In this document: positions 1-54,283 of the stretch, piece after piece | Layout: each line of letters begins with the position of its first letter | How positions within the stretch are numbered: the first letter of the stretch is position 1 | Source of the DNA: Nitrospirota bacterium | GTDB taxonomy: Bacteria > Nitrospirota > Thermodesulfovibrionia > Thermodesulfovibrionales > SM23-35 | Assembly (NCBI GenBank): GCA_013388435.1 | Contig: JACAFE010000050.1 | Location: 1 to 54,283, forward strand | DNA: 54,283 bases | Direction of reading: 5' to 3' | Made by a program: the position numbers and the translations under genes | Notes under the pieces: generated by a model | Database searches by the model: none | Seen by the model: only the letters and a program-made list of their open reading frames with translations | Told to the model about the DNA's origin: nothing

Positions 1-138
1 TATCAATGCTGTCCAAATCTGTATCATAAGAGCATTCGGAGATGTCCCTACAAAGGTCTTTATCTTCAGATTCTGTTTTATGGTCTTGAAAAATATTTCC
101 ACCTGCCATCTATCCTTGTTGTTATCTCTCACATTAAA
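1..138 (-). pseudogene. IS4-family transposase, C-terminal fragment
   Basis: Read on the minus strand, this stretch encodes the residues KDRWQVEIFFKTIKQ followed by NLKIKTFVGTSPNALMIQ. This is the well-known segment around the catalytic glutamate of IS4-type DDE transposases, where the Glu of WQVE is the third acidic residue. The frame is open to the window edge, so the 3' part may continue outside. Upstream, homology stops at about position 138 and an in-frame TAA lies at 157-159. No start or first two catalytic Asp residues are present, so this is a truncated copy. The break coincides with an IS21-like end sequence. Confidence 0.75.
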
Positions 139-170
139 CTGACCAAAAAACTCAAATTAAATTGACCACT
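134..170. mobile_element. Possible IS21-like terminal repeat pair (relic end)
   Basis: Two direct 12-base copies of TTAAA[C/T]TGACCA occur at 134-145 and 157-168, 23 bases apart. Repeated TGGTCAATTT-type motifs at their ends are typical of IS21-family elements. No istA or istB gene is present beside them. They abut the break in the IS4 transposase fragment, so this may be the scar of a second insertion. The assignment rests on motif resemblance only. Confidence 0.3.
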
Positions 171-280
171 ATAAAATAAAGAAAAGGCAAGGAGGAAGGG
201 GCTATTAATGTACTGATTTTTACTTTTTGTATATGAGAAACTAAAATATGTTTTAGGTATTTTTATGTAAAAAATAACAA

Positions 281-706
281 ATGGTAATACAAATTCAGAT
301 GGCATATGTAATTTTTACAACACCTCGTAAGGCGAAGATACTACTCAAGCACCTGAAGGCGAAGGGGCTGATAGTAGAGGAGACAGACATGCCCGAGTAT
401 TTAATAACCATAAGGGATCCTGGCCCATACATACCGACTGAGCTAAAGAAATCTGTAAAGATCAAAGAATTTCAGGGGCGATTTGCTGATTTTTTAAAGG
501 ATGCTGGAAAACTTGGGAAGATGCTATTTAGTAAGGGTTTTACTGTAGGAGATGCAGTCAAGATAACGAGTGGGGTATATGAAGGATTTTCTGGGATAGT
601 GAAGAGGGTCAATGAGAACGTAGAAATAGAGATAAGCGTATTTGGAAAGATAGTGGTAGATGTATTTCAAGAGGAGCAACTTGAAAAGATAGCGACGAGT
701 TTTTAG
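281..706 (+). CDS. KOW-domain protein, NusG C-terminal-like
   Basis: This 141-residue protein ends in a KOW module (about residues 88-137: FTVGDAVKITSGVYEGFSG, then a hydrophobic beta pattern), as in the C-terminal domain of NusG/Spt5 transcription factors. The first 85 residues start with a short NGN-like strand (AYVIFTT) but do not match a full NGN domain that I recognise. The first ATG (281) has no clear ribosome binding site, and Met7 (299) is an alternative start. Codon use (GAG, AAG, CTG, GGG) is richer in G than in neighbouring genes, and the gene lies between mobile-element debris and a broken gene. It may be transferred or truncated. A role in transcription elongation is only inferred from KOW. 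Confidence 0.6.
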   Translation: MVIQIQMAYVIFTTPRKAKILLKHLKAKGLIVEETDMPEYLITIRDPGPYIPTELKKSVKIKEFQGRFADFLKDAGKLGKMLFSKGFTVGDAVKITSGVYEGFSGIVKRVNENVEIEISVFGKIVVDVFQEEQLEKIATSF

Positions 707-846
707 CTCAGTGTTTTCTTCATCATTAGATCGCATGAATAAACAATGTGGGAAACAGCTCTTAAAAGAAAATACACAAAAATCTTGATATTACCAACGA
801 ATACAATTTCTTGAAATTATAGAAGAATACTGGTATAAATATATAC

Positions 847-1046
847 ATGCAGGTAGAAAATCAATTTCAAAGCTTTGTTCCAAAAATATATTCAGCCGAG
901 AAAATTTACGAGATGTTCCTTTCTTTAGGATATCCAGAAGACAAGATTTTAGATCCCACATATAAAAGAAAGAAGAATTTGACTTTGCAAGAGAGGATAT
1001 TCTTGGTGTCAAAAAGATTTTTCGGGGTATTGACGTAACTATTTGA
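847..1046 (+). pseudogene. Frameshifted N-terminal remnant, possibly of a type IIG restriction-modification enzyme
   Basis: The first part reads MQVENQFQSFVPKIYSAEKI and continues with YEMFLSLGYPEDKILDPTYK. After the AAGAAAGAAGAA stretch near 967 the sense continues in another frame as EEFDFAREDILGVKKIFRGI and ends at TGA 1044-1046. The combined reading (Lys/Arg-rich turn, then FDF-x-x-ED) resembles, from memory, the start of Eco57I-like combined methylase/nuclease proteins. No methylase motifs follow. Neither frame alone makes a convincing protein. The resemblance needs a database search, so confidence is low. Confidence 0.3.
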
Positions 1047-1202
1047 TTTTATTAAGATTAATTAATTGCATAATATTAAAAGGAAAGGATGAATATTTTG
1101 ACGGTACTTTTGACGGTATAAAATTATGCCATATAGAAAAAAATACTTATAAATCAATATGTAAGATAAATAATACGTTCCCCTTCAGCTCCACCATAAT
1201 AT
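1047..1202. other. Non-coding AT-rich gap with a short tandem duplication
   Basis: No gene is convincing here. The only structure seen is an 11-base direct repeat, TTTTGACGGTA, at 1096-1106 and 1108-1118. A weak ORF runs through but has no ribosome binding site or recognisable product. The stretch separates the restriction-modification remnant from the 3' end of the ABC permease pair. Confidence 0.4.
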
Positions 1203-2003
1203 TTATTTTATTTCTATTCTATATTTATCTCTTAATTCATCACCGAGTATATTAAAACAAAACGCTGTAACAGCTATCATAAATCCTGGTATAAAAACAA
1301 TCCATGGTGCAGAAGCTATATAAATTCTACCTGCGCTAACCATTGAACCCCATGTAGCCATTGGTGGTTGCGCACCAAGTCCGAGAAAGCTCAAAGAAGC
1401 TTCTGTAATTATATAGCCCCCCATTTTTATTCCTGTCATGACAATAAGAAGAGGGATACATTGAGGTATTATATGTTTCAATAATATTCTTATATTTGAA
1501 CAACCAATCGCTTTTGCCGCTTCAATATAAGTAGATTCTTTTATTGTTAAAACATACCCTCTTATAATTCTCGCAAAAGGAGCCCATCCTACTGCTACAA
1601 TTGCTATGATTACAGTATATATCCCGGGTGGAAAAAGAATTGATATAGCAATTGCGAGTAATAAGGAAGGAAAAGATAAGATAAAATCAACAAAAGACAT
1701 AATTGACGTATCAATAATCCCTCCATAGTATCCTGAAATTACACCGGCAATCAGACCAATCGACATTGAAAAAATTGCAGCAGTTAGCGCTATACCTATT
1801 GAAATCCTTCCACCATATAATATTCTTGAAAAAATATCTCTGCCTTTATTGTCTGTTCCCATCAAATGTTCTGCTCCGGGCGCTGTTTTTATACAATCAA
1901 GATTAATAGCATTCGGTTCATATTTTGTAATATAATGTGCCGTTACTGATAAAAAAGATATAATAATTAAAATTGCAAGAGAAATCTTACCCTTTAATTT
2001 CAT
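1203..2003 (-). CDS. ABC transporter permease, DppC/OppC type (peptide/nickel family)
   Basis: This inner-membrane permease has 266 residues. It has an N-terminal membrane segment (about 8-25) and a short periplasmic stretch with the family signature HLMGTDNKGRDIFSRILYGG (about 45-65). Further membrane helices follow, with the cytoplasmic EAA loop EAAKAIGCSNIRILLKHIIP (about 160-180), which docks to the ATPase. It partners the permease upstream, overlapping it by 17 bases. No DppD/DppF ATPase or binding protein follows, because the downstream DNA is mobile-element debris. The substrate (peptide, nickel or other) cannot be read from the permease. Confidence 0.88.
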   Translation of the reverse strand: MKLKGKISLAILIIISFLSVTAHYITKYEPNAINLDCIKTAPGAEHLMGTDNKGRDIFSRILYGGRISIGIALTAAIFSMSIGLIAGVISGYYGGIIDTSIMSFVDFILSFPSLLLAIAISILFPPGIYTVIIAIVAVGWAPFARIIRGYVLTIKESTYIEAAKAIGCSNIRILLKHIIPQCIPLLIVMTGIKMGGYIITEASLSFLGLGAQPPMATWGSMVSAGRIYIASAPWIVFIPGFMIAVTAFCFNILGDELRDKYRIEIK

Positions 2004-2907
2004 ACATGCTTACTCTCGGATCAATAAAATGATAAATCAAATCTACAAGAGTATTGATTATTACAAAAGCAAAAGTGCCAATAATCACACATCCCATAAT
2101 AACAGGATAATCTCTTTTCAGAATACCCTCCATTATAAATCTTCCAATACCATCCCAGCCGAATATGGTTTCTGTAAGTACTGCACCATTAATGTAACTT
2201 GCAAAATCAAGGCCAATAACGGTTATTATTGGAATAAGTGCATTTTTCGTTACATGTATTAAATTCACCTTTATTTCGGATATCCCTTTGGATCTGGCTG
2301 TATTTATATACGGCATTCCAAATATATCTATTAGAGTAGTTTTTGTTACTCTTGATAACATTGACATTGCAGGTATAGAAAGTGTTAATGCAGGAAGAAA
2401 AATAAATTTAAAATTCCCTGTACCTGATGGTGGAAATAACTTAAATTTCAGGCTGAATAAAAGCATTATCACAAGTCCGCCCCAGAAAACTGGTATACTC
2501 AAACCCATCAAAGTTATAAATGAAAATAACTTATCAATCCATTTATCCTTTTTCCATGCACATATAAAACCAAGAAACATGCCTGAAGGCACAGCAATAA
2601 TCATGGCAGTTAATGACAGCATTAATGTATTTGGGAATTTTTTTAAGAGATCATCAAAAACTTTTCTATTTGTATAGTATGATCTTCCGAATTCTCCCCG
2701 CGCCAAAAGTTTTACATAACTAAAATATTGTGAGAAAACATCTTTATTAATACCTAACTCTTTTCTTAATTTGTCTATTACTTCAGGTTGTGCTCTTTCT
2801 CCAACCAAATTTAATACAGGGTCACCAGGCAATGCTTTTGTAATAGAAAAAGTAACAAAAGTGACTCCTATTAGAATGAGGATGAATATCAGAATTTTTT
2901 TGAACAA
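1987..2907 (-). CDS. ABC transporter permease, DppB/OppB type
   Basis: The first permease of the pair has about 306 residues. It carries the N-terminal helix with the GVTFVTFSITKALPGDP family signature, several further helices and an EAA-type loop (NTARSKGISEIKVNLIHVTK). The given start is TTG at 2907. A strong AGGAGG lies further upstream (2927-2932), about 7 bases before an in-frame ATC at 2917-2919. Starting there would give the usual family N-terminus with KYLFKKIL. An ATC start, or a mutated ATG, is therefore possible. It is the first gene of a two-gene unit on the minus strand. Confidence 0.87.
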   Translation of the reverse strand: MFKKILIFILILIGVTFVTFSITKALPGDPVLNLVGERAQPEVIDKLRKELGINKDVFSQYFSYVKLLARGEFGRSYYTNRKVFDDLLKKFPNTLMLSLTAMIIAVPSGMFLGFICAWKKDKWIDKLFSFITLMGLSIPVFWGGLVIMLLFSLKFKLFPPSGTGNFKFIFLPALTLSIPAMSMLSRVTKTTLIDIFGMPYINTARSKGISEIKVNLIHVTKNALIPIITVIGLDFASYINGAVLTETIFGWDGIGRFIMEGILKRDYPVIMGCVIIGTFAFVIINTLVDLIYHFIDPRVSMYEIKG

Positions 2908-2985
2908 ATATTTACAGATAGTGTTTCCTCCTCTTAAATATTCAACAGAATGTATAATACAAAATTCATATTGATTTTTTTAAGT

Positions 2986-2999
2986 CCTGAAAATTCAGG
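2986..2999. promoter_or_regulatory. Short dyad CCTGAA-AA-TTCAGG
   Basis: A perfect 6-base inverted repeat with a 2-base spacer lies between the permease pair and the small secreted-protein gene. The same arms recur with a 6-base spacer at 3488-3505. The loop is too short for a good RNA hairpin, so an operator or chance is more likely than a terminator. Confidence 0.25.
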
Positions 3000-3142
3000 C
3001 GAATTATTCTAATTCTTCTTTGAAAAATGACAACAATTATTCAATGTTTTTATCAGCTCGAAAAATATTAGTTAATATTATATGTCTTGAAAATATTGAA
3101 GATTCTAAAATGAATTCAGCATGATACAGGACAGGCTATAAT

Positions 3143-3481
3143 TTAAAATATTGATCTTATTCTGCCAGTTCTTTTGTCAATAATTACAGTATCAACGACT
3201 CTACCTTTTTGATTGATTATTTCTGCCTGAAAAAAATTCTGGGATTCGATAATGCGGTGGACTCTAATTCCTTTTTGCGGGACATAAAATTGTATAACAA
3301 TTTCATTTGCTTCAGTTGTGCTTTTAACTACTCTTTTTGCACCATACCAGCCGCCTTTATAACTTCGCCAATAATGTCCGTATGGACACTGAACAGGGTT
3401 ATTATTCTCCTTCTGCTCAGTTGCTTCAGCTATTAACGGTAATATAAAAATAAATGCTATGAATATTGTAGTAATTTTCAA
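3143..3481 (-). CDS. Small secreted protein of unknown function, PepSY-like C-terminus
   Basis: This 112-residue protein has a clear signal peptide (KITTIFIAFIFILPLIAEA) and is presumably periplasmic. The mature part has CPYGHYWRSYKGGWYGAKR and ends with a strand-rich segment (VVDTVIIDKRTGRIRSIF) that resembles the end of PepSY-type or similar small beta domains. The start is TTG, preceded by AGGTGAG a few bases upstream. It is the last gene downstream of the two-component/Spy-like set on the same strand, suggesting co-regulation. I do not recognise the family. Confidence 0.6.
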   Translation of the reverse strand: MKITTIFIAFIFILPLIAEATEQKENNNPVQCPYGHYWRSYKGGWYGAKRVVKSTTEANEIVIQFYVPQKGIRVHRIIESQNFFQAEIINQKGRVVDTVIIDKRTGRIRSIF

Positions 3482-3487
3482 AACTCA

Positions 3488-3505
3488 CCTGAAATTATAT
3501 TCAGG
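3488..3505. promoter_or_regulatory. Inverted repeat CCTGAA-N6-TTCAGG
   Basis: Six-base arms flank a 6-base loop between the Spy-like gene and the next small secreted-protein gene. It could attenuate transcription or be an operator. The same arms are found at 2986-2999 on the other side of that gene. Confidence 0.3.
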
Positions 3506-3547
3506 AAGCTTATCGCCGCCTGTTTTAGGTTAATACAGATAATTGTT

Positions 3548-3910
3548 TTATACAATGTTTATTATACCTTTTATATTCAACTTGCTACAATTTGTTTTTC
3601 TTAAAATTTTTGAAGATATTTTTGCTTCATCTGCTTTTTTCATTATAGTTGCTCTAATATTATTTATTTCTTTCCTGAGCATAGCAATTTTATCTCTATC
3701 AGGGTTTTTCTTTATAAACTCTTTTCTAAGTTCGAGTTTTTTCTCGATTATTTTTTCTCTAAGATTTAAAGTTTCCCTGTAAAACTTTTTAATTGAATCT
3801 TCACTTAAATATTTAACATTAAGGGGTTCCTTATTATTATCAGCATATAAAAAAGACAGGAAAATAAGATTAATGGTAAGTGCAAGTATTACTACCACCT
3901 CCTTCCGCAA
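3548..3910 (-). CDS. Spy/CpxP-like periplasmic helical protein
   Basis: This 120-residue protein has a signal peptide (about 1-23, ending FLYADN) followed by a charged, all-helical mature domain rich in Lys, Glu and Arg (LREKIIEKKLELRKEFIKKN; IAMLRKEINNIRATIMKKAD). That layout is seen in Spy, CpxP and zinc-resistance-associated chaperone-like proteins, although the LTxxQ motifs are not clear. The start is TTG with a strong AAGGAGG about 7 bases upstream. It lies directly downstream of an OmpR-type regulator and kinase, as Spy-like genes often do. A role in sensing or buffering envelope stress is inferred. Confidence 0.6.
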   Translation of the reverse strand: MRKEVVVILALTINLIFLSFLYADNNKEPLNVKYLSEDSIKKFYRETLNLREKIIEKKLELRKEFIKKNPDRDKIAMLRKEINNIRATIMKKADEAKISSKILRKTNCSKLNIKGIINIV

Positions 3911-3980
3911 CTTATACCTCCTTTCTTTCTTCTAAGATACTACCTAAATATGAAAGGTTAACGAAAAAATTATGAAAAAA

Positions 3981-5357
3981 TTATGAATTAGGCAGATAGA
4001 TTTCAAAAGATGTGCCTTTCCCAATTTCACTATTAACAATAATTTTCCCACCATGTGCTTCAATAAGCTCTTTTGCAATTGTTAAACCTATACCAATTCC
4101 TCCTTCAGAAGCTTTATAAAATCTTTCAAAAATATACGGTAGTTCATCTTTCTTAATTCCTATTCCTGTGTCAGAAATTGTTATTTTACCCAAATCACCT
4201 TCAATATCTGCCTTAATAATTACCTGTCCACCTTTATTAGTAGCTTTTAAAGCATTTGTAAGCAAATTTATTATTATTTGACTTAATTTTTCAGGATCAG
4301 CATAAACTTTTAAATTATCTTTACAATCTAACCCGAGACTTACTCCTTTATCTGAAAAGATTTTTTCAAATCTTCCTTTGATATTATTAAGAAATGTTTT
4401 TATTTCTACATATTCTTTTTTTAATTCAAGTCCACTTGCTTCTGCTTTTGTAAGCTCTTCTATTGCCTCAATAAGACGCTTAAGCCTTGATGTTTCTTCA
4501 AGCAAAGATTGGAGCCTCTCTGTATCAGTCTTTATAAGTCCATCAAGCATTCCCTCAATTTCACCTTGCATAACTGTTAAAGGAGTTCTGAGCTCATGCG
4601 CGATATTTGCTGTTAATTTTCTCCTGAGCGATTCGTGACGTTCTAAATTTTCTGCCATAATGTTGAAAGTATTTCCTAAAACACTTATTTCATCTTTGCC
4701 CGATACAGATACCCTGCTCTTTATATTACCTTCGCTTATCTGTTTAGCAGCTTCTGTTAGATTCTTAATTGGTTTTGTAAGTTTTCTTGAAAATATAAAA
4801 CTTAAAATCAAAGAAAGTCCGCCAAGAATTAAAACAGAGAGAATAAGGAATCTATTTGACCTCATCATAAATATTGTTTCTTTCCCCTGAGTCTGCTGGA
4901 TAATCATTGGATTAATTTCAAGGGTACCGATGTCTTTGCCACCAAGAAACAAAGGATAGCCTATAAAATTTGAATTAGTTCTGGAAGAATTTATATTTTC
5001 CTGTTGATAGCCTGAAATTGCTTCTATTCTTCTTTTCATCAAAGGAGGCATTGTATTTACAGCAATAGCTGTATTCATAAGTTCATTCCTATTAGAATCA
5101 TAAATTTTTATTTCATATCCAAGGAGTAAAGCCCAGATCGTATTTGAAATTAAAGCGTCTTTATTCCAGCCTGAATATCTTTCATAAGAACCTTCTATAG
5201 ATGCCAATAGTTTGTATATTTTATCTTCAGCTTCTCCTTCAAGATATTCTTCAAAATCGCTGATTATCATTTCTCTTAGAAATAATGATGCTGATAGAGA
5301 AATCATAGAAACAGAAAAAAGCAGCAAGAGATATTTAGTCCACAAGCTTTTAAACAT
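3981..5357 (-). CDS. Sensor histidine kinase (envelope-stress type)
   Basis: This 458-residue inner-membrane kinase has a first membrane helix (about 8-27), a periplasmic sensor stretch (about 28-165), a second helix (about 170-190) and a HAMP linker. HisKA follows with the phospho-acceptor in ANIAHELRTPLTVMQGE (about 247-263), then a HATPase domain with N box IIINLLTNALKATN, G1 ISDTGIGIKK, F box FERFYKA and G2 GIGIGLTIAKEL. The start overlaps the regulator gene by 8 bases, so the two are translated together. With the Spy-like gene next to it, a BaeS/CpxA-like job is plausible. The signal is unknown. Confidence 0.92.
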   Translation of the reverse strand: MFKSLWTKYLLLLFSVSMISLSASLFLREMIISDFEEYLEGEAEDKIYKLLASIEGSYERYSGWNKDALISNTIWALLLGYEIKIYDSNRNELMNTAIAVNTMPPLMKRRIEAISGYQQENINSSRTNSNFIGYPLFLGGKDIGTLEINPMIIQQTQGKETIFMMRSNRFLILSVLILGGLSLILSFIFSRKLTKPIKNLTEAAKQISEGNIKSRVSVSGKDEISVLGNTFNIMAENLERHESLRRKLTANIAHELRTPLTVMQGEIEGMLDGLIKTDTERLQSLLEETSRLKRLIEAIEELTKAEASGLELKKEYVEIKTFLNNIKGRFEKIFSDKGVSLGLDCKDNLKVYADPEKLSQIIINLLTNALKATNKGGQVIIKADIEGDLGKITISDTGIGIKKDELPYIFERFYKASEGGIGIGLTIAKELIEAHGGKIIVNSEIGKGTSFEIYLPNS

Positions 5358-6048
5358 CCTTGATACCGGTAAACTTGTAACCTACTCCATAAATTGTGTG
5401 GATGAATACGGGATTTCGCGGATCATCTTCAATTTTCTGCCTTATATTTTTTATATGTGCATCTATGCTTCTTTCATACCCTTCAAATTGGTATCCGAGC
5501 GCAAGATCAACAAGTTCGCTTCTTGTGAATACTCTACCCGGTGACCCTGCAAGGACAGCAAGTATTTTTAATTCAGTTGGAGTGAGAGCTATTACTTTAT
5601 CTGACTTTTTTACAATATAACTTCTCTGATCAATCATTAACAAATTATTATTAAAACTGACAGGCTCTGATGCAGACAATTCCTTTCTTTTATATCTTTT
5701 AAGCACAGCCTTAACTCTTGCAACAAGTTCTTTTGGACTAAATGGTTTTACTACATAATCATCTGCGCCAAGACCGAAACCAGCTACACGTTCTTCTTCT
5801 GAAGATTTTGCGGTAAGCATTATAATTGGAAAATCACCTATGTCTTTAAGTTCCTGACAAACTTGTTCACCGCTTAAATCAGGAAGCATAAGGTCAAGAA
5901 TCACTAAAAGCGGAGGATTATTTAATGCAAGAGTTATTGCTTCTTTACCTTTATCGGCAGTAACAACATCATAACCTGCACCTTCAAGATAGACTTTAAC
6001 TATTCTTGCTATTTTTGCATCATCTTCAACTATCAGAATTGGTTGCAT
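5350..6048 (-). CDS. OmpR-family response regulator
   Basis: This 232-residue protein has a receiver domain (1-115) with acidic pocket E8-D9-D10, phospho-acceptor Asp52 (LVILDLMLPD) and the conserved Lys in VKPFSPKEL. The C-terminal winged helix (about 130-230) has SIDAHIKNIRQKIEDDPRNP and the terminal YGVGYKF signature. It is the partner of the overlapping kinase and probably controls the downstream Spy-like gene. No clear ribosome binding site precedes the ATG. A 7-base dyad lies 27-46 bases upstream and might be its own operator. Confidence 0.93.
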   Translation of the reverse strand: MQPILIVEDDAKIARIVKVYLEGAGYDVVTADKGKEAITLALNNPPLLVILDLMLPDLSGEQVCQELKDIGDFPIIMLTAKSSEEERVAGFGLGADDYVVKPFSPKELVARVKAVLKRYKRKELSASEPVSFNNNLLMIDQRSYIVKKSDKVIALTPTELKILAVLAGSPGRVFTRSELVDLALGYQFEGYERSIDAHIKNIRQKIEDDPRNPVFIHTIYGVGYKFTGIKDV

Positions 6049-6074
6049 TTTGTGTTAAAAATTTATTTTTAATT

Positions 6075-6094
6075 GAGTAATGGAAAAATTACTC
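6075..6094. promoter_or_regulatory. Inverted repeat upstream of the response regulator gene
   Basis: Arms GAGTAAT and ATTACTC flank GGAAAA, 27-46 bases before the regulator ATG. No T-run follows on the minus strand, so an operator or leader hairpin is likelier than a terminator for ftsH. Autoregulation is a guess. Confidence 0.3.
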
Positions 6095-6224
6095 TTCTCC
6101 TACTAAATCGAGTTTTAATAAAATACTTCTCCTCAGCTTCTTTAATCTTTTTCAGCCTTCCCTTCATTTTCTATCTTATTTTTTATTGCTATTAATGCAA
6201 CATAAGTATTATTTCAAAACAAAT

Positions 6225-8075
6225 TCAATTACCTATTTCTATAAGCCTTTTTAATTCTTCACCTTCAAGAACCTCTTTTTCAAGCAGCACAGATGCAATT
6301 TGTTTTAATTTTTCGATGCGTTCACTGAGTATCTGCCTGGCTTTTTGGTATGATTCAATAAGGATTCTTTTAACCTCCTCATCAATTTCACGTGCAGTAA
6401 ATTCGCTATAGTCCTTCTGTTGATTCCATGGTGTTTCAAGGAACAAAGGCCTGCCTTTATCAAATGAAACAGGTCCAAGTTTATCGCTCATTCCATAAGC
6501 TCTTACCATGCTTGTTGCCATTTCAGTTGCCTTATCAAGGTCATTTTTTGCTCCAGTTGATGCTTCACCGAATATTATTTCTTCTGCTGCTTTACCACCA
6601 AGCATTACAGCCATCCTGTCAAGTAGCTCGGATTTTGTAAGAAGATACCTGTCTTCAGTTGGAAGCTGAATTGTATAGCCAAGAGCAGCAATACCTCTCG
6701 GTATAATAGAAACCCTTCTGACAGGGTCAGCGTTTGGCAAAACACTTGCTACAATTGCATGACCGCTTTCATGATATGCAACTCTTTCACGCTCCTGTTT
6801 ATTTATAACCCTGCTCTTCTTTTCGAGTCCTGCTATAACTCTTTCAATAGCTTCCTCAAAATCCTCCATTTCAATTACATCTTTATTTTTTCTTACTGCA
6901 AGCAAAGCAGCTTCATTAACAATATTTGCTATGTCAGCACCTACCATTCCGGGTGTCATTGATGCAAGTACTTTTAAATCAACATCATTACCAAGCTTTA
7001 CTTTTTTTGTGTGTACTTTGAAAATTTCCTCTCTTCCTTTTATATCAGGCCTATCAACAAGAATATGTCTATCAAATCTTCCCGGTCTTAACAATGCCTG
7101 ATCAAGAATTTCAGGTCTGTTTGTAGCAGCCATAATAATTACGCCTTTTTTAGTATCAAATCCATCCATTTCAGTAAGAAGTTGTGTTAAAGTTTGTTCT
7201 TTTTCATCTACACCACCAACAGGATTTATACCCCTTGATTTGCCCATTGCATCTATTTCATCAATGAAAATTATACATGGAGCAAGCTTCTCAGCCTGTG
7301 CAAAGAGATCTCTCACCCTCGCCGCACCTACTCCTACAAACATCTCTACAAAATCAGAGCCGCTTATACTAAGGAATGCTACCTTTGCCTCTCCTGCAAC
7401 AGCTCTTGCAAGCAATGTTTTTCCAGTGCCAGGAGGTCCTACGAGCAAAATTCCCTTTGGTATTTTTCCACCGAGACTCTGAAATTTTTGGGGATTTTTC
7501 AGAAATTCTATAACTTCCTTTAATTCTTCCTCAGCCTCGTCAACTCCTGCAACATCTTCAAAAGTAATTTTTGTTTCACCCTCAACATATACCTTTGCTT
7601 TGCTTTTTCCAACAGCCATAAAACCCCCGCCACCCGGGGAACCAATTTTTTTCAGTAAATAGCCCCAAATAGCTATAAATATCAACATTGGCAATATCCA
7701 TGAAAGCAAAGTCTTAAACCACGTGATTTCCTGTTTGGCAGTAAAAGTTATACCTTTTTCGGTAAGCTCCTTAACAAGATCAGGATCATCCATTCTGACG
7801 ACATAGAATATTTGCGTTTCTTTTAAAGGCTGTATTGTTTGATCTTTTCCTTTACGAAGAGTTTCGAGTCTTTCGCGTGCACCTTTAACAAATTTACCTT
7901 CAATAGCAGTCTGGGTTATAACTAAATCATTAATCAATCCATCCTTTATAAGAGTCTTAAATTCACTGTATGTGATTGTTGTAATCTCTTTACTTAGCAG
8001 ATAATTTTCAAGGACTATAATTACAGTAAGAGCAATTAAGAAATAAATTATAGTAAATTTTGTTTTCTTTTCCAT
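6225..8075 (-). CDS. ftsH: ATP-dependent zinc metalloprotease FtsH
   Basis: This membrane-anchored AAA+ protease of about 616 residues degrades misfolded and regulatory membrane proteins as a hexamer. It has an N-terminal helix (about 8-27), a periplasmic domain, a second helix (about 125-142), a glycine-rich linker and an AAA domain. The AAA domain has Walker A GPPGTGKT, Walker B FIDEIDA and the second-region motif [20 protein letters not shown]. The protease domain carries the zinc motif HESGH. I chose ATG 8075, which has AGGTGG 5 bases upstream. The GTG at 8084 overlaps that site. It is monocistronic or leads the minus strand toward the regulator gene. Confidence 0.97.
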
Positions 8076-8207
8076 ATTAGCCACCTTTCTAAATTATAAC
8101 CTATAAGATTATAAAATAGTCAGGGAATTATAATAAGAATCTATTCAACAAAAGGGTTTATTTGATAAAGAGAGATAACAACCCCCTAACCTCCTTAACA
8201 AATTTAA

Positions 8208-8247
8208 TAGCGTTTATTGCGTTTATAGCGTTATTGCGTTCATTGAG
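8208..8247 (-). repeat. Short minisatellite of ACGC-containing units
   Basis: On the minus strand about four units of the AACGCAATGA/AACGCTATAA type follow one another, with the ACGC cores 8 or 10 bases apart. The unit matches the 16-unit array at the right end of the window. It forms the tail of dispersed repeat copy A. Confidence 0.7.
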
Positions 8248-8390
8248 TTCAATTAAAACCGAACAGCTCAAAGCGTAAACAAAAAGGCTGAAGACAAATA
8301 GCGAAGAGCTAACAGCGAAGAGCAAATATCAAAGAGTAAACGACTAATAACATAAGCAAATGGCGATAATTCAATTGTATTTTTCTAATT
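8208..8390 (-). repeat. Dispersed intergenic repeat, copy A (reverse orientation)
   Basis: This region between ftsH and corA has no gene. Read on the minus strand it contains ATTGAATTATCGCCATTTGC, then TTATGTTATTAGTCGTTTAC, then words such as GCTCTTCGCTATTTG, and ends in an AACGCAAT-type minisatellite (8208-8247). The same sequence of blocks occurs at the right end of the window, and part of it at about 14.9-15.0 kb. The copies have diverged. No coding frame or transposase is associated. Confidence 0.7.
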
Positions 8391-8431
8391 AAATGTATTT
8401 TTGGGGCAAAACTTTTTATAATTTTATTAAA

Positions 8432-9499
8432 TTATAGCCAATCCTTCTTTTTGAAATATATAACCATTGTTACACCAATAAAAAGCATTATGGCAAGAAT
8501 TAGCGGATAGCCCCATTTCCATTTTAATTCAGGCATATACTCAAAATTCATCCCATAAATTCCTGCAAGAAAAGTTAGAGGCATAAAAATAGTGGCGATT
8601 ATAGTCAATACTTTCATAACAGCGTTTATTCTATTACTGATGCTTGAAAGATAAATATCAAGAATTCCAGAAAGAATATCTCTATATGTTTCTATTGTTT
8701 CGATTACTCTGATTGTATGGTCATAAACATCTCTGAAATATATATGCATAGAATCAAGTATAAAATTTGAGCCTCCTTTTTCAATTGTACTTATAACGTC
8801 CCTCACTGGCCATATTGTTTTCCGAAGAAAAATCATTTCTCTTTTAAGAGCATGTATCTGGTGAAGAACCTGTTCAGAAGGTTCGTTAAGAACCTGTTCT
8901 TCAAGCAATTCTATTTTTTCTCCGATTTTTTCAAGTATAAGAAAGTAACTATCAACTACTGAATCTATCATTGAATATACAAGATAGTCAGCTCCTGCTT
9001 TTCTAAGCCTGCCTTTAGACAAACGCAATCTGTCTTTAACATTTTTAAAGGCGTCTTTCTCTTTTTCTTCCTGAAATGTCAGAACAAAATTATTTCCAAG
9101 ACAGATGCTTATCTGCTCCACCTCAATAGATTTGTTATTATCATTGTAATAAAGCATTTTTAAAACAATAAAAGTATAATTATCATATTCCTCAATTTTT
9201 GGCATCTGACCTGTATTTACAATATCTTCAAGTGTAAGAGGATGAAGGTTATATAGCGCACCTATTTTTTCAATTGTTTCTGTATTATGGACACCATCTA
9301 TATTGAGCCAGTTAATAACTGATTTTTCAGATATAGGGGTGTATTGTTGAATATTATTAATTTTAGTCTCATTAAAAATGTTTTCATTATATTCTATAAG
9401 GCTTACTAAGATATCACCGGTCTTCACCTTCCCTATATGAACCAATGTGCCTGGAGGCATCCCTGCTTTCTTCGAATATTTTTTAATGTTCCTATACAT
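8432..9499 (-). CDS. corA: CorA-family magnesium/cobalt transporter
   Basis: This 355-residue divalent-cation channel of the inner membrane normally works as a pentamer. It has a large cytoplasmic N-terminal domain, a long stalk helix with coiled-coil charge pattern (about 200-290) and two C-terminal membrane helices. The signature IYGMNF sits at the first helix/loop, followed by the basic KKKDWL tail. ATG has AAAGGT a few bases upstream. It is a single minus-strand gene facing the lpt cluster. A second, separate Mg2+-type system lies at 27.5-30.0 kb. Confidence 0.95.
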   Translation of the reverse strand: MYRNIKKYSKKAGMPPGTLVHIGKVKTGDILVSLIEYNENIFNETKINNIQQYTPISEKSVINWLNIDGVHNTETIEKIGALYNLHPLTLEDIVNTGQMPKIEEYDNYTFIVLKMLYYNDNNKSIEVEQISICLGNNFVLTFQEEKEKDAFKNVKDRLRLSKGRLRKAGADYLVYSMIDSVVDSYFLILEKIGEKIELLEEQVLNEPSEQVLHQIHALKREMIFLRKTIWPVRDVISTIEKGGSNFILDSMHIYFRDVYDHTIRVIETIETYRDILSGILDIYLSSISNRINAVMKVLTIIATIFMPLTFLAGIYGMNFEYMPELKWKWGYPLILAIMLFIGVTMVIYFKKKDWL

Positions 9500-9703
9500 A
9501 AAATTACCTTTTACTATAATAATACATTTCCAACAATTAAACTCTCTAAAAATCTATGAAACCAATGCAAAACAATGGATAATATGAATTTCGTCTATTA
9601 TAGTGACCACACAAGCAATTAGCCCTGTTTAGAAACTCTATAGTTTTATTATGGTAAAATATACTCTCAATAAAATAAATACCAATTTTACATAATAAAT
9701 ATA

Positions 9704-10771
9704 ATGAAGATAATATATAAATCTATATTTAAAGAATTAATTATCACATTCTTGTTATGCCTTGCCTCCTTGAATTTTATTTTAATGATGGAAAAGCTTC
9801 TTAAATTAAGCAGGTTCCTTTCAGGAGTCGGAAGTTCAATATGGGATATGATTAAAATTATTCTCTATCTTCAACCTCAATTATTTCTTATAACTATACC
9901 AATGGCTTTATTGCTTTCATCACTTATAGCTTATGGCAGAATGAATTTTGATAATGAACTTATTATTTTAAGAATGAGCGGGCTAAAATTTTATCAGATA
10001 TCTTATCCTGTGATTATATCGGGCATATTATGTTTTATAATTAATCTTTCTATAGGATATTACATTGGACCGGAAAGTAGCAGGAAATTAAGAGAAGAAA
10101 TTACAGGGATAGTCAGAGAAAGAACTCCTTCCGCAATTGAGGAAGGTAATTTTAATAATATCTTTAAAGATATACTTATTTATGCTAAGGAAAAAACAAA
10201 CAACAACACAATAAAAGGTATTTTTATTTATGATAACAGAACAAAGGATGAGCCAAAGATATTAACTGCCGAGAAAGGAAATATTTCGGCAGGTGAAGGT
10301 TTTTCTATTATGTTGAATTTAAATAATGGTTATATACATATAGCTAAGAAAGAACAGACAACTGAAATATATTTCAATAAATATAATATGATTCTCGAAC
10401 CTGAAGCCGAAGCACCATCACGTAAAAGTTCCGAGATGAAACCTTCTGAATTTATCGAAAAAATAAAACAATCTGATACTCATAACGCAAAATTTATTTA
10501 TCTTGACCTGTACCGGCGTTTTTCTTTACCTGTATTATGTATTGTTATAGCTTTTCTTGCTCCTCCTTTGTCTTTAATCTCCGGAAAATCAGGCAGACTC
10601 GGTGGTTTGACTGTAGGTCTCGCAACATTTACATTTTATTACATCTTACTTGTGTATGGTGAAAATCTTGTAAGAGCAGGGAAAATACCTCATTATATTG
10701 GAGCATGGGCATCAACAATAATTATAGGGATTTTTGCCATATTGTTATTTAAAAGAGAATCATCAAAGTGA
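9704..10771 (+). CDS. lptF: LPS export ABC transporter permease LptF
   Basis: This 355-residue inner-membrane protein of the YjgP/YjgQ family forms the LptB2FG complex, which extracts lipopolysaccharide for transport to the outer membrane. It has three N-terminal membrane helices (about 10-115), a periplasmic beta-jellyroll (about 130-265) and three C-terminal helices (about 275-350). The first half has the family pattern around MPMALLLSSLIAYGRMNFDNE (here starting TIPMALL). It overlaps the next gene by GTGA, so LptF and LptG are coupled. lptB and lptC are not in the window. Confidence 0.93.
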   Translation: MKIIYKSIFKELIITFLLCLASLNFILMMEKLLKLSRFLSGVGSSIWDMIKIILYLQPQLFLITIPMALLLSSLIAYGRMNFDNELIILRMSGLKFYQISYPVIISGILCFIINLSIGYYIGPESSRKLREEITGIVRERTPSAIEEGNFNNIFKDILIYAKEKTNNNTIKGIFIYDNRTKDEPKILTAEKGNISAGEGFSIMLNLNNGYIHIAKKEQTTEIYFNKYNMILEPEAEAPSRKSSEMKPSEFIEKIKQSDTHNAKFIYLDLYRRFSLPVLCIVIAFLAPPLSLISGKSGRLGGLTVGLATFTFYYILLVYGENLVRAGKIPHYIGAWASTIIIGIFAILLFKRESSK

Positions 10772-11850
10772 AAATTATTTACAGGTATTATATAAATGAA
10801 TTTGTCAAAATATGGTTAATCATTGCTCCAGGGCTTGCGTTCATATTCAGTTTGCTTGAAATAATTGATAAGATTGATGATTTTCAGCCCGGAAAAATAA
10901 CCATTTTCAGTATTCTTCATTATACAGCATTAATTCTGCCAAGAATTTTGTATTACCTGCTTCCAATGTCTCTGTTAATATGCGGACTCTTTATTTTCAG
11001 TCAGGCTTCACGCAACAAAGAAATAATCGCTTTTAAATCAGCTGGCGGCAGAATGAAAATGTTATTTTATCCATTTATAACAGCCGGTATTTTATTCAGT
11101 ATTGCAGGATTTCTTATAGGTGAAATAGTCGTACCGGAGTTTTCTGATTATCTTCTCGATTTTAAAAAGAACTATATGAAGAAAACAGGGAAAATTACAA
11201 TGAAAAAAGATGCAATATGGATAAAATCTTCTGAAGGCTCACTATCAAGAATAGATTTATATATTCCTGATCAAAAATTGGTTAAAGGTTTGAGTATTTT
11301 TATTCTCGAAGATGCCAGACTGAAAAAAAGAATCGAGGCAGACAAAGCATTTTGGGAGAAGAAAAATAACGAAAACGGTATATGGACACTTTATAATGCT
11401 TTTGAATACGATATTCAGACCGGTTCTGTAAAAAAATATAATGAACTGCATTATTCCGGTCTCGAATCACCTGACCTTTTCACAACAAATATAAAAAATC
11501 CAGAAGACATGGGAATTTCAGACCTTAATCAATATATAAAAAAAATCAACTCTGCAGGATTTCGCGATCAAAAACTTGTTGTTGACTATTATAGTAAAAT
11601 TTCATACCCTATGACGAGTCTTTTTATGATAGTTCTCGGCATTTCCCTGTCAGTATCCGGCAAAAGAACCGGAGGCGGACTTTTTGCCACAGGGCTTGGA
11701 ATATTTATCAGTTTTACTTACTGGCTTTCACATACTTTTATGCTTTCTATGGGATACGCTCAAGTTTTAAACCCTGTTATCGCAGCTTTTATAATGCCCT
11801 GTCTGTTTGGAATTATTTCTTTATTGTTATTTTTAAAAATTCCTGAGTAA
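10768..11850 (+). CDS. lptG: LPS export ABC transporter permease LptG
   Basis: This second permease of the LptFG pair has 360 residues and the same 3+3 helix layout with a periplasmic domain in between. Family features include LPMSLLICGLFIFSQASRNKE and the C-terminal GGGLFATGLGIFISFTYW. The start is GTG, overlapping the lptF stop as GTGA. Order and overlap support the LptF/LptG assignment, although the two paralogs could be swapped in name. The GH57 gene starts 2 bases after its stop. Confidence 0.92.
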   Translation: MKIIYRYYINEFVKIWLIIAPGLAFIFSLLEIIDKIDDFQPGKITIFSILHYTALILPRILYYLLPMSLLICGLFIFSQASRNKEIIAFKSAGGRMKMLFYPFITAGILFSIAGFLIGEIVVPEFSDYLLDFKKNYMKKTGKITMKKDAIWIKSSEGSLSRIDLYIPDQKLVKGLSIFILEDARLKKRIEADKAFWEKKNNENGIWTLYNAFEYDIQTGSVKKYNELHYSGLESPDLFTTNIKNPEDMGISDLNQYIKKINSAGFRDQKLVVDYYSKISYPMTSLFMIVLGISLSVSGKRTGGGLFATGLGIFISFTYWLSHTFMLSMGYAQVLNPVIAAFIMPCLFGIISLLLFLKIPE

Positions 11851-11852
11851 AA

Positions 11853-13451
11853 ATGTCATCAACTTCAAATAAAGGATTTCTTTGCATGGTTCTGCATGCA
11901 CATCTTCCTTATGTATTTCATCCTGAATATGATTATTTTCTTGAAGAGAATTGGTTTTATGAAGCTCTTACAGAAACTTATATACCACTTCTCGAGATGT
12001 TTTACAGATTACTTAATGACAGGATTAAATTCGGTATAACAATATCTCTAAGTCCTGTTTTAATTGAAATGTTAAATAATCCTTTACTAAAAAAAAGATA
12101 TATCAGACATCTTGAGAGACTTATAGATTTATCAGAAAAGGAGATTTATCGGACACGTCACGATAAAAGTTATAATGTCTTATCACGCATGTATCACAGA
12201 AAATTTAAGAAAATTCATAATCTATACTGTGATACTTATAAAAAGGATGTTATAGGAATTTTTAAAACAATTGGCGAAACAGGTAATATTCATATAATTA
12301 CTACTGCTGCCACACATGCTTTTCTGCCCATTTTTTCGAGTATCCCACAAATAGTTAAGGCTCAGATAGAAATTGGGGTAAAAAATCATGCGAAAACATT
12401 CGGGAAGAAGCCTGCGGGGATCTGGATTCCTGAATGTGGTTTTATGCCAGGATATGATTACTATCTCTCAGAACAGGACCTTAAATTTTTCTATCTTGAC
12501 ACATCAGGAATTTTAAATGCAAAGCCATCTCCTGTATTTAAAGTCTATTCCCCTATCAAGTGCCCATCAGGAATTATAGCTTTTGGCCGTGATGATGAAA
12601 CTTCTAAACAGGTATGGTCTTCAATTGGTGGTTATCCCGGAGATCATGCTTACAGGGATTTTTACAGAGATATTGGATACGATGTTGATAATATATATAT
12701 CAAAGATTTTTTAAAACCCTTTGGAGCCAGGACATTTACAGGTATAAAATATTACAGGGTTACAGGATCTGAAAAAAAAGAACCTTATAACATTGATAAA
12801 GCTATATCAAAAGCTTCAGAGCATGCCAGACATTTTGTTTCGCAGAGAAATAAACAAATTGATTGTCTTTTCAATAAATTTAAAATTAAACCGGTTGTTA
12901 CTGCTGCCTATGACACTGAACTCTTGGGACACTGGTGGTTTGAAGGTCCTGATTGGCTTGAATTTGTTATAAGATTGATTGATAAAGGTAATTATTGCTT
13001 CAGAATGATTACAACCCATGAATATACTTCCGAATATGGCAATAAAATAAATTTTTCATGTGAACCGTCAATGTCAAGCTGGGGTGAAAAAGGCTTCAGT
13101 AATGTATGGGTAAATGATTCCAATGATTATGCCTGCAGACATCTAATAAGAACTGCTGAGAGAATGTTATATCTTATTAAGAAATATCCTAATGCAAGAG
13201 GTATTATGAAAAGAGCTTTGAATCAGGCGGCAAGAGAATTATTATTATCCCAGCATAGCGACTGGACATTTTTAATCAAGACTGGCACTGCAAGAGAATA
13301 TGCAAAAAAACGGTTTCAAGAACATATTTATAGATTTAATAGATTATATTCTGAAATAATGACGGACAATATCGATATTTCATGGCTTGAGGATATTGAA
13401 TATAAAGACAATATCTTCAAAGAAATAGACTACCGTGTTTTCGATAAATAA
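11853..13451 (+). CDS. GH57-family glycoside hydrolase, probable 1,4-alpha-glucan branching enzyme
   Basis: This 532-residue protein starts with the GH57 motif LHAHLPYV (about 13-21). The catalytic nucleophile Glu194 lies in GIWIPECGF, and the catalytic Asp lies in AYDTELLGHWWFEG (about 350). The C-terminal part has the helical DUF1957-type domain (SDWTFLIKTGTAREYA). This architecture and length fit the thermophile-type branching enzymes that make alpha-1,6 links in glycogen-like polymers. It is translationally close to lptG (2-base gap), so it is probably in the same transcript. No glycogen synthase is nearby. Amylase or glucanotransferase activity cannot be excluded. Confidence 0.87.
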   Translation: MSSTSNKGFLCMVLHAHLPYVFHPEYDYFLEENWFYEALTETYIPLLEMFYRLLNDRIKFGITISLSPVLIEMLNNPLLKKRYIRHLERLIDLSEKEIYRTRHDKSYNVLSRMYHRKFKKIHNLYCDTYKKDVIGIFKTIGETGNIHIITTAATHAFLPIFSSIPQIVKAQIEIGVKNHAKTFGKKPAGIWIPECGFMPGYDYYLSEQDLKFFYLDTSGILNAKPSPVFKVYSPIKCPSGIIAFGRDDETSKQVWSSIGGYPGDHAYRDFYRDIGYDVDNIYIKDFLKPFGARTFTGIKYYRVTGSEKKEPYNIDKAISKASEHARHFVSQRNKQIDCLFNKFKIKPVVTAAYDTELLGHWWFEGPDWLEFVIRLIDKGNYCFRMITTHEYTSEYGNKINFSCEPSMSSWGEKGFSNVWVNDSNDYACRHLIRTAERMLYLIKKYPNARGIMKRALNQAARELLLSQHSDWTFLIKTGTAREYAKKRFQEHIYRFNRLYSEIMTDNIDISWLEDIEYKDNIFKEIDYRVFDK

Positions 13452-13508
13452 ACTAAATACAATATTCAGTTTCCCAAAGTATATTCAGTCAAAAACATAT
13501 TTGAAATT

Positions 13509-14417
13509 TTACAGCAGCAGTTTATCAAATGGATACGCTTTGAGAAAAGCAAGAAATTCCTCAAGTGAATTCGAAGAAACAGAATTTTTGTTAATTACGA
13601 GGGAAAAGTCTCTCACCATCTTTTCTTCTTTTATATTAAGTGTCTTCAATGTGCCGTATTTACTTTCCTTTCGTACAGCCCATCTTGATATTATTGAAAC
13701 TCCAAGACCATTTTCGACAGCATCTTTAATAGCTTCAGTACTTCCAAGAACAGTGCTTATTTTCATGTCATGCGGGGTAATACCATGTCTTGCAAGATAT
13801 TTCTCTATCATCTGTCTTGTCCCGGAACCAGCTTCCCTGAATATAAAAGGTTCTTCTACAATTTCAGAAATTGACACATCTTTTCTTTTTGCCCATGGGT
13901 GTGAAGGAGGCACTATAAGTAATAATTCATCCGAGATAAGTTTTCGAACAACCATTTTCTGTCTCGAAATATCACCTTCAACAAGGCCAATATCAATATT
14001 GCCAGAATTGAGTAATTCAACAACACGTTTTGAATTACCAACCAAAAGGTATATTTTTATTTTAGGATTGTTATTTTTGAAATCAGTTATTACACTGGGT
14101 AATATGTAATTGCCTATATTCGAACCCGCTCCAATTGTAAGACTGCCTTTTATAAGCCCGATCTGTTTGCTGATTGCTTTTTCGGCTGCTGCATAAAGAG
14201 CAAGAATCTCTTTTGCAAATTTATAAAGAACTTCGCCCGCGGGCGTGAGGGTCACTGTACTTGAAGATCTGTCAAACAATTTAGTTTCATATCTATCTTC
14301 AAGAGCCTGTATCTGAAGACTTACAGCCGGTTGAGTTAAATGAATAATTTCCGAGGTTTTTGAAAAGCTCTTTGTTTCGGCTACCGTGCAGAAGACTTTT
14401 AGTTTATGATCTTCCAT
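13509..14417 (-). CDS. LysR-family transcriptional regulator
   Basis: This 302-residue protein has an N-terminal winged helix-turn-helix (about 5-62: FSKTSEIIHLTQPAVSLQIQ, then ALEDRYETKLFDRS). The effector-binding domain begins around residue 90 with LTIGAGSNIGNYILPSVI and has FIFREAGSGTRQMIE, as in the CysL/YeiE group. ATG is preceded by GGAGG. It lies immediately downstream of rnpB and convergent with the GH57 gene. No divergent target gene is adjacent, so the regulon cannot be read from context. Confidence 0.93.
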   Translation of the reverse strand: MEDHKLKVFCTVAETKSFSKTSEIIHLTQPAVSLQIQALEDRYETKLFDRSSSTVTLTPAGEVLYKFAKEILALYAAAEKAISKQIGLIKGSLTIGAGSNIGNYILPSVITDFKNNNPKIKIYLLVGNSKRVVELLNSGNIDIGLVEGDISRQKMVVRKLISDELLLIVPPSHPWAKRKDVSISEIVEEPFIFREAGSGTRQMIEKYLARHGITPHDMKISTVLGSTEAIKDAVENGLGVSIISRWAVRKESKYGTLKTLNIKEEKMVRDFSLVINKNSVSSNSLEEFLAFLKAYPFDKLLL

Positions 14418-14442
14418 TTAAACCTCCATATTAAATTTATAA

Positions 14443-14822
14443 TCAGAGCAGGCTTGTAAGCCGAGTTCTGTTTTTGTGGCTATTCATCTAATATCCAGCA
14501 TTGCTGCAGGATTATTGCGGTCACAACCCGTTCCGCCTCCTGTTAATATTCAGGATTCGAAGGGGCACTTCTCAAGGCGGAACCTATTTGACCTTGCTCA
14601 AGGCGGGGTTTACCAAGCATGAGGCGTTACCGTCTCATCTGGTGAGCTCTTACCTCACCTTTTCACCCTTGCTTCGTTTATAACAAAGCGGTTTCCCTTT
14701 CTGTGGCACTTTCCTTAGGGTTACCCCCAGTCGCTATTAACGACCGCCTTGCCCTGTAGAGCTCAGACTTTCCTCCCCATAAGTTCTTTAAACTTATGGA
14801 GCAGCCACACAACCTGCTCTGA
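14443..14822 (-). ncRNA. rnpB: RNase P RNA (bacterial type A)
   Basis: Read on the minus strand, the molecule begins AGAGCAGG, pairing with CCTGCTCT at its 3' end (P1). It carries the conserved GAGGAAAGTCTGAGCTC near the 5' end, GCCACAGAAAGGG-type and GGTAAACCCC segments, and AGATGAATAGCC followed by ACAGAACTCGGCTTAC near the 3' end. These are the universal cores of the catalytic RNA that matures tRNA 5' ends. The 3' end lies about 26 bases before the LysR gene on the same strand. Confidence 0.95.
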
Positions 14823-14888
14823 TTTATAACAGATTTTTATTATTATATAACAAAATCTAAATTTTGAAAAGAGGTTAAAACAAAAAAA

Positions 14889-15024
14889 TTAAAATAATTA
14901 ATGCAAATATTACGAAATTGAAAAAAGCTAAAGCCTTCAGCCTATGATTGTTTATTTTGTTTCATAAATTGATTTATTGCTATTTGATTATATTATTAGT
15001 TGTTTGCCATGAACCATAAGTTAT
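14889..15024 (+). repeat. Dispersed intergenic repeat, copy B
   Basis: This stretch between rnpB and the zinc-ribbon gene is non-coding. It shares with the right end of the window the block ending AAATTGAAAAAAG and a core of about 57 bases (14954-15010). The core contains TTTTGTTTCATAAATTGATT and TTATTAGTTGTT, with only scattered substitutions. Unlike copies A and C it lacks the ACGC minisatellite tail. Confidence 0.75.
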
Positions 15025-15058
15025 TGGTAATGAGCTATGTCTGCATTATCTGGGTGCA

Positions 15059-15769
15059 CTAAGATTCATTTTTAAAAAAAAGAATTCTTCCGCATTGAGG
15101 GCAGGTTATGATATCATTATTCTTTTTTAATTCAACAAAAAGTTGAGGAGGTATATTCATATTGCAACCGAGACATATTTCATCTTTCGCTTCAACAACT
15201 GCAACTCCATCATACTTATCAATAAGATTTATGTAAAGTTTATATATATCATCTTCAATTAATGCGGCAACTTTTGATCGAATTTCTTTCATGTTTTCAA
15301 GATTTTTCTCAGCTGATAATTTTTCTTCCAGAAGCTTTTGTTTCAATTCATCAATTTTTTTCTTATCAGCATTTATTTTTATTTCTTCAGAATTAGCCTG
15401 TTTTGAAACAACTTCAATTTCTTCCATGATGGTTAAAATCTGTTCTTCGATAGACCAGCGTTCTTTTTCAAAAGAATCAATTTCGCTTAACAGCGCCTGA
15501 TATTCTTTATTAGTTTTAATTTCCGATGTTCTTAGTTTAAGTTTTTTTATTTTTTCTCCTATATCATCAAGCTGACGCTCTTTCTCTCTTTTCCTTTTAT
15601 CAAGGTTTTCAAGACGCTGTTTAAATAAATTAAAGGAATTTAAGGCTTCTTTAAAAGGTATTTCCACTTCAATAATTTTCTGGGGAATTTTATCTATCAT
15701 GCGTTTTGCCGTAAAAATTTTTGTATCGATATTTTGTAATTCTATAGCAAGCTTAAGTTGCTCGTTCAT
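15059..15769 (-). CDS. CT398-like coiled-coil protein with C-terminal C4 zinc ribbon
   Basis: This 236-residue protein is almost wholly coiled coil (about 15-180, Lys/Glu heptads) and ends in a zinc ribbon with CLGC (about 203) and CPQC (about 223) pairs. This is the zf-RING_7/CT398 family, often found next to rpoD and NIF3-like genes. In Chlamydia the prototype interacts with sigma-54 and secretion components. Its function here is not known. It is the last gene of the minus-strand macromolecular-synthesis region, separated from rpoD by a tRNA. Confidence 0.85.
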   Translation of the reverse strand: MNEQLKLAIELQNIDTKIFTAKRMIDKIPQKIIEVEIPFKEALNSFNLFKQRLENLDKRKREKERQLDDIGEKIKKLKLRTSEIKTNKEYQALLSEIDSFEKERWSIEEQILTIMEEIEVVSKQANSEEIKINADKKKIDELKQKLLEEKLSAEKNLENMKEIRSKVAALIEDDIYKLYINLIDKYDGVAVVEAKDEICLGCNMNIPPQLFVELKKNNDIITCPQCGRILFFKNES

Positions 15770-15808
15770 AATTTCAGCCTTTTTAATAATGGAGGATTAT
15801 TAATTATT

Positions 15809-15884
15809 TGGTGGGCCCACCAGGACTCGAACCTGGGACCAACCGGTTATGAGCCGGTAGCTCTACCAGCTGAGCTATGGGCCC
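15809..15884 (-). tRNA. tRNA with CAT anticodon (Met or lysidine-type Ile2)
   Basis: This is a 76-base cloverleaf with encoded CCA. The acceptor GGGCCCA pairs with TGGGCCC. The D arm is AGCTCAGCTGGTAGAGCT, the anticodon stem ACCGG/CCGGT encloses the loop CTCATAA, and the T arm is CCAGGTTCGAGTCCTGG. The anticodon is CAT. The C-rich acceptor stem and the CATAACC...TTGGTC layout resemble tRNA-Ile2, whose C34 is modified by TilS, but elongator tRNA-Met cannot be excluded by eye. It sits between rpoD and the zinc-ribbon gene. Confidence 0.95.
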
Positions 15885-15945
15885 CCAGAAATGAATAATC
15901 TAATTATTCATGAACTGTTATTTTAAATTTATTATTAGTATTTGG

Positions 15946-17478
15946 TCAAGGTTTTTCAATAAATTCCCTGAGCCACTTGCTTCTTGAAGGATGTTTTAGT
16001 TTTCTTATTGCCTTAACCTCTATCTGACGAATTCTTTCACGTGTAACTTCAAATTCAAGTCCAACTTCCTCAAGAGTTTGTGGCACATCAAATCCTATTC
16101 CAAAACGTTTTCTTATTATTTTTTCCTCTTTAACAGGCAATGAACTCAGAATCCTGTCGATCCTCTTTTTCATGTCATCCTGTATTGCAGCGTCAAGCGG
16201 TGATTGGGTACCCTTATCTTCGATAAAATCCATCAAATGACTATCTTCTTCACCAATAGGAGTTTCGAGAGAAATTGGTTCTTTTGATATTTTCAAGATA
16301 CTGTTAACTTTATCAACAGGCAGTTTCAATTTATCGGAAATTTCAAAAGGAGTAGGTTCTCTACCGAGTTCCTGAACTAATTCACGAGCTGTCTTTGTGA
16401 TTTTGTTCATAGTTTCAACCATATGTACTGGTATTCTTATTGTTCGTGATTGATCTGCAAGCGCCCTTGTAATTGCCTGCCTGATCCACCATGTGGCATA
16501 TGTGCTGAATTTATATCCTCGTTTATATTCAAATTTATCAACCGCTCTCATTAACCCGCTGTTGCCTTCTTGAATTAAATCAGAAAAACTCATTCCCCTT
16601 CCGAGATACCTTTTTGCAATGCTAACCACAAGACGAAGATTTGCTTCAATCATTGCTTTTCGCGCTTCATCAACAATCTCTTCTCCAACTAATAGTTCTC
16701 TTAAAGCTTTCTTCAAATCAGAAAACTTCATTCCAAATAACAATTCTTTTTGTTCAATTCTATTTCTTAGAGATTTTATATCAGCAGATCCTTTTGATTT
16801 AGATTTTTTATATTTTCTCATTAAAGTTGAAAGATTTTTCTGTAAAGTCTCTATTTCTCCCATGGATTTCTTTAATTCATCCGAAAAAGCAATAATAACA
16901 TCATCTTTAAGTTTTAATTCTTTAATTTTTTCTATTATCTGTTCGCGATTTTTTTCGAGCAATCTTATCAGTTTATTGTATTCAGCGTTTGATGATTTTT
17001 TATTTAGATATCTTATTTCACCGAGTTTCTTAAGATATGCTTTTCTTTTTTTGTTAAGGCTATCTATTTTGGTGGTGATAGAATAGAAATTTTCCCTTTC
17101 AGCTTTTATTTCTTCCTCTGTAAAATCTTCATGGTTTTGAATTATTTCTTCCAGAGGTGCTATGCCATTTCTGAACATTTTTCCGAGTTCAACAATCTTT
17201 TTAAGAACAAATGGCATTCTGAAAATGACACTGTAAATTTTTTCTTTCCCTTCTTCTATTTTTTTAGCGATCTCTATTTCGCCCTGTCGGGTAAGCAAAG
17301 GTACGCTGCTCATTTCTTTAAGATAAATTCTTATCGGGTCTTTTTCGCTTTCGATAAAATCTGATGTTTTTGTTTCTTCCTCATCTATAGTATATTCTTC
17401 TTCGGTATAAATATTATCCCGGTTTTCCTCGTAATCATAATTTTCGAAATAATCAAAATAATCAGAATATTTCTTCAT
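15946..17478 (-). CDS. rpoD: Primary RNA polymerase sigma factor RpoD
   Basis: This 510-residue sigma-70 has region 1.2 at [20 protein letters not shown] (about 47-66) and a long non-conserved helical insert (about 110-240). Region 2 contains [18 protein letters not shown] and [20 protein letters not shown] (about 280-350), followed by region 3 and region 4.2 with [19 protein letters not shown]. The N-terminal 45 residues are very rich in Asp, Glu and Tyr, and no ordinary region 1.1 is visible. The ATG overlaps the dnaG stop (ATGA), so the two are translationally coupled. Confidence 0.97.
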
Positions 17479-19169
17479 TTCGCATTCCCTCTAATAAGTT
17501 TTCGTTTCTCTTTCAACATAAGATTGTGGAGTTTAACATCATCGGGTTTTCTTGTCAGCTCATTAATTCTTCGTTCATCGAATTTTCGCTGCTCTATTCT
17601 TAGAAGACAGTCCTTTATGTTTTCATCTATGAGCTGGATATCAAAACCAGGATTGATTAATAGTTCTGAAATTAGAACTTTCTCATCATCATTTGCTTCA
17701 GAAAGTAATCTGTCAGTATTGAATCCGCTTCCATATTTTTTAATCTTTGAAAATAAAGATTTTATTATTTCATCCTTGAGATCATTAATTTCTAATCTTG
17801 ATAGAATATAAGGAATTTTATCCGGAGCAGATAATATAGCACTTAAGAGTAATTCTTCTTCTGCATAAATAGTTTTTTGTGCATAACTTGAAGTTTTTGT
17901 ATAAATTTGATTTATTTTTTTGTTTCTTATTTTTTCGGTTTCGCTTCTCAGCAGATTTTCATGTATCCCGGATCTATCAGCAAGTTCACTAAGTAATTCA
18001 TCTGCGAGTATATGATCTTTTATATTTGCTATCATAGGGATTATTTCACGGACTTTTTCTGTTCTTGTATTCTTTGATGTTTTAAAGAGAAATTCTATCG
18101 CTGATAAAGCATTATCAATACTTTCCCTGAATTTTTGTTCACCATTTTTTCTCAGGAAGCTATCAGGATCATCACCTGAAGTCAAGATAATTACTTTTGC
18201 TCTAAAATCATTCTCAAAAACAGTGTTCAGCGCCCTTCTCGCAGCAGAAATTCCGGCTTCATCGCCATCAAATACAAGAAGAACATTTCTCGTAAGTACT
18301 TTAAGCTTCTGTAAATGTCCATAAGTCAAAGCAGTACCTAAAGGAGCCACGACATTATTAATTCCAAATTGATGACATATAATAGTATCCATATATCCTT
18401 CAACTATAATTGCACAGTCATTTTTTCTTATATAATCTTTAGCGATATTAACAGCAAAAAGATTATCACTTTTTTTAAATGCTGGTGTTTCAGGAGAATT
18501 CAGGTATTTTGGCATTGTATTATCCATTACCCTGCCGCCAAAAGCTACTATGTCATTTTTCATATTTAAAATAGGGAAGATAATCCTTTTGCGAAAAATA
18601 TCTCTAAATCCCTGATTATCTCTAACAATAAGACCAGCTTCAAGCATTTGATTTTCTGTGATGTTCTGTTTTTTAAGAAATATAAAAAGACTATTTCTTG
18701 AATCAGGTGCATATCCTATATTGAATTTTGAGATTGAATCTTTTGTTATACCCCTATTTGTAATATATTTTAGAGCATTTTCCGAATCAAAAAGATTTTT
18801 TGTAAAAAAGCGAGAAACAATCTCATTTATTTTATAAATTTGATTGCTTTTTTTGTATGCGGAATCCTTTGCATACTCCATTTCAGTGAGTTTTATACCT
18901 GCTTTTTTTGCAAGATACTGCAGTGCTTCATAAAACGACAGATTTTCCTGCTTCATTATAAAAGATACTATATCCCCTCCAGAACCGCAACCAAAACAAT
19001 GAAAAATTTGTTTAACAGGACTGACTATAAAAGACGGTGTTTTTTCGGAATGGAAAGGGCATAGCCCTTTATAATTCTGCCCGGCTTTTTTTAAATTAAC
19101 AAAGTCGGATATGAACTCTACAATATCTATCTTTGATTTGATTTCTTCAAGAAGTCTTTCAGCCTTCAT
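17475..19169 (-). CDS. dnaG: DNA primase DnaG
   Basis: This 564-residue primase makes RNA primers at the replication fork. The CHC2 zinc finger lies at about 37-62 ([11 protein letters not shown], then HCFGCG). Next come the catalytic-core N-lobe and the Toprim domain with VEGYMD (about 256-261) and VFDGDEAG (about 300). A DnaB-binding C-terminal region follows and is poorly conserved, as usual. It belongs to the rpsU-dnaG-rpoD macromolecular-synthesis operon and overlaps rpoD by 4 bases. Confidence 0.97.
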
Positions 19170-19185
19170 TCAGCCCGCTTTTGCA

Positions 19186-20142
19186 TTAGTGACTGAATCT
19201 TTTAAAACCGGAGCATTCGATGATATTGAAAATATTTTCACCTCCGGTAATTCTATCCAGAAGTAAATTTAATCCGAGTGTATCGCTTGAAATATGACCG
19301 GCGATAACTACATTTAAATGGGATTTTTCAGCTTCCTTAAGATGTTCTTCGCTCATGTGCATCCCGACAATTGTGCTAACCCCGCTGTTTGTTAAGCTTT
19401 GAAAAATATCTTTTGCTCCTTCTGTTCCACCTGTCATATCCACAAATATTTTTCCAGCTTTTCTTTTTTTATCACCAAGAATTATTTTTGGACCTGAATT
19501 GTTTAATTTAGCCGAACGGTACTCTGGAATTGACATAAGAATGTCAATAATATCAGATACAAAAACTGGCTTTTGTTTCTCGAAAAGCTTCTGCAAGAAA
19601 TTTGCAACCATATTGTCAGCAGGAGTATGCATGCAAATAAAAGGAATACCGAGAAGTCTTGCTGCATCAACTGCTCTTGAATGGTTTGCAGGCATGATTT
19701 TCCTTTCCACTTCTTTTATTCTTTTGTCCATCAATCCTTCGGCAGTATTAATTGGTACGCCGAATATATTCAAAATATCGGACTGTAAATACATTACAGA
19801 ATAAAGGGTTGCAAAGGCTCTTCCCGATGGATGGTGCGAAAATAAAAGGTCAATATTTATACCTTTTGCTCTAAGGTTATCAGCAAGTAATATCTCGCCA
19901 ACATCAATATCAATTCCCACAAGAATGCTTTTAATTTCTTCATCACCATTACCAAATAATATACGCGAATCAGAATAAGGATTTTCAAGAGACTGTATAT
20001 CAAAGAATTCTTTGTCCTCAGGCTTAAGATCATTGAACTCCTTTTTTCTTCTTTCCAATTCCTCAAAAACAGCTACTTTACCCCTGAGGTCATTTTCAAT
20101 TCCCGCTTCAATACCTTTTAAATAAATATCTTTCAGTTTCAT
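19186..20142 (-). CDS. NIF3/DUF34-family dinuclear-metal protein
   Basis: This 318-residue protein has metal-ligand segments LLFSHHPSG (about 104), CMHTPADN (about 172) and a C-terminal HISSDTLG (about 285), which together build the dinuclear site of the NIF3 family. The fold is conserved in all domains. A role in metal handling or repair of damaged cofactors has been proposed but is not settled. The ATG overlaps the yqeY stop as TAATG, and dnaG follows after 16 bases, so it is embedded in the replication/transcription operon. Confidence 0.85.
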   Translation of the reverse strand: MKLKDIYLKGIEAGIENDLRGKVAVFEELERRKKEFNDLKPEDKEFFDIQSLENPYSDSRILFGNGDEEIKSILVGIDIDVGEILLADNLRAKGINIDLLFSHHPSGRAFATLYSVMYLQSDILNIFGVPINTAEGLMDKRIKEVERKIMPANHSRAVDAARLLGIPFICMHTPADNMVANFLQKLFEKQKPVFVSDIIDILMSIPEYRSAKLNNSGPKIILGDKKRKAGKIFVDMTGGTEGAKDIFQSLTNSGVSTIVGMHMSEEHLKEAEKSHLNVVIAGHISSDTLGLNLLLDRITGGENIFNIIECSGFKRFSH

Positions 20143-20600
20143 TAAGAAGAGCTACCTTTTTGTAAAAGTTCTTTTACTTTTTCATTAACCACTTTACCAT
20201 CGGCAACGCCTTTTAAAGCAGGCATTATGAGACGCATAACCATTCCCATGTCTTTTAAGCCGGATGCTCCTGAATCCAAAATTGCTTTAGAAATAATACG
20301 TTCTATTTCAGCTAAAGAAAGCTGCTCGGGCAGATAAGACTGGAGTATTGATAATTCCTTTTTTTCTTTTTCAGCAAGGTCATTTCTGCCACCCTTTTCA
20401 AATAATTCAATAGATTCTCTTCTCTGTTTAGCAAGAGTTGAAAAAACAGAAAATACTTCACCATCAGACAATTCATGACCGATTTCAATCTGTTTATTTT
20501 TAATGGCAGCTTTTGCCATTCTTAAAACAGAAACCTTCAGATTGTCCGAAGCTTTCATCGCAGTTTTTAGATCTTCATCAAGCTTTTTAAGAAGGGACAT
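20142..20600 (-). CDS. yqeY: GatB/YqeY-domain protein
   Basis: This 152-residue all-helical protein has the YqeY signature LLKKLDEDLKTAMKASD at the N-terminus and LSILQSYLPEQLSLAEIE in the middle, with the tail-domain end NEKVKELLQ. It is related to the C-terminal tRNA-binding domain of GatB and is taken to have a role in tRNA-dependent processes. It is a standard neighbour of rpsU and dnaG. Both junctions are TAATG overlaps, so the genes are translationally coupled. Confidence 0.92.
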   Translation of the reverse strand: MSLLKKLDEDLKTAMKASDNLKVSVLRMAKAAIKNKQIEIGHELSDGEVFSVFSTLAKQRRESIELFEKGGRNDLAEKEKKELSILQSYLPEQLSLAEIERIISKAILDSGASGLKDMGMVMRLIMPALKGVADGKVVNEKVKELLQKGSSS

Positions 20601-20797
20601 TATCTGTACGCCATTTTTACTTTTTTAATTGCCTTTTTGCGAGCAGCCAATGCCTTTTTTTTCCGCTTTACGCTTGGTTTTTCGTAATGTTCTCTTTTCT
20701 TAATTTCGGAAAGAATTCCTTCTTTTTCGCACTGTTTTTTAAATTTTTTCAGCGCATTTTCGAAAGATTCGCTTTCACGAACCCTTATATAGGGCAT
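20600..20797 (-). CDS. rpsU: 30S ribosomal protein S21
   Basis: This 65-residue basic protein has the S21 pattern [20 protein letters not shown] and the lysine/arginine-rich tail [17 protein letters not shown]. It takes part in start-codon selection on the small subunit. A strong GGGAGGAGGGG precedes the ATG. It is the first gene of the macromolecular-synthesis operon and lies downstream of a good sigma-70 promoter at 20835-20864. Confidence 0.96.
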
Positions 20798-20834
20798 CCA
20801 TAGACCCCTCCTCCCTTTTATAAAATAGAGACTA

Positions 20835-20864
20835 ATTTTAACAGTTTTATGTTTTTCCTGTCAA
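20835..20864 (-). promoter_or_regulatory. Sigma-70 promoter of the rpsU-dnaG-rpoD operon
   Basis: On the minus strand a perfect -35 box TTGACA (20859-20864) and a -10 box TAAAAT (20835-20840, five of six matches) are separated by 18 bases. The predicted start lies about 30 bases before the rpsU ATG. It is the best promoter seen in the window. Confidence 0.65.
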
Positions 20865-20893
20865 TGTAAGTTCTTGCAAAAATTAATATATTA
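20865..20893 (+). repeat. 29-base shared upstream motif, copy 1
   Basis: The stretch reads TGTAAG, three variable bases, TTGCAAAAATTAATAT, A and TTA. It matches a second copy at 23784-23812 at 25 of 29 positions. This copy lies about 110 bases before the activator-like gene at 21003 and touches the -35 box of the rpsU promoter. It may include a -35-like TTGCAA or be a regulator site. Confidence 0.45.
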
Positions 20894-21002
20894 TGCTAAA
20901 TTTTTATGCAGTTAAAAATAACGGGAAATGATTTAAAAGATCATTCTCTATAAAATTCACACATACATTTAAAAATTAATAAATGTAATTGGGGGTATTT
21001 TT

Positions 21003-21989
21003 TTGAATAGATTATTAATTCCTCAACGTCCTGAATTTATGGGGAAAAGCTCAAAAATATTAAAATTCATAAGAGAGTTAAGAAAATTTGCTAATAATGA
21101 CAATAATATTCTTATAAAAGGAGAACCCGGAACCGGCAGGCAAGTCACAGCAAGAACATTACATAATTTAAGTCAAAGAAAAGACGGACCATTTATTATT
21201 GTTGATCTCTCATCTATGTCGCATGAAAAACAGGCTTTTTTAATTTCTAAAGAAGACAAAAAAATACAAAAACTCGAAAATCAGGAAAACATCTTTGAAA
21301 AAGCTATAAGCGGTTCTATTTTTTTTCTTGAAATTGCTGATATGTATCCCGAAGTTCAGACAGAATTTATTAAATTGATAAAGGATTCAATGATTGAAGA
21401 TGAAAATAAAAAAGATGTAAGAATAATATGTTCTACTGGAAAGGATTTAGAAAAAGAGGTGGAAAAAGGAAATTTTAATCAGGAACTTTATAAAATATTA
21501 AGTTCCTCAATTTTAAGAATACCTCCTCTTAGAGAAAGAAAAGAAGATTTAATTAATATTAGCAAATTCTTTCTTGATGAAGCATGTGAAAAGTTTGAAA
21601 CAGGCACAAAAGAATTCTTAAAGGACGCAAGAGATTTCATTTTAAAATATGATTGGCCTGGAAATACTCGCGAACTCGAGACCACTATTAAAAGAGCAGT
21701 AATTTTATCAGATTCCTCGGTAATTAGCAAAAAAGACTTAATATTGGATAATATTAATTCCTTTTCAATAAAAGAATTCCTCGAGGAAAAGCTTAAAAAA
21801 TACCTTATGGAAATGACCAAACTTGAAAATTGCAATTTATATGAGACTGTAATGAAAGAAGTGGAAAAATCATTGATAACCATAGTATTGAAAGAAACAG
21901 ATGGAAATCAGCTTAAAACAGCCAAAACACTCGGGATTAACAGAAATACTCTTCGCTCAAAAATAAAAGAATATAAAATAAAAATATAA
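21003..21989 (+). CDS. Degenerate NtrC-type AAA+ regulator with Fis-type helix-turn-helix
   Basis: This 328-residue protein has the overall bacterial enhancer-binding protein fold (PFIIVDLSS, RIPPLRERKEDL, YDWPGNTRELETTIKRAV) and an intact Fis-like HTH at the C-terminus (GNQLKTAKTLGINRNTLRSK). The ATPase site is damaged. Walker A is GEPGTGRQ (residues 40-47, Lys to Arg), the Walker B Asp is replaced in SIFFLEIAD (Leu109), the arginine-finger segment is ELYKIL, and the GAFTGA loop that contacts sigma-54 is absent. There is no N-terminal receiver. The start is TTG after GGGGGT. It is likely a DNA-binding regulator that does not activate sigma-54. Confidence 0.8.
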   Translation: MNRLLIPQRPEFMGKSSKILKFIRELRKFANNDNNILIKGEPGTGRQVTARTLHNLSQRKDGPFIIVDLSSMSHEKQAFLISKEDKKIQKLENQENIFEKAISGSIFFLEIADMYPEVQTEFIKLIKDSMIEDENKKDVRIICSTGKDLEKEVEKGNFNQELYKILSSSILRIPPLRERKEDLINISKFFLDEACEKFETGTKEFLKDARDFILKYDWPGNTRELETTIKRAVILSDSSVISKKDLILDNINSFSIKEFLEEKLKKYLMEMTKLENCNLYETVMKEVEKSLITIVLKETDGNQLKTAKTLGINRNTLRSKIKEYKIKI

Positions 21990-22004
21990 AAATCTATTTC
22001 GGGT

Positions 22005-22466
22005 TTATAAAACCTCAAAAATAAATTCAATCTCAAGAGGTGAGTTAAGGGGAAGCACATTGACTCCGATAGCAGCTCTTGCATGTTTGCCATTTTCACC
22101 AAAAATTTCATACAAGAGATTCGAAGCAGCATTTAAAACTTTTGGTTGTTCCATAAAATCATCAGAAGAAGCTACATAACCAATCATTTTAACACATTTT
22201 TTAACATTATTAAGATTTCCTATATGTGACTTAAGGATTGATAGTGCATTAATTACAATTATTTTTGCATCCTCCATAGCTTCCTCTGTTTTTATTTCGC
22301 TCCCAACCTTACCCACTCTTGTTAATTTTCCGTTTTTCAATGGCAATATCCCGCTCAGAAAAACAAGGTTGCCTGTTCTTATCAGAGGAATGTATGAACC
22401 CAATGGCTCGGGTGCATCAGGGAGTTCAATCCCCAATGATTTTATTTTTTCTTCAGGAGAACTCAT
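22005..22466 (-). CDS. RidA/YjgF-family protein
   Basis: This 153-residue Rid-family protein has [21 protein letters not shown] and [20 protein letters not shown], and ends in the conserved [13 protein letters not shown]. RidA-type enzymes hydrolyse reactive enamine/imine intermediates made by PLP enzymes. This longer version (about 150 residues) belongs to the related RidA-like group in which the catalytic Arg is not always kept. It overlaps the leuC stop by ATGA and is presumably co-expressed with it. It converges on the activator gene with a 15-base gap. Confidence 0.85.
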
Positions 22467-23728
22467 AATCCAATCTCCTCGGGTATTCCAATTCTTCCAA
22501 GTACTGCTGAAGCAGCAGCTACAGCAGGGTTTGAAAGATAGACTTCGCTCTCAGGATGTCCCATCCTGCCGACAAAGTTTCTGTTTGTAGTAGCAATTGC
22601 ACGCTCACCTTTTGCAAGAATCCCCATGTATCCTCCAAGACATGGACCACATGTTGGGGTTGAAACAACAGCTTCTGATTCAATAAAAATATCAAGAAGA
22701 CCTTTTTTCATAGCTTTTTGATATATTTTCTGGGTTGCAGGAATTACAATCATTCTTACATTGGGATTTACTTTTTTACCTTTAATTACCATAGCAGCTT
22801 CAAGCAGGTCTTCATATCTACCATTAGTGCATGAACCAATAACCACCTGATCAATTCTTATATCCGAAAGTTCTGTGGCAGGTTTTGTATTTGATGGAAG
22901 ATGGGGACAGGCAACAGTCGGAGGTATTTTTGAACAATCATATTCACGAGTTTCTATATATATGGCATTCTTATCAGATTTATAGAAAATAAATTCCCTT
23001 TTTGCCCTGTTTTTAATATAAGCTCTTGTAATTTTATCGGGTATAATAATTCCATTTTTTGCGCCTGCTTCTATAGCCATATTGCACATTGTCAATCTTC
23101 CATGCATTGGCAAATTTTTTATGGTTTCGCCATCAAATTCCATTGCTTTATAAAGAGCTCCATCAACCCCGATATCCCCGATTGTGTGGAGGATCAAATC
23201 TTTTCCACCAACCCATTTGTTGAGTTTGCCATAATAAATGAATTTCATTGATTCAGGAACCTTGAACCAGCATTCACCTGTTGCCATTGCAGCAGCAACA
23301 TCTGTAGAACCAACTCCTGTAGAGAAAGCACCGAGTGCTCCATATGTACATGTATGACTGTCTGCTCCTATGATACAGTCTCCGGGGAGCACGAGTCCTT
23401 CTTCAGGCAATAAAGCATGCTCAACGCCCATTCTGCCAACTTCAAAATATAGACTCAAATCCTGTTCTCTGGAAAATTCTCTCAGCAATTTACATTGTTC
23501 AGCTGCTTTTATATCTTTTTGTGGAGCAAAATGATCCGGGATAAGCGCAATTCTATTTCTATCAAAAACTTCTTTAGCTCCTGTTTTTTTGAATTCGGAA
23601 ATAGCGATAGGCGCGGTTATGTCATTTGCGAGGATAAGATCAACTTTTGCATTTATCAATTCTCCGGATAAAACTTCTTTTTTGCCAGAATGTGCAGCAA
23701 GTATTTTTTCAGTAATAGTCATCGCCAT
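22463..23728 (-). CDS. leuC: 3-isopropylmalate dehydratase large subunit (type 2 LeuC)
   Basis: This 421-residue aconitase-superfamily protein has [35 protein letters not shown], the iron-sulfur cysteine in [17 protein letters not shown] and the paired cysteines in CGPCLGG. The length is that of the shorter, archaeal-like LeuC/homoaconitase group rather than the enterobacterial LeuC. In leucine synthesis it isomerises 2- to 3-isopropylmalate with LeuD. Homoaconitase-type specificity is possible. leuD is not in the window. The start has CGGAGG upstream. Confidence 0.88.
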
Positions 23729-23783
23729 ACAAATCCTCCGATATTATTTTGTTTTGATATTATAACTCTGAAAAACTATTTTG

Positions 23784-23812
23784 TGTAAGACGTTGCAAAA
23801 ATTAATATGTTA
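23784..23812 (+). repeat. 29-base shared upstream motif, copy 2
   Basis: This copy has the same TGTAAG-N3-TTGCAAAAATTAATAT core as 20865-20893, with four differing positions. It lies in the divergent leuC/biotin-carboxylase region, about 65 bases before the carboxylase ATG. A common transcription start or operator is possible. Confidence 0.45.
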
Positions 23813-23876
23813 AAATGTTTTTAAATTAAAAATATTTTGTGTTATTATATTGAACACAATTGAAGGAATTCATTTT

Positions 23877-25334
23877 ATGACTAAAAAAATTAACAAAATA
23901 TTAATAGCTAACAGAGGAGTCACCGCGGTAAGGATTATGCATACCTGCAGGGACAGGAAAATACCCACTACCGCTGTTTACAGCACTCCTGATCGGCTTG
24001 CGCATCATGTTTTTATGGCTGATTATGCAGTACATATTGGAGAAGCTCCTCCAGCTGAGTCATATTTGAATATGGAGAAAATGATTGCTGCTGCAATACA
24101 GAGCCAATCTGATGCAATTCATCCTGGTTGGGGATTTCTCGCAGAAAATCATAAATTCGCACGTATGGTTATGGATGCTGGTTTAATATGGATTGGACCA
24201 AAACCTGAAGTAATTGAATCATTGGGCGATAAGATTGAAGCAAAAAAACTTGCTCAGAAGGCAAATGTTCCAACAATACCTGGAATAATGGATGTTACAA
24301 ATATAGAGCAAATTAAAAAATGGATGAAGGAAGAAAAAGTTACTTTCCCAATAATGATTAAGGCAGTTGCAGGTGGCGGCGGTAAGGGCATGGTAAAGGT
24401 TGAAAGCAAAAATGATTTACAGCATGCATTTTCCCAAGCTCGCTCTGAAGCGATGAAATCATTTGGAGATGACAGGGTACTTGTTGAAAAATATATAGAA
24501 CGTGGAAGGCATATAGAAGTTCAGGTTGTTGCTGACGAACATGGCAATGTTGTTCATCTTTTTGAAAGAGAATGTACAATACAAAGAAGAAATCAGAAGA
24601 TAATTGAAGAAGCTCCTTCACCTTCAATTAATGAAGACCTTCGTAAGGAAATATGCTTTACCGCAACACGTCTGATGAGGGAAATTGGTTATAACTCGGC
24701 TGGCACTGTTGAATTTATATTTGATTCAAATACCAAGAAATTTTATTTTCTTGAAGTCAATACAAGACTTCAGGTTGAACACGGAATCACAGAACTAATT
24801 ACAGGCGTTGACATAGTTGGTATTATGATAGATGCTGCAATGGGTAAAAAACTTCCGTTCAAACAATCGGATATTCATCCAAACAGATGGGCTCTGGAAG
24901 TAAGATTAAATGCAGAAGACCCGAAAACTTTTAGCCCTTCTTTTGGAACAATAACAAGATTGCAGATACCTCAGGGACCGGGTGTTAGAATTGCAACAGG
25001 CGTTTATGAAGGTGCTGACATCCCGCCTTATTATGATTCATTATTTATGCTTCTTATATCAGCGGGCGCTGACAGATTGGATGCTATTAGAGTTATGGAT
25101 AGAGCTCTCAGCAGAAATTTACGGGTTGAAGGTGTTAAAACTCTTGCTCCATTGCTTCTCAGCATAATAAGACATCCTTCTTTTATTGCTGGAGAGTTCT
25201 CAACAAGATTCATCGAAGAGCATATGGATGAACTTATTTCAATGTTCAAAGAAAAAGACAGTCAGGATGAAGTATTAAAAATAGCAAGATATGTAGCTGA
25301 AATATCTGCTTTAGGGCCGCAACCATGGATGTAA
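23877..25334 (+). CDS. Biotin carboxylase subunit (pyruvate or 2-oxoglutarate carboxylase type)
   Basis: This ATP-grasp enzyme of about 485 residues carboxylates biotin with ATP and bicarbonate. It has the N-terminal ILIANRGVTAVRI motif, the glycine-rich loop KAVAGGGGKGM, FERECTIQRRNQKIIEEAPS, and the catalytic-site segment EVNTRLQVEHGITEL. I chose ATG 23877 because GAAGGAA precedes it, although an in-frame TTG at 23850 is possible. The gene end overlaps the carboxyltransferase gene by 10 bases. The pair acts as a two-subunit carboxylase that supplies C4 or C6 oxoacids for anaplerosis or reductive carbon fixation. Confidence 0.92.
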   Translation: MTKKINKILIANRGVTAVRIMHTCRDRKIPTTAVYSTPDRLAHHVFMADYAVHIGEAPPAESYLNMEKMIAAAIQSQSDAIHPGWGFLAENHKFARMVMDAGLIWIGPKPEVIESLGDKIEAKKLAQKANVPTIPGIMDVTNIEQIKKWMKEEKVTFPIMIKAVAGGGGKGMVKVESKNDLQHAFSQARSEAMKSFGDDRVLVEKYIERGRHIEVQVVADEHGNVVHLFERECTIQRRNQKIIEEAPSPSINEDLRKEICFTATRLMREIGYNSAGTVEFIFDSNTKKFYFLEVNTRLQVEHGITELITGVDIVGIMIDAAMGKKLPFKQSDIHPNRWALEVRLNAEDPKTFSPSFGTITRLQIPQGPGVRIATGVYEGADIPPYYDSLFMLLISAGADRLDAIRVMDRALSRNLRVEGVKTLAPLLLSIIRHPSFIAGEFSTRFIEEHMDELISMFKEKDSQDEVLKIARYVAEISALGPQPWM

Positions 25335-27361
25335 ATCCAAAAGCAAGAGATTATATTTTTGTAAAACCCGGAATGTCTCCAAAAGAGATTGTAAAGGCAG
25401 TGCGCAATCTTAAAGGTGTTTGTTTTACATCTGTTGGGATGCGTGACGCTGGTCAGTCAGATTTTAAGAATCGTCACCGCATTTATGATCTTGCAACACT
25501 TGCTCCATTTTACAACAGGATGGGTCTTTTTAGTGCTGAATGTCATGGTGGAGCCCGATGGCATGTTGGAGTAATGAACAGGCGTGAGAGCCCGTTTGAG
25601 GAAATAGAAATACTCAGGCAGCAGATGCCGAATGTTCTTTTACAGACCTTAATTAGAGAAACCAATTTATTTGGCTACAGGCCATATCCAAAAAATGTTA
25701 TTGAATATGTTGTATCAAGAGTTGACATAGATGTCTGGAGGTGTTTTTCTTTTATAAATGACGTAAGAAATATGCGTGCTGTTGCTGAAGTTGTTATGAA
25801 AAGGGGAAAACTTTTTGAACCTTCTATATCATTTACCCATGCTGACTGGACCACTAATGAGTATTATCTTAGTGTTGTACGTGATATAATTGACCTTTGC
25901 GGAGGGACTGATGAGATAATTTTCTGTGTTAAGGATATGGCTGGTGTTGGGAGCATCAAAAGAATAAGCAGTTTAATCGATACTATAAAACAAAAGTATC
26001 CTGACCTTGTAATTCAATATCACAGACATATAACTGATGGACTTGCAATGCCAGCGCTTTATGCTGCTGCGCAGGCTGGAGCCAAAATTTTTGATGTTGA
26101 AGAAGATTCACTGGTAAGATTCTACGGGCATTCTCCTATACTTGCTGTCCAGGCTTATTTTGAAGAAATGGGGATACCTGTAAATCTTGACAGAAAAGAA
26201 GCAGAATCAGCAGTTCAGAAAGTTCGCGAATGGATAAATTATTATGACTGGGCAGAATCACCATTTAAAGGTTTTGATCATACTGTGACATACCATAAAA
26301 TGCCGGGCGGAGCTTTTCCGAGTTCTTTTGAACAGGCTGAAAAAGGCGGATTTCTTCATTACATGCCTGCTATTTTAAAAGTTATGTCTCTTTACAACAA
26401 AATCATCCATTATTTTGATGTAACTCCAGGCTCACAGATTACATGGGTAACATGCAGCGGAATAGTTAATAAATACGCAAAAGCAAAAGGCGATGCAGGA
26501 GTGAGACATTTAATAGAACTTCTCACAAAATTTATTGACGAGAAAAAACTCGATATAAATTCAATGAGTGAGAACGAAAAAGAAGAAATCCTGACTCTTT
26601 TCAGAAATGCTCCTGGTGATTTTAGAAATCTTATCCTGGGACACTATGGCAAACTTCCTATGGGATGGCCACCTGACTGGGTCTATCAGAGTACTTTTGG
26701 AGATGAATGGGAAACCAGGATAAAAGAAAGAATGGAACTCTCCCCTCTCGAGTCAATTCCAGATGATGATCTTGATAAATTAAGACAGGAACTATCAGAT
26801 AGTATTGGGAGAAAACCCACAGAAGAAGAATTTATTCTTTATCTCATGCACCCAAAAGACGCTATTTCCATGATTGAATTCAGAGAAAAATACGGGGATG
26901 CACCTTTAGTTTTGCCTACATATGTCTGGAGGCATGGTTTAAAAAATTCAGGTGATAAAGTTGATTTTGAGTTATGGGGCAAACCATATTCCATTGAACT
27001 CGTTTCAATAGGTTCTGAGCATGAAGGTATAGTTCACGTTGTAATGCGTGTAAATAACAAAACAAGAGTATATACAGTAGAAACTCCACGCGCAAAGAAA
27101 GTCGAAATAAGAATGGCTAAAACTGCAAATGAAATTGGAGCACCTATAAACGGAAATATCTGGAGAATAGGCAACCCTGAAAGAGGTACTCTAAAAGTAG
27201 GAGATATTGTTCACAAAGGTGAAGAAATAGCCAATCTTGAAGCAATGAAAATGGAAAATGTAATAGTTGCTCCATTTGATGCGCAGATAGTCGAAATCTG
27301 CGTAAAACTCAATAGTTTTGTAGTCGAAAATCAGTTGCTCTTTGTCCTCGAAAAACAATAA
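25325..27361 (+). CDS. Atypical carboxyltransferase subunit with C-terminal biotinyl domain
   Basis: This 678-residue partner of the biotin carboxylase has an HMGL-like TIM barrel (about 30-330) with RDAGQS (Asp41), VKDMAG (carbamylated Lys position) and the metal histidines in YHRHITDG. A PYC/OADA helical domain follows. The biotinyl domain carries biotin Lys642 in EAMKMEN. The usual DTTxRDAHQS is replaced by TSVGMRDAGQS, so substrate choice is uncertain. Pyruvate carboxylase B, oxaloacetate decarboxylase alpha and 2-oxoglutarate carboxylase (CfiA) all have this layout. No membrane decarboxylase subunits are nearby, favouring a carboxylase. Confidence 0.85.
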   Translation: MDVNPKARDYIFVKPGMSPKEIVKAVRNLKGVCFTSVGMRDAGQSDFKNRHRIYDLATLAPFYNRMGLFSAECHGGARWHVGVMNRRESPFEEIEILRQQMPNVLLQTLIRETNLFGYRPYPKNVIEYVVSRVDIDVWRCFSFINDVRNMRAVAEVVMKRGKLFEPSISFTHADWTTNEYYLSVVRDIIDLCGGTDEIIFCVKDMAGVGSIKRISSLIDTIKQKYPDLVIQYHRHITDGLAMPALYAAAQAGAKIFDVEEDSLVRFYGHSPILAVQAYFEEMGIPVNLDRKEAESAVQKVREWINYYDWAESPFKGFDHTVTYHKMPGGAFPSSFEQAEKGGFLHYMPAILKVMSLYNKIIHYFDVTPGSQITWVTCSGIVNKYAKAKGDAGVRHLIELLTKFIDEKKLDINSMSENEKEEILTLFRNAPGDFRNLILGHYGKLPMGWPPDWVYQSTFGDEWETRIKERMELSPLESIPDDDLDKLRQELSDSIGRKPTEEEFILYLMHPKDAISMIEFREKYGDAPLVLPTYVWRHGLKNSGDKVDFELWGKPYSIELVSIGSEHEGIVHVVMRVNNKTRVYTVETPRAKKVEIRMAKTANEIGAPINGNIWRIGNPERGTLKVGDIVHKGEEIANLEAMKMENVIVAPFDAQIVEICVKLNSFVVENQLLFVLEKQ

Positions 27362-27517
27362 TTCTATTTTTTCTTTATACATTAGGTAATATCCAGGCAT
27401 TCTTAAGTATATTAAACAAATTACTTTTCTTGTTGCTCAAATAATTTTTTATGAGCTATACTTTATAAAAATCCTTAACTTTTAAAAATGTAAATGTCTT
27501 AATATTTGGAGGTTTTT

Positions 27518-28780
27518 GTGCCTTTTTTTGGTGAACTCTTTGTCAGTGAGATTATTAAAAAACCTGTTTTAGATCCAAAAGGCGAGGAACTCGGCAAAGT
27601 TAAGGATATTATTGTTGTAAAAGGTGAACCATTCCCAAAGGTTTCAAATTTAATTCTTGATAAAAAGAAGAATATTTACCTAATTTCATGGACAGATCTC
27701 AATATTTTTAACAAAAAAATAATTTCTTCAAAAATCTATTCAGAAAGCCTTAATGAATATGAGTTTGATGAAAATGACCTCTTAATTGTAAGGGATATTT
27801 TTGATAAACAGATTGTTGATGCTAATGGAGCAAAAGTAGTAAGAGTAAATGATGTTAAACTCGAAGGATATGAATCAGAGGCAATTCTTGTTGCAGTTGA
27901 TGTAGGCATGAGAGGTATAATGCGCAGACTTGGAATTGAAAGAGGTGGTGAAGATTTAATGCGAATCTTCAGAAAACATCTTCCCTATAATCTTATAAGC
28001 TGGAATTACATTCAACCCCTTGAGCCAAAATTAACCAATATATCTCTGACAGTTCCAAGACAGATGGTTTCAGAATTGCACCCGGCTGACATCGCTGAAA
28101 TAATAAGCCAGGTTTCACACAGGGAAGGTGCTACATTTTTTAAAGAACTTGATGTCGAAACTGCTGCTGAAGCTTTATCCGAATTACAACCCGATGTGCA
28201 GGTTGAAATTATAAGTGGCATGGAAACTGAAAAAGCAGCGGATATCATCGAAGAAATGCAGCCTGATGAGGCAGCAGATGTATTAAGCGATTTACCTGTT
28301 GATAAAGCCAAGGAAATCCTTGAACAGATTGAAAAAGAAGAAGCTCAGGATATTCAGGAACTTCTCAGTCATGAAGAGGATACTGCAGGCGGTATAATGA
28401 CAAACGTATATATATCCTACTTGCCTGAAACAACTGTACAGGAAGCCATAGAGAAATTCAAAAAAGATGCTGAAGAAGTTGAGACAGTTTATTATATTTA
28501 TGTTATTGACGAAAACGAAAAACTTGTCGGGGTAATATCTTTAAGGGATTTATTACTGGCTCCTTTTGATGCAAAACTTTCTGACATTATGAAAAGAAAA
28601 ATAAAGACTGTTACACCTGAAACTGATGAACAAGAAGTTGCTGAGATTGTCTCTAAATATAATCTTGTCGCCATCCCTGTTATTGATTCTGAAAATTACA
28701 TGCTCGGAATCGTAACAATAGACGATATTATAGACAGAATATTGCCACCAGCAGCAAAACGCAAGAGGAGAAAAGTATGA
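27518..28780 (+). CDS. PRC-barrel / MgtE-N / CBS-pair sensor protein without membrane part
   Basis: This soluble protein of about 420 residues starts with a PRC-barrel-like pair (residues 1-150: VLDPKGEELGKVKDIIVVKG and DANGAKVVRVNDVKLEGYES). An MgtE N-terminal superhelix follows (about 175-270, repeats such as MQPDEAADVLSDLPVDKAKE), then two CBS domains (about 275-410, with EDTAGGIMT). This is the Mg2+-sensing cytosolic half of MgtE with the channel missing. I start it at GTG 27518 because GGAGG lies 5 bases upstream. It overlaps the Nramp-like gene by ATGA, so it probably gates or regulates that carrier. Confidence 0.85.
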   Translation: MPFFGELFVSEIIKKPVLDPKGEELGKVKDIIVVKGEPFPKVSNLILDKKKNIYLISWTDLNIFNKKIISSKIYSESLNEYEFDENDLLIVRDIFDKQIVDANGAKVVRVNDVKLEGYESEAILVAVDVGMRGIMRRLGIERGGEDLMRIFRKHLPYNLISWNYIQPLEPKLTNISLTVPRQMVSELHPADIAEIISQVSHREGATFFKELDVETAAEALSELQPDVQVEIISGMETEKAADIIEEMQPDEAADVLSDLPVDKAKEILEQIEKEEAQDIQELLSHEEDTAGGIMTNVYISYLPETTVQEAIEKFKKDAEEVETVYYIYVIDENEKLVGVISLRDLLLAPFDAKLSDIMKRKIKTVTPETDEQEVAEIVSKYNLVAIPVIDSENYMLGIVTIDDIIDRILPPAAKRKRRKV

Positions 28781-30021
28781 GCCTCCTGAAAAGAATCGCA
28801 GTTTTTCTTTCAATTATGGGTCCCGGCATAATTACAGCAAACATTGACAATGATGCAAGCGGAATAACTACATACTCTGTTGCTGGAGCACACTTTGGCT
28901 ACGCCCTGCTCTGGACATTAATTCCCACTACGATTGCTCTTGTTGTTATTCAGGAAATGGTAGCAAGAATGGGAGTTGTTACAGGCAAAGGATTATCGGA
29001 TTTAATTCGTGAAAATTATGGGGTTAAATCTACATTTTATATGATGACAATTCTATTCATAGCTAATTTTGGTACTACTATTGCCAATTTTGCGGGATGG
29101 GCTGCGAGTATGGAAATTATAGGGTTCAGCAGATATATTGTCATACCTGTTGGAGCATTAGCTGTATGGTTTCTCGTAGTTAAAGGAAGTTATCGTTTTG
29201 TTGAAAAGATTTTACTCTTTGCCTGTCTTCTTTATTTCGGGTACGTGTTTTCAGGTTTTATGTCAAAACCAGCATGGTCAAAAGTATTCTATAATACTTT
29301 TATCCCGGAAATAAAATGGGAGACAGAATATATAATGCTAAGCATTGCAATTATCGGAACTACCATTACTCCCTGGATGCAATTTTACTTACAATCATCA
29401 ATCGCAGAGAAGGGAATTCAAAAAAATGAATATAAGGCATCAAAACTTGATGTCTTTATAGGATGCAGTATTACTGATATTGTTTCTTTTTTTATTATAG
29501 TAACATGCGCTACAACATTATTTGCACAGGGAATAAGAATTAATGAGGCTTCAGAAGCAGCTCTTGCTCTTAAACCCCTTGCAGGAAAATATGCATTTTT
29601 AATTTTTGCGATATGCCTTGCAAATGCCTCGATTCTCGGAACAATTATAGTGCCTCTTGCTACTTCATATTATATATGTGAGGCAATGGGCTGGGAACGA
29701 GGAGTAAACAAAACATTTAAAGAAGCTCCTCAATTCATGAGTATATATACTTTTATGATAGTTATTGGTTCTTTATTGATCTTAATCCCAGGCGCTCCCC
29801 TGGTTTTTCTGATGGTATTATCATCTGTTCTTAATGGGGTACTGCTACCTTTTGTCCTGATATATGCCATTTCACTCGTTAATAATAAAAAACTTATGGG
29901 AGACTTTGTTAATCCAAAATCTTATAATATAATTTCCTGGAGCACAGTAGTGGTTCTTATAATTTTGACCGCAGTATTTCTTGTATCTATTATTATCCCT
30001 CTGGAGTCAATATATGGTTAA
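28777..30021 (+). CDS. Nramp-related divalent-metal (probably Mg2+) transporter
   Basis: This 414-residue protein has about eleven membrane helices and the Nramp fold. The first helix has NDASG (residues 25-29) where canonical Nramps have DPGN, and the sixth has TTITPWM (195-201) where they have the metal-binding A-x-x-MPH. Loss of that methionine is what separates Nramp-related magnesium transporters from Mn2+/Fe2+ carriers. The overlap with an MgtE-type Mg2+ sensor points the same way. Substrate identity is inferred. The last bases overlap mtnA by 8. Confidence 0.85.
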   Translation: MSLLKRIAVFLSIMGPGIITANIDNDASGITTYSVAGAHFGYALLWTLIPTTIALVVIQEMVARMGVVTGKGLSDLIRENYGVKSTFYMMTILFIANFGTTIANFAGWAASMEIIGFSRYIVIPVGALAVWFLVVKGSYRFVEKILLFACLLYFGYVFSGFMSKPAWSKVFYNTFIPEIKWETEYIMLSIAIIGTTITPWMQFYLQSSIAEKGIQKNEYKASKLDVFIGCSITDIVSFFIIVTCATTLFAQGIRINEASEAALALKPLAGKYAFLIFAICLANASILGTIIVPLATSYYICEAMGWERGVNKTFKEAPQFMSIYTFMIVIGSLLILIPGAPLVFLMVLSSVLNGVLLPFVLIYAISLVNNKKLMGDFVNPKSYNIISWSTVVVLIILTAVFLVSIIIPLESIYG

Positions 30022-31081
30022 AGCTATTGAATGGATCAATGGTAAGGTCGTAATGCTCGACCAGAGCAAATTACCTCTTGAAGTTTCTTACATTGAATGC
30101 ACAGATTATCACAAAGTTGCTGAAGGTATCAGAAAATTATGGATAAGAGGAGCTCCTGCAATAGGGATCGCTGCTGCAATGGGTATTGCAATGGCTGCTC
30201 AGGATATTAATGCAAAAAATGTCAGGGATATTGAAAAAGGTCTTGAACCTGTCTTTTCTGAAATGCTTATGACCCGTCCTACTGCTGTAAATATTAAATG
30301 GGCAGTAAACAGAATGAAAAATTCAATCAGGAGAATGAAAGACAGCAACCCAGCAACTGTTAAAGAAATGTTGATTGAAGAAGCTAAAAATATTCTGAAT
30401 GAAGATATTGAAGTCAACAAAGCAATCGGAAAATGGGGTGCAGAATTTATTAAAGATGGTGATACAATTCTTACGCATTGTAATGCGGGTGCTCTTGCTA
30501 CTGGTGGATATGGAACAGCAACAGCTCCGATGTTAATAGCAAAACAACAGGGTAAAAGAATTCATGTATTTGCCGATGAAACACGGCCTGTTCTTCAGGG
30601 AGCAAGATTAACATCATGGGAACTAATGCAGGAAGGAATACCTGTAACCCTAATTACTGATAATACCGCAGGAGCATTGATGAAAAAGGGTGAAATTAAT
30701 CTTGCAATTGTAGGCACGGACAGAACTGTAAGAAACGGAGATGTTGCAAATAAAATTGGAACATATACAGTTGCTGTTCTTTGTAAAGAAAATAAGATAC
30801 CCTTTTATGTTGCTGCACCTTTAAGCAGTATTGATTTTTCACTTAAATCAGGCAACGAAATACCCATAGAAGAAAGAGCGCCTGAAGAGGTTACACATAT
30901 TTCAGGAAAATGCCAGATAGCTCCGAATGGTGTTAATGTAAGGAATATTGCTTTTGATGTTACCCCGTATAAATACATTACAGCGATTATTACTGAAAAA
31001 GGTGCTTTTAGAGCACAGGACATTAAATACTTGATGAAAAAAAATATAGACTTAAACAAAATCAGGCTAAATTCATCTTAA
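30014..31081 (+). CDS. mtnA: S-methyl-5-thioribose-1-phosphate isomerase
   Basis: This enzyme of about 355 residues belongs to the methionine salvage pathway and converts methylthioribose-1-phosphate to the ribulose form. It has the family features KLWIRGAPAIGIAAAMGIA, the catalytic cysteine segment THCNAGALATGGYGTA, and the catalytic Asp in VGTDRTVRNGDVANKIGTY. The start is ATG 30014 with GGAG upstream, inside the end of the Nramp-like gene. No other mtn genes follow, so it may serve a short salvage pathway or another aldose-phosphate isomerisation. Confidence 0.95.
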   Translation: MVKAIEWINGKVVMLDQSKLPLEVSYIECTDYHKVAEGIRKLWIRGAPAIGIAAAMGIAMAAQDINAKNVRDIEKGLEPVFSEMLMTRPTAVNIKWAVNRMKNSIRRMKDSNPATVKEMLIEEAKNILNEDIEVNKAIGKWGAEFIKDGDTILTHCNAGALATGGYGTATAPMLIAKQQGKRIHVFADETRPVLQGARLTSWELMQEGIPVTLITDNTAGALMKKGEINLAIVGTDRTVRNGDVANKIGTYTVAVLCKENKIPFYVAAPLSSIDFSLKSGNEIPIEERAPEEVTHISGKCQIAPNGVNVRNIAFDVTPYKYITAIITEKGAFRAQDIKYLMKKNIDLNKIRLNSS

Positions 31082-31117
31082 CTTGACTTTAAATGATTAG
31101 CTTTTCTACCATTAATA

Positions 31118-32089
31118 ATGAATCTTGATGATATTTTTATAAAATACGAAGAAGATCTTATAAAGGTCGAAAATAGTCTCCGTGAACTTTTCAATAGTAA
31201 TGTATTAGCAATACCTCTGATCGGCAAACATATTCTTGATGGCGGAGGAAAAAGACTAAGACCTCTTATTCTTTTATTAAGCTCAGAATTAGCTGAATGT
31301 AAAAGTGACTCACGATATACGCTTGCAGGAATTATTGAATCCATCCATACTGCATCTCTACTCCACGATGATGTAATAGACGGCGCTGAAATAAGAAGAG
31401 GACGCAAACCCGCACACTCAATATGGGGCAATCAGATTGTAATTCTTGTTGGAGATTTTCTTTACTCCAATGCACTGAGAATCGCTGTCCTTCATAAAAA
31501 TCAAAAAATAATGGAATCACTATCAGAGGCAACTACAAGAATGACTGAAGCAGAAATACTTCAGATGTCAAAAACTGCTGACCCTGAAATAACAGAAGAT
31601 GAATATATAAATATAATTTCTGGAAAAACCGCTGCTCTTATCTCGTCAGCCTGTAGAATTGGTGCTATACTTGGTTCACTTCCTGAAGAAAAGGAAGAAG
31701 CTCTTGCGAGTTTTGGTATGAAAACAGGTATTGCATTTCAAATGGCAGATGATATACTTGATTATATGGCAGATCAAGAAGAACTTGGTAAACAGCTTGG
31801 CAAAGATCTCAAAGAAGGCAAAATAACCCTTCCTTTAATTTATCTTCTCAGAAGTTCTTCAAGTAGTGAATTAGAAGAGATAAAGGAAATCATTAAAGGC
31901 AATTTCAGAAAAAGTGGTCTTAAAAAAATACTCAAACTTTTCAAAAAATATGATTCAATTGAATTATCATTGAAAAAAGCACGGGATATAGTAGAAAATG
32001 CGAAAAATGAATTACATATTTTCCCTGACTCTCAAGTAAAGGAAGCCCTTTTTACTGTTGCTGATTATACTTTATTAAGAAAGAAATAA
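31118..32089 (+). CDS. Long-chain polyprenyl diphosphate synthase
   Basis: This 323-residue trans-prenyltransferase extends farnesyl or geranyl diphosphate with isopentenyl diphosphate to make the side chain of a quinone. It has KHILDGGGKRLRPLI, the first Asp-rich motif LLHDDVIDGAEIRRG and the second motif FQMADDILDY, plus GKDLKEGKITLPLIY. It resembles IspB/HepT class enzymes. The chain length cannot be read safely. The next gene starts at the base after its stop. Confidence 0.94.
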   Translation: MNLDDIFIKYEEDLIKVENSLRELFNSNVLAIPLIGKHILDGGGKRLRPLILLLSSELAECKSDSRYTLAGIIESIHTASLLHDDVIDGAEIRRGRKPAHSIWGNQIVILVGDFLYSNALRIAVLHKNQKIMESLSEATTRMTEAEILQMSKTADPEITEDEYINIISGKTAALISSACRIGAILGSLPEEKEEALASFGMKTGIAFQMADDILDYMADQEELGKQLGKDLKEGKITLPLIYLLRSSSSSELEEIKEIIKGNFRKSGLKKILKLFKKYDSIELSLKKARDIVENAKNELHIFPDSQVKEALFTVADYTLLRKK

Positions 32090-32596
32090 ATGCATCCTGT
32101 AGTAATACTCGCAAAGAAAAGCATTGAAGAATATATAAAAACAGGTAAAATAATCGACCCACCTGAAGATACGCCCCATGAGATGAAAGGTCAGGCTGGA
32201 GTCTTTGTGTCTTTAAAGAAAAAAGGACAGTTAAGAGGTTGCATTGGAACATTTATGCCTGCATATGAATCTGTTGCAAAAGAAATAATTATGAATGCAA
32301 TAGCTGCTGCCACCAGAGATCCGCGTTTTCCTCCTGTTAGAGAATCCGAGATCAATGAAATAACTTATTCTGTAGATATACTTTCAGCACCAGAAAAAGT
32401 TAACCATTTAAATGAATTAGACCCTAAAAAATACGGTATAATTGTTATAAGTGGTATAAAAAAGGGTTTGTTACTACCCGATCTGGAGGGCGTAAATACA
32501 ATTGAAGAACAAATCAATATAGCTAAGATGAAAGCAGGAATAAATCATAATGAATCTGTAGATATTTACCGTTTTGAGGTAAGGAGATACAAATGA
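32090..32596 (+). CDS. AMMECR1-domain protein (AmmeMemoRadiSam system protein A)
   Basis: This 168-residue single-domain protein has the AMMECR1 signature [10 protein letters not shown] (about 48-57) and [13 protein letters not shown]. The family is conserved from archaea to man. In bacteria it is often fused or adjacent to Memo-like and radical-SAM proteins, which are not seen here. Its function is unknown. ATG starts directly after the prenyl synthase stop, and the end overlaps the next ATG by ATGA. Confidence 0.88.
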
Positions 32597-33999
32597 ATGA
32601 AATACCTTTGACCGGGAATATTAAAGATATAGGGCTTCCTAAAATTTTAATAAGTCTTAACAGACACAGGAAAACAGGTACTTTAATTATAAAAAATCCT
32701 GTTTTTACAAAAAAAATCTTTTTTGTAAAAGGAGACGCAGTATTTGCTTCTTCCACTTATGAAGATGACCGACTTGGAGAAATGCTTCTTAAATCAGGCA
32801 AAATAACCCTTGAACAATATGACAAATCTGTTGAATTACTTAAAAAAACAGGTAAAAGACAGGGAGCAATCCTTGTTGAACTTGGTTACATTACACCAAA
32901 GGATTTATTCAACGGAGTCAAATATCAGGTAAAAGAAATAATTTACAGTCTTTTCCTTATTGAAGACGGAGAGTATGAATTTATTGAAGAAATACCTAAA
33001 GATGAAGTAATAACCCTTAAAATGAGCATGGGTAATTTGATTTATGAAGGTGTTAAAAGAATTGACAACTGGACAAGAATAAAAAGAGAAATGCCTTCTC
33101 TCGAGACTGTTCTTACTTTAAGCAATGACCCTTTATCAATATTTCAGGATATTGAGTTAAGCCCGCAGGACAGAAAAATGCTTTCAATAATTGATGGAAC
33201 AAAAACTATCAAAGAGTTAATCAATAATGCCTGGATTAGTTCATTTGAAGCAATGAAAATACTATATGTATTGCTATCAATAAAAGTACTCGAAGAAAAA
33301 AACATTGAAGAGAAACCAGAAGTATTTAAAGAAATTTCGGTTGAAGAAATTCTTCAACCTGTTTTTGAAGATGAAAGCACATTTATTAATAAAGTTGATA
33401 TTATGTACTCAAAGATTTCATTTGCAAGTCCAGAAGAAATCCTTGAGATTAAAAGTGGAACAGATATTGAAACCATTAAAAAGAATTATTATCGACTTAC
33501 CAAGGAATACCATCCTGATAGACAATATGGCTCAACAGATCCTTCTTTAAAAGATAAATTAGAAGCTATATTTAATGCTATAAACGTGGCTTATGAAACC
33601 TTAACCAGAGGAGATACCTATAATAAATCATCTGCTTTTTCAATGGAAAAAGCAGATAAATATTTCAGACAGGCTGTAATTAATTTTAAGAAATCTGACT
33701 ATAAAACCGCAGCAGAATATTTCAAAAAAGCTGTTTATGAAGTTCCTTCAAATGCAAAATACTGGAGCCATCTCGCGCTTGCTCTTTCTTATAATTTAGA
33801 AACTATTAAAGATGCTGAACAGGCTTTATTAAAAGCTATTGATCTTGAACCTAATAATTCAGACTATTACGCAAATCTTGGTTTATTATATGCAAAGCAA
33901 GGAATCCTGCAAAAAGCACGCATAGCTTATGAACATGCACTTAGACTTAACCCTGATAATATCAAAGCAAAAAAAGGGTTACAAAATATAAAAAAGTGA
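32593..33999 (+). CDS. DUF4388 (PATAN) - DnaJ - TPR multidomain protein
   Basis: This 468-residue cytosolic protein has an N-terminal DUF4388/PATAN-type domain (about 1-150: [41 protein letters not shown]) and a winged-helix-like middle. A J domain follows with the HPD triad in YHPDRQYG (about 308) and the end of the gene carries TPR repeats (about 350-465: [39 protein letters not shown]). An adaptor that recruits DnaK to signalling or gliding/export machinery is possible but unproven. It ends 1 base before the moaC stop. Confidence 0.85.
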
Positions 34000-34000
34000 A

Positions 34001-34486
34001 TCAATCTGCTCTTACTCTTTTATATGTTCCGCTTTTTCCACCATATTTTTCAATGAGCATGATTTCAGAAATTATTATATCTTTATCAACAGCTTTGCAC
34101 ATATCATAAATTGTAAGAGCCGCAACAGAAACTGCTGTAAGAGCCTCCATCTCGACACCTGTCTGTCCTGTAATTTTGACCTCTGATATAATTTTTATAC
34201 TGTTACTTTTTTCATCAGGAGAAAAATCAATATTTATAGAAGTAATATTCAAAGGATGGCATAGTGGAATAAGCTCGCAGGTTTTTTTTGCTGCCATAAT
34301 TCCTGCAACACGTGCAACTGAAAAAACATCTCCTTTTGGCATTTTACCATCGAGTATAAGTCTAAGAGTCTCGGGCTTCAGAAATATCATACCGGAAGCA
34401 ATCGCTTTTCTCTCCGTAGATGGTTTTTGAGAAACATCAACCATCTTTGCCCTTCCCTTTTCATCTATATGAGTAAGCTTTTTCAT
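34001..34486 (-). CDS. moaC: Cyclic pyranopterin monophosphate synthase MoaC
   Basis: This 161-residue enzyme of molybdenum/tungsten cofactor synthesis acts after the radical-SAM step of MoaA. It has [29 protein letters not shown], the [20 protein letters not shown] signature and MCKAVDKD, with the conserved KYGGKSGTY tail. The length is standard. No other moa gene is nearby. It is followed on the minus strand by nothing, converging with the DnaJ-TPR gene at a 1-base gap. Confidence 0.96.
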
Positions 34487-34500
34487 ATCTATTGAATATA

Positions 34501-34587
34501 TGGTGCCGAAGGCGGGATTTGAACCCGCACGGCCTTGCGACCACTAGACCCTGAACCTAGCGCGTCTGCCAGTTCCGCCACTTCGGC
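34501..34587 (-). tRNA. tRNA-Leu (CAG)
   Basis: This 87-base type II tRNA has a long variable arm (GTGGTCGCAAGGCCGTG) and encoded CCA. The acceptor GCCGAAG pairs with CTTCGGC, the anticodon stem CTAGG/TCTAG encloses TTCAGGG, giving anticodon CAG, and the T arm is GCGGGTTCAAATCCCGC. It lies upstream of moaC on the same strand. Confidence 0.96.
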
Positions 34588-34609
34588 AAATTAATTAAAA
34601 TGCTCACGG

Positions 34610-34637
34610 ATTATATAAGCTTATTAGTAACTGTTTA
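34610..34637 (-). promoter_or_regulatory. Probable promoter of tRNA-Leu
   Basis: On the minus strand the -35-like TAAACA (34632-34637) and a perfect -10 TATAAT (34610-34615) are 16 bases apart. The predicted start is roughly 15 bases before the mature tRNA 5' end. Confidence 0.45.
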
Positions 34638-34703
34638 TAGAAAATTATATTATATTATACGCAGGCATTTAAAAAAAAGCACAATTTATGGTATTGTTTA
34701 TAT

Positions 34704-35810
34704 ATGCGTAAAGGATTAAAAATATTTCTGCTTCTTTTATTAATCGCTATTATTGCCGGGGCAATAATCATTCCAGTTTTAATAAAGAATTCAAATAAAA
34801 TTGTAAAACAGAAACTCGAGAGTTATCTCGGAAAAGATTTTTCTGTTAAAGAGCTTAAGTTAAAATGGAATGAAGTTGAAGCCATAGATGTCAATTATAA
34901 AAATCCTGAAGGACAAACTGTTTTTAGCGCTGACAGCATGAAAATGAAAGCTGATTTAATGAGCATATTGAAAAAAGAATATAATGTCTCGGATCTTACC
35001 TTGGTTAATCCATATATCAAGCTCGAAACAGACGAAAAAGGAAATCTCAAACTTCCATTTCATTCAAGGAAAAGCAAAGAAGAAAAAAATGATTCACCAC
35101 CTTTACTTATACAAAAAATACACATAATTAATGGTTCCATAGATTATCTCGATGAAAAAGTTGACGGAGAACCTGTTTTAACACAATTAAGAAATATTGA
35201 ACTTGAATCTGAAAACTTGCTTTTCCCAATTCAGGATAATTTTTCATCCTATCATTTTTCAGCAAAAATTACCGGAAAATTAAATGCGGGTGTCATCAAA
35301 AGCGAAGGGAATATAAACCTTAAAACACTCGATATGGATTCAAAAGTTTCAGCACAAAATCTTGATATTACTCCTTTTAAACCTTACTACCAGAAGAAAA
35401 ACAGTGTTAATATTAAAAAAGGGAATATTGATATTAAAATGGATTTAAAGATCAATTCAGGCAATTTATATGCTCCTGGCAATATTGTTTTAAAAAATCT
35501 TGAATTGGAAAAAGGCAAAGGGATATCCGGATTTTTCCTTAGCCTTCCAGCTGATGCAGTCGTCAGCTTTCTTAAAGATAACAAAGGCAGAATTTCTTTT
35601 GATTTCATGCTCGAAGGCAATCTTTCTGATCCTGAATTTAACATTCGTGAAAGCTTTGTAGATAAAATAGCTTATGGAATGGCACAAAAGCTGGGAGTTC
35701 CTGTTGCTGACATTGGTGAATCAATTATTATTGCAGGAACAAAAGGTGTCAAACAAATCGGTAAAAAAGCAGAAAATATAAGCAGTGGTATTAAAAAAAT
35801 CATAAAATAA
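34704..35810 (+). CDS. AsmA-like / DUF748 inner-membrane anchored protein
   Basis: This 368-residue protein has an N-terminal membrane anchor (about 6-28) and a long periplasmic beta-rich region with repeated strand pairs. Features include VSDLTLVNPYIKLETDEKGN, and IQKIHIINGSIDYLDEKVDG, with the C-terminal segment ISFDFMLEGNLSDPEFNIRE typical of the AsmA/DUF748 superfamily. These bridge-like proteins are linked to lipid transport and outer-membrane integrity. It is a shorter member with only the terminal modules. The ATG has no strong ribosome binding site. rarA follows after about 30 bases. Confidence 0.75.
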   Translation: MRKGLKIFLLLLLIAIIAGAIIIPVLIKNSNKIVKQKLESYLGKDFSVKELKLKWNEVEAIDVNYKNPEGQTVFSADSMKMKADLMSILKKEYNVSDLTLVNPYIKLETDEKGNLKLPFHSRKSKEEKNDSPPLLIQKIHIINGSIDYLDEKVDGEPVLTQLRNIELESENLLFPIQDNFSSYHFSAKITGKLNAGVIKSEGNINLKTLDMDSKVSAQNLDITPFKPYYQKKNSVNIKKGNIDIKMDLKINSGNLYAPGNIVLKNLELEKGKGISGFFLSLPADAVVSFLKDNKGRISFDFMLEGNLSDPEFNIRESFVDKIAYGMAQKLGVPVADIGESIIIAGTKGVKQIGKKAENISSGIKKIIK

Positions 35811-35841
35811 ATACAATTCTCGAGCTACTTTTTTACATTTA

Positions 35842-37083
35842 ATGGAGTTATTTAAAGAAAAAGAAGAATCCAATATAAGCCCTCCTCTTGCTTATAGAAT
35901 GTGTCCCCGTTCCCTTGATGAATATATAGGACAGGAACATATTCTTGGTCATGGTAAACTTTTAAGACGTTCTATAGAGGCTGATAGAATAAGTTCAATT
36001 ATATTATATGGACCACCTGGAACTGGCAAGACCGCGCTTGCAAGGGTTATAGCTCAAAAGACGAATTCACATTTTGAATGGCTAAACGCAGCAACTATTG
36101 GACTTGATGAAATAAGAAAAGCAATTCAGCAGGCAAAAAACAGAAAAGCAAAGGGGCTCAAGACTATTTTATTCCTTGACGAGATACATCGTTTCAACAA
36201 ACTACAGCAGGATGCTTTACTACCGGATGTAGAGGAAGGAAACATAATACTTATTGCAGCTACTGTAGAAAATCCCTTTTTTTATGTTAATTCTGCATTA
36301 CTTTCAAGAAGCCAGATATTTGAATTAAAACCATTATCAGAAAACAATCTCACCGAAATTTTAAAACTTGCGCTTAATGACAGAGAAAGAGGATTCGGGC
36401 ATCTTTCTATTAATATACAGGAATCTGCAATTAAGCATATTGCCAGAATGTCCGATGGCGACGCAAGAAAAGCCTTATCAGCTCTTGAGATAGCTGTTCT
36501 TACTACACCTCAGGATAAAGATGGCAGGATAAATATTTCTCTTGAAATTGCAGAGGAATCCATTCAGAAAAAAGTGGTTGTATATGACAAAAAAGGCGAC
36601 CAGCATTATGACACTATCTCGGCTTTCATAAAAAGCATGAGAGGCTCAGATCCTGATGCTGCAATTTATTATCTTGCAAAAATGCTATACGCAGGCGAGG
36701 ATCCGAGATTTATTGCAAGAAGAATTGTGATATGTGCTTCAGAGGATATAGGGAATGCAGATCCAATGGCACTGGTTGTTGCAATATCAGCACTACGCGC
36801 CGTAGAATTTGTCGGAATGCCCGAAGCCCGTATTCCATTAGCACAGGCAGTGATTTATGTAGCAAAAGCTCCCAAAAGCAACGCCTGTTATAAAGCTATA
36901 GAATCCGCATGGAAAGATATAGAAACCGAAGAAACAATGGAAGTTCCCGATCATCTAAAAGACAGCCATTATCCCGGAGCAAAGAAACTCGGTCATGGTA
37001 AAGGATATAAATATCCTCATGATTACGGTGGATATGTTGAACAGGATTATATGAAAAAGAAAAGGAAATACTATGAACCATGA
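35842..37083 (+). CDS. rarA: Replication-associated recombination protein RarA (MgsA)
   Basis: This 413-residue AAA+ ATPase acts at stalled replication forks. It begins with the family signature RMCPRSLDEYIGQEHILG, then Walker [17 protein letters not shown], Walker B FLDEIHRFNKLQQDALLPDV, sensor region SALLSRSQIFEL, and the C-terminal MgsA segment IYYLAKMLYAGEDPRFIARR and LKDSHYPGAKKLGHGKGY. It overlaps mutS2 by ATGA, so the two genome-maintenance genes are coupled. Confidence 0.96.
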   Translation: MELFKEKEESNISPPLAYRMCPRSLDEYIGQEHILGHGKLLRRSIEADRISSIILYGPPGTGKTALARVIAQKTNSHFEWLNAATIGLDEIRKAIQQAKNRKAKGLKTILFLDEIHRFNKLQQDALLPDVEEGNIILIAATVENPFFYVNSALLSRSQIFELKPLSENNLTEILKLALNDRERGFGHLSINIQESAIKHIARMSDGDARKALSALEIAVLTTPQDKDGRINISLEIAEESIQKKVVVYDKKGDQHYDTISAFIKSMRGSDPDAAIYYLAKMLYAGEDPRFIARRIVICASEDIGNADPMALVVAISALRAVEFVGMPEARIPLAQAVIYVAKAPKSNACYKAIESAWKDIETEETMEVPDHLKDSHYPGAKKLGHGKGYKYPHDYGGYVEQDYMKKKRKYYEP

Positions 37084-39440
37084 TACCGAATAATTCTCTT
37101 GAAATACTTGAATTTAATAAAGTCCTAAATTTAATTTCCAATTATGCAAATAGCGAAGCATCAAAAAAATCCATATTGTCTATCAGACCTCTTTCTGATA
37201 AAAATCAAATAGAAAAAAAGCAGCATGAAATATCAGAAATACGAAAAATGGCTCATGAAGGCAAGCCAATCGCATTATCTTCTTTCCACGATATAACACA
37301 ATTTCTTTTAAAAGTAAAACCTGAAGGTTCTGTTCTTGAAGCTCAGGAACTTGCCTTATTTATTCCTGTATTTGATATAGGTTATTCTATTTTTTTTCAG
37401 ATTAGAGACAGATTTGATTTGCCAAATCTTCGAGCTATCACATTAAATATTACCGGTTTCCCTGATATATTAAAGATTCTCATAAAATCTATTGATAGCG
37501 AAGGCAATATATTGGATAGCGCATCACCTTTACTTTCTGAATTAAGAGCAAAAATTAGAAAACTTGAACTGAAAATACGTAAAAGGCTCGAGGAGATAGT
37601 AAGAGACGAAAAAATCTCTTCGTTGCTTCAGGATGATTTCATTACTGTAAGATCAGGCAGATGGGTAATACCCGTGAGAATGGATTCAAAAGGAATGGTG
37701 CCAGGAGTTGTTCATGATGTATCCAAGTCAGGGGAAACAGCTTTTATTGAACCCCTTGCAGTTATTCATCTTTCAAATGAGATCGAAAATTTTATCGCAG
37801 AACAGAAAGCCGAAGAAATAAGAATCCTCAGGAATATTTCCTCCATGATAAGAAAAGAAATCAACAAAATTGAAGAAGAATTCAACACCATTGTTTATCT
37901 TGACACTCTAAACTGTATCGCAAAGTTCTCTGATTTATTGAATATGCAGAATCCGATTATAAATACATCAAGAATTATTAATTTAATAGACGCGCGCCAT
38001 CCTTTACTTCAGATTTCTTATCAAAAACAGGGAGCTAATAGAACAATTGTTCCACTAAACGCACAACTTGGTGGCGAAAATACAATAATGGTAATAACAG
38101 GAGCTAATGCAGGAGGTAAAACTATTGCGATAAAAACAATTGGATTAATTGTACTTATGGCTATTTCAGGAATGCCAATACCTGCAAGCTCCACATCAAA
38201 TATTCCTTTGATCGAGAATTTACTCGTAGATATAGGAGATGAACAATCAATAGAAAACAATCTTTCGACCTTTTCAGCGCATATTTCAAATCTTTCCAGT
38301 ATTCTCAAAGATACTAATTCTGAAACAATTGTTTTGATAGATGAACTTGGAACAGGAACAGATCCAGAAGAAGGCGCTGCAATTTCATGCGCTATCTTAA
38401 AAGAACTAAGAGAGAAAAATTCTCTTGTTTTTGCAACAACACATCTTGCCGAAATAAAGGGTTTTGTCCACACGACTGAAGGAATGCTTAATGCTTCAAT
38501 GGAATTTGACATCAGAACTTTTACACCTTTATATAAATTGCGTATCGGAGAACCGGGGCAATCCCATGCTATTGAAATAGCAAAAAGATATGGATTGCCT
38601 GATCCCATAATCGCAAAAGCAAAAGATATGCTTGGAAACATTAAAACTGAATTTGACAGACTTGTTTCAGAATTAAATGAAAAAAGAAATATGTACGAAA
38701 ATCTGCTCATTGAAATTGAGGAAGAAAAGAAGCAGCTCGAAAGTCTCAGAAAAAATATTGATAAACAAATAAAAGACATTGAGATAAGAAACAAAGAAAT
38801 ACTCGCAGAGGCTTATAAAAAATCCTATGAAATAATATTTGACACCAAAAGACAGATGAACACTTTTCTTGACGAATTAAAGAAAAAAGGTAAATCAGAA
38901 GCACGTAAAATCATAAAAGAAATAGAAGAAAAACAAAAATTAATTGAAGATAAATTAGCTGAATATTCTGAAGCTGAAAAATCTCCGGCAATAGAAGAAC
39001 TTAAAAAAGGTGATATGGTTTATGTCAAATCACTGAAACAGGATGCACTAATAACTGATATAAACCCAAAATCAAGACGACTTAAAATATTATCCGGGAA
39101 TATAGAGATAGAAGTTCCTATATCTGAAATCAGTGCTAAAAAAGATATTGAAATGAAAGAAACTCAATCTTCAGTGCATGTTTCTTCAACTGAAGATGTA
39201 CCTTTTATTATTAATGTTGTTGGAAAAAGGGTTGATAAAGCTATTTCTGAAATTGAAAAAACTCTCAATCATGCGTCTCTAACAGATATGCCTGAAATAA
39301 CAGTAATTCATGGAATCGGGAAAGGCATTCTCATGAAAGCAATACACGAACATCTTACAAAACATCCTCTTGTAAAAAAATTCAGAAGCGCCTCACAGGA
39401 TGAAGGCGGAAAAGCAAAAACAATCGTTACATTGAAATAA
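37080..39440 (+). CDS. mutS2: MutS2 endonuclease/ribosome-rescue factor
   Basis: This 786-residue protein has no mismatch-recognition domain. The lever/core runs to about residue 325, the ATPase has Walker A TGANAGGKTIAIKTIG and the Walker B LIDELGTGTDPEEGAA, a coiled coil follows (about 525-640), then a KOW-like region. The C-terminal Smr nuclease domain (about 705-786) has ITVIHGIGKGILMKAIHEHL, whose HGxGxG is the family signature. MutS2 suppresses recombination and, in some bacteria, resolves collided ribosomes. It ends 13 bases before the oppositely oriented NifU-like gene. Confidence 0.96.
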   Translation: MIPNNSLEILEFNKVLNLISNYANSEASKKSILSIRPLSDKNQIEKKQHEISEIRKMAHEGKPIALSSFHDITQFLLKVKPEGSVLEAQELALFIPVFDIGYSIFFQIRDRFDLPNLRAITLNITGFPDILKILIKSIDSEGNILDSASPLLSELRAKIRKLELKIRKRLEEIVRDEKISSLLQDDFITVRSGRWVIPVRMDSKGMVPGVVHDVSKSGETAFIEPLAVIHLSNEIENFIAEQKAEEIRILRNISSMIRKEINKIEEEFNTIVYLDTLNCIAKFSDLLNMQNPIINTSRIINLIDARHPLLQISYQKQGANRTIVPLNAQLGGENTIMVITGANAGGKTIAIKTIGLIVLMAISGMPIPASSTSNIPLIENLLVDIGDEQSIENNLSTFSAHISNLSSILKDTNSETIVLIDELGTGTDPEEGAAISCAILKELREKNSLVFATTHLAEIKGFVHTTEGMLNASMEFDIRTFTPLYKLRIGEPGQSHAIEIAKRYGLPDPIIAKAKDMLGNIKTEFDRLVSELNEKRNMYENLLIEIEEEKKQLESLRKNIDKQIKDIEIRNKEILAEAYKKSYEIIFDTKRQMNTFLDELKKKGKSEARKIIKEIEEKQKLIEDKLAEYSEAEKSPAIEELKKGDMVYVKSLKQDALITDINPKSRRLKILSGNIEIEVPISEISAKKDIEMKETQSSVHVSSTEDVPFIINVVGKRVDKAISEIEKTLNHASLTDMPEITVIHGIGKGILMKAIHEHLTKHPLVKKFRSASQDEGGKAKTIVTLK

Positions 39441-39453
39441 ATATTTTTTAATC

Positions 39454-39663
39454 CTACCTTATTATTACTTCAATATCAGGCAATTGTTCTTTAATTGCAC
39501 TCTCGATGCAGCGATTATCACAATTAATACACGGACCTATACAGTTAATTACAACTTTTTTATCATCTACTTCTACAAGTTCTGCACAACTATCGTGAGC
39601 GGATAGAATACATGATAAACCCTCGAGTATTTCTTTGACCTTTTTCTCTGTCATATTTTCCAT
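39454..39663 (-). CDS. Small NifU C-terminal-like (Nfu) protein
   Basis: This 69-residue protein has the NifU/Nfu C-terminal layout: KVKEILEGLSCILSAHDSCA, then a strand, then GPCINCDNRCIESAIKEQLP with the CxxC (Cys45, Cys48) that holds a transient iron-sulfur cluster. It has four further cysteines (18, 26, 41, 52), more than usual. A -10-like TATGAT lies only 6 bases before the ATG, with no ribosome binding site, so a leaderless message is possible. Cluster delivery is inferred from the family. Confidence 0.7.
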   Translation of the reverse strand: MENMTEKKVKEILEGLSCILSAHDSCAELVEVDDKKVVINCIGPCINCDNRCIESAIKEQLPDIEVIIR

Positions 39664-39733
39664 TTATTTATCATACCAGAAATATAATTATTCTTGAATT
39701 GACTTCATTGGCTTTTTTCAGTTATTGTCAAAA

Positions 39734-39985
39734 ATGATACTTTCAGATAAATTGACAGCCATACTAATATTGTTTATATTTACTCTTTTTATTAATATGC
39801 CATTTGGTTATGCCCGTTCAAAATCAAGGAAATATTCTTTCCGCTGGTTTTTATATATTCATATCCCTATCCCTTTAATATTTTTAATAAGAATTTTCTC
39901 TCATATTGAAATTAAGTACATTCCTTTATTTATTCTGGCAGCTCTTTCGGGACAGGTTATTGGAGGAAGGTTTAATATCACATAA
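39734..39985 (+). CDS. Small conserved membrane protein of unknown function
   Basis: This protein of about 83 residues has three hydrophobic helices (about 7-22, 38-55, 63-75). The pattern MPFGYARSKSRKYSFRWFLY, followed by IHIPIPLIFLIR, resembles an uncharacterised family in several anaerobic Gram-negative phyla, judged from memory. I chose ATG 39734. A TTG at 39725 is in frame. It overlaps the dehydrogenase gene by 1 base (TAATG), so the two are translationally linked. No function can be given. Confidence 0.65.
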   Translation: MILSDKLTAILILFIFTLFINMPFGYARSKSRKYSFRWFLYIHIPIPLIFLIRIFSHIEIKYIPLFILAALSGQVIGGRFNIT

Positions 39986-40989
39986 TGCTTGCATGTATTC
40001 TTAAAGAACCCAATAATATCGAAATACAGGAAATACCCACACCAGCACCTTCAAAAGGTGAAATTCTTGTAAAAATCAAGGCAGCCCTGACATGTGGAAC
40101 AGATCTTAAAGCATTTAAGAGAGGACATCTTTTAATACCCATGCCTGGTGTTTTCGGCCATGAATTCTCTGGAGTAGTTGCTAAAATCGGCAAAGGGGTA
40201 AAAAAGTTTAAAGAAGGTGATAAGATTATGGCTGTGCACAGCGCGCCATGTCTTTCATGTTTATATTGTAAGAAAGGCTTTTTCAATCTATGTGAAAATA
40301 TCATGAAAACAAAGGTTCTTGGCGCTTTTGCTGAATATATTGTTTTACCACCTCATATAGTTAAACAGAATATTTTTATCAAGCCTGAAAAACTATCTTT
40401 TGAAGAAGCTGCTTTTCTTGAACCTTTATCATGCGTTGTTCATGGAATATCAACATTAAACATTAAAAAAAATAACAGGGCATTAATAATTGGTGGAGGT
40501 CCTATAGGACTTCTTCATCTTTTAATATTAAAATCAAAAGGCGCAATTGTAACGCTTATTGATAAGCATTTAGAAAAATTAAGTGTTGCAAAAGAATTGG
40601 GTGCTGACTTTATTTATAAATCAGAATCTTTAATAACACCATCACATAATGCAAAATATGATTTTATTTTTGAATGCACAGGTAGAAAAGAAGTCTGGGA
40701 ATCATCAATAAATGCTGTGCGTAGAGGCGGAACAATAATTCTATTCGGAGGTTGTAAATCTGGAACACAGGTATGCTATGATGCATCAAGATTACATTAT
40801 GATGAAATAACCTTAAAAGGAGTTTTTCACTTTAATCCATCTGACGTTAAAAAAGCTTATGAATTGTTCTCCAATAGTAGGATAAATGTAACTCCTTTAA
40901 TTTCTGGAAAATATACTCTTAAAAACATCAGTAAAGCTTTTGCAAAATTATCCAGAGGAATTGGAATAAAATATGCAATTTTACCTTAA
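39985..40989 (+). CDS. Zinc-dependent alcohol/polyol dehydrogenase (MDR family)
   Basis: This 334-residue medium-chain dehydrogenase has catalytic zinc ligands in TCGTDLKAF, GHEFSG and the Glu of FLEPLSC. The structural zinc site is the four-cysteine CLSCLYCKKGFFNLC (about 87-101). The Rossmann motif is IIGGGPIGLLHLLIL (about 170). It resembles threonine/sorbitol-type dehydrogenases and uses NAD(P). The substrate is unknown. It is coupled to the preceding small membrane protein and followed 16 bases later by yacG. Confidence 0.9.
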   Translation: MLACILKEPNNIEIQEIPTPAPSKGEILVKIKAALTCGTDLKAFKRGHLLIPMPGVFGHEFSGVVAKIGKGVKKFKEGDKIMAVHSAPCLSCLYCKKGFFNLCENIMKTKVLGAFAEYIVLPPHIVKQNIFIKPEKLSFEEAAFLEPLSCVVHGISTLNIKKNNRALIIGGGPIGLLHLLILKSKGAIVTLIDKHLEKLSVAKELGADFIYKSESLITPSHNAKYDFIFECTGRKEVWESSINAVRRGGTIILFGGCKSGTQVCYDASRLHYDEITLKGVFHFNPSDVKKAYELFSNSRINVTPLISGKYTLKNISKAFAKLSRGIGIKYAILP

Positions 40990-41005
40990 AGAATGGATTT
41001 AATTT

Positions 41006-41179
41006 ATGAAAATTATTTGTCCGGTATGTAAAACAAAAACAACATGGGAAGAAAATCCATGGAGACCATTTTGCTCTGAAAAATGCAAAATGATCGATCT
41101 CGGCAAATGGATTCTTGAAGAATACAGAATAGAAAGTAAATCAAATGATGATGAAGAAGACGAGATTCCCAAACCATGA
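41006..41179 (+). CDS. yacG: DNA gyrase inhibitor YacG
   Basis: This 57-residue zinc protein has ligands Cys5, Cys8 (CPVC), Cys23 and Cys27 (FCSEKCK). Between and after them the YacG signature ENPWRPFCSEKCKMIDLGKW is present, followed by an acidic tail. YacG binds GyrB and inhibits gyrase. It is a short gene and easily overlooked. It follows the dehydrogenase gene by 16 bases and is probably in the same transcript. Confidence 0.9.
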   Translation: MKIICPVCKTKTTWEENPWRPFCSEKCKMIDLGKWILEEYRIESKSNDDEEDEIPKP

Positions 41180-41339
41180 AAAGTTTAATTATATTTGATT
41201 ATTTAACCAAATTTTATTTAAAATATCAAAAGATCTAATTCTAAAATATATAAACTTATAATTTTTAATATCAAATAATTTTCCGTCTTTTTAATTCAAC
41301 AGATAGATATTGGATTTATATAAAACAGGAGGTTAATGA

Positions 41340-41564
41340 TTGCCGGTTGTTTTGCTTGATGCCAGGGGATTAAAGTGTCCGCAACCCACTATCCAGATGA
41401 CAATAAAAGCTTTAAAACTTAAAAAGAATGATATTCTTGAAGTTATTGCTGATTGCTCAACATTTGAAAATGATGTCAAAAACTGGTGCAGGCGAAATAA
41501 TAAAACTTTATTATGGATAAAAGATGAAGGTGAAGGTGTTAAGCGTTGTCAGGTTCAGTTTTAA
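41340..41564 (+). CDS. TusA/SirA-family sulfur carrier protein
   Basis: This 74-residue protein has the family motif DARGLKCPQPTIQMTIKALK, in which Cys13 carries persulfide sulfur, and a C-terminal strand pattern ending EGVKRCQVQF. TusA-like proteins hand sulfur to tRNA thiolation, cofactor synthesis or dissimilatory sulfur pathways. The start is TTG with a perfect AGGAGG 7 bases upstream. An ATG at 41336 is out of frame. Its 3' end overlaps the binding-protein gene by 41 bases. Confidence 0.88.
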   Translation: MPVVLLDARGLKCPQPTIQMTIKALKLKKNDILEVIADCSTFENDVKNWCRRNNKTLLWIKDEGEGVKRCQVQF

Positions 41565-42786
41565 ATTATTTGTCGCTTTAATCAGTATTCTTCTCTTTAT
41601 TTCAAATGTTGAAGCAAATTCAAATGAAATCTATATAGGAATGTCCGCTGCATTCAAAGGTCCTACAGGAGGACTTGGAAGTGAACTTTATCGCGGATCA
41701 ATGGCATATATAAATTACATTAATGATAATGGTGGAATAAATGGCAAGAAAATAATTATTATTCCTTATGATGATGGTTACAACCCAACTCCTGCCATTG
41801 AAAATACCATAAAGCTTATCGAAAAAGACAATGTATTTCTTTTATTTGATTATCTCGGAACTCCAACTGTAACAAGAGTCCTGCCTCTGCTTAAGAGTTA
41901 TAGCGATAGAAACATATATTTATTTTTCCCCTTCACAGGTGCAGAACCTCACAGACAACCACCATATGATAAATATGTCTTCAATTTCAGGGCATCTTAT
42001 TTTCAGGAGACCGAAGGTCTTGTTAATAATTTTGTCAAAATAGGCAGAAAACGAATTGCTGTTTTCTATCAAGCTGATGCTTATGGAAGAAGTGGATGGA
42101 ATGGTGTAAAATCGACTCTTGCGAAATATGGCCTCGACATAGTCGGAGAAGCAACTTACAGAAGAGGCACAAAATTCAATGAAAGCATGAAAAATCAGGT
42201 TCATATATTAAGGAAAAGCAATCCTGACGCTATTATTTCAGTCGGTGCATATGCTGCATGCGCAGCTTTTATAAGAGATGCACGTGATGCTGGCTGGGAT
42301 GTGCCAATAGCAAATGTTTCATTTGTTGGGAGTGAATTTTTAATTGATCTTCTTATGAAAACTGAACAGGAAACCGGCAAAAATTATACAAGAAATCTTA
42401 TAAATTCTCAGGTTGTTCCAAGCTATGAAGATATCTCGCTTAGCGCTGTTCGTCAATATAGAGACATGATAGATGCATATGATCCTATTCCTCCTGATAA
42501 TCTGATTGATAAGAATTATAAACCCCTAAGATATAGCTTTGTCAGTTTTGAAGGGTTTTTAAATGCCAGGCTTTTAGTCGAAATTTTAAAAAGAATGGGA
42601 AAACAGATTACAAAATCAAACATTAAACAAGTTGTTGAAAGCATAAAGAATCTTGACATAGGAATTGATGTTAAAGTCAGTTTTTCCCCTGAAAAACATC
42701 AGGGCATTGATAAAGTTTATTATACAACTGTTAAGGACGGAAGATTTATTCCTTTAGAAAACTGGGATAGATGGAAAATTAAATAA
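41524..42786 (+). CDS. Periplasmic substrate-binding protein, LivJ/Peripla_BP_6 type
   Basis: This 420-residue secreted protein has a signal peptide (about 1-32, ending NVEA). The mature part has EIYIGMSAAFKGPTGGLGSE, the type I periplasmic-binding fold with GGINGKKIIIIPYDDGYNP, and IAVFYQADAYGRSGWNG, as in branched-chain amino acid/urea binding proteins. No LivHMGF transporter genes follow. A histidine kinase starts at its stop codon (TAATG), so the protein probably presents a ligand to that kinase. The ligand is unknown. Its start lies inside tusA. Confidence 0.87.
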   Translation: MKVKVLSVVRFSFKLFVALISILLFISNVEANSNEIYIGMSAAFKGPTGGLGSELYRGSMAYINYINDNGGINGKKIIIIPYDDGYNPTPAIENTIKLIEKDNVFLLFDYLGTPTVTRVLPLLKSYSDRNIYLFFPFTGAEPHRQPPYDKYVFNFRASYFQETEGLVNNFVKIGRKRIAVFYQADAYGRSGWNGVKSTLAKYGLDIVGEATYRRGTKFNESMKNQVHILRKSNPDAIISVGAYAACAAFIRDARDAGWDVPIANVSFVGSEFLIDLLMKTEQETGKNYTRNLINSQVVPSYEDISLSAVRQYRDMIDAYDPIPPDNLIDKNYKPLRYSFVSFEGFLNARLLVEILKRMGKQITKSNIKQVVESIKNLDIGIDVKVSFSPEKHQGIDKVYYTTVKDGRFIPLENWDRWKIK

Positions 42787-44675
42787 TGTCAAAACTTTTT
42801 AAGAAAACCCTGATAATGATTGTAATCCTATTTATGATAATAGCTTTCACTATTGCAATCTCTACTGGCTGGAATCTTTATAACGATCTTCTTCAAGAAT
42901 ATAAAAGCAAAGGAACCGCTATCGCAAAAAGTATTGCAAGCTCGAGCATCGAAACCCTCTTAAATAGAGATGCTTCGACTATTCAGGCAATGATAGACCG
43001 ATTCCTTGAAATAAGCGGTGTGTCATATATATTCGTTGTTGATGCAAACGGTGAAATAATTTCGCATACCTTTGTACCAACCATACCCGAAGAAATCTCA
43101 AAAATTAAGAATGACAAACCAAAAGATACTTATGTAAAAGAAATTGTTTTTGAAAATATGGGTATATTTATTGATATTACATCCCCTATCCTCGAGGGGA
43201 TCGCTGGTTATGTTCATGTCGGCATGGATAAAAGTAATATCATAGCTCAGATAAAATCAGCTATGCTCCGCCAATTGTTACTAATCTCGCTTATATTCAT
43301 TTTCAGTATAATAATAGCGTATATGCTTGTTAATAAGGTTTCACAGCCATTAAATGCCCTGACCGATTATGCAAAAAAGCTCACTTTGCATGATTTTTCC
43401 TCACCAGTTGATATAAAATCTGATGACGAAATAGGCCTGCTTGCTAACACTATGAAATCAATGGCAACCGACCTTCACGAAGTTTTTGACCGTTACGAAC
43501 AGGCTATAAATGACGCAATTGTAGAACTTCAGAATACCCTTGCTTATCTCACTGCAGTAATAGATAATATGGCAGATGGTCTTCTTGTTACAGATACCGA
43601 TGGTGTAATTACACACGTTAACCCTGCTTTGTCCCACATGTTTAACATGAGGGAATCGGATTTTATTGGTAGAGATTGCAGAAGTATTTTTGGTGATAAA
43701 TTTGCAGAAATTGTCGAAAAAAGCATAACTAATTCTGAAGAAATTTTTACTACTGAAATAGAACTCGCTCAAAAAAGAATAGGCAAAGCTGTTGCCACAG
43801 GTATCCATAAAGACACAATACAATCCGATGAAAAAGGGATCGGCGCTGTAATTCTTATCAGGGATATTACTTCAGAAAAAGAGGTTGATCGCATGAAAAC
43901 TGATTTCATATCCACAGTTTCACATGAATTAAGAACACCTTTGACTGCGGTAAAAGGTTTTACTGAAATTATCAAAAAGAGACTTGAGGATGATATATTT
44001 CCAAATGTGACTACTGATAACAAAAGGGTTCTTAAATCTATTTTGCGCATTCGTGACAATATAAACATTATACTTTCAGAGGGAGAACGCCTTACAGCTT
44101 TAATAAATGATGTCCTTGACATATCCAAACTCGAGGCTGGAAGGATTGACTGGAAACTTGAAAATGTTCGTCCTGCGGATGCAATCGAACAGGCTATTAT
44201 TGCGACATCTGCGCTTTTTGAACAAAAGAAACTTCCTTTAATAAAAGACATTGATGAAAATCTGCCTGAAATTATATGTGACAAGGACAGAATAATTCAG
44301 GTTATTATTAATCTTCTTTCTAATGCAGTTAAATTTACTGACTCAGGTTCGGTAACATGCAGAGCACAAAAATTAGAGGACAGTATTTTAGTAAGTATTT
44401 CTGATACAGGCACTGGTATTTCTGAAACAGAAAAAGACCATGTATTTGAAAAATTCAGACAGGCAGGTGATACACTTACAGATAAACCAACAGGCACAGG
44501 ACTCGGGCTTTCTATTTGCAGGCAGATAATTGAGCATTATGGTGGAACAATATGGGTTGAAAGCGAGCTTGGCAAAGGAAGCACTTTTTATTTTACTCTT
44601 CCTTTGAAAAATATAAATGATGTTTCAGATATAAGCAAAATAACATACAATAATATAGAAAAGGAATACAAATGA
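42786..44675 (+). CDS. Membrane sensor histidine kinase with HAMP and PAS domains
   Basis: This 629-residue kinase has a first membrane helix (about 8-28), a periplasmic sensor domain (about 30-155), a second helix (about 160-180) and HAMP (about 180-235). A PAS domain (about 255-360) contains AVIDNMADGLLVTDTDGVI. HisKA follows with STVSHELRTPLTAVKGFTEI, and a HATPase with VIINLLSNAVKFTD, ISDTGTGISE and GTGLGLSICRQI. It is coupled by 1-base and 4-base overlaps to the binding protein before it and the receiver after it. The binding protein is the likely input. Confidence 0.93.
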   Translation: MSKLFKKTLIMIVILFMIIAFTIAISTGWNLYNDLLQEYKSKGTAIAKSIASSSIETLLNRDASTIQAMIDRFLEISGVSYIFVVDANGEIISHTFVPTIPEEISKIKNDKPKDTYVKEIVFENMGIFIDITSPILEGIAGYVHVGMDKSNIIAQIKSAMLRQLLLISLIFIFSIIIAYMLVNKVSQPLNALTDYAKKLTLHDFSSPVDIKSDDEIGLLANTMKSMATDLHEVFDRYEQAINDAIVELQNTLAYLTAVIDNMADGLLVTDTDGVITHVNPALSHMFNMRESDFIGRDCRSIFGDKFAEIVEKSITNSEEIFTTEIELAQKRIGKAVATGIHKDTIQSDEKGIGAVILIRDITSEKEVDRMKTDFISTVSHELRTPLTAVKGFTEIIKKRLEDDIFPNVTTDNKRVLKSILRIRDNINIILSEGERLTALINDVLDISKLEAGRIDWKLENVRPADAIEQAIIATSALFEQKKLPLIKDIDENLPEIICDKDRIIQVIINLLSNAVKFTDSGSVTCRAQKLEDSILVSISDTGTGISETEKDHVFEKFRQAGDTLTDKPTGTGLGLSICRQIIEHYGGTIWVESELGKGSTFYFTLPLKNINDVSDISKITYNNIEKEYK

Positions 44676-45055
44676 AAAAAATATTGATAGTAGATGATGA
44701 CCCTATTATTAGAAATCTCCTTGAGCAAATCCTCGAACCTTTTGCAGAAAAAGACATTGAAATTCTCATTGCAGAGAACGGACTTGTTGCTCTCGATATT
44801 ATAAAAGAAAAACAACCCGAATTAATTTTTCTTGACGTCATGATGCCCAAAATGAATGGTTTTGAAGTTTGCCAGAAGATTAAAAATAATCCTACAGATA
44901 AAATTCCATATATTATAATGTTAACTGCAAAAGGACAGGAAACAGACAAAGAAAAAGCTAAAGCCTCAGGTGCGGATTGTTATATAACCAAACCCTTTAA
45001 TATAAATGATTTATTGAATAAAGTAAGTGAAATTCTTCAAGTAAATCTAAACTAA
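44672..45055 (+). CDS. Single-domain response regulator
   Basis: This 127-residue receiver-only protein has acidic pocket D8-D9-D10, phospho-acceptor Asp55 (LIFLDVMMPKMNGF), Thr in MLTAKG and Lys in YITKPFNIND. There is no output domain, so it must act by protein contact, like CheY or a phosphorelay intermediate. It overlaps the kinase gene by 4 bases and is the last gene of the unit. Confidence 0.93.
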   Translation: MKKILIVDDDPIIRNLLEQILEPFAEKDIEILIAENGLVALDIIKEKQPELIFLDVMMPKMNGFEVCQKIKNNPTDKIPYIIMLTAKGQETDKEKAKASGADCYITKPFNINDLLNKVSEILQVNLN

Positions 45056-45069
45056 CATTACAATTATTT

Positions 45070-45237
45070 TCAGGATTTTTTGCTTGTTTTAGCGAAAAAT
45101 CCGCTTAGCTTTCTTGTTACATTGCTACTTTTGCAATACTCACAAATTATACTTGGATTCTTTTCAAACTCCTTGATAGAGAGGAATACCGTAAAATCTT
45201 TTCCACATGACTTGCAATTAAATTCGTATGCTGGCAT
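45070..45237 (-). CDS. FmdB-family zinc-ribbon protein
   Basis: This 55-residue protein starts MPAYEFNCKSCGKDFTVFLS and has a second pair CEYCKSSNVTRKL, the two CxxC knuckles of the FmdB regulatory-protein family. A strong AAGGAGG precedes the ATG. It follows the M16 peptidase gene on the minus strand by about 50 bases. It is too short to stand out as a gene in some calls. FmdB proteins were linked to amidase/formamidase regulation, but most have no known role. Confidence 0.8.
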   Translation of the reverse strand: MPAYEFNCKSCGKDFTVFLSIKEFEKNPSIICEYCKSSNVTRKLSGFFAKTSKKS

Positions 45238-45288
45238 GAAAACCTCCTTATCATTTAAGGTTTGTAATACTAATTAATAATACAAACT

Positions 45289-46536
45289 CTAATTAAATAT
45301 CCCCTTCAATTCTTCACTATGAACCGGGCCATAAACTGTCAGAGCCAGACAATCTTTCCTGATAAGTCTCTCGCATAAATCTTTAACCTGTTCTATTTTA
45401 ACAGAGTCTATTTCATTCATTATTTCTTTAGGTGAAAAATATTTTCCATGATATATTTCCTGTCTTGCTATATTATTCATCCTGCTTCCAGTTGATTCAA
45501 GTCCGAGTATTATATTGCCTTTAAGTTGATTCTTAGCCCTCTGTAGTTCTGCCTCCTGAATAGTATCCTTTAGCGTAAAAAGTTCTTTCATTACAATATC
45601 AATTACTTCTTTCACCTTTTTTCTGCTTACCCCGGCATATATTCCCCATAAACCTGTATCTAAATAAGATGCTACAAAAGAATAAATCGAATATGCAAGA
45701 CCTCTTTTTTCGCGAATTTCCTGAAAGAGGCGTGAACTAACTCCTGCACCCAATATTGTATTTATAATATACAGGCTATATCTGTCTTTATTGGCGGTAT
45801 TCAATCCTTTTATATTAAGGCATAAATGCGCTTCTGACAGGTCCTTGTGAAAAACTTCTACTTTACTATTGAATTCAGGAACATCACCTTTTTCTGGTTC
45901 TGAGCCCCTTCTAAGGTTTCCGAGATCTTTGTTTAAAATTGAGATCATGTGATCATATTCAAAATTTCCAGCACAGGAAATAATAATGTCTTTAGTGCCG
46001 TAATATTTTCTGATGTGAGATAAAAGATCCTCTTTAGTAAATGAGGCTATAGTTTCTCTTTTTCCGAGAACAGATTGCCCTAATCCAGTACCTCCCCATA
46101 TAGTCCTGTTTGAAAGATCATGGACATAATCATCAGGTGTATCCTCTATCATCTTTATTTCTTCTTTAATTATTTTCTTTTCTTTTTCAATATCATCTTC
46201 AGGAAAAGTTGAATTAAGAAATATATCCGACAGAAGTTCAAGGCCCTGCTCAAGGAATTCATCGAGAACTTTTACATAGAAAGTTGTGTTTTCTCTTGAG
46301 GTGAATGCATTTAACTCTCCGCCAAGAGAATCTATTTCAAAAGATATATCCTTGGCAGTACGTTTTTTTGTGCCTTTAAAAAACATATGCTCAAGAAAAT
46401 GCGAAACTCCATTCTTTTCAGGAGGCTCAAATCTTGAACCAACTTTAACCCAGATACCAACAACAACAGAACGCATATTTTTAAGCGTTTCCATAACAAC
46501 AGGTACACCGTTTTGCAAAAACTCTTTTTTGAACAT
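45289..46536 (-). CDS. M16-family zinc peptidase
   Basis: This 415-residue protein is related to mitochondrial processing peptidase and insulinase. It has the inverted zinc motif HFLEHMFFKGT (His-x-x-Glu-His, about 46-50) with the downstream Glu ligand in the EKKIIKEEIKMIEDTPDDY region. The inactive-half features include GLAYSIYSFVASYLDTGLWG. In bacteria this gene commonly follows pnp, as here, but the two are separated by a good terminator. No signal peptide is seen, so it is cytosolic. Its substrates are unknown. Confidence 0.93.
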   Translation of the reverse strand: MFKKEFLQNGVPVVMETLKNMRSVVVGIWVKVGSRFEPPEKNGVSHFLEHMFFKGTKKRTAKDISFEIDSLGGELNAFTSRENTTFYVKVLDEFLEQGLELLSDIFLNSTFPEDDIEKEKKIIKEEIKMIEDTPDDYVHDLSNRTIWGGTGLGQSVLGKRETIASFTKEDLLSHIRKYYGTKDIIISCAGNFEYDHMISILNKDLGNLRRGSEPEKGDVPEFNSKVEVFHKDLSEAHLCLNIKGLNTANKDRYSLYIINTILGAGVSSRLFQEIREKRGLAYSIYSFVASYLDTGLWGIYAGVSRKKVKEVIDIVMKELFTLKDTIQEAELQRAKNQLKGNIILGLESTGSRMNNIARQEIYHGKYFSPKEIMNEIDSVKIEQVKDLCERLIRKDCLALTVYGPVHSEELKGIFN

Positions 46537-46722
46537 GTATTATTTTAACACTCCATATTTATTTTAAACTAAATAATAAGGACTCTGTTTAAAAATTTAC
46601 TTATTCCACAATTTTTTGGTTTGTCGGCTTTACAATTCTATTGGCTTATTATAATGATAGAGAATTTAACAGTGTTTTAATGTTAAATTTCAAAGTAACT
46701 TTATATCATAAAATAGAGAAAC

Positions 46723-46752
46723 AAAAAGGGGATAAAATTAATATATCCCCTT
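46723..46752 (-). terminator. Rho-independent terminator of rpsO-pnp
   Basis: Read on the minus strand, AAGGGGATA (46744-46752) pairs perfectly with TATCCCCTT (46726-46734) across a 9-base loop and is followed by a run of T. It lies about 20 bases after the pnp stop. Confidence 0.8.
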
Positions 46753-46774
46753 CACTGTTTTATCCTGAAAAAAT

Positions 46775-48859
46775 CTATCTTTTCTGTTCACGCATAGCAT
46801 CTTTTCTTGAAAGACGAATTCTCCCCATTTTATCTATTTCAATGACTTTTACAAGTATTTCGTCACCTTCGTGTATCTCATCAGTAACTTTAGCGATTCT
46901 TTTATCAGAAATTTGCGAGATGTGAAGAAGCCCTTCAGTTCCGGGTAGTATTTCAACAAAAGCTCCAAAATCAACTATTCTTTTTACTTTACCCATATAT
47001 AACTTGCCGAGTTCAGCTTCAGCAGTTATACTATTAATCATTTCTATCGCTTTCTGGGCAGATTCTCCATCAGGCGAGGCTATATTAATAAGGCCACTAT
47101 CTTCTATATCTATCTTAACTCCTGTCTGCTCGACTATTCCACGTATTACTTTACCTCCCGAACCAATTACATCTCTTATTTTATCCTGCTTTATTTGCAT
47201 TGTATAAATACGTGGTGCATATGGAGCAAGGCTCTCCCTCGGCCTGCTTATAGTTTCATTCATCTTAGAAAGAATATAAATTCTTCCTTTTCGAGCCTGC
47301 TCAAGAGCTTCTTTCATTATTTCACGGGATATGCCACTTATTTTTGTATCAAGCTGGAATGCTGTTATACCCTTATCTGTGCCTGTGACTTTAAAGTCCA
47401 TATCACCAAGATGATCTTCAAGACCGAGTATATCAGTAAGAATAACTACTCTATCCTGTTCTTTAATAAGTCCCATTGCTATGCCTGCAACATGAGATTT
47501 TATAGGCACACCTGCATCCATTAATGCAAGTGAGCCTCCACAAACAGTAGCCATAGAAGATGAACCATTAGACTCAAGTATGTCAGATACTATACGGATG
47601 GTGTAAGGGAATTGGGATTTGGGGGGGATTACTGCTTTGATAGCTCTTTCTGCAAGATTTCCATGTCCTATTTCCCTTCTCCCTGGTGATTTTAAAGGTT
47701 TTACTTCGCCGACACTAAAAGGAGGAAAATTATAGTGAAGCATGAAAGTCTTATATGTTTCACCATCGAGTGAATCTACTTTCTGCTCGTCTTCAGAAGT
47801 TCCAAGTGTTACGACTGCAAGACACTGTGTTTCACCTCTTATAAAAAGAGCTGAACCATGTGTTCTTGGCAATATGCCAATTTCTGAACTTATATTCCTT
47901 ATTTCGTCAGTTTTCCTTCCATCAGCCCTTCTATTCTCATTGAGAATCATACCCCTGACAAGATTTTTTTCGAGATCATTAAATATTGAAGCAATTTCAA
48001 AGGTTCTATCTTCTTCACCTATATTAAGATTCTCGATAATTTCCTTTAGTATTTGATCGAGTGCAGCCTGTCTCCTTAGCTTATCAGGTATAGTAATTGC
48101 ATTTTTTATCCTATCGAGAGCGAGTTCTGTCACAGATTGTTTAAGTTCTTCATCAATAACCGGAGACTCAAAAGTTCTTTTTTCTTTTCCGGCAGCAGAA
48201 CGTAATTCATTCTGGATAGAACACAATATTTTTATTTCCTGATGAGCAATATCAAGAGCCTCGAGTAAATCTTCTTCGAGTATTTCCTGAGCTTCTCCTT
48301 CAACCATAATAACAGCATCTTCTGTTCCAGCAACAACAAGATTAAGATCGCATTCTTCTATTTCCCTTGCATCAGGATTTATTACAAAAGACCCTGCTAT
48401 TCTTGCAATTCGTACTGCAGCCACAGGACCACTAAAAGGAATATCAGAAATAACAAGCGCTGCCGACATACTTATAATTCCAAGAATATCAGCAATATTT
48501 TCATCTCCATAGGAGAGAACGTTAACAATTCCCTGTGTTTCGAAATAAAAACCTTTTGGAAACAGAGGTCTTATAGGTCTATCAATTAATCTTGAAGTAA
48601 GAATTTCTTTTTCCGAAGGTCTGCCTTCACGCTTGAAAAATCCTCCGGGTATTTTACCTGCAGAATATGCTTTTTCCTGATAATCTACAGTAAGGGGGAA
48701 AAAATCCAGACCTTCTTTGGGATTTTTATCAGCAACAGCAGTGGCAAGAACCACCGTATCTCCATATTGTGCAACAACTGCTCCGTCAGCCTGTTTAGCA
48801 ATTTTGCCAGTTTCTAAGATTAATTTCCTGCCGCGAACTTCAATTTCAACTCTTTTCAT
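46775..48859 (-). CDS. pnp: Polyribonucleotide nucleotidyltransferase (PNPase)
   Basis: This 694-residue exoribonuclease degrades RNA phosphorolytically as a trimer. It has two RNase PH domains (first with GKIPGGFFKREGRPSEKEIL, second with FMLHYNFPPFSVGEVKPLKS and the catalytic DILGLEDHLGDMDFKVTGTD). A KH domain (VIGSGGKVIRGIVEQTGVKI) and an S1 domain (GKVKRIVDFGAFVEILPGTE) follow. Length is standard. The ATG overlaps the rpsO stop (TAATG), giving the classic rpsO-pnp pair. Confidence 0.97.
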   Translation of the reverse strand: MKRVEIEVRGRKLILETGKIAKQADGAVVAQYGDTVVLATAVADKNPKEGLDFFPLTVDYQEKAYSAGKIPGGFFKREGRPSEKEILTSRLIDRPIRPLFPKGFYFETQGIVNVLSYGDENIADILGIISMSAALVISDIPFSGPVAAVRIARIAGSFVINPDAREIEECDLNLVVAGTEDAVIMVEGEAQEILEEDLLEALDIAHQEIKILCSIQNELRSAAGKEKRTFESPVIDEELKQSVTELALDRIKNAITIPDKLRRQAALDQILKEIIENLNIGEEDRTFEIASIFNDLEKNLVRGMILNENRRADGRKTDEIRNISSEIGILPRTHGSALFIRGETQCLAVVTLGTSEDEQKVDSLDGETYKTFMLHYNFPPFSVGEVKPLKSPGRREIGHGNLAERAIKAVIPPKSQFPYTIRIVSDILESNGSSSMATVCGGSLALMDAGVPIKSHVAGIAMGLIKEQDRVVILTDILGLEDHLGDMDFKVTGTDKGITAFQLDTKISGISREIMKEALEQARKGRIYILSKMNETISRPRESLAPYAPRIYTMQIKQDKIRDVIGSGGKVIRGIVEQTGVKIDIEDSGLINIASPDGESAQKAIEMINSITAEAELGKLYMGKVKRIVDFGAFVEILPGTEGLLHISQISDKRIAKVTDEIHEGDEILVKVIEIDKMGRIRLSRKDAMREQKR

Positions 48860-49128
48860 TATTTCCTGATTTCCAGACGTTCAATTACCTTTTCATATCT
48901 TTGTTTATCAGATTGTTTAAGGTAATCAAGCAATTTCCTCCGCTGGCTGACGAGCTTAAGAAGTCCTCTTCTGGAGTGATGATCTTTTTTATGTGTTTTA
49001 AAATGCTCAGTAAGATAATTTATCCTTGAGCTTAGCAGTGCTATCTGAACTTCGGGCGAGCCGGTATCATGGTCATGAATCTTGTATTCATTTATGATAG
49101 ACTGCTTTTGTGTTTTGTCAATAGCCAT
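48859..49128 (-). CDS. rpsO: 30S ribosomal protein S15
   Basis: This 89-residue ribosomal protein has the S15 signature [20 protein letters not shown] and [20 protein letters not shown]. It binds 16S rRNA at the central domain. It heads the rpsO-pnp unit. The ribosome binding site is AAAGGTGG before the ATG. Confidence 0.97.
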
Positions 49129-49207
49129 CTATTCACCACCTTTCGATAATTTTGTAATATTTAAAATACCATATAATCGTTATATCTGTAAAGTTTAACA
49201 ATATTTT

Positions 49208-49254
49208 ACAAACAAAAGAGGGACAGACTGAACGCCTGCCCCTCTTTTGTTTGT
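49208..49254 (-). terminator. Strong hairpin after ppdK
   Basis: Perfect 15-base arms ACAAACAAAAGAGGG (49208-49222) and CCCTCTTTTGTTTGT (49240-49254) enclose a 17-base loop. It starts 7 bases after the ppdK stop. The T-rich arm supports intrinsic termination and it may work in both directions. It also insulates rpsO. Confidence 0.75.
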
Positions 49255-49260
49255 TGATAT

Positions 49261-51930
49261 TTATACAGTTGATTTGCTTAAATCTTTCTTCATTTTTTCT
49301 TTCAAAGCAGCCTGAGCTGCTGCAAGACGTGCTATAGGAACCCTAAATGGAGAGCAGCTAACATAATCAAGTCCAGCTTTGTGACAGAATTCCACAGATT
49401 TTGGATCTCCGCCATGTTCTCCGCATATTCCCAATTTAAGTTTTTTCTTAACACTTCTTCCTTTATCTATACCTATTTTCATAAGCAATCCTGTTCCGGA
49501 TTGATCAAGAGTTATAAATGGGTCATTTTCAAGTATGCCTTTTTCAATATAATAAGGTAAAAATCTTCCGGCGTCATCTCTTGAAAGACCGAATGTTGTT
49601 TGAGTAAGATCATTTGTACCAAATGAGAAGAAATCAGCTTCCTGAGCAATCTCATCAGCTGTTATAGCAGCTCTCGGAAGTTCTATCATAGTGCCAACTG
49701 TATAGGTTACTTTTGTGCCATACTCTTTTTGAACCTCTTCAGCTGTTCTTATTGTAAGCTCCCTCATCATTTTCAGTTCCTTAACATGAGCTATTAGAGG
49801 TATCATTATCTCGGGAATCACTTTAATTTTATTTTTTGCAAGCTCACAGGCAGCCTCCATAATAGCTCTAACCTGCATTTCGTATATCTCAGGATATGTT
49901 ATTCCAAGCCTGCATCCTCTGTGTCCAAGCATGGGATTGAACTCCTGTAATGCTTTATTTCTCGTTCTCAGTTTTTCAAAAGGTACTTCCATAGAAGAAG
50001 CTAATGCTTTTAGTTCTTCGTCAGTATGTGGGAGAAATTCATGTAAAGGCGGGTCAAGAAGCCTTATTGTTACAGGGAGTCCTTTCATTACTTTAAATAT
50101 TTCAATGAAATCACTTTTCTGGAATGGAAGTATCTTGGCCAGAGCTTTTTTCCTTCCTTCAGTATCATCAGCAAGAATCATTTCTCTTACAGCACTTATT
50201 CTTTCCGGGGCAAAAAACATATGTTCTGTTCTGCATAAACCAATGCCTTCTGCGCCGAATTTTCTTGCAACTTCCGAGTCATGCGGGGTATCAGCATTTG
50301 TTCTGACTCCAAGTTTTCTGAATTCATCCACCCATTTCATAAATATGCCAAATTCACCGGTTAGTTCGGGAGTAACAAGTGGAACTTCTCCAAGAATAAC
50401 ATCTCCTGTTGTGCCGTTCAGTGTAATATAATCTCCTTCTCTTACAATAGTTTCATTAACAGTAAAATATTTCTGAACTTCATTAATATTAATAGCACCA
50501 CAACCTGCTACACAGCATTTACCCATTCCTCTTGCAACAACTGCTGCATGCGATGTCATTCCCCCTCTGGCTGTAAGAATTCCCTGCGCAGCATTCATGC
50601 CTCCTATATCTTCAGGAGATGTTTCTGCTCTTACAAGAATTACCTTTTCCCCTATTTCAGCAGCTTTTTCTGCATCTTCAGCAGTAAATACAACCTTACC
50701 TACGGCAGCGCCAGGAGAAGCGGGGAGACCTTTAGCTAACACTTTAACTTCTGCCTTTGGGTCTATCATTGGATGGAGCAATTGATCAAGCTGTTCAGGG
50801 TCTATCCTTAAAACAGCGGTTTTTTTGTCAATTAATTTTTCTTTAACCATATCTATTGCAATCTTCAAAGCAGCAGCAGCAGTCCTTTTACCAACTCTTG
50901 TCTGGAGCATGTAGAGCTTGCCTTCCTGAACAGTAAACTCTATGTCAAGCATATCACGGTAATGTTTTTCGAGTTTTTTATAGATAGCATTTAGTTCTTT
51001 ATATGCTTCAGGAAGTCTTTTCTTTAATTCCTCAATTTTAAGAGGTGTTCTAATACCTGCAACAACATCTTCTCCCTGAGCATTTATAAGACATTCAGCA
51101 AAAAACTGATTTTTACCTGTTGATGGATCCCTTGTAAAACCAACCCCTGTGCCTGAGTTTTCACCTAAATTTCCAAAAACCATTGATTGAATGTTACAGG
51201 CAGTACCGAGATTATCCGGTATATCATTAAGCTTTCTATATTTAATTGCTCTTTCGCCAAACCATGAACCAAAAACAGCATTTATAGCCTTTTTTAACTG
51301 TTCAAGCGGGTCTGTCGGGAAATCTTCACCAGTTGATTTCTTATATATAACCTTGAATTCTTCTGCGAGTTGTTTCAGATCTTCTGCATCAAGTTCAGTA
51401 TCAAGCTTTACACCTTTTCTCTCTTTCATCATTTCAAGAGCACTCTCAAATTTTTGTCTGTCAATTCCCATAACAATGCTCCCAAACATTGTTATTAATC
51501 TTCTGTATGCATCATACACAAACCTTTCATTACCGGTCTTTTTTATAAGTGCATTCATTGTTGTTTCATTAAGTCCAAGATTCAGGACTGTATCCATCAT
51601 TCCAGGCATAGAAAATTTTGCTCCTGAACGGACAGAAACCAGTAAAGGATTAACAGGATCTCCAAATTTCATCCCCATTGCTTTTTCAACCTTTTTTAAA
51701 TTTTCAAGAACCTGTTCCCACATCCCGGGAGGGTATTTTTTTCCAGCCTTAAAATACTCATTACATGCCTCGGTTGTTATAGTAAAACCTGCAGGCACAG
51801 GGATTTTTAAATTTGTCATTTCCGCGAGACCCGCACCTTTACCACCAAGCAAATCCTTCATCTTTCCATTTCCGTCAGCTTTTCCAGCGCCAAAGAAATA
51901 AACATATTTTTTGTTTACCTTTTTTGCCAT
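49261..51930 (-). CDS. ppdK: Pyruvate, phosphate dikinase
   Basis: This enzyme of 889 residues interconverts pyruvate + ATP + phosphate with PEP + AMP + diphosphate. It has the N-terminal nucleotide domain (LLGGKGAGLAEMTNLKIPVP), the phospho-histidine domain GGMTSHAAVVARGMGK and the C-terminal TIM barrel (GLCRTEHMFF; EFNPMLGHRGCRLGITYPEI; FSFGTNDLTQTTFGLSRDDA; CGEHGGDPKS). I start it at ATG 51930, which has GGGAGG upstream. The longer frame adds 14 residues without support. In anaerobes it supports gluconeogenesis from C2/C3 and pairs functionally with the biotin-dependent carboxylase at 23.9 kb. Confidence 0.96.
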   Translation of the reverse strand: MAKKVNKKYVYFFGAGKADGNGKMKDLLGGKGAGLAEMTNLKIPVPAGFTITTEACNEYFKAGKKYPPGMWEQVLENLKKVEKAMGMKFGDPVNPLLVSVRSGAKFSMPGMMDTVLNLGLNETTMNALIKKTGNERFVYDAYRRLITMFGSIVMGIDRQKFESALEMMKERKGVKLDTELDAEDLKQLAEEFKVIYKKSTGEDFPTDPLEQLKKAINAVFGSWFGERAIKYRKLNDIPDNLGTACNIQSMVFGNLGENSGTGVGFTRDPSTGKNQFFAECLINAQGEDVVAGIRTPLKIEELKKRLPEAYKELNAIYKKLEKHYRDMLDIEFTVQEGKLYMLQTRVGKRTAAAALKIAIDMVKEKLIDKKTAVLRIDPEQLDQLLHPMIDPKAEVKVLAKGLPASPGAAVGKVVFTAEDAEKAAEIGEKVILVRAETSPEDIGGMNAAQGILTARGGMTSHAAVVARGMGKCCVAGCGAININEVQKYFTVNETIVREGDYITLNGTTGDVILGEVPLVTPELTGEFGIFMKWVDEFRKLGVRTNADTPHDSEVARKFGAEGIGLCRTEHMFFAPERISAVREMILADDTEGRKKALAKILPFQKSDFIEIFKVMKGLPVTIRLLDPPLHEFLPHTDEELKALASSMEVPFEKLRTRNKALQEFNPMLGHRGCRLGITYPEIYEMQVRAIMEAACELAKNKIKVIPEIMIPLIAHVKELKMMRELTIRTAEEVQKEYGTKVTYTVGTMIELPRAAITADEIAQEADFFSFGTNDLTQTTFGLSRDDAGRFLPYYIEKGILENDPFITLDQSGTGLLMKIGIDKGRSVKKKLKLGICGEHGGDPKSVEFCHKAGLDYVSCSPFRVPIARLAAAQAALKEKMKKDLSKSTV

Positions 51931-52172
51931 AAAATAACCTCCCAATATTTGAATGATAATAGAATACACCACAATAAAAAGAATTTCAATTCAATATCTT
52001 AAAAATAAAATATACATATAAAAACACGTTTTTAAAACCATTTGGTTTAACTAAATCCATTATTGTTATCTGCATCTTTCGGGTTAATAATAATCCTTGA
52101 CTTTATATTTGTATTGAAAGACAATATAATTATAGAAAATAGTATAAAAATTATTTAAGGAGGAATATATTT

Positions 52173-52739
52173 ATGAATAAAACCTTATACTTTTTAATAT
52201 CCATATTTGTATTGATTTTCGTTTCTTATTCTTTTGCTATACAAAAAACCCCTGCCGAAGGAGAGCAGTTTCCTGATATTTCAATTAAACCACCTGAAAA
52301 TAAAGATGATATAGACTATCTCGGCATAAAAGAAAAAAAATCTTTCAAGTTAGGACAGATAAAAGCTGATATTGTAATCGTAGAAATCTTCAGCATGTAT
52401 TGTCCATACTGCCAGAAAGAAGCTCCGGCAGTAAATGAACTATTTAATAAAATACAGGAAATCAATAATTATAAAAATCATATCAAAATTTTAGGAATCG
52501 GTGCAGGCAATACCCAATTTGAAGTAAATCTATTTAAGAGTCAATATGATATAAAATTTCCTCTTGTCATAGATGATGACTTTAAAATACACAAAGCAAT
52601 CGGTGAAGTTAGAACACCTTACTTTTTTGTCGTAAAAATAAATTCTGATGGTTCTACAAAAATACTTTACTCAAAAGTGGGTAGCATTCAAGAACCATCA
52701 GACTTTTTGAATATGATTGTAAATAAAGCCGGACTTTAA
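52173..52739 (+). CDS. Secreted TlpA/thioredoxin-like protein (CPYC)
   Basis: This 188-residue protein has a signal peptide (about 1-22, ending YSFA) and a thioredoxin-fold domain with the redox pair Cys77-Pro-Tyr-Cys80 in FSMYCPYCQKEAP. The cis-proline segment is EVRTPYFFVV. It has GGAGG before the ATG and is first of three thiol-redox genes. It is a clear paralog of the third gene (shared YLGI...K, GxGNT-x-EV and KIHKAIGEVR/IFHKATGSPR segments). It likely handles disulfides or electron supply in the periplasm. Confidence 0.85.
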   Translation: MNKTLYFLISIFVLIFVSYSFAIQKTPAEGEQFPDISIKPPENKDDIDYLGIKEKKSFKLGQIKADIVIVEIFSMYCPYCQKEAPAVNELFNKIQEINNYKNHIKILGIGAGNTQFEVNLFKSQYDIKFPLVIDDDFKIHKAIGEVRTPYFFVVKINSDGSTKILYSKVGSIQEPSDFLNMIVNKAGL

Positions 52740-52754
52740 TCAGGAGGTTAGTTT

Positions 52755-53363
52755 ATGAAAAACAGAGCATCTTTTATTATTTATTTTCTTATCATATTAT
52801 TATTTCTTTCATTCACTGTTTTAGGCGCTCTTGCCGCTTCAGAACAATTTAAAGGGAAAATTTTCAATCCAGGCGTTTTAAAACCGATTTTAACAAAAAC
52901 ACATTTAAAAAAGGGCATGAAAGCACCTGATTTCAGTCTTCCATCTATTTCGGGAGAAAAAGTTTCCCTGAGCCAGTTTCGTGGAAAGAAAAATGTTGTC
53001 ATCTCTTTTGTCCCTGCAGCATGGACACCTGTTTGTTCAGACCAATGGCCTGGATATAATATTGCAAAAAGTTTATTTGAAAAAAATAATGCGATATTAC
53101 TCGGTATAACTGTAGATAATATACCAACTCTATATGCCTGGACAAAAGAAATGGGAGACTTATGGTTTCCTGTACTTTCTGACTTTTATCCACATGGTGC
53201 TGTAGCAAAAAAATATGGGATTCTGCGTACAGACGGTGTTTCGGAAAGAGCATTATTTGTTATAGACAAAAAGGGAATTATACGATATATAGATGTTCAT
53301 GATATTAATTCAAGACCTAATCTTGAGATGCTTATAAAAGAACTGGAAAAACTTGAGAAATAA
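52755..53363 (+). CDS. Secreted one-cysteine AhpC/TSA-type peroxiredoxin
   Basis: This 202-residue protein has an N-terminal membrane/signal segment (about 7-28, ending ALAAS) and a peroxiredoxin domain (GMKAPDFSLPSISGEKVSLS). The peroxidatic Cys94 is in AWTPVCSDQWPG. That is the only cysteine in the whole protein, so it has no resolving cysteine and must be reduced by another protein. The CxxC proteins on each side are obvious candidates. AGGAGG precedes the ATG. It would detoxify peroxide outside the cytoplasm. Confidence 0.87.
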   Translation: MKNRASFIIYFLIILLFLSFTVLGALAASEQFKGKIFNPGVLKPILTKTHLKKGMKAPDFSLPSISGEKVSLSQFRGKKNVVISFVPAAWTPVCSDQWPGYNIAKSLFEKNNAILLGITVDNIPTLYAWTKEMGDLWFPVLSDFYPHGAVAKKYGILRTDGVSERALFVIDKKGIIRYIDVHDINSRPNLEMLIKELEKLEK

Positions 53364-53372
53364 GATCAATAA

Positions 53373-53963
53373 ATGTTTAATAAAAATTTATTTTTAAGAA
53401 AATATATTTTTTCCTACGCCTTTGTTTTTATTCTAATTCTTTCGATTACTATACAGGAAGTCTCGGCTAATTCAGCCCATATAAAAAAGAATCAGTTTCT
53501 GCCTGTGCTTTCTTTTATTGATATTCTGCCATCTGAACATACTCAATACCTCGGGATAGATAAAAAAAATAAATTTTCTTTTAAAGATTTTCATGGTTCT
53601 ATTTTTATTATTGAACTATTCAGCACATATTGCATGAGTTGTCCAAAAAACTATCCAATTTTAAATTCCATTTATAATTACATTGAAAGCAATAAAAAGC
53701 TAAAAGATAATGTTAAAGTTTTTGGTATAGCTGTTGGAAACACTAAAGATGAAGTAGATGAGCATATTAAGAAATACAAACTTATATTTCCTATATTAAC
53801 TGACTACCAATTCATATTTCATAAAGCAACAGGAAGCCCTCGTGTGCCTTTTACGATAATTTGCAAAAAAATAACTAAGAATAAATTTAAAATTCTTTAT
53901 ATCCATGAGGGAATAATAGAATCAGAAGACATTATTCTAAAAAACATCCCTCACAGATTTTAA
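53373..53963 (+). CDS. Secreted TlpA/thioredoxin-like protein (CMSC)
   Basis: This 196-residue paralog of the gene at 52173 has a signal segment (about 10-32) and a thioredoxin fold with Cys87-Met-Ser-Cys90 in FSTYCMSCPKNYP. The cis-proline is in GSPRVPFTIICKK. Unlike its paralog it has an additional Cys near the cis-proline. It starts 9 bases after the peroxiredoxin stop, in the same transcript. The CMSC dipeptide differs from the usual CPxC, so its redox potential probably differs from the first copy. Confidence 0.83.
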   Translation: MFNKNLFLRKYIFSYAFVFILILSITIQEVSANSAHIKKNQFLPVLSFIDILPSEHTQYLGIDKKNKFSFKDFHGSIFIIELFSTYCMSCPKNYPILNSIYNYIESNKKLKDNVKVFGIAVGNTKDEVDEHIKKYKLIFPILTDYQFIFHKATGSPRVPFTIICKKITKNKFKILYIHEGIIESEDIILKNIPHRF

Positions 53964-53973
53964 AAACAATTCA

Positions 53974-54143
53974 ATTGAAATAATGCAGATATTGCAAAAT
54001 TGAAAAAAGTCTGAAGCATAAGGTTTGCTTTTTATTGAAAAATCAACCCGTGATTTTGTTTCATAAATTGATTTATTGCCATTTCATTATGTTATTAGTT
54101 GTTCGCCACGTATTATAAGCTATTCGCTCTATGCTATTTGATA
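53974..54143 (+). repeat. Dispersed intergenic repeat, copy C
   Basis: This non-coding stretch after the thiol-redox genes contains AAATTGAAAAAAG, then TTTTGTTTCATAAATTGATT and GTTATTAGTTGTTCGCCA, then AGCTATTCGCTCTATGC. It aligns block by block with copy B (14889-15024) and, reversed, with copy A (8208-8390). It runs directly into the ACGC minisatellite at 54142-54283. Confidence 0.75.
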
Positions 54144-54283
54144 AACGCAATAACGCAATGAACGCAATAAACGCTATAAACGCTATAACGCAATGAACGC
54201 AATAAACGCAATAAACGCTATAACGCAATGAACGCAATGAACGCTATAACGCAATAACGCAATGAACGCAATAAACGCTATAA
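54142..54283 (+). repeat. ACGC minisatellite reaching the window edge
   Basis: Sixteen ACGC cores occur in about 140 bases, always 8 or 10 bases apart, as mixtures of AACGCAAT, AACGCTAT, AACGCAATGA, AACGCAATAA and AACGCTATAA. There are no unique spacers and no coding frame. The array may continue beyond the window. Confidence 0.9.

Follow-up and report, generated by a model that had tools for sequence, protein, structure and literature searches.

A degenerate NtrC-family protein of Thermodesulfovibrionales: a probable late intermediate between a two-component activator and a free Fis-like DNA-binding protein

What is left for a regulator built like a sigma-54-dependent activator to do when the motifs for ATP hydrolysis and sigma-54 contact have disappeared from it? 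This question is raised by an open reading frame of 328 amino acids with a TTG start on contig JACAFE010000050.1 (assembly GCA_013388435.1) of a Nitrospirota bacterium. The window, as we call the whole stretch that was analysed, comprises 54,283 nt. The genome (2.15 Mb, 98% complete) carries one rpoN and ten intact activators. A sequence-only reading had described the product as an enhancer-binding-like regulator without ATPase and sigma-54 motifs, and had proposed either a repressor or activator at sigma-70 promoters or an oligomer partner of a functional activator.

Domain state of the window protein

The window protein matched the Pfam families Sigma54_activ_2 (1.5e-25), Sigma54_activat (2.1e-25), AAA_lid_14 (3e-18) and HTH_8 (4.8e-13). 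NCBIfam pointed to an NtrC-type regulator (TIGR01818), with all models among the matches listed below the curated cut-off, and a PDB sequence search found ZraR (1ojl) at 9.9e-42 and also matched 7v2b. The AlphaFold model had a pLDDT of 81.8; when it was used for Foldseek, ZraR was the best match (2.6e-19) and PspF reached a TM score of up to 0.86 by target length. The AAA+ fold is predicted to be still intact. The AAA+ sigma-54-activator fold, the lid and the Fis-type HTH occur in this order (Pfam, Foldseek, intact orthologs), as expected of a homologue by descent of the bEBP/NtrC proteins.

The motifs were compared in an alignment of the window protein with its orthologs and with the ten intact paralogs encoded in its own genome. 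Walker A reads GEPGTGRQ instead of the intact GESGTGKE, and Walker B reads FFLE instead of FLDE, the Asp being replaced by Leu and the Glu being retained. Both Arg residues are gone from the arginine-finger segment (FNQELYKIL versus FREDLYYRF), sensor-1 reads CSTG rather than GATN, and the loop-1 motif GAFTGA, looked for in the alignment, is absent. PPLRERKED, WPGNTREL and the Fis HTH LGINRNTLRSKI are all intact. Every item of the sequence-only reading that was checked proved correct: the intact fold, PPLRERKEDL and WPGNTREL segments and Fis HTH (Pfam, alignment and Foldseek), and the GTGRQ remnant, the Asp-to-Leu change, the altered arginine-finger segment and the missing GAFTGA (alignment). 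A point that it had missed is the receiver, of which there is none in the window protein, with just 39 residues ahead of Walker A. The protein thus has neither the features of a functional bEBP, that is, a sigma-54 activator (Walker A GxxGxGK, Walker B DE, GAFTGA, arginine fingers), nor the receiver with a phosphorylatable Asp of a two-component response regulator, which was found in 0 of the 16 proteins of its family. It has no loop 1, as in the GAFTGA-less NtrC proteins acting at sigma-70 promoters, but it falls outside that class too, the receiver and the Walker residues being gone as well. The features are collected in Table 1.

Table 1. Features of the regulator gene and its surroundings, numbered from the first nucleotide of the window.
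Feature	Position	Strand	Basis
Sigma-70-type promoter of the divergent rpsU operon, TTGACA-N18-TAAAAT, TG before the -10	20835..20864	-	scan, 11/12 matches; footprint
29-base motif, copy 1; TTGCAA (20874-20879) lies 17 nt from TAAATT (20897-20902); probable promoter of the regulator gene	20865..20893	+	conserved upstream of orthologs; promoter inferred
Degenerate NtrC-family regulator (no receiver, dead AAA+ and lid, Fis-type DNA-binding domain)	21003..21989	+	Pfam, PDB search, alignment
Remnant Walker A GEPGTGRQ, residues 40-47	21120..21143	+	alignment; intact orthologs GESGTGKE
Site expected for loop 1/GAFTGA, residues 83-93, KEDKKIQKLEN, motif absent	21249..21281	+	alignment
Remnant Walker B FFLE, residues 107-110, Asp to Leu	21321..21332	+	alignment
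Former arginine-finger segment FNQELYKIL, residues 158-166, both Arg lost	21474..21500	+	alignment
Lid segment PPLRERKED, residues 174-182, intact	21522..21548	+	Pfam, alignment
WPGNTRELE, residues 218-226, sensor-2 region, intact	21654..21680	+	alignment
Fis-like DNA-binding and dimerisation domain, residues 248-328	21744..21986	+	aligns to Fis core; dN/dS 0.030
29-base motif, copy 2, upstream of the biotin carboxylase ORF (23850)	23784..23812	+	86% to copy 1

Fis is a dimer that binds and bends AT-rich, degenerate sites. Residues 248-325 of the window protein aligned to residues 19-96 of Fis in the PDB sequence search (E 8.5e-12), and with a profile of 23 C-terminal domains Fis was matched over residues 23-97 at 1.4e-17, the DNA-binding domain of NtrC at no better than 2e-4. 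Judged from these alignments, the retained domain is closer to the Fis core in its full length than to the corresponding domain of NtrC, and the likeness to the Fis family extends to both core fold and sequence over the whole domain. A naturally stand-alone relative (family f8, see below) found Fis at 1.5e-12, and the model of a short form (G012; pLDDT 80.6) had Fis as its best fold match, with 41% identity over 68 columns. The nearest paralog, L007, served as a weak control: no Fis chain was among its best 60 of 378 matches, but receiver and AAA+ chains occupied that list. When C-terminal domains were placed in a small tree, the ten paralogs were separated (87/96) from a side that contained both the Fis rows and these regulators, the Fis rows having been found with the peptide TLGINRNTL as seed and so being biased towards the group. 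L079, a response regulator, also matched Fis (3.3e-11); the Fis similarity is a property of the DNA-binding domain in a wider response-regulator subgroup and is not by itself proof of a nucleoid-protein role.

Erosion in the family and across the order

Orthologs were searched with residues 239-328 of the window protein as the query in the window's family, f1, which comprises 20 genomes (f1 to f13 are the family codes of the genome search service). The gene was present in 16 of them, encoding a protein of 320-377 amino acids in 12 and of 79-107 amino acids in four, lengths that depend on the start codons chosen. The complete receiver-AAA+-Fis form was found in none of the 16: the 12 longer proteins have a dead AAA+ domain, and the four short ones consist of the Fis domain alone. 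Walker A of the longer proteins contains GTYK in eight, GTCK in one, GTYR in one, and GTGR in the window protein and in that of G001. The sequence-only reading had asked whether the losses are conserved among orthologs, and they are: GxxGTGK and the second arginine finger occur in 0/12, GAFTGA in 1/12 (G013) and Walker B DE in 6/12, with the sensor-2 Arg and the lid conserved. Because these motif states differ among the 12 proteins, the losses form a graded series within one family, and because 12 of 20 genomes carry the AAA+-bearing form with no canonical Walker A among them, chance or an assembly error is excluded.

Three of the four short forms (G004, G005, G007 and G012) share their first residue, which coincides with the end of the lid. 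No AAA+ remnant was found within 3 kb upstream of the four, other matches there having E values of 0.6 or worse. None of the 16 matches contains an internal stop, and the short forms have proper starts. Stand-alone small Fis-like proteins are seen in these four genomes and in G026 and G038; the window protein, with its AAA+ remnant, is not one of them. Genes for a tRNA-guanine transglycosylase and a cation efflux protein directly follow three of the four short loci and also five family loci with a dead AAA+ domain (L049, L050, L067, L075 and L078); the window gene is not followed by this pair. In the gene tree, the position of the Fis-only forms was moderately supported (84/86), and the G007 form grouped with family f11, RpoB placing G007 at the base of f1; the tree retained a long, poorly aligned row (L094) that distorts the Fis-only branch, and we put no weight on that fork. 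Acquisition of a true Fis by horizontal transfer was rejected for the Fis-only genomes, as their proteins are 62-81% identical to the window protein and group with the orthologs of the order. Loss of sigma-54 as the cause of the erosion was likewise rejected, rpoN being present in 19 of the 20 genomes. The gene was missing from four of the 20, three of genus g2 and one that is 73% complete, and hence appears dispensable somewhere.

Two observations on sigma-54 in relatives stand apart from this series. One genome of f1 contains an operon-like run (L325:3806-14658; G015:C115:17805-28657) in which a 2296-aa ORF with RpoB and RpoC domains in one frame is followed by a 321-aa protein with a sigma-54 DNA-binding domain and then by a 661-aa protein with a sigma-54-activator AAA+ domain. 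From its domain content, the run resembles an additional, self-contained sigma-54 transcription system, present alongside the normal rpoB and rpoN. G018 also yielded a second, weak RpoN-like match (G018:C162:6774).

Across the order (Nitrospirota, Thermodesulfovibrionales), orthologs were found in 157 of 176 genomes at E<=1e-12, with exactly one match in 154 of the 157. Proteins were obtained from 149 of the matching genomes (150 proteins; 8 genomes were left out), and after removal of six proteins cut by contig ends, 144 were scored. Walker A Lys, Walker B DE and both arginine fingers were kept in 73, of which 66 also kept GAFTGA, and 71 were eroded. The intact proteins were distributed as 13/15 in f2, 2/13 in f3, 6/6 in f5, 2/2 in f6, 1/1 in f11, 27/29 in f12 and 22/22 in f13; none was found in f1 (16 proteins), f4 (10), f7 (8), f8 (2), f9 (5) or f10 (15). 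The motif calls come from one alignment in which a few may slip, and no family total hinges on an individual row.

The eroded forms differ in what they have lost. A receiver-like domain is joined directly to the Fis domain in f7 and in one f12 member, f8 consists of the Fis domain alone (103-105 aa), and f10 has no receiver and an AAA+ remnant shrunken to about 142 aa. The N-terminal domain is kept and the AAA+ domain broken in f4 and f9 (e.g. L243, L202). We also observed two eroded copies in one f2 genome, G139: a 177-aa protein with lid and Fis domain (L169:4433-4966) and a 413-aa protein with broken AAA+ motifs (L207). In Nitrospirae NC_groundwater_1765, a 191-aa protein (L094:7656-8231) closely resembles the f7 forms: it lacks AAA+, and an N-terminal part that matches no Pfam family is joined to the Fis-like domain.

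The states were mapped on an RpoB tree for which 59 of the 176 genomes were chosen, giving 58 usable rows (G023 had no match and G038 was just 38% filled); 57 of these genomes carry a state, G002 being without the gene. The intact or eroded state required 8 changes (7-8 in bootstrap trees), at least 6 of them forced by well-supported branches; receiver loss required 6 changes, and AAA+ loss 6, at least 5 of them forced. The gene has been eroded in about eight separate losses across the order, six of them forced by well-supported RpoB branches. A single ancestral decay was rejected on this count, and also since f7 lost the AAA+ domain and kept a receiver-like domain, whereas f10 and most of f1 did the reverse.

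Several other families have the complete receiver-AAA+-Fis response regulator as their ortholog, encoded next to a histidine kinase. Of 24 full-length named loci, 22 are immediately preceded by a kinase ORF belonging to one cluster, against none of 9 named f1 loci; the one member of this cluster that was checked has the arrangement PAS-HisKA-HATPase. Searching the 20 f1 genomes for that kinase gave a best-scoring match of just 36% identity, consistent with loss of the kinase in f1. Intact kinase-regulator pairs at L058, L059, L069, L072 and L088 adjoin rpoD-dnaG, as the window gene does; hence we regard these as one locus and not as a look-alike. The more distant outgroup regulators L079-L082 are intact, and the changes are therefore read as losses. 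From these comparisons it is quite probable that the window protein is a late intermediate on the way from a two-component, sigma-54-dependent activator (histidine kinase plus receiver-AAA+-Fis) to a free-running Fis-like DNA-binding protein.

Selection and the competing explanations

Between the window gene and that of G001 (dS 0.74), dN/dS was 0.232 for the AAA+ part, 0.104 for the lid and 0.030 for the linker and Fis domain, and 0.14 overall; the pair G009 and G018 gave 0.363, 0.132 and 0.077, respectively. Neighbouring genes showed 0.02-0.13, apart from rpsU, which is 100% identical and gives 0. In the single Fis-only pair that was measured (G004/G012), the ratio was 0.045 at a dS of 2.9, which is near saturation. 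In f10, the last 75 codons gave 0.04-0.09 and the rest about 0.21. Intact orthologs had 0.04-0.05 overall, with no contrast between the parts in f12 and f13; those of f2 showed a three- to fourfold contrast at a much lower level (0.013-0.015 vs 0.05-0.06). In f4, little contrast between the two parts was found (0.14 vs 0.16-0.24) despite the broken AAA+ domain. Selection on the eroded AAA+ domain is relaxed without being absent, and it is the DNA-binding domain that selection keeps. The core of the sequence-only reading, that ATPase and sigma-54 contact were lost and the DNA-binding part was kept, is supported by conservation, by selection and by the many orthologs.

At a dN/dS of 0.23, below 1, the dead AAA+ domain may have a role beyond a passive one. 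It is conceivable, if on balance unlikely, that the protein is a sigma-70 regulator in which the AAA+ domain still matters, through binding of a ligand or nucleotide without hydrolysis or through the oligomeric state. Besides the dN/dS values of both pairs, the fold predicted to be intact and the conserved sensor-2 Arg and lid speak for this explanation, and Rhodobacter capsulatus NtrC and its GAFTGA-less relatives are precedents, as described in PMC10274813. However, the window protein lacks the Walker A Lys, the Walker B Asp and both arginine fingers, different branches have lost different motifs, and 4 of the 16 family members do without any AAA+ domain.

The oligomer partner of the sequence-only reading, or a dominant-negative subunit, that would poison or tune one of the ten functional activators, is disfavoured as a conserved role and has in our estimation little probability. 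Ten intact activators and rpoN do coexist with it, and lid and core fold are kept; yet the closest paralog is only 37% identical, no paralog is a neighbour, the arginine-finger residues are lost, and the whole AAA+ domain is deleted in four of the 16 family orthologs and elsewhere in the order, the branches having lost different sets of motifs. A decaying gene on its way to loss, its DNA-binding part kept by inertia, hardly deserves credence: four of the 20 family genomes lack a copy, but the 16 matches contain no stop, the Fis-only forms start properly and have the low ratio given above, and at a dS of 0.74 the whole gene has a dN/dS of 0.14 and its Fis domain one of 0.03. A pseudogene was likewise rejected, the gene being conserved across genera and under purifying selection; of the finding by which the sequence-only reading was to be refuted, intact orthologs together with recent decay, the first part does exist in other families, whereas the losses are old and the gene remains constrained.

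Promoter context, mode of action and precedents

From the sequence comparisons, we most favour a Fis-like regulator that would bind DNA as a dimer and act at sigma-70 promoters without ATP or sigma-54, and the repressor or activator role at such promoters first proposed for the window protein is likely. The gene is divergent from rpsU-yqeY-nif3-dnaG-rpoD, and on its other side lie a RidA-like ORF, an aconitase-family gene and biotin-dependent carboxylase genes. The names yqeY, aconitase and carboxylase were checked by Pfam; the neighbours that we take to be rpsU, nif3, dnaG, rpoD and the RidA-like gene are named by assumption. A block TGTCAATGTAA(C/G)TTCTTGCAAA upstream of the gene is common to the window and to most of the rpsU-linked relatives compared. 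It holds the TTGACA-N18-TAAAAT promoter towards rpsU and, towards the regulator, a TTGCAA-N17-TAAATT-like promoter with TGn, which has 8 of 12 consensus letters and lies below the scan threshold.

The 29-base motif near the gene, suggested in the sequence-only reading as a starting point for the binding site, does exist, and its copy 1 is conserved in the family as part of this block. It looks like part of the gene's own sigma-70-type promoter and not like an operator. An operator role was rejected, since copy 1 lies in a conserved promoter block and a search upstream of the carboxylase in the sister genome (L047), allowing as many as 3 substitutions in the 16-base core of copy 2, gave no match. 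The comparison of upstream footprints revealed no operator for the regulator. Autoregulation at the divergent rpsU/regulator promoter may be offered as a suggestion from this arrangement. In the same window, a 38-nt inverted repeat (20816-20853/21975-22012, 71% complementary) flanks the regulator gene and is probably due to chance in AT-rich sequence, and the segment 35842-39440 holds ordinary neighbours, a MgsA/RarA-type AAA+ ATPase and a MutS2-like protein.

In the proposed mode of action, the receiver, the ATPase residues and the sigma-54 contact motif have been lost, as seen in the sequence, no kinase partner was found in the family, and the Fis-type domain has been retained. This domain would dimerise as in Fis and NtrC and would bind, and perhaps bend, DNA without ATP, phosphorylation or sigma-54. 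By occluding sigma-70 promoters or through an architectural effect on them, the protein would then influence transcription, and the dead AAA+ domain would serve as a scaffold at best. The promoter of the regulator gene itself, which diverges from that of rpsU-yqeY-nif3-dnaG-rpoD, would be the first candidate target.

NtrC proteins without GAFTGA that act at sigma-70 promoters are described for Rhodobacter capsulatus, Caulobacter and, as VspR, V. cholerae in PMC10274813. The NtrC proteins of Rhodobacter capsulatus and Caulobacter share with the window protein the NtrC descent, the missing sigma-54 loop and the sigma-70 promoters, and keep a receiver, phosphorylation and ATP binding being reported to matter. 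Unlike them, the window protein has no receiver, kinase partner, Walker A Lys, Walker B Asp or arginine fingers. VpsR/VspR of Vibrio cholerae (7v2b) is also an AAA+ regulator of the same fold without GAFTGA that acts at sigma-70 promoters; it binds c-di-GMP according to the title of 7v2b and, according to PMC10274813, keeps the conserved receiver Asp as a phosphate sensor. Its likeness to the window protein is one of fold and sequence match and does not imply orthology. NtrC/ZraR-type response regulators (1ojl, TIGR01818) represent the ancestral architecture, which orthologs in other families of the order still show; the window protein differs from it by loss of the activator motifs and the receiver.

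The core of Fis (E. coli 1ety/1fip; Pseudomonas PA4853, 6m10) aligns end to end with the retained domain, and the Fis-only relatives are of similar size. The gene neighbours differ, however, and the window protein is still fused to a dead AAA+ domain. The proteobacterial fis comes after neighbour-gene cluster 18, presumably dusB. Descent of Fis from an NtrC-type DNA-binding domain was proposed by Morett and Bork in 1998, as cited in PMC7166090 and PMC11407668. A dense, repeated series of such intermediates was not found in searches of open PubMed Central papers, as judged from their listings. What is already known is the existence of sigma-54-free NtrC proteins and the idea of Fis from NtrC; what appears to be new is the repeated series with its intermediates. 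To our knowledge, intermediates between an ATP-driven activator and a free DNA-binding protein have been lacking so far.

We tentatively raise the further possibility, of which we are less than convinced, that the gene is the order's counterpart of Fis. On this view, a response regulator with an already Fis-like DNA-binding domain would have repeatedly lost its kinase, its receiver, its ATPase and, in the end, the entire AAA+ domain. Free Fis-like proteins would then have been born more than once (in f1, in f8 and perhaps in isolated members of other families), by the route suggested for Fis of Proteobacteria and with living intermediates at every step. For annotation, the label 'sigma-54-dependent regulator' would be wrong for about half of the group (71 of the 144 scored proteins). 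The orthologous group comprises complete, half-dismantled and bare forms within one order, several of them at the same chromosomal place; consequently, the order of the losses and the point at which sigma-54 control was abandoned become testable by comparing natural proteins.
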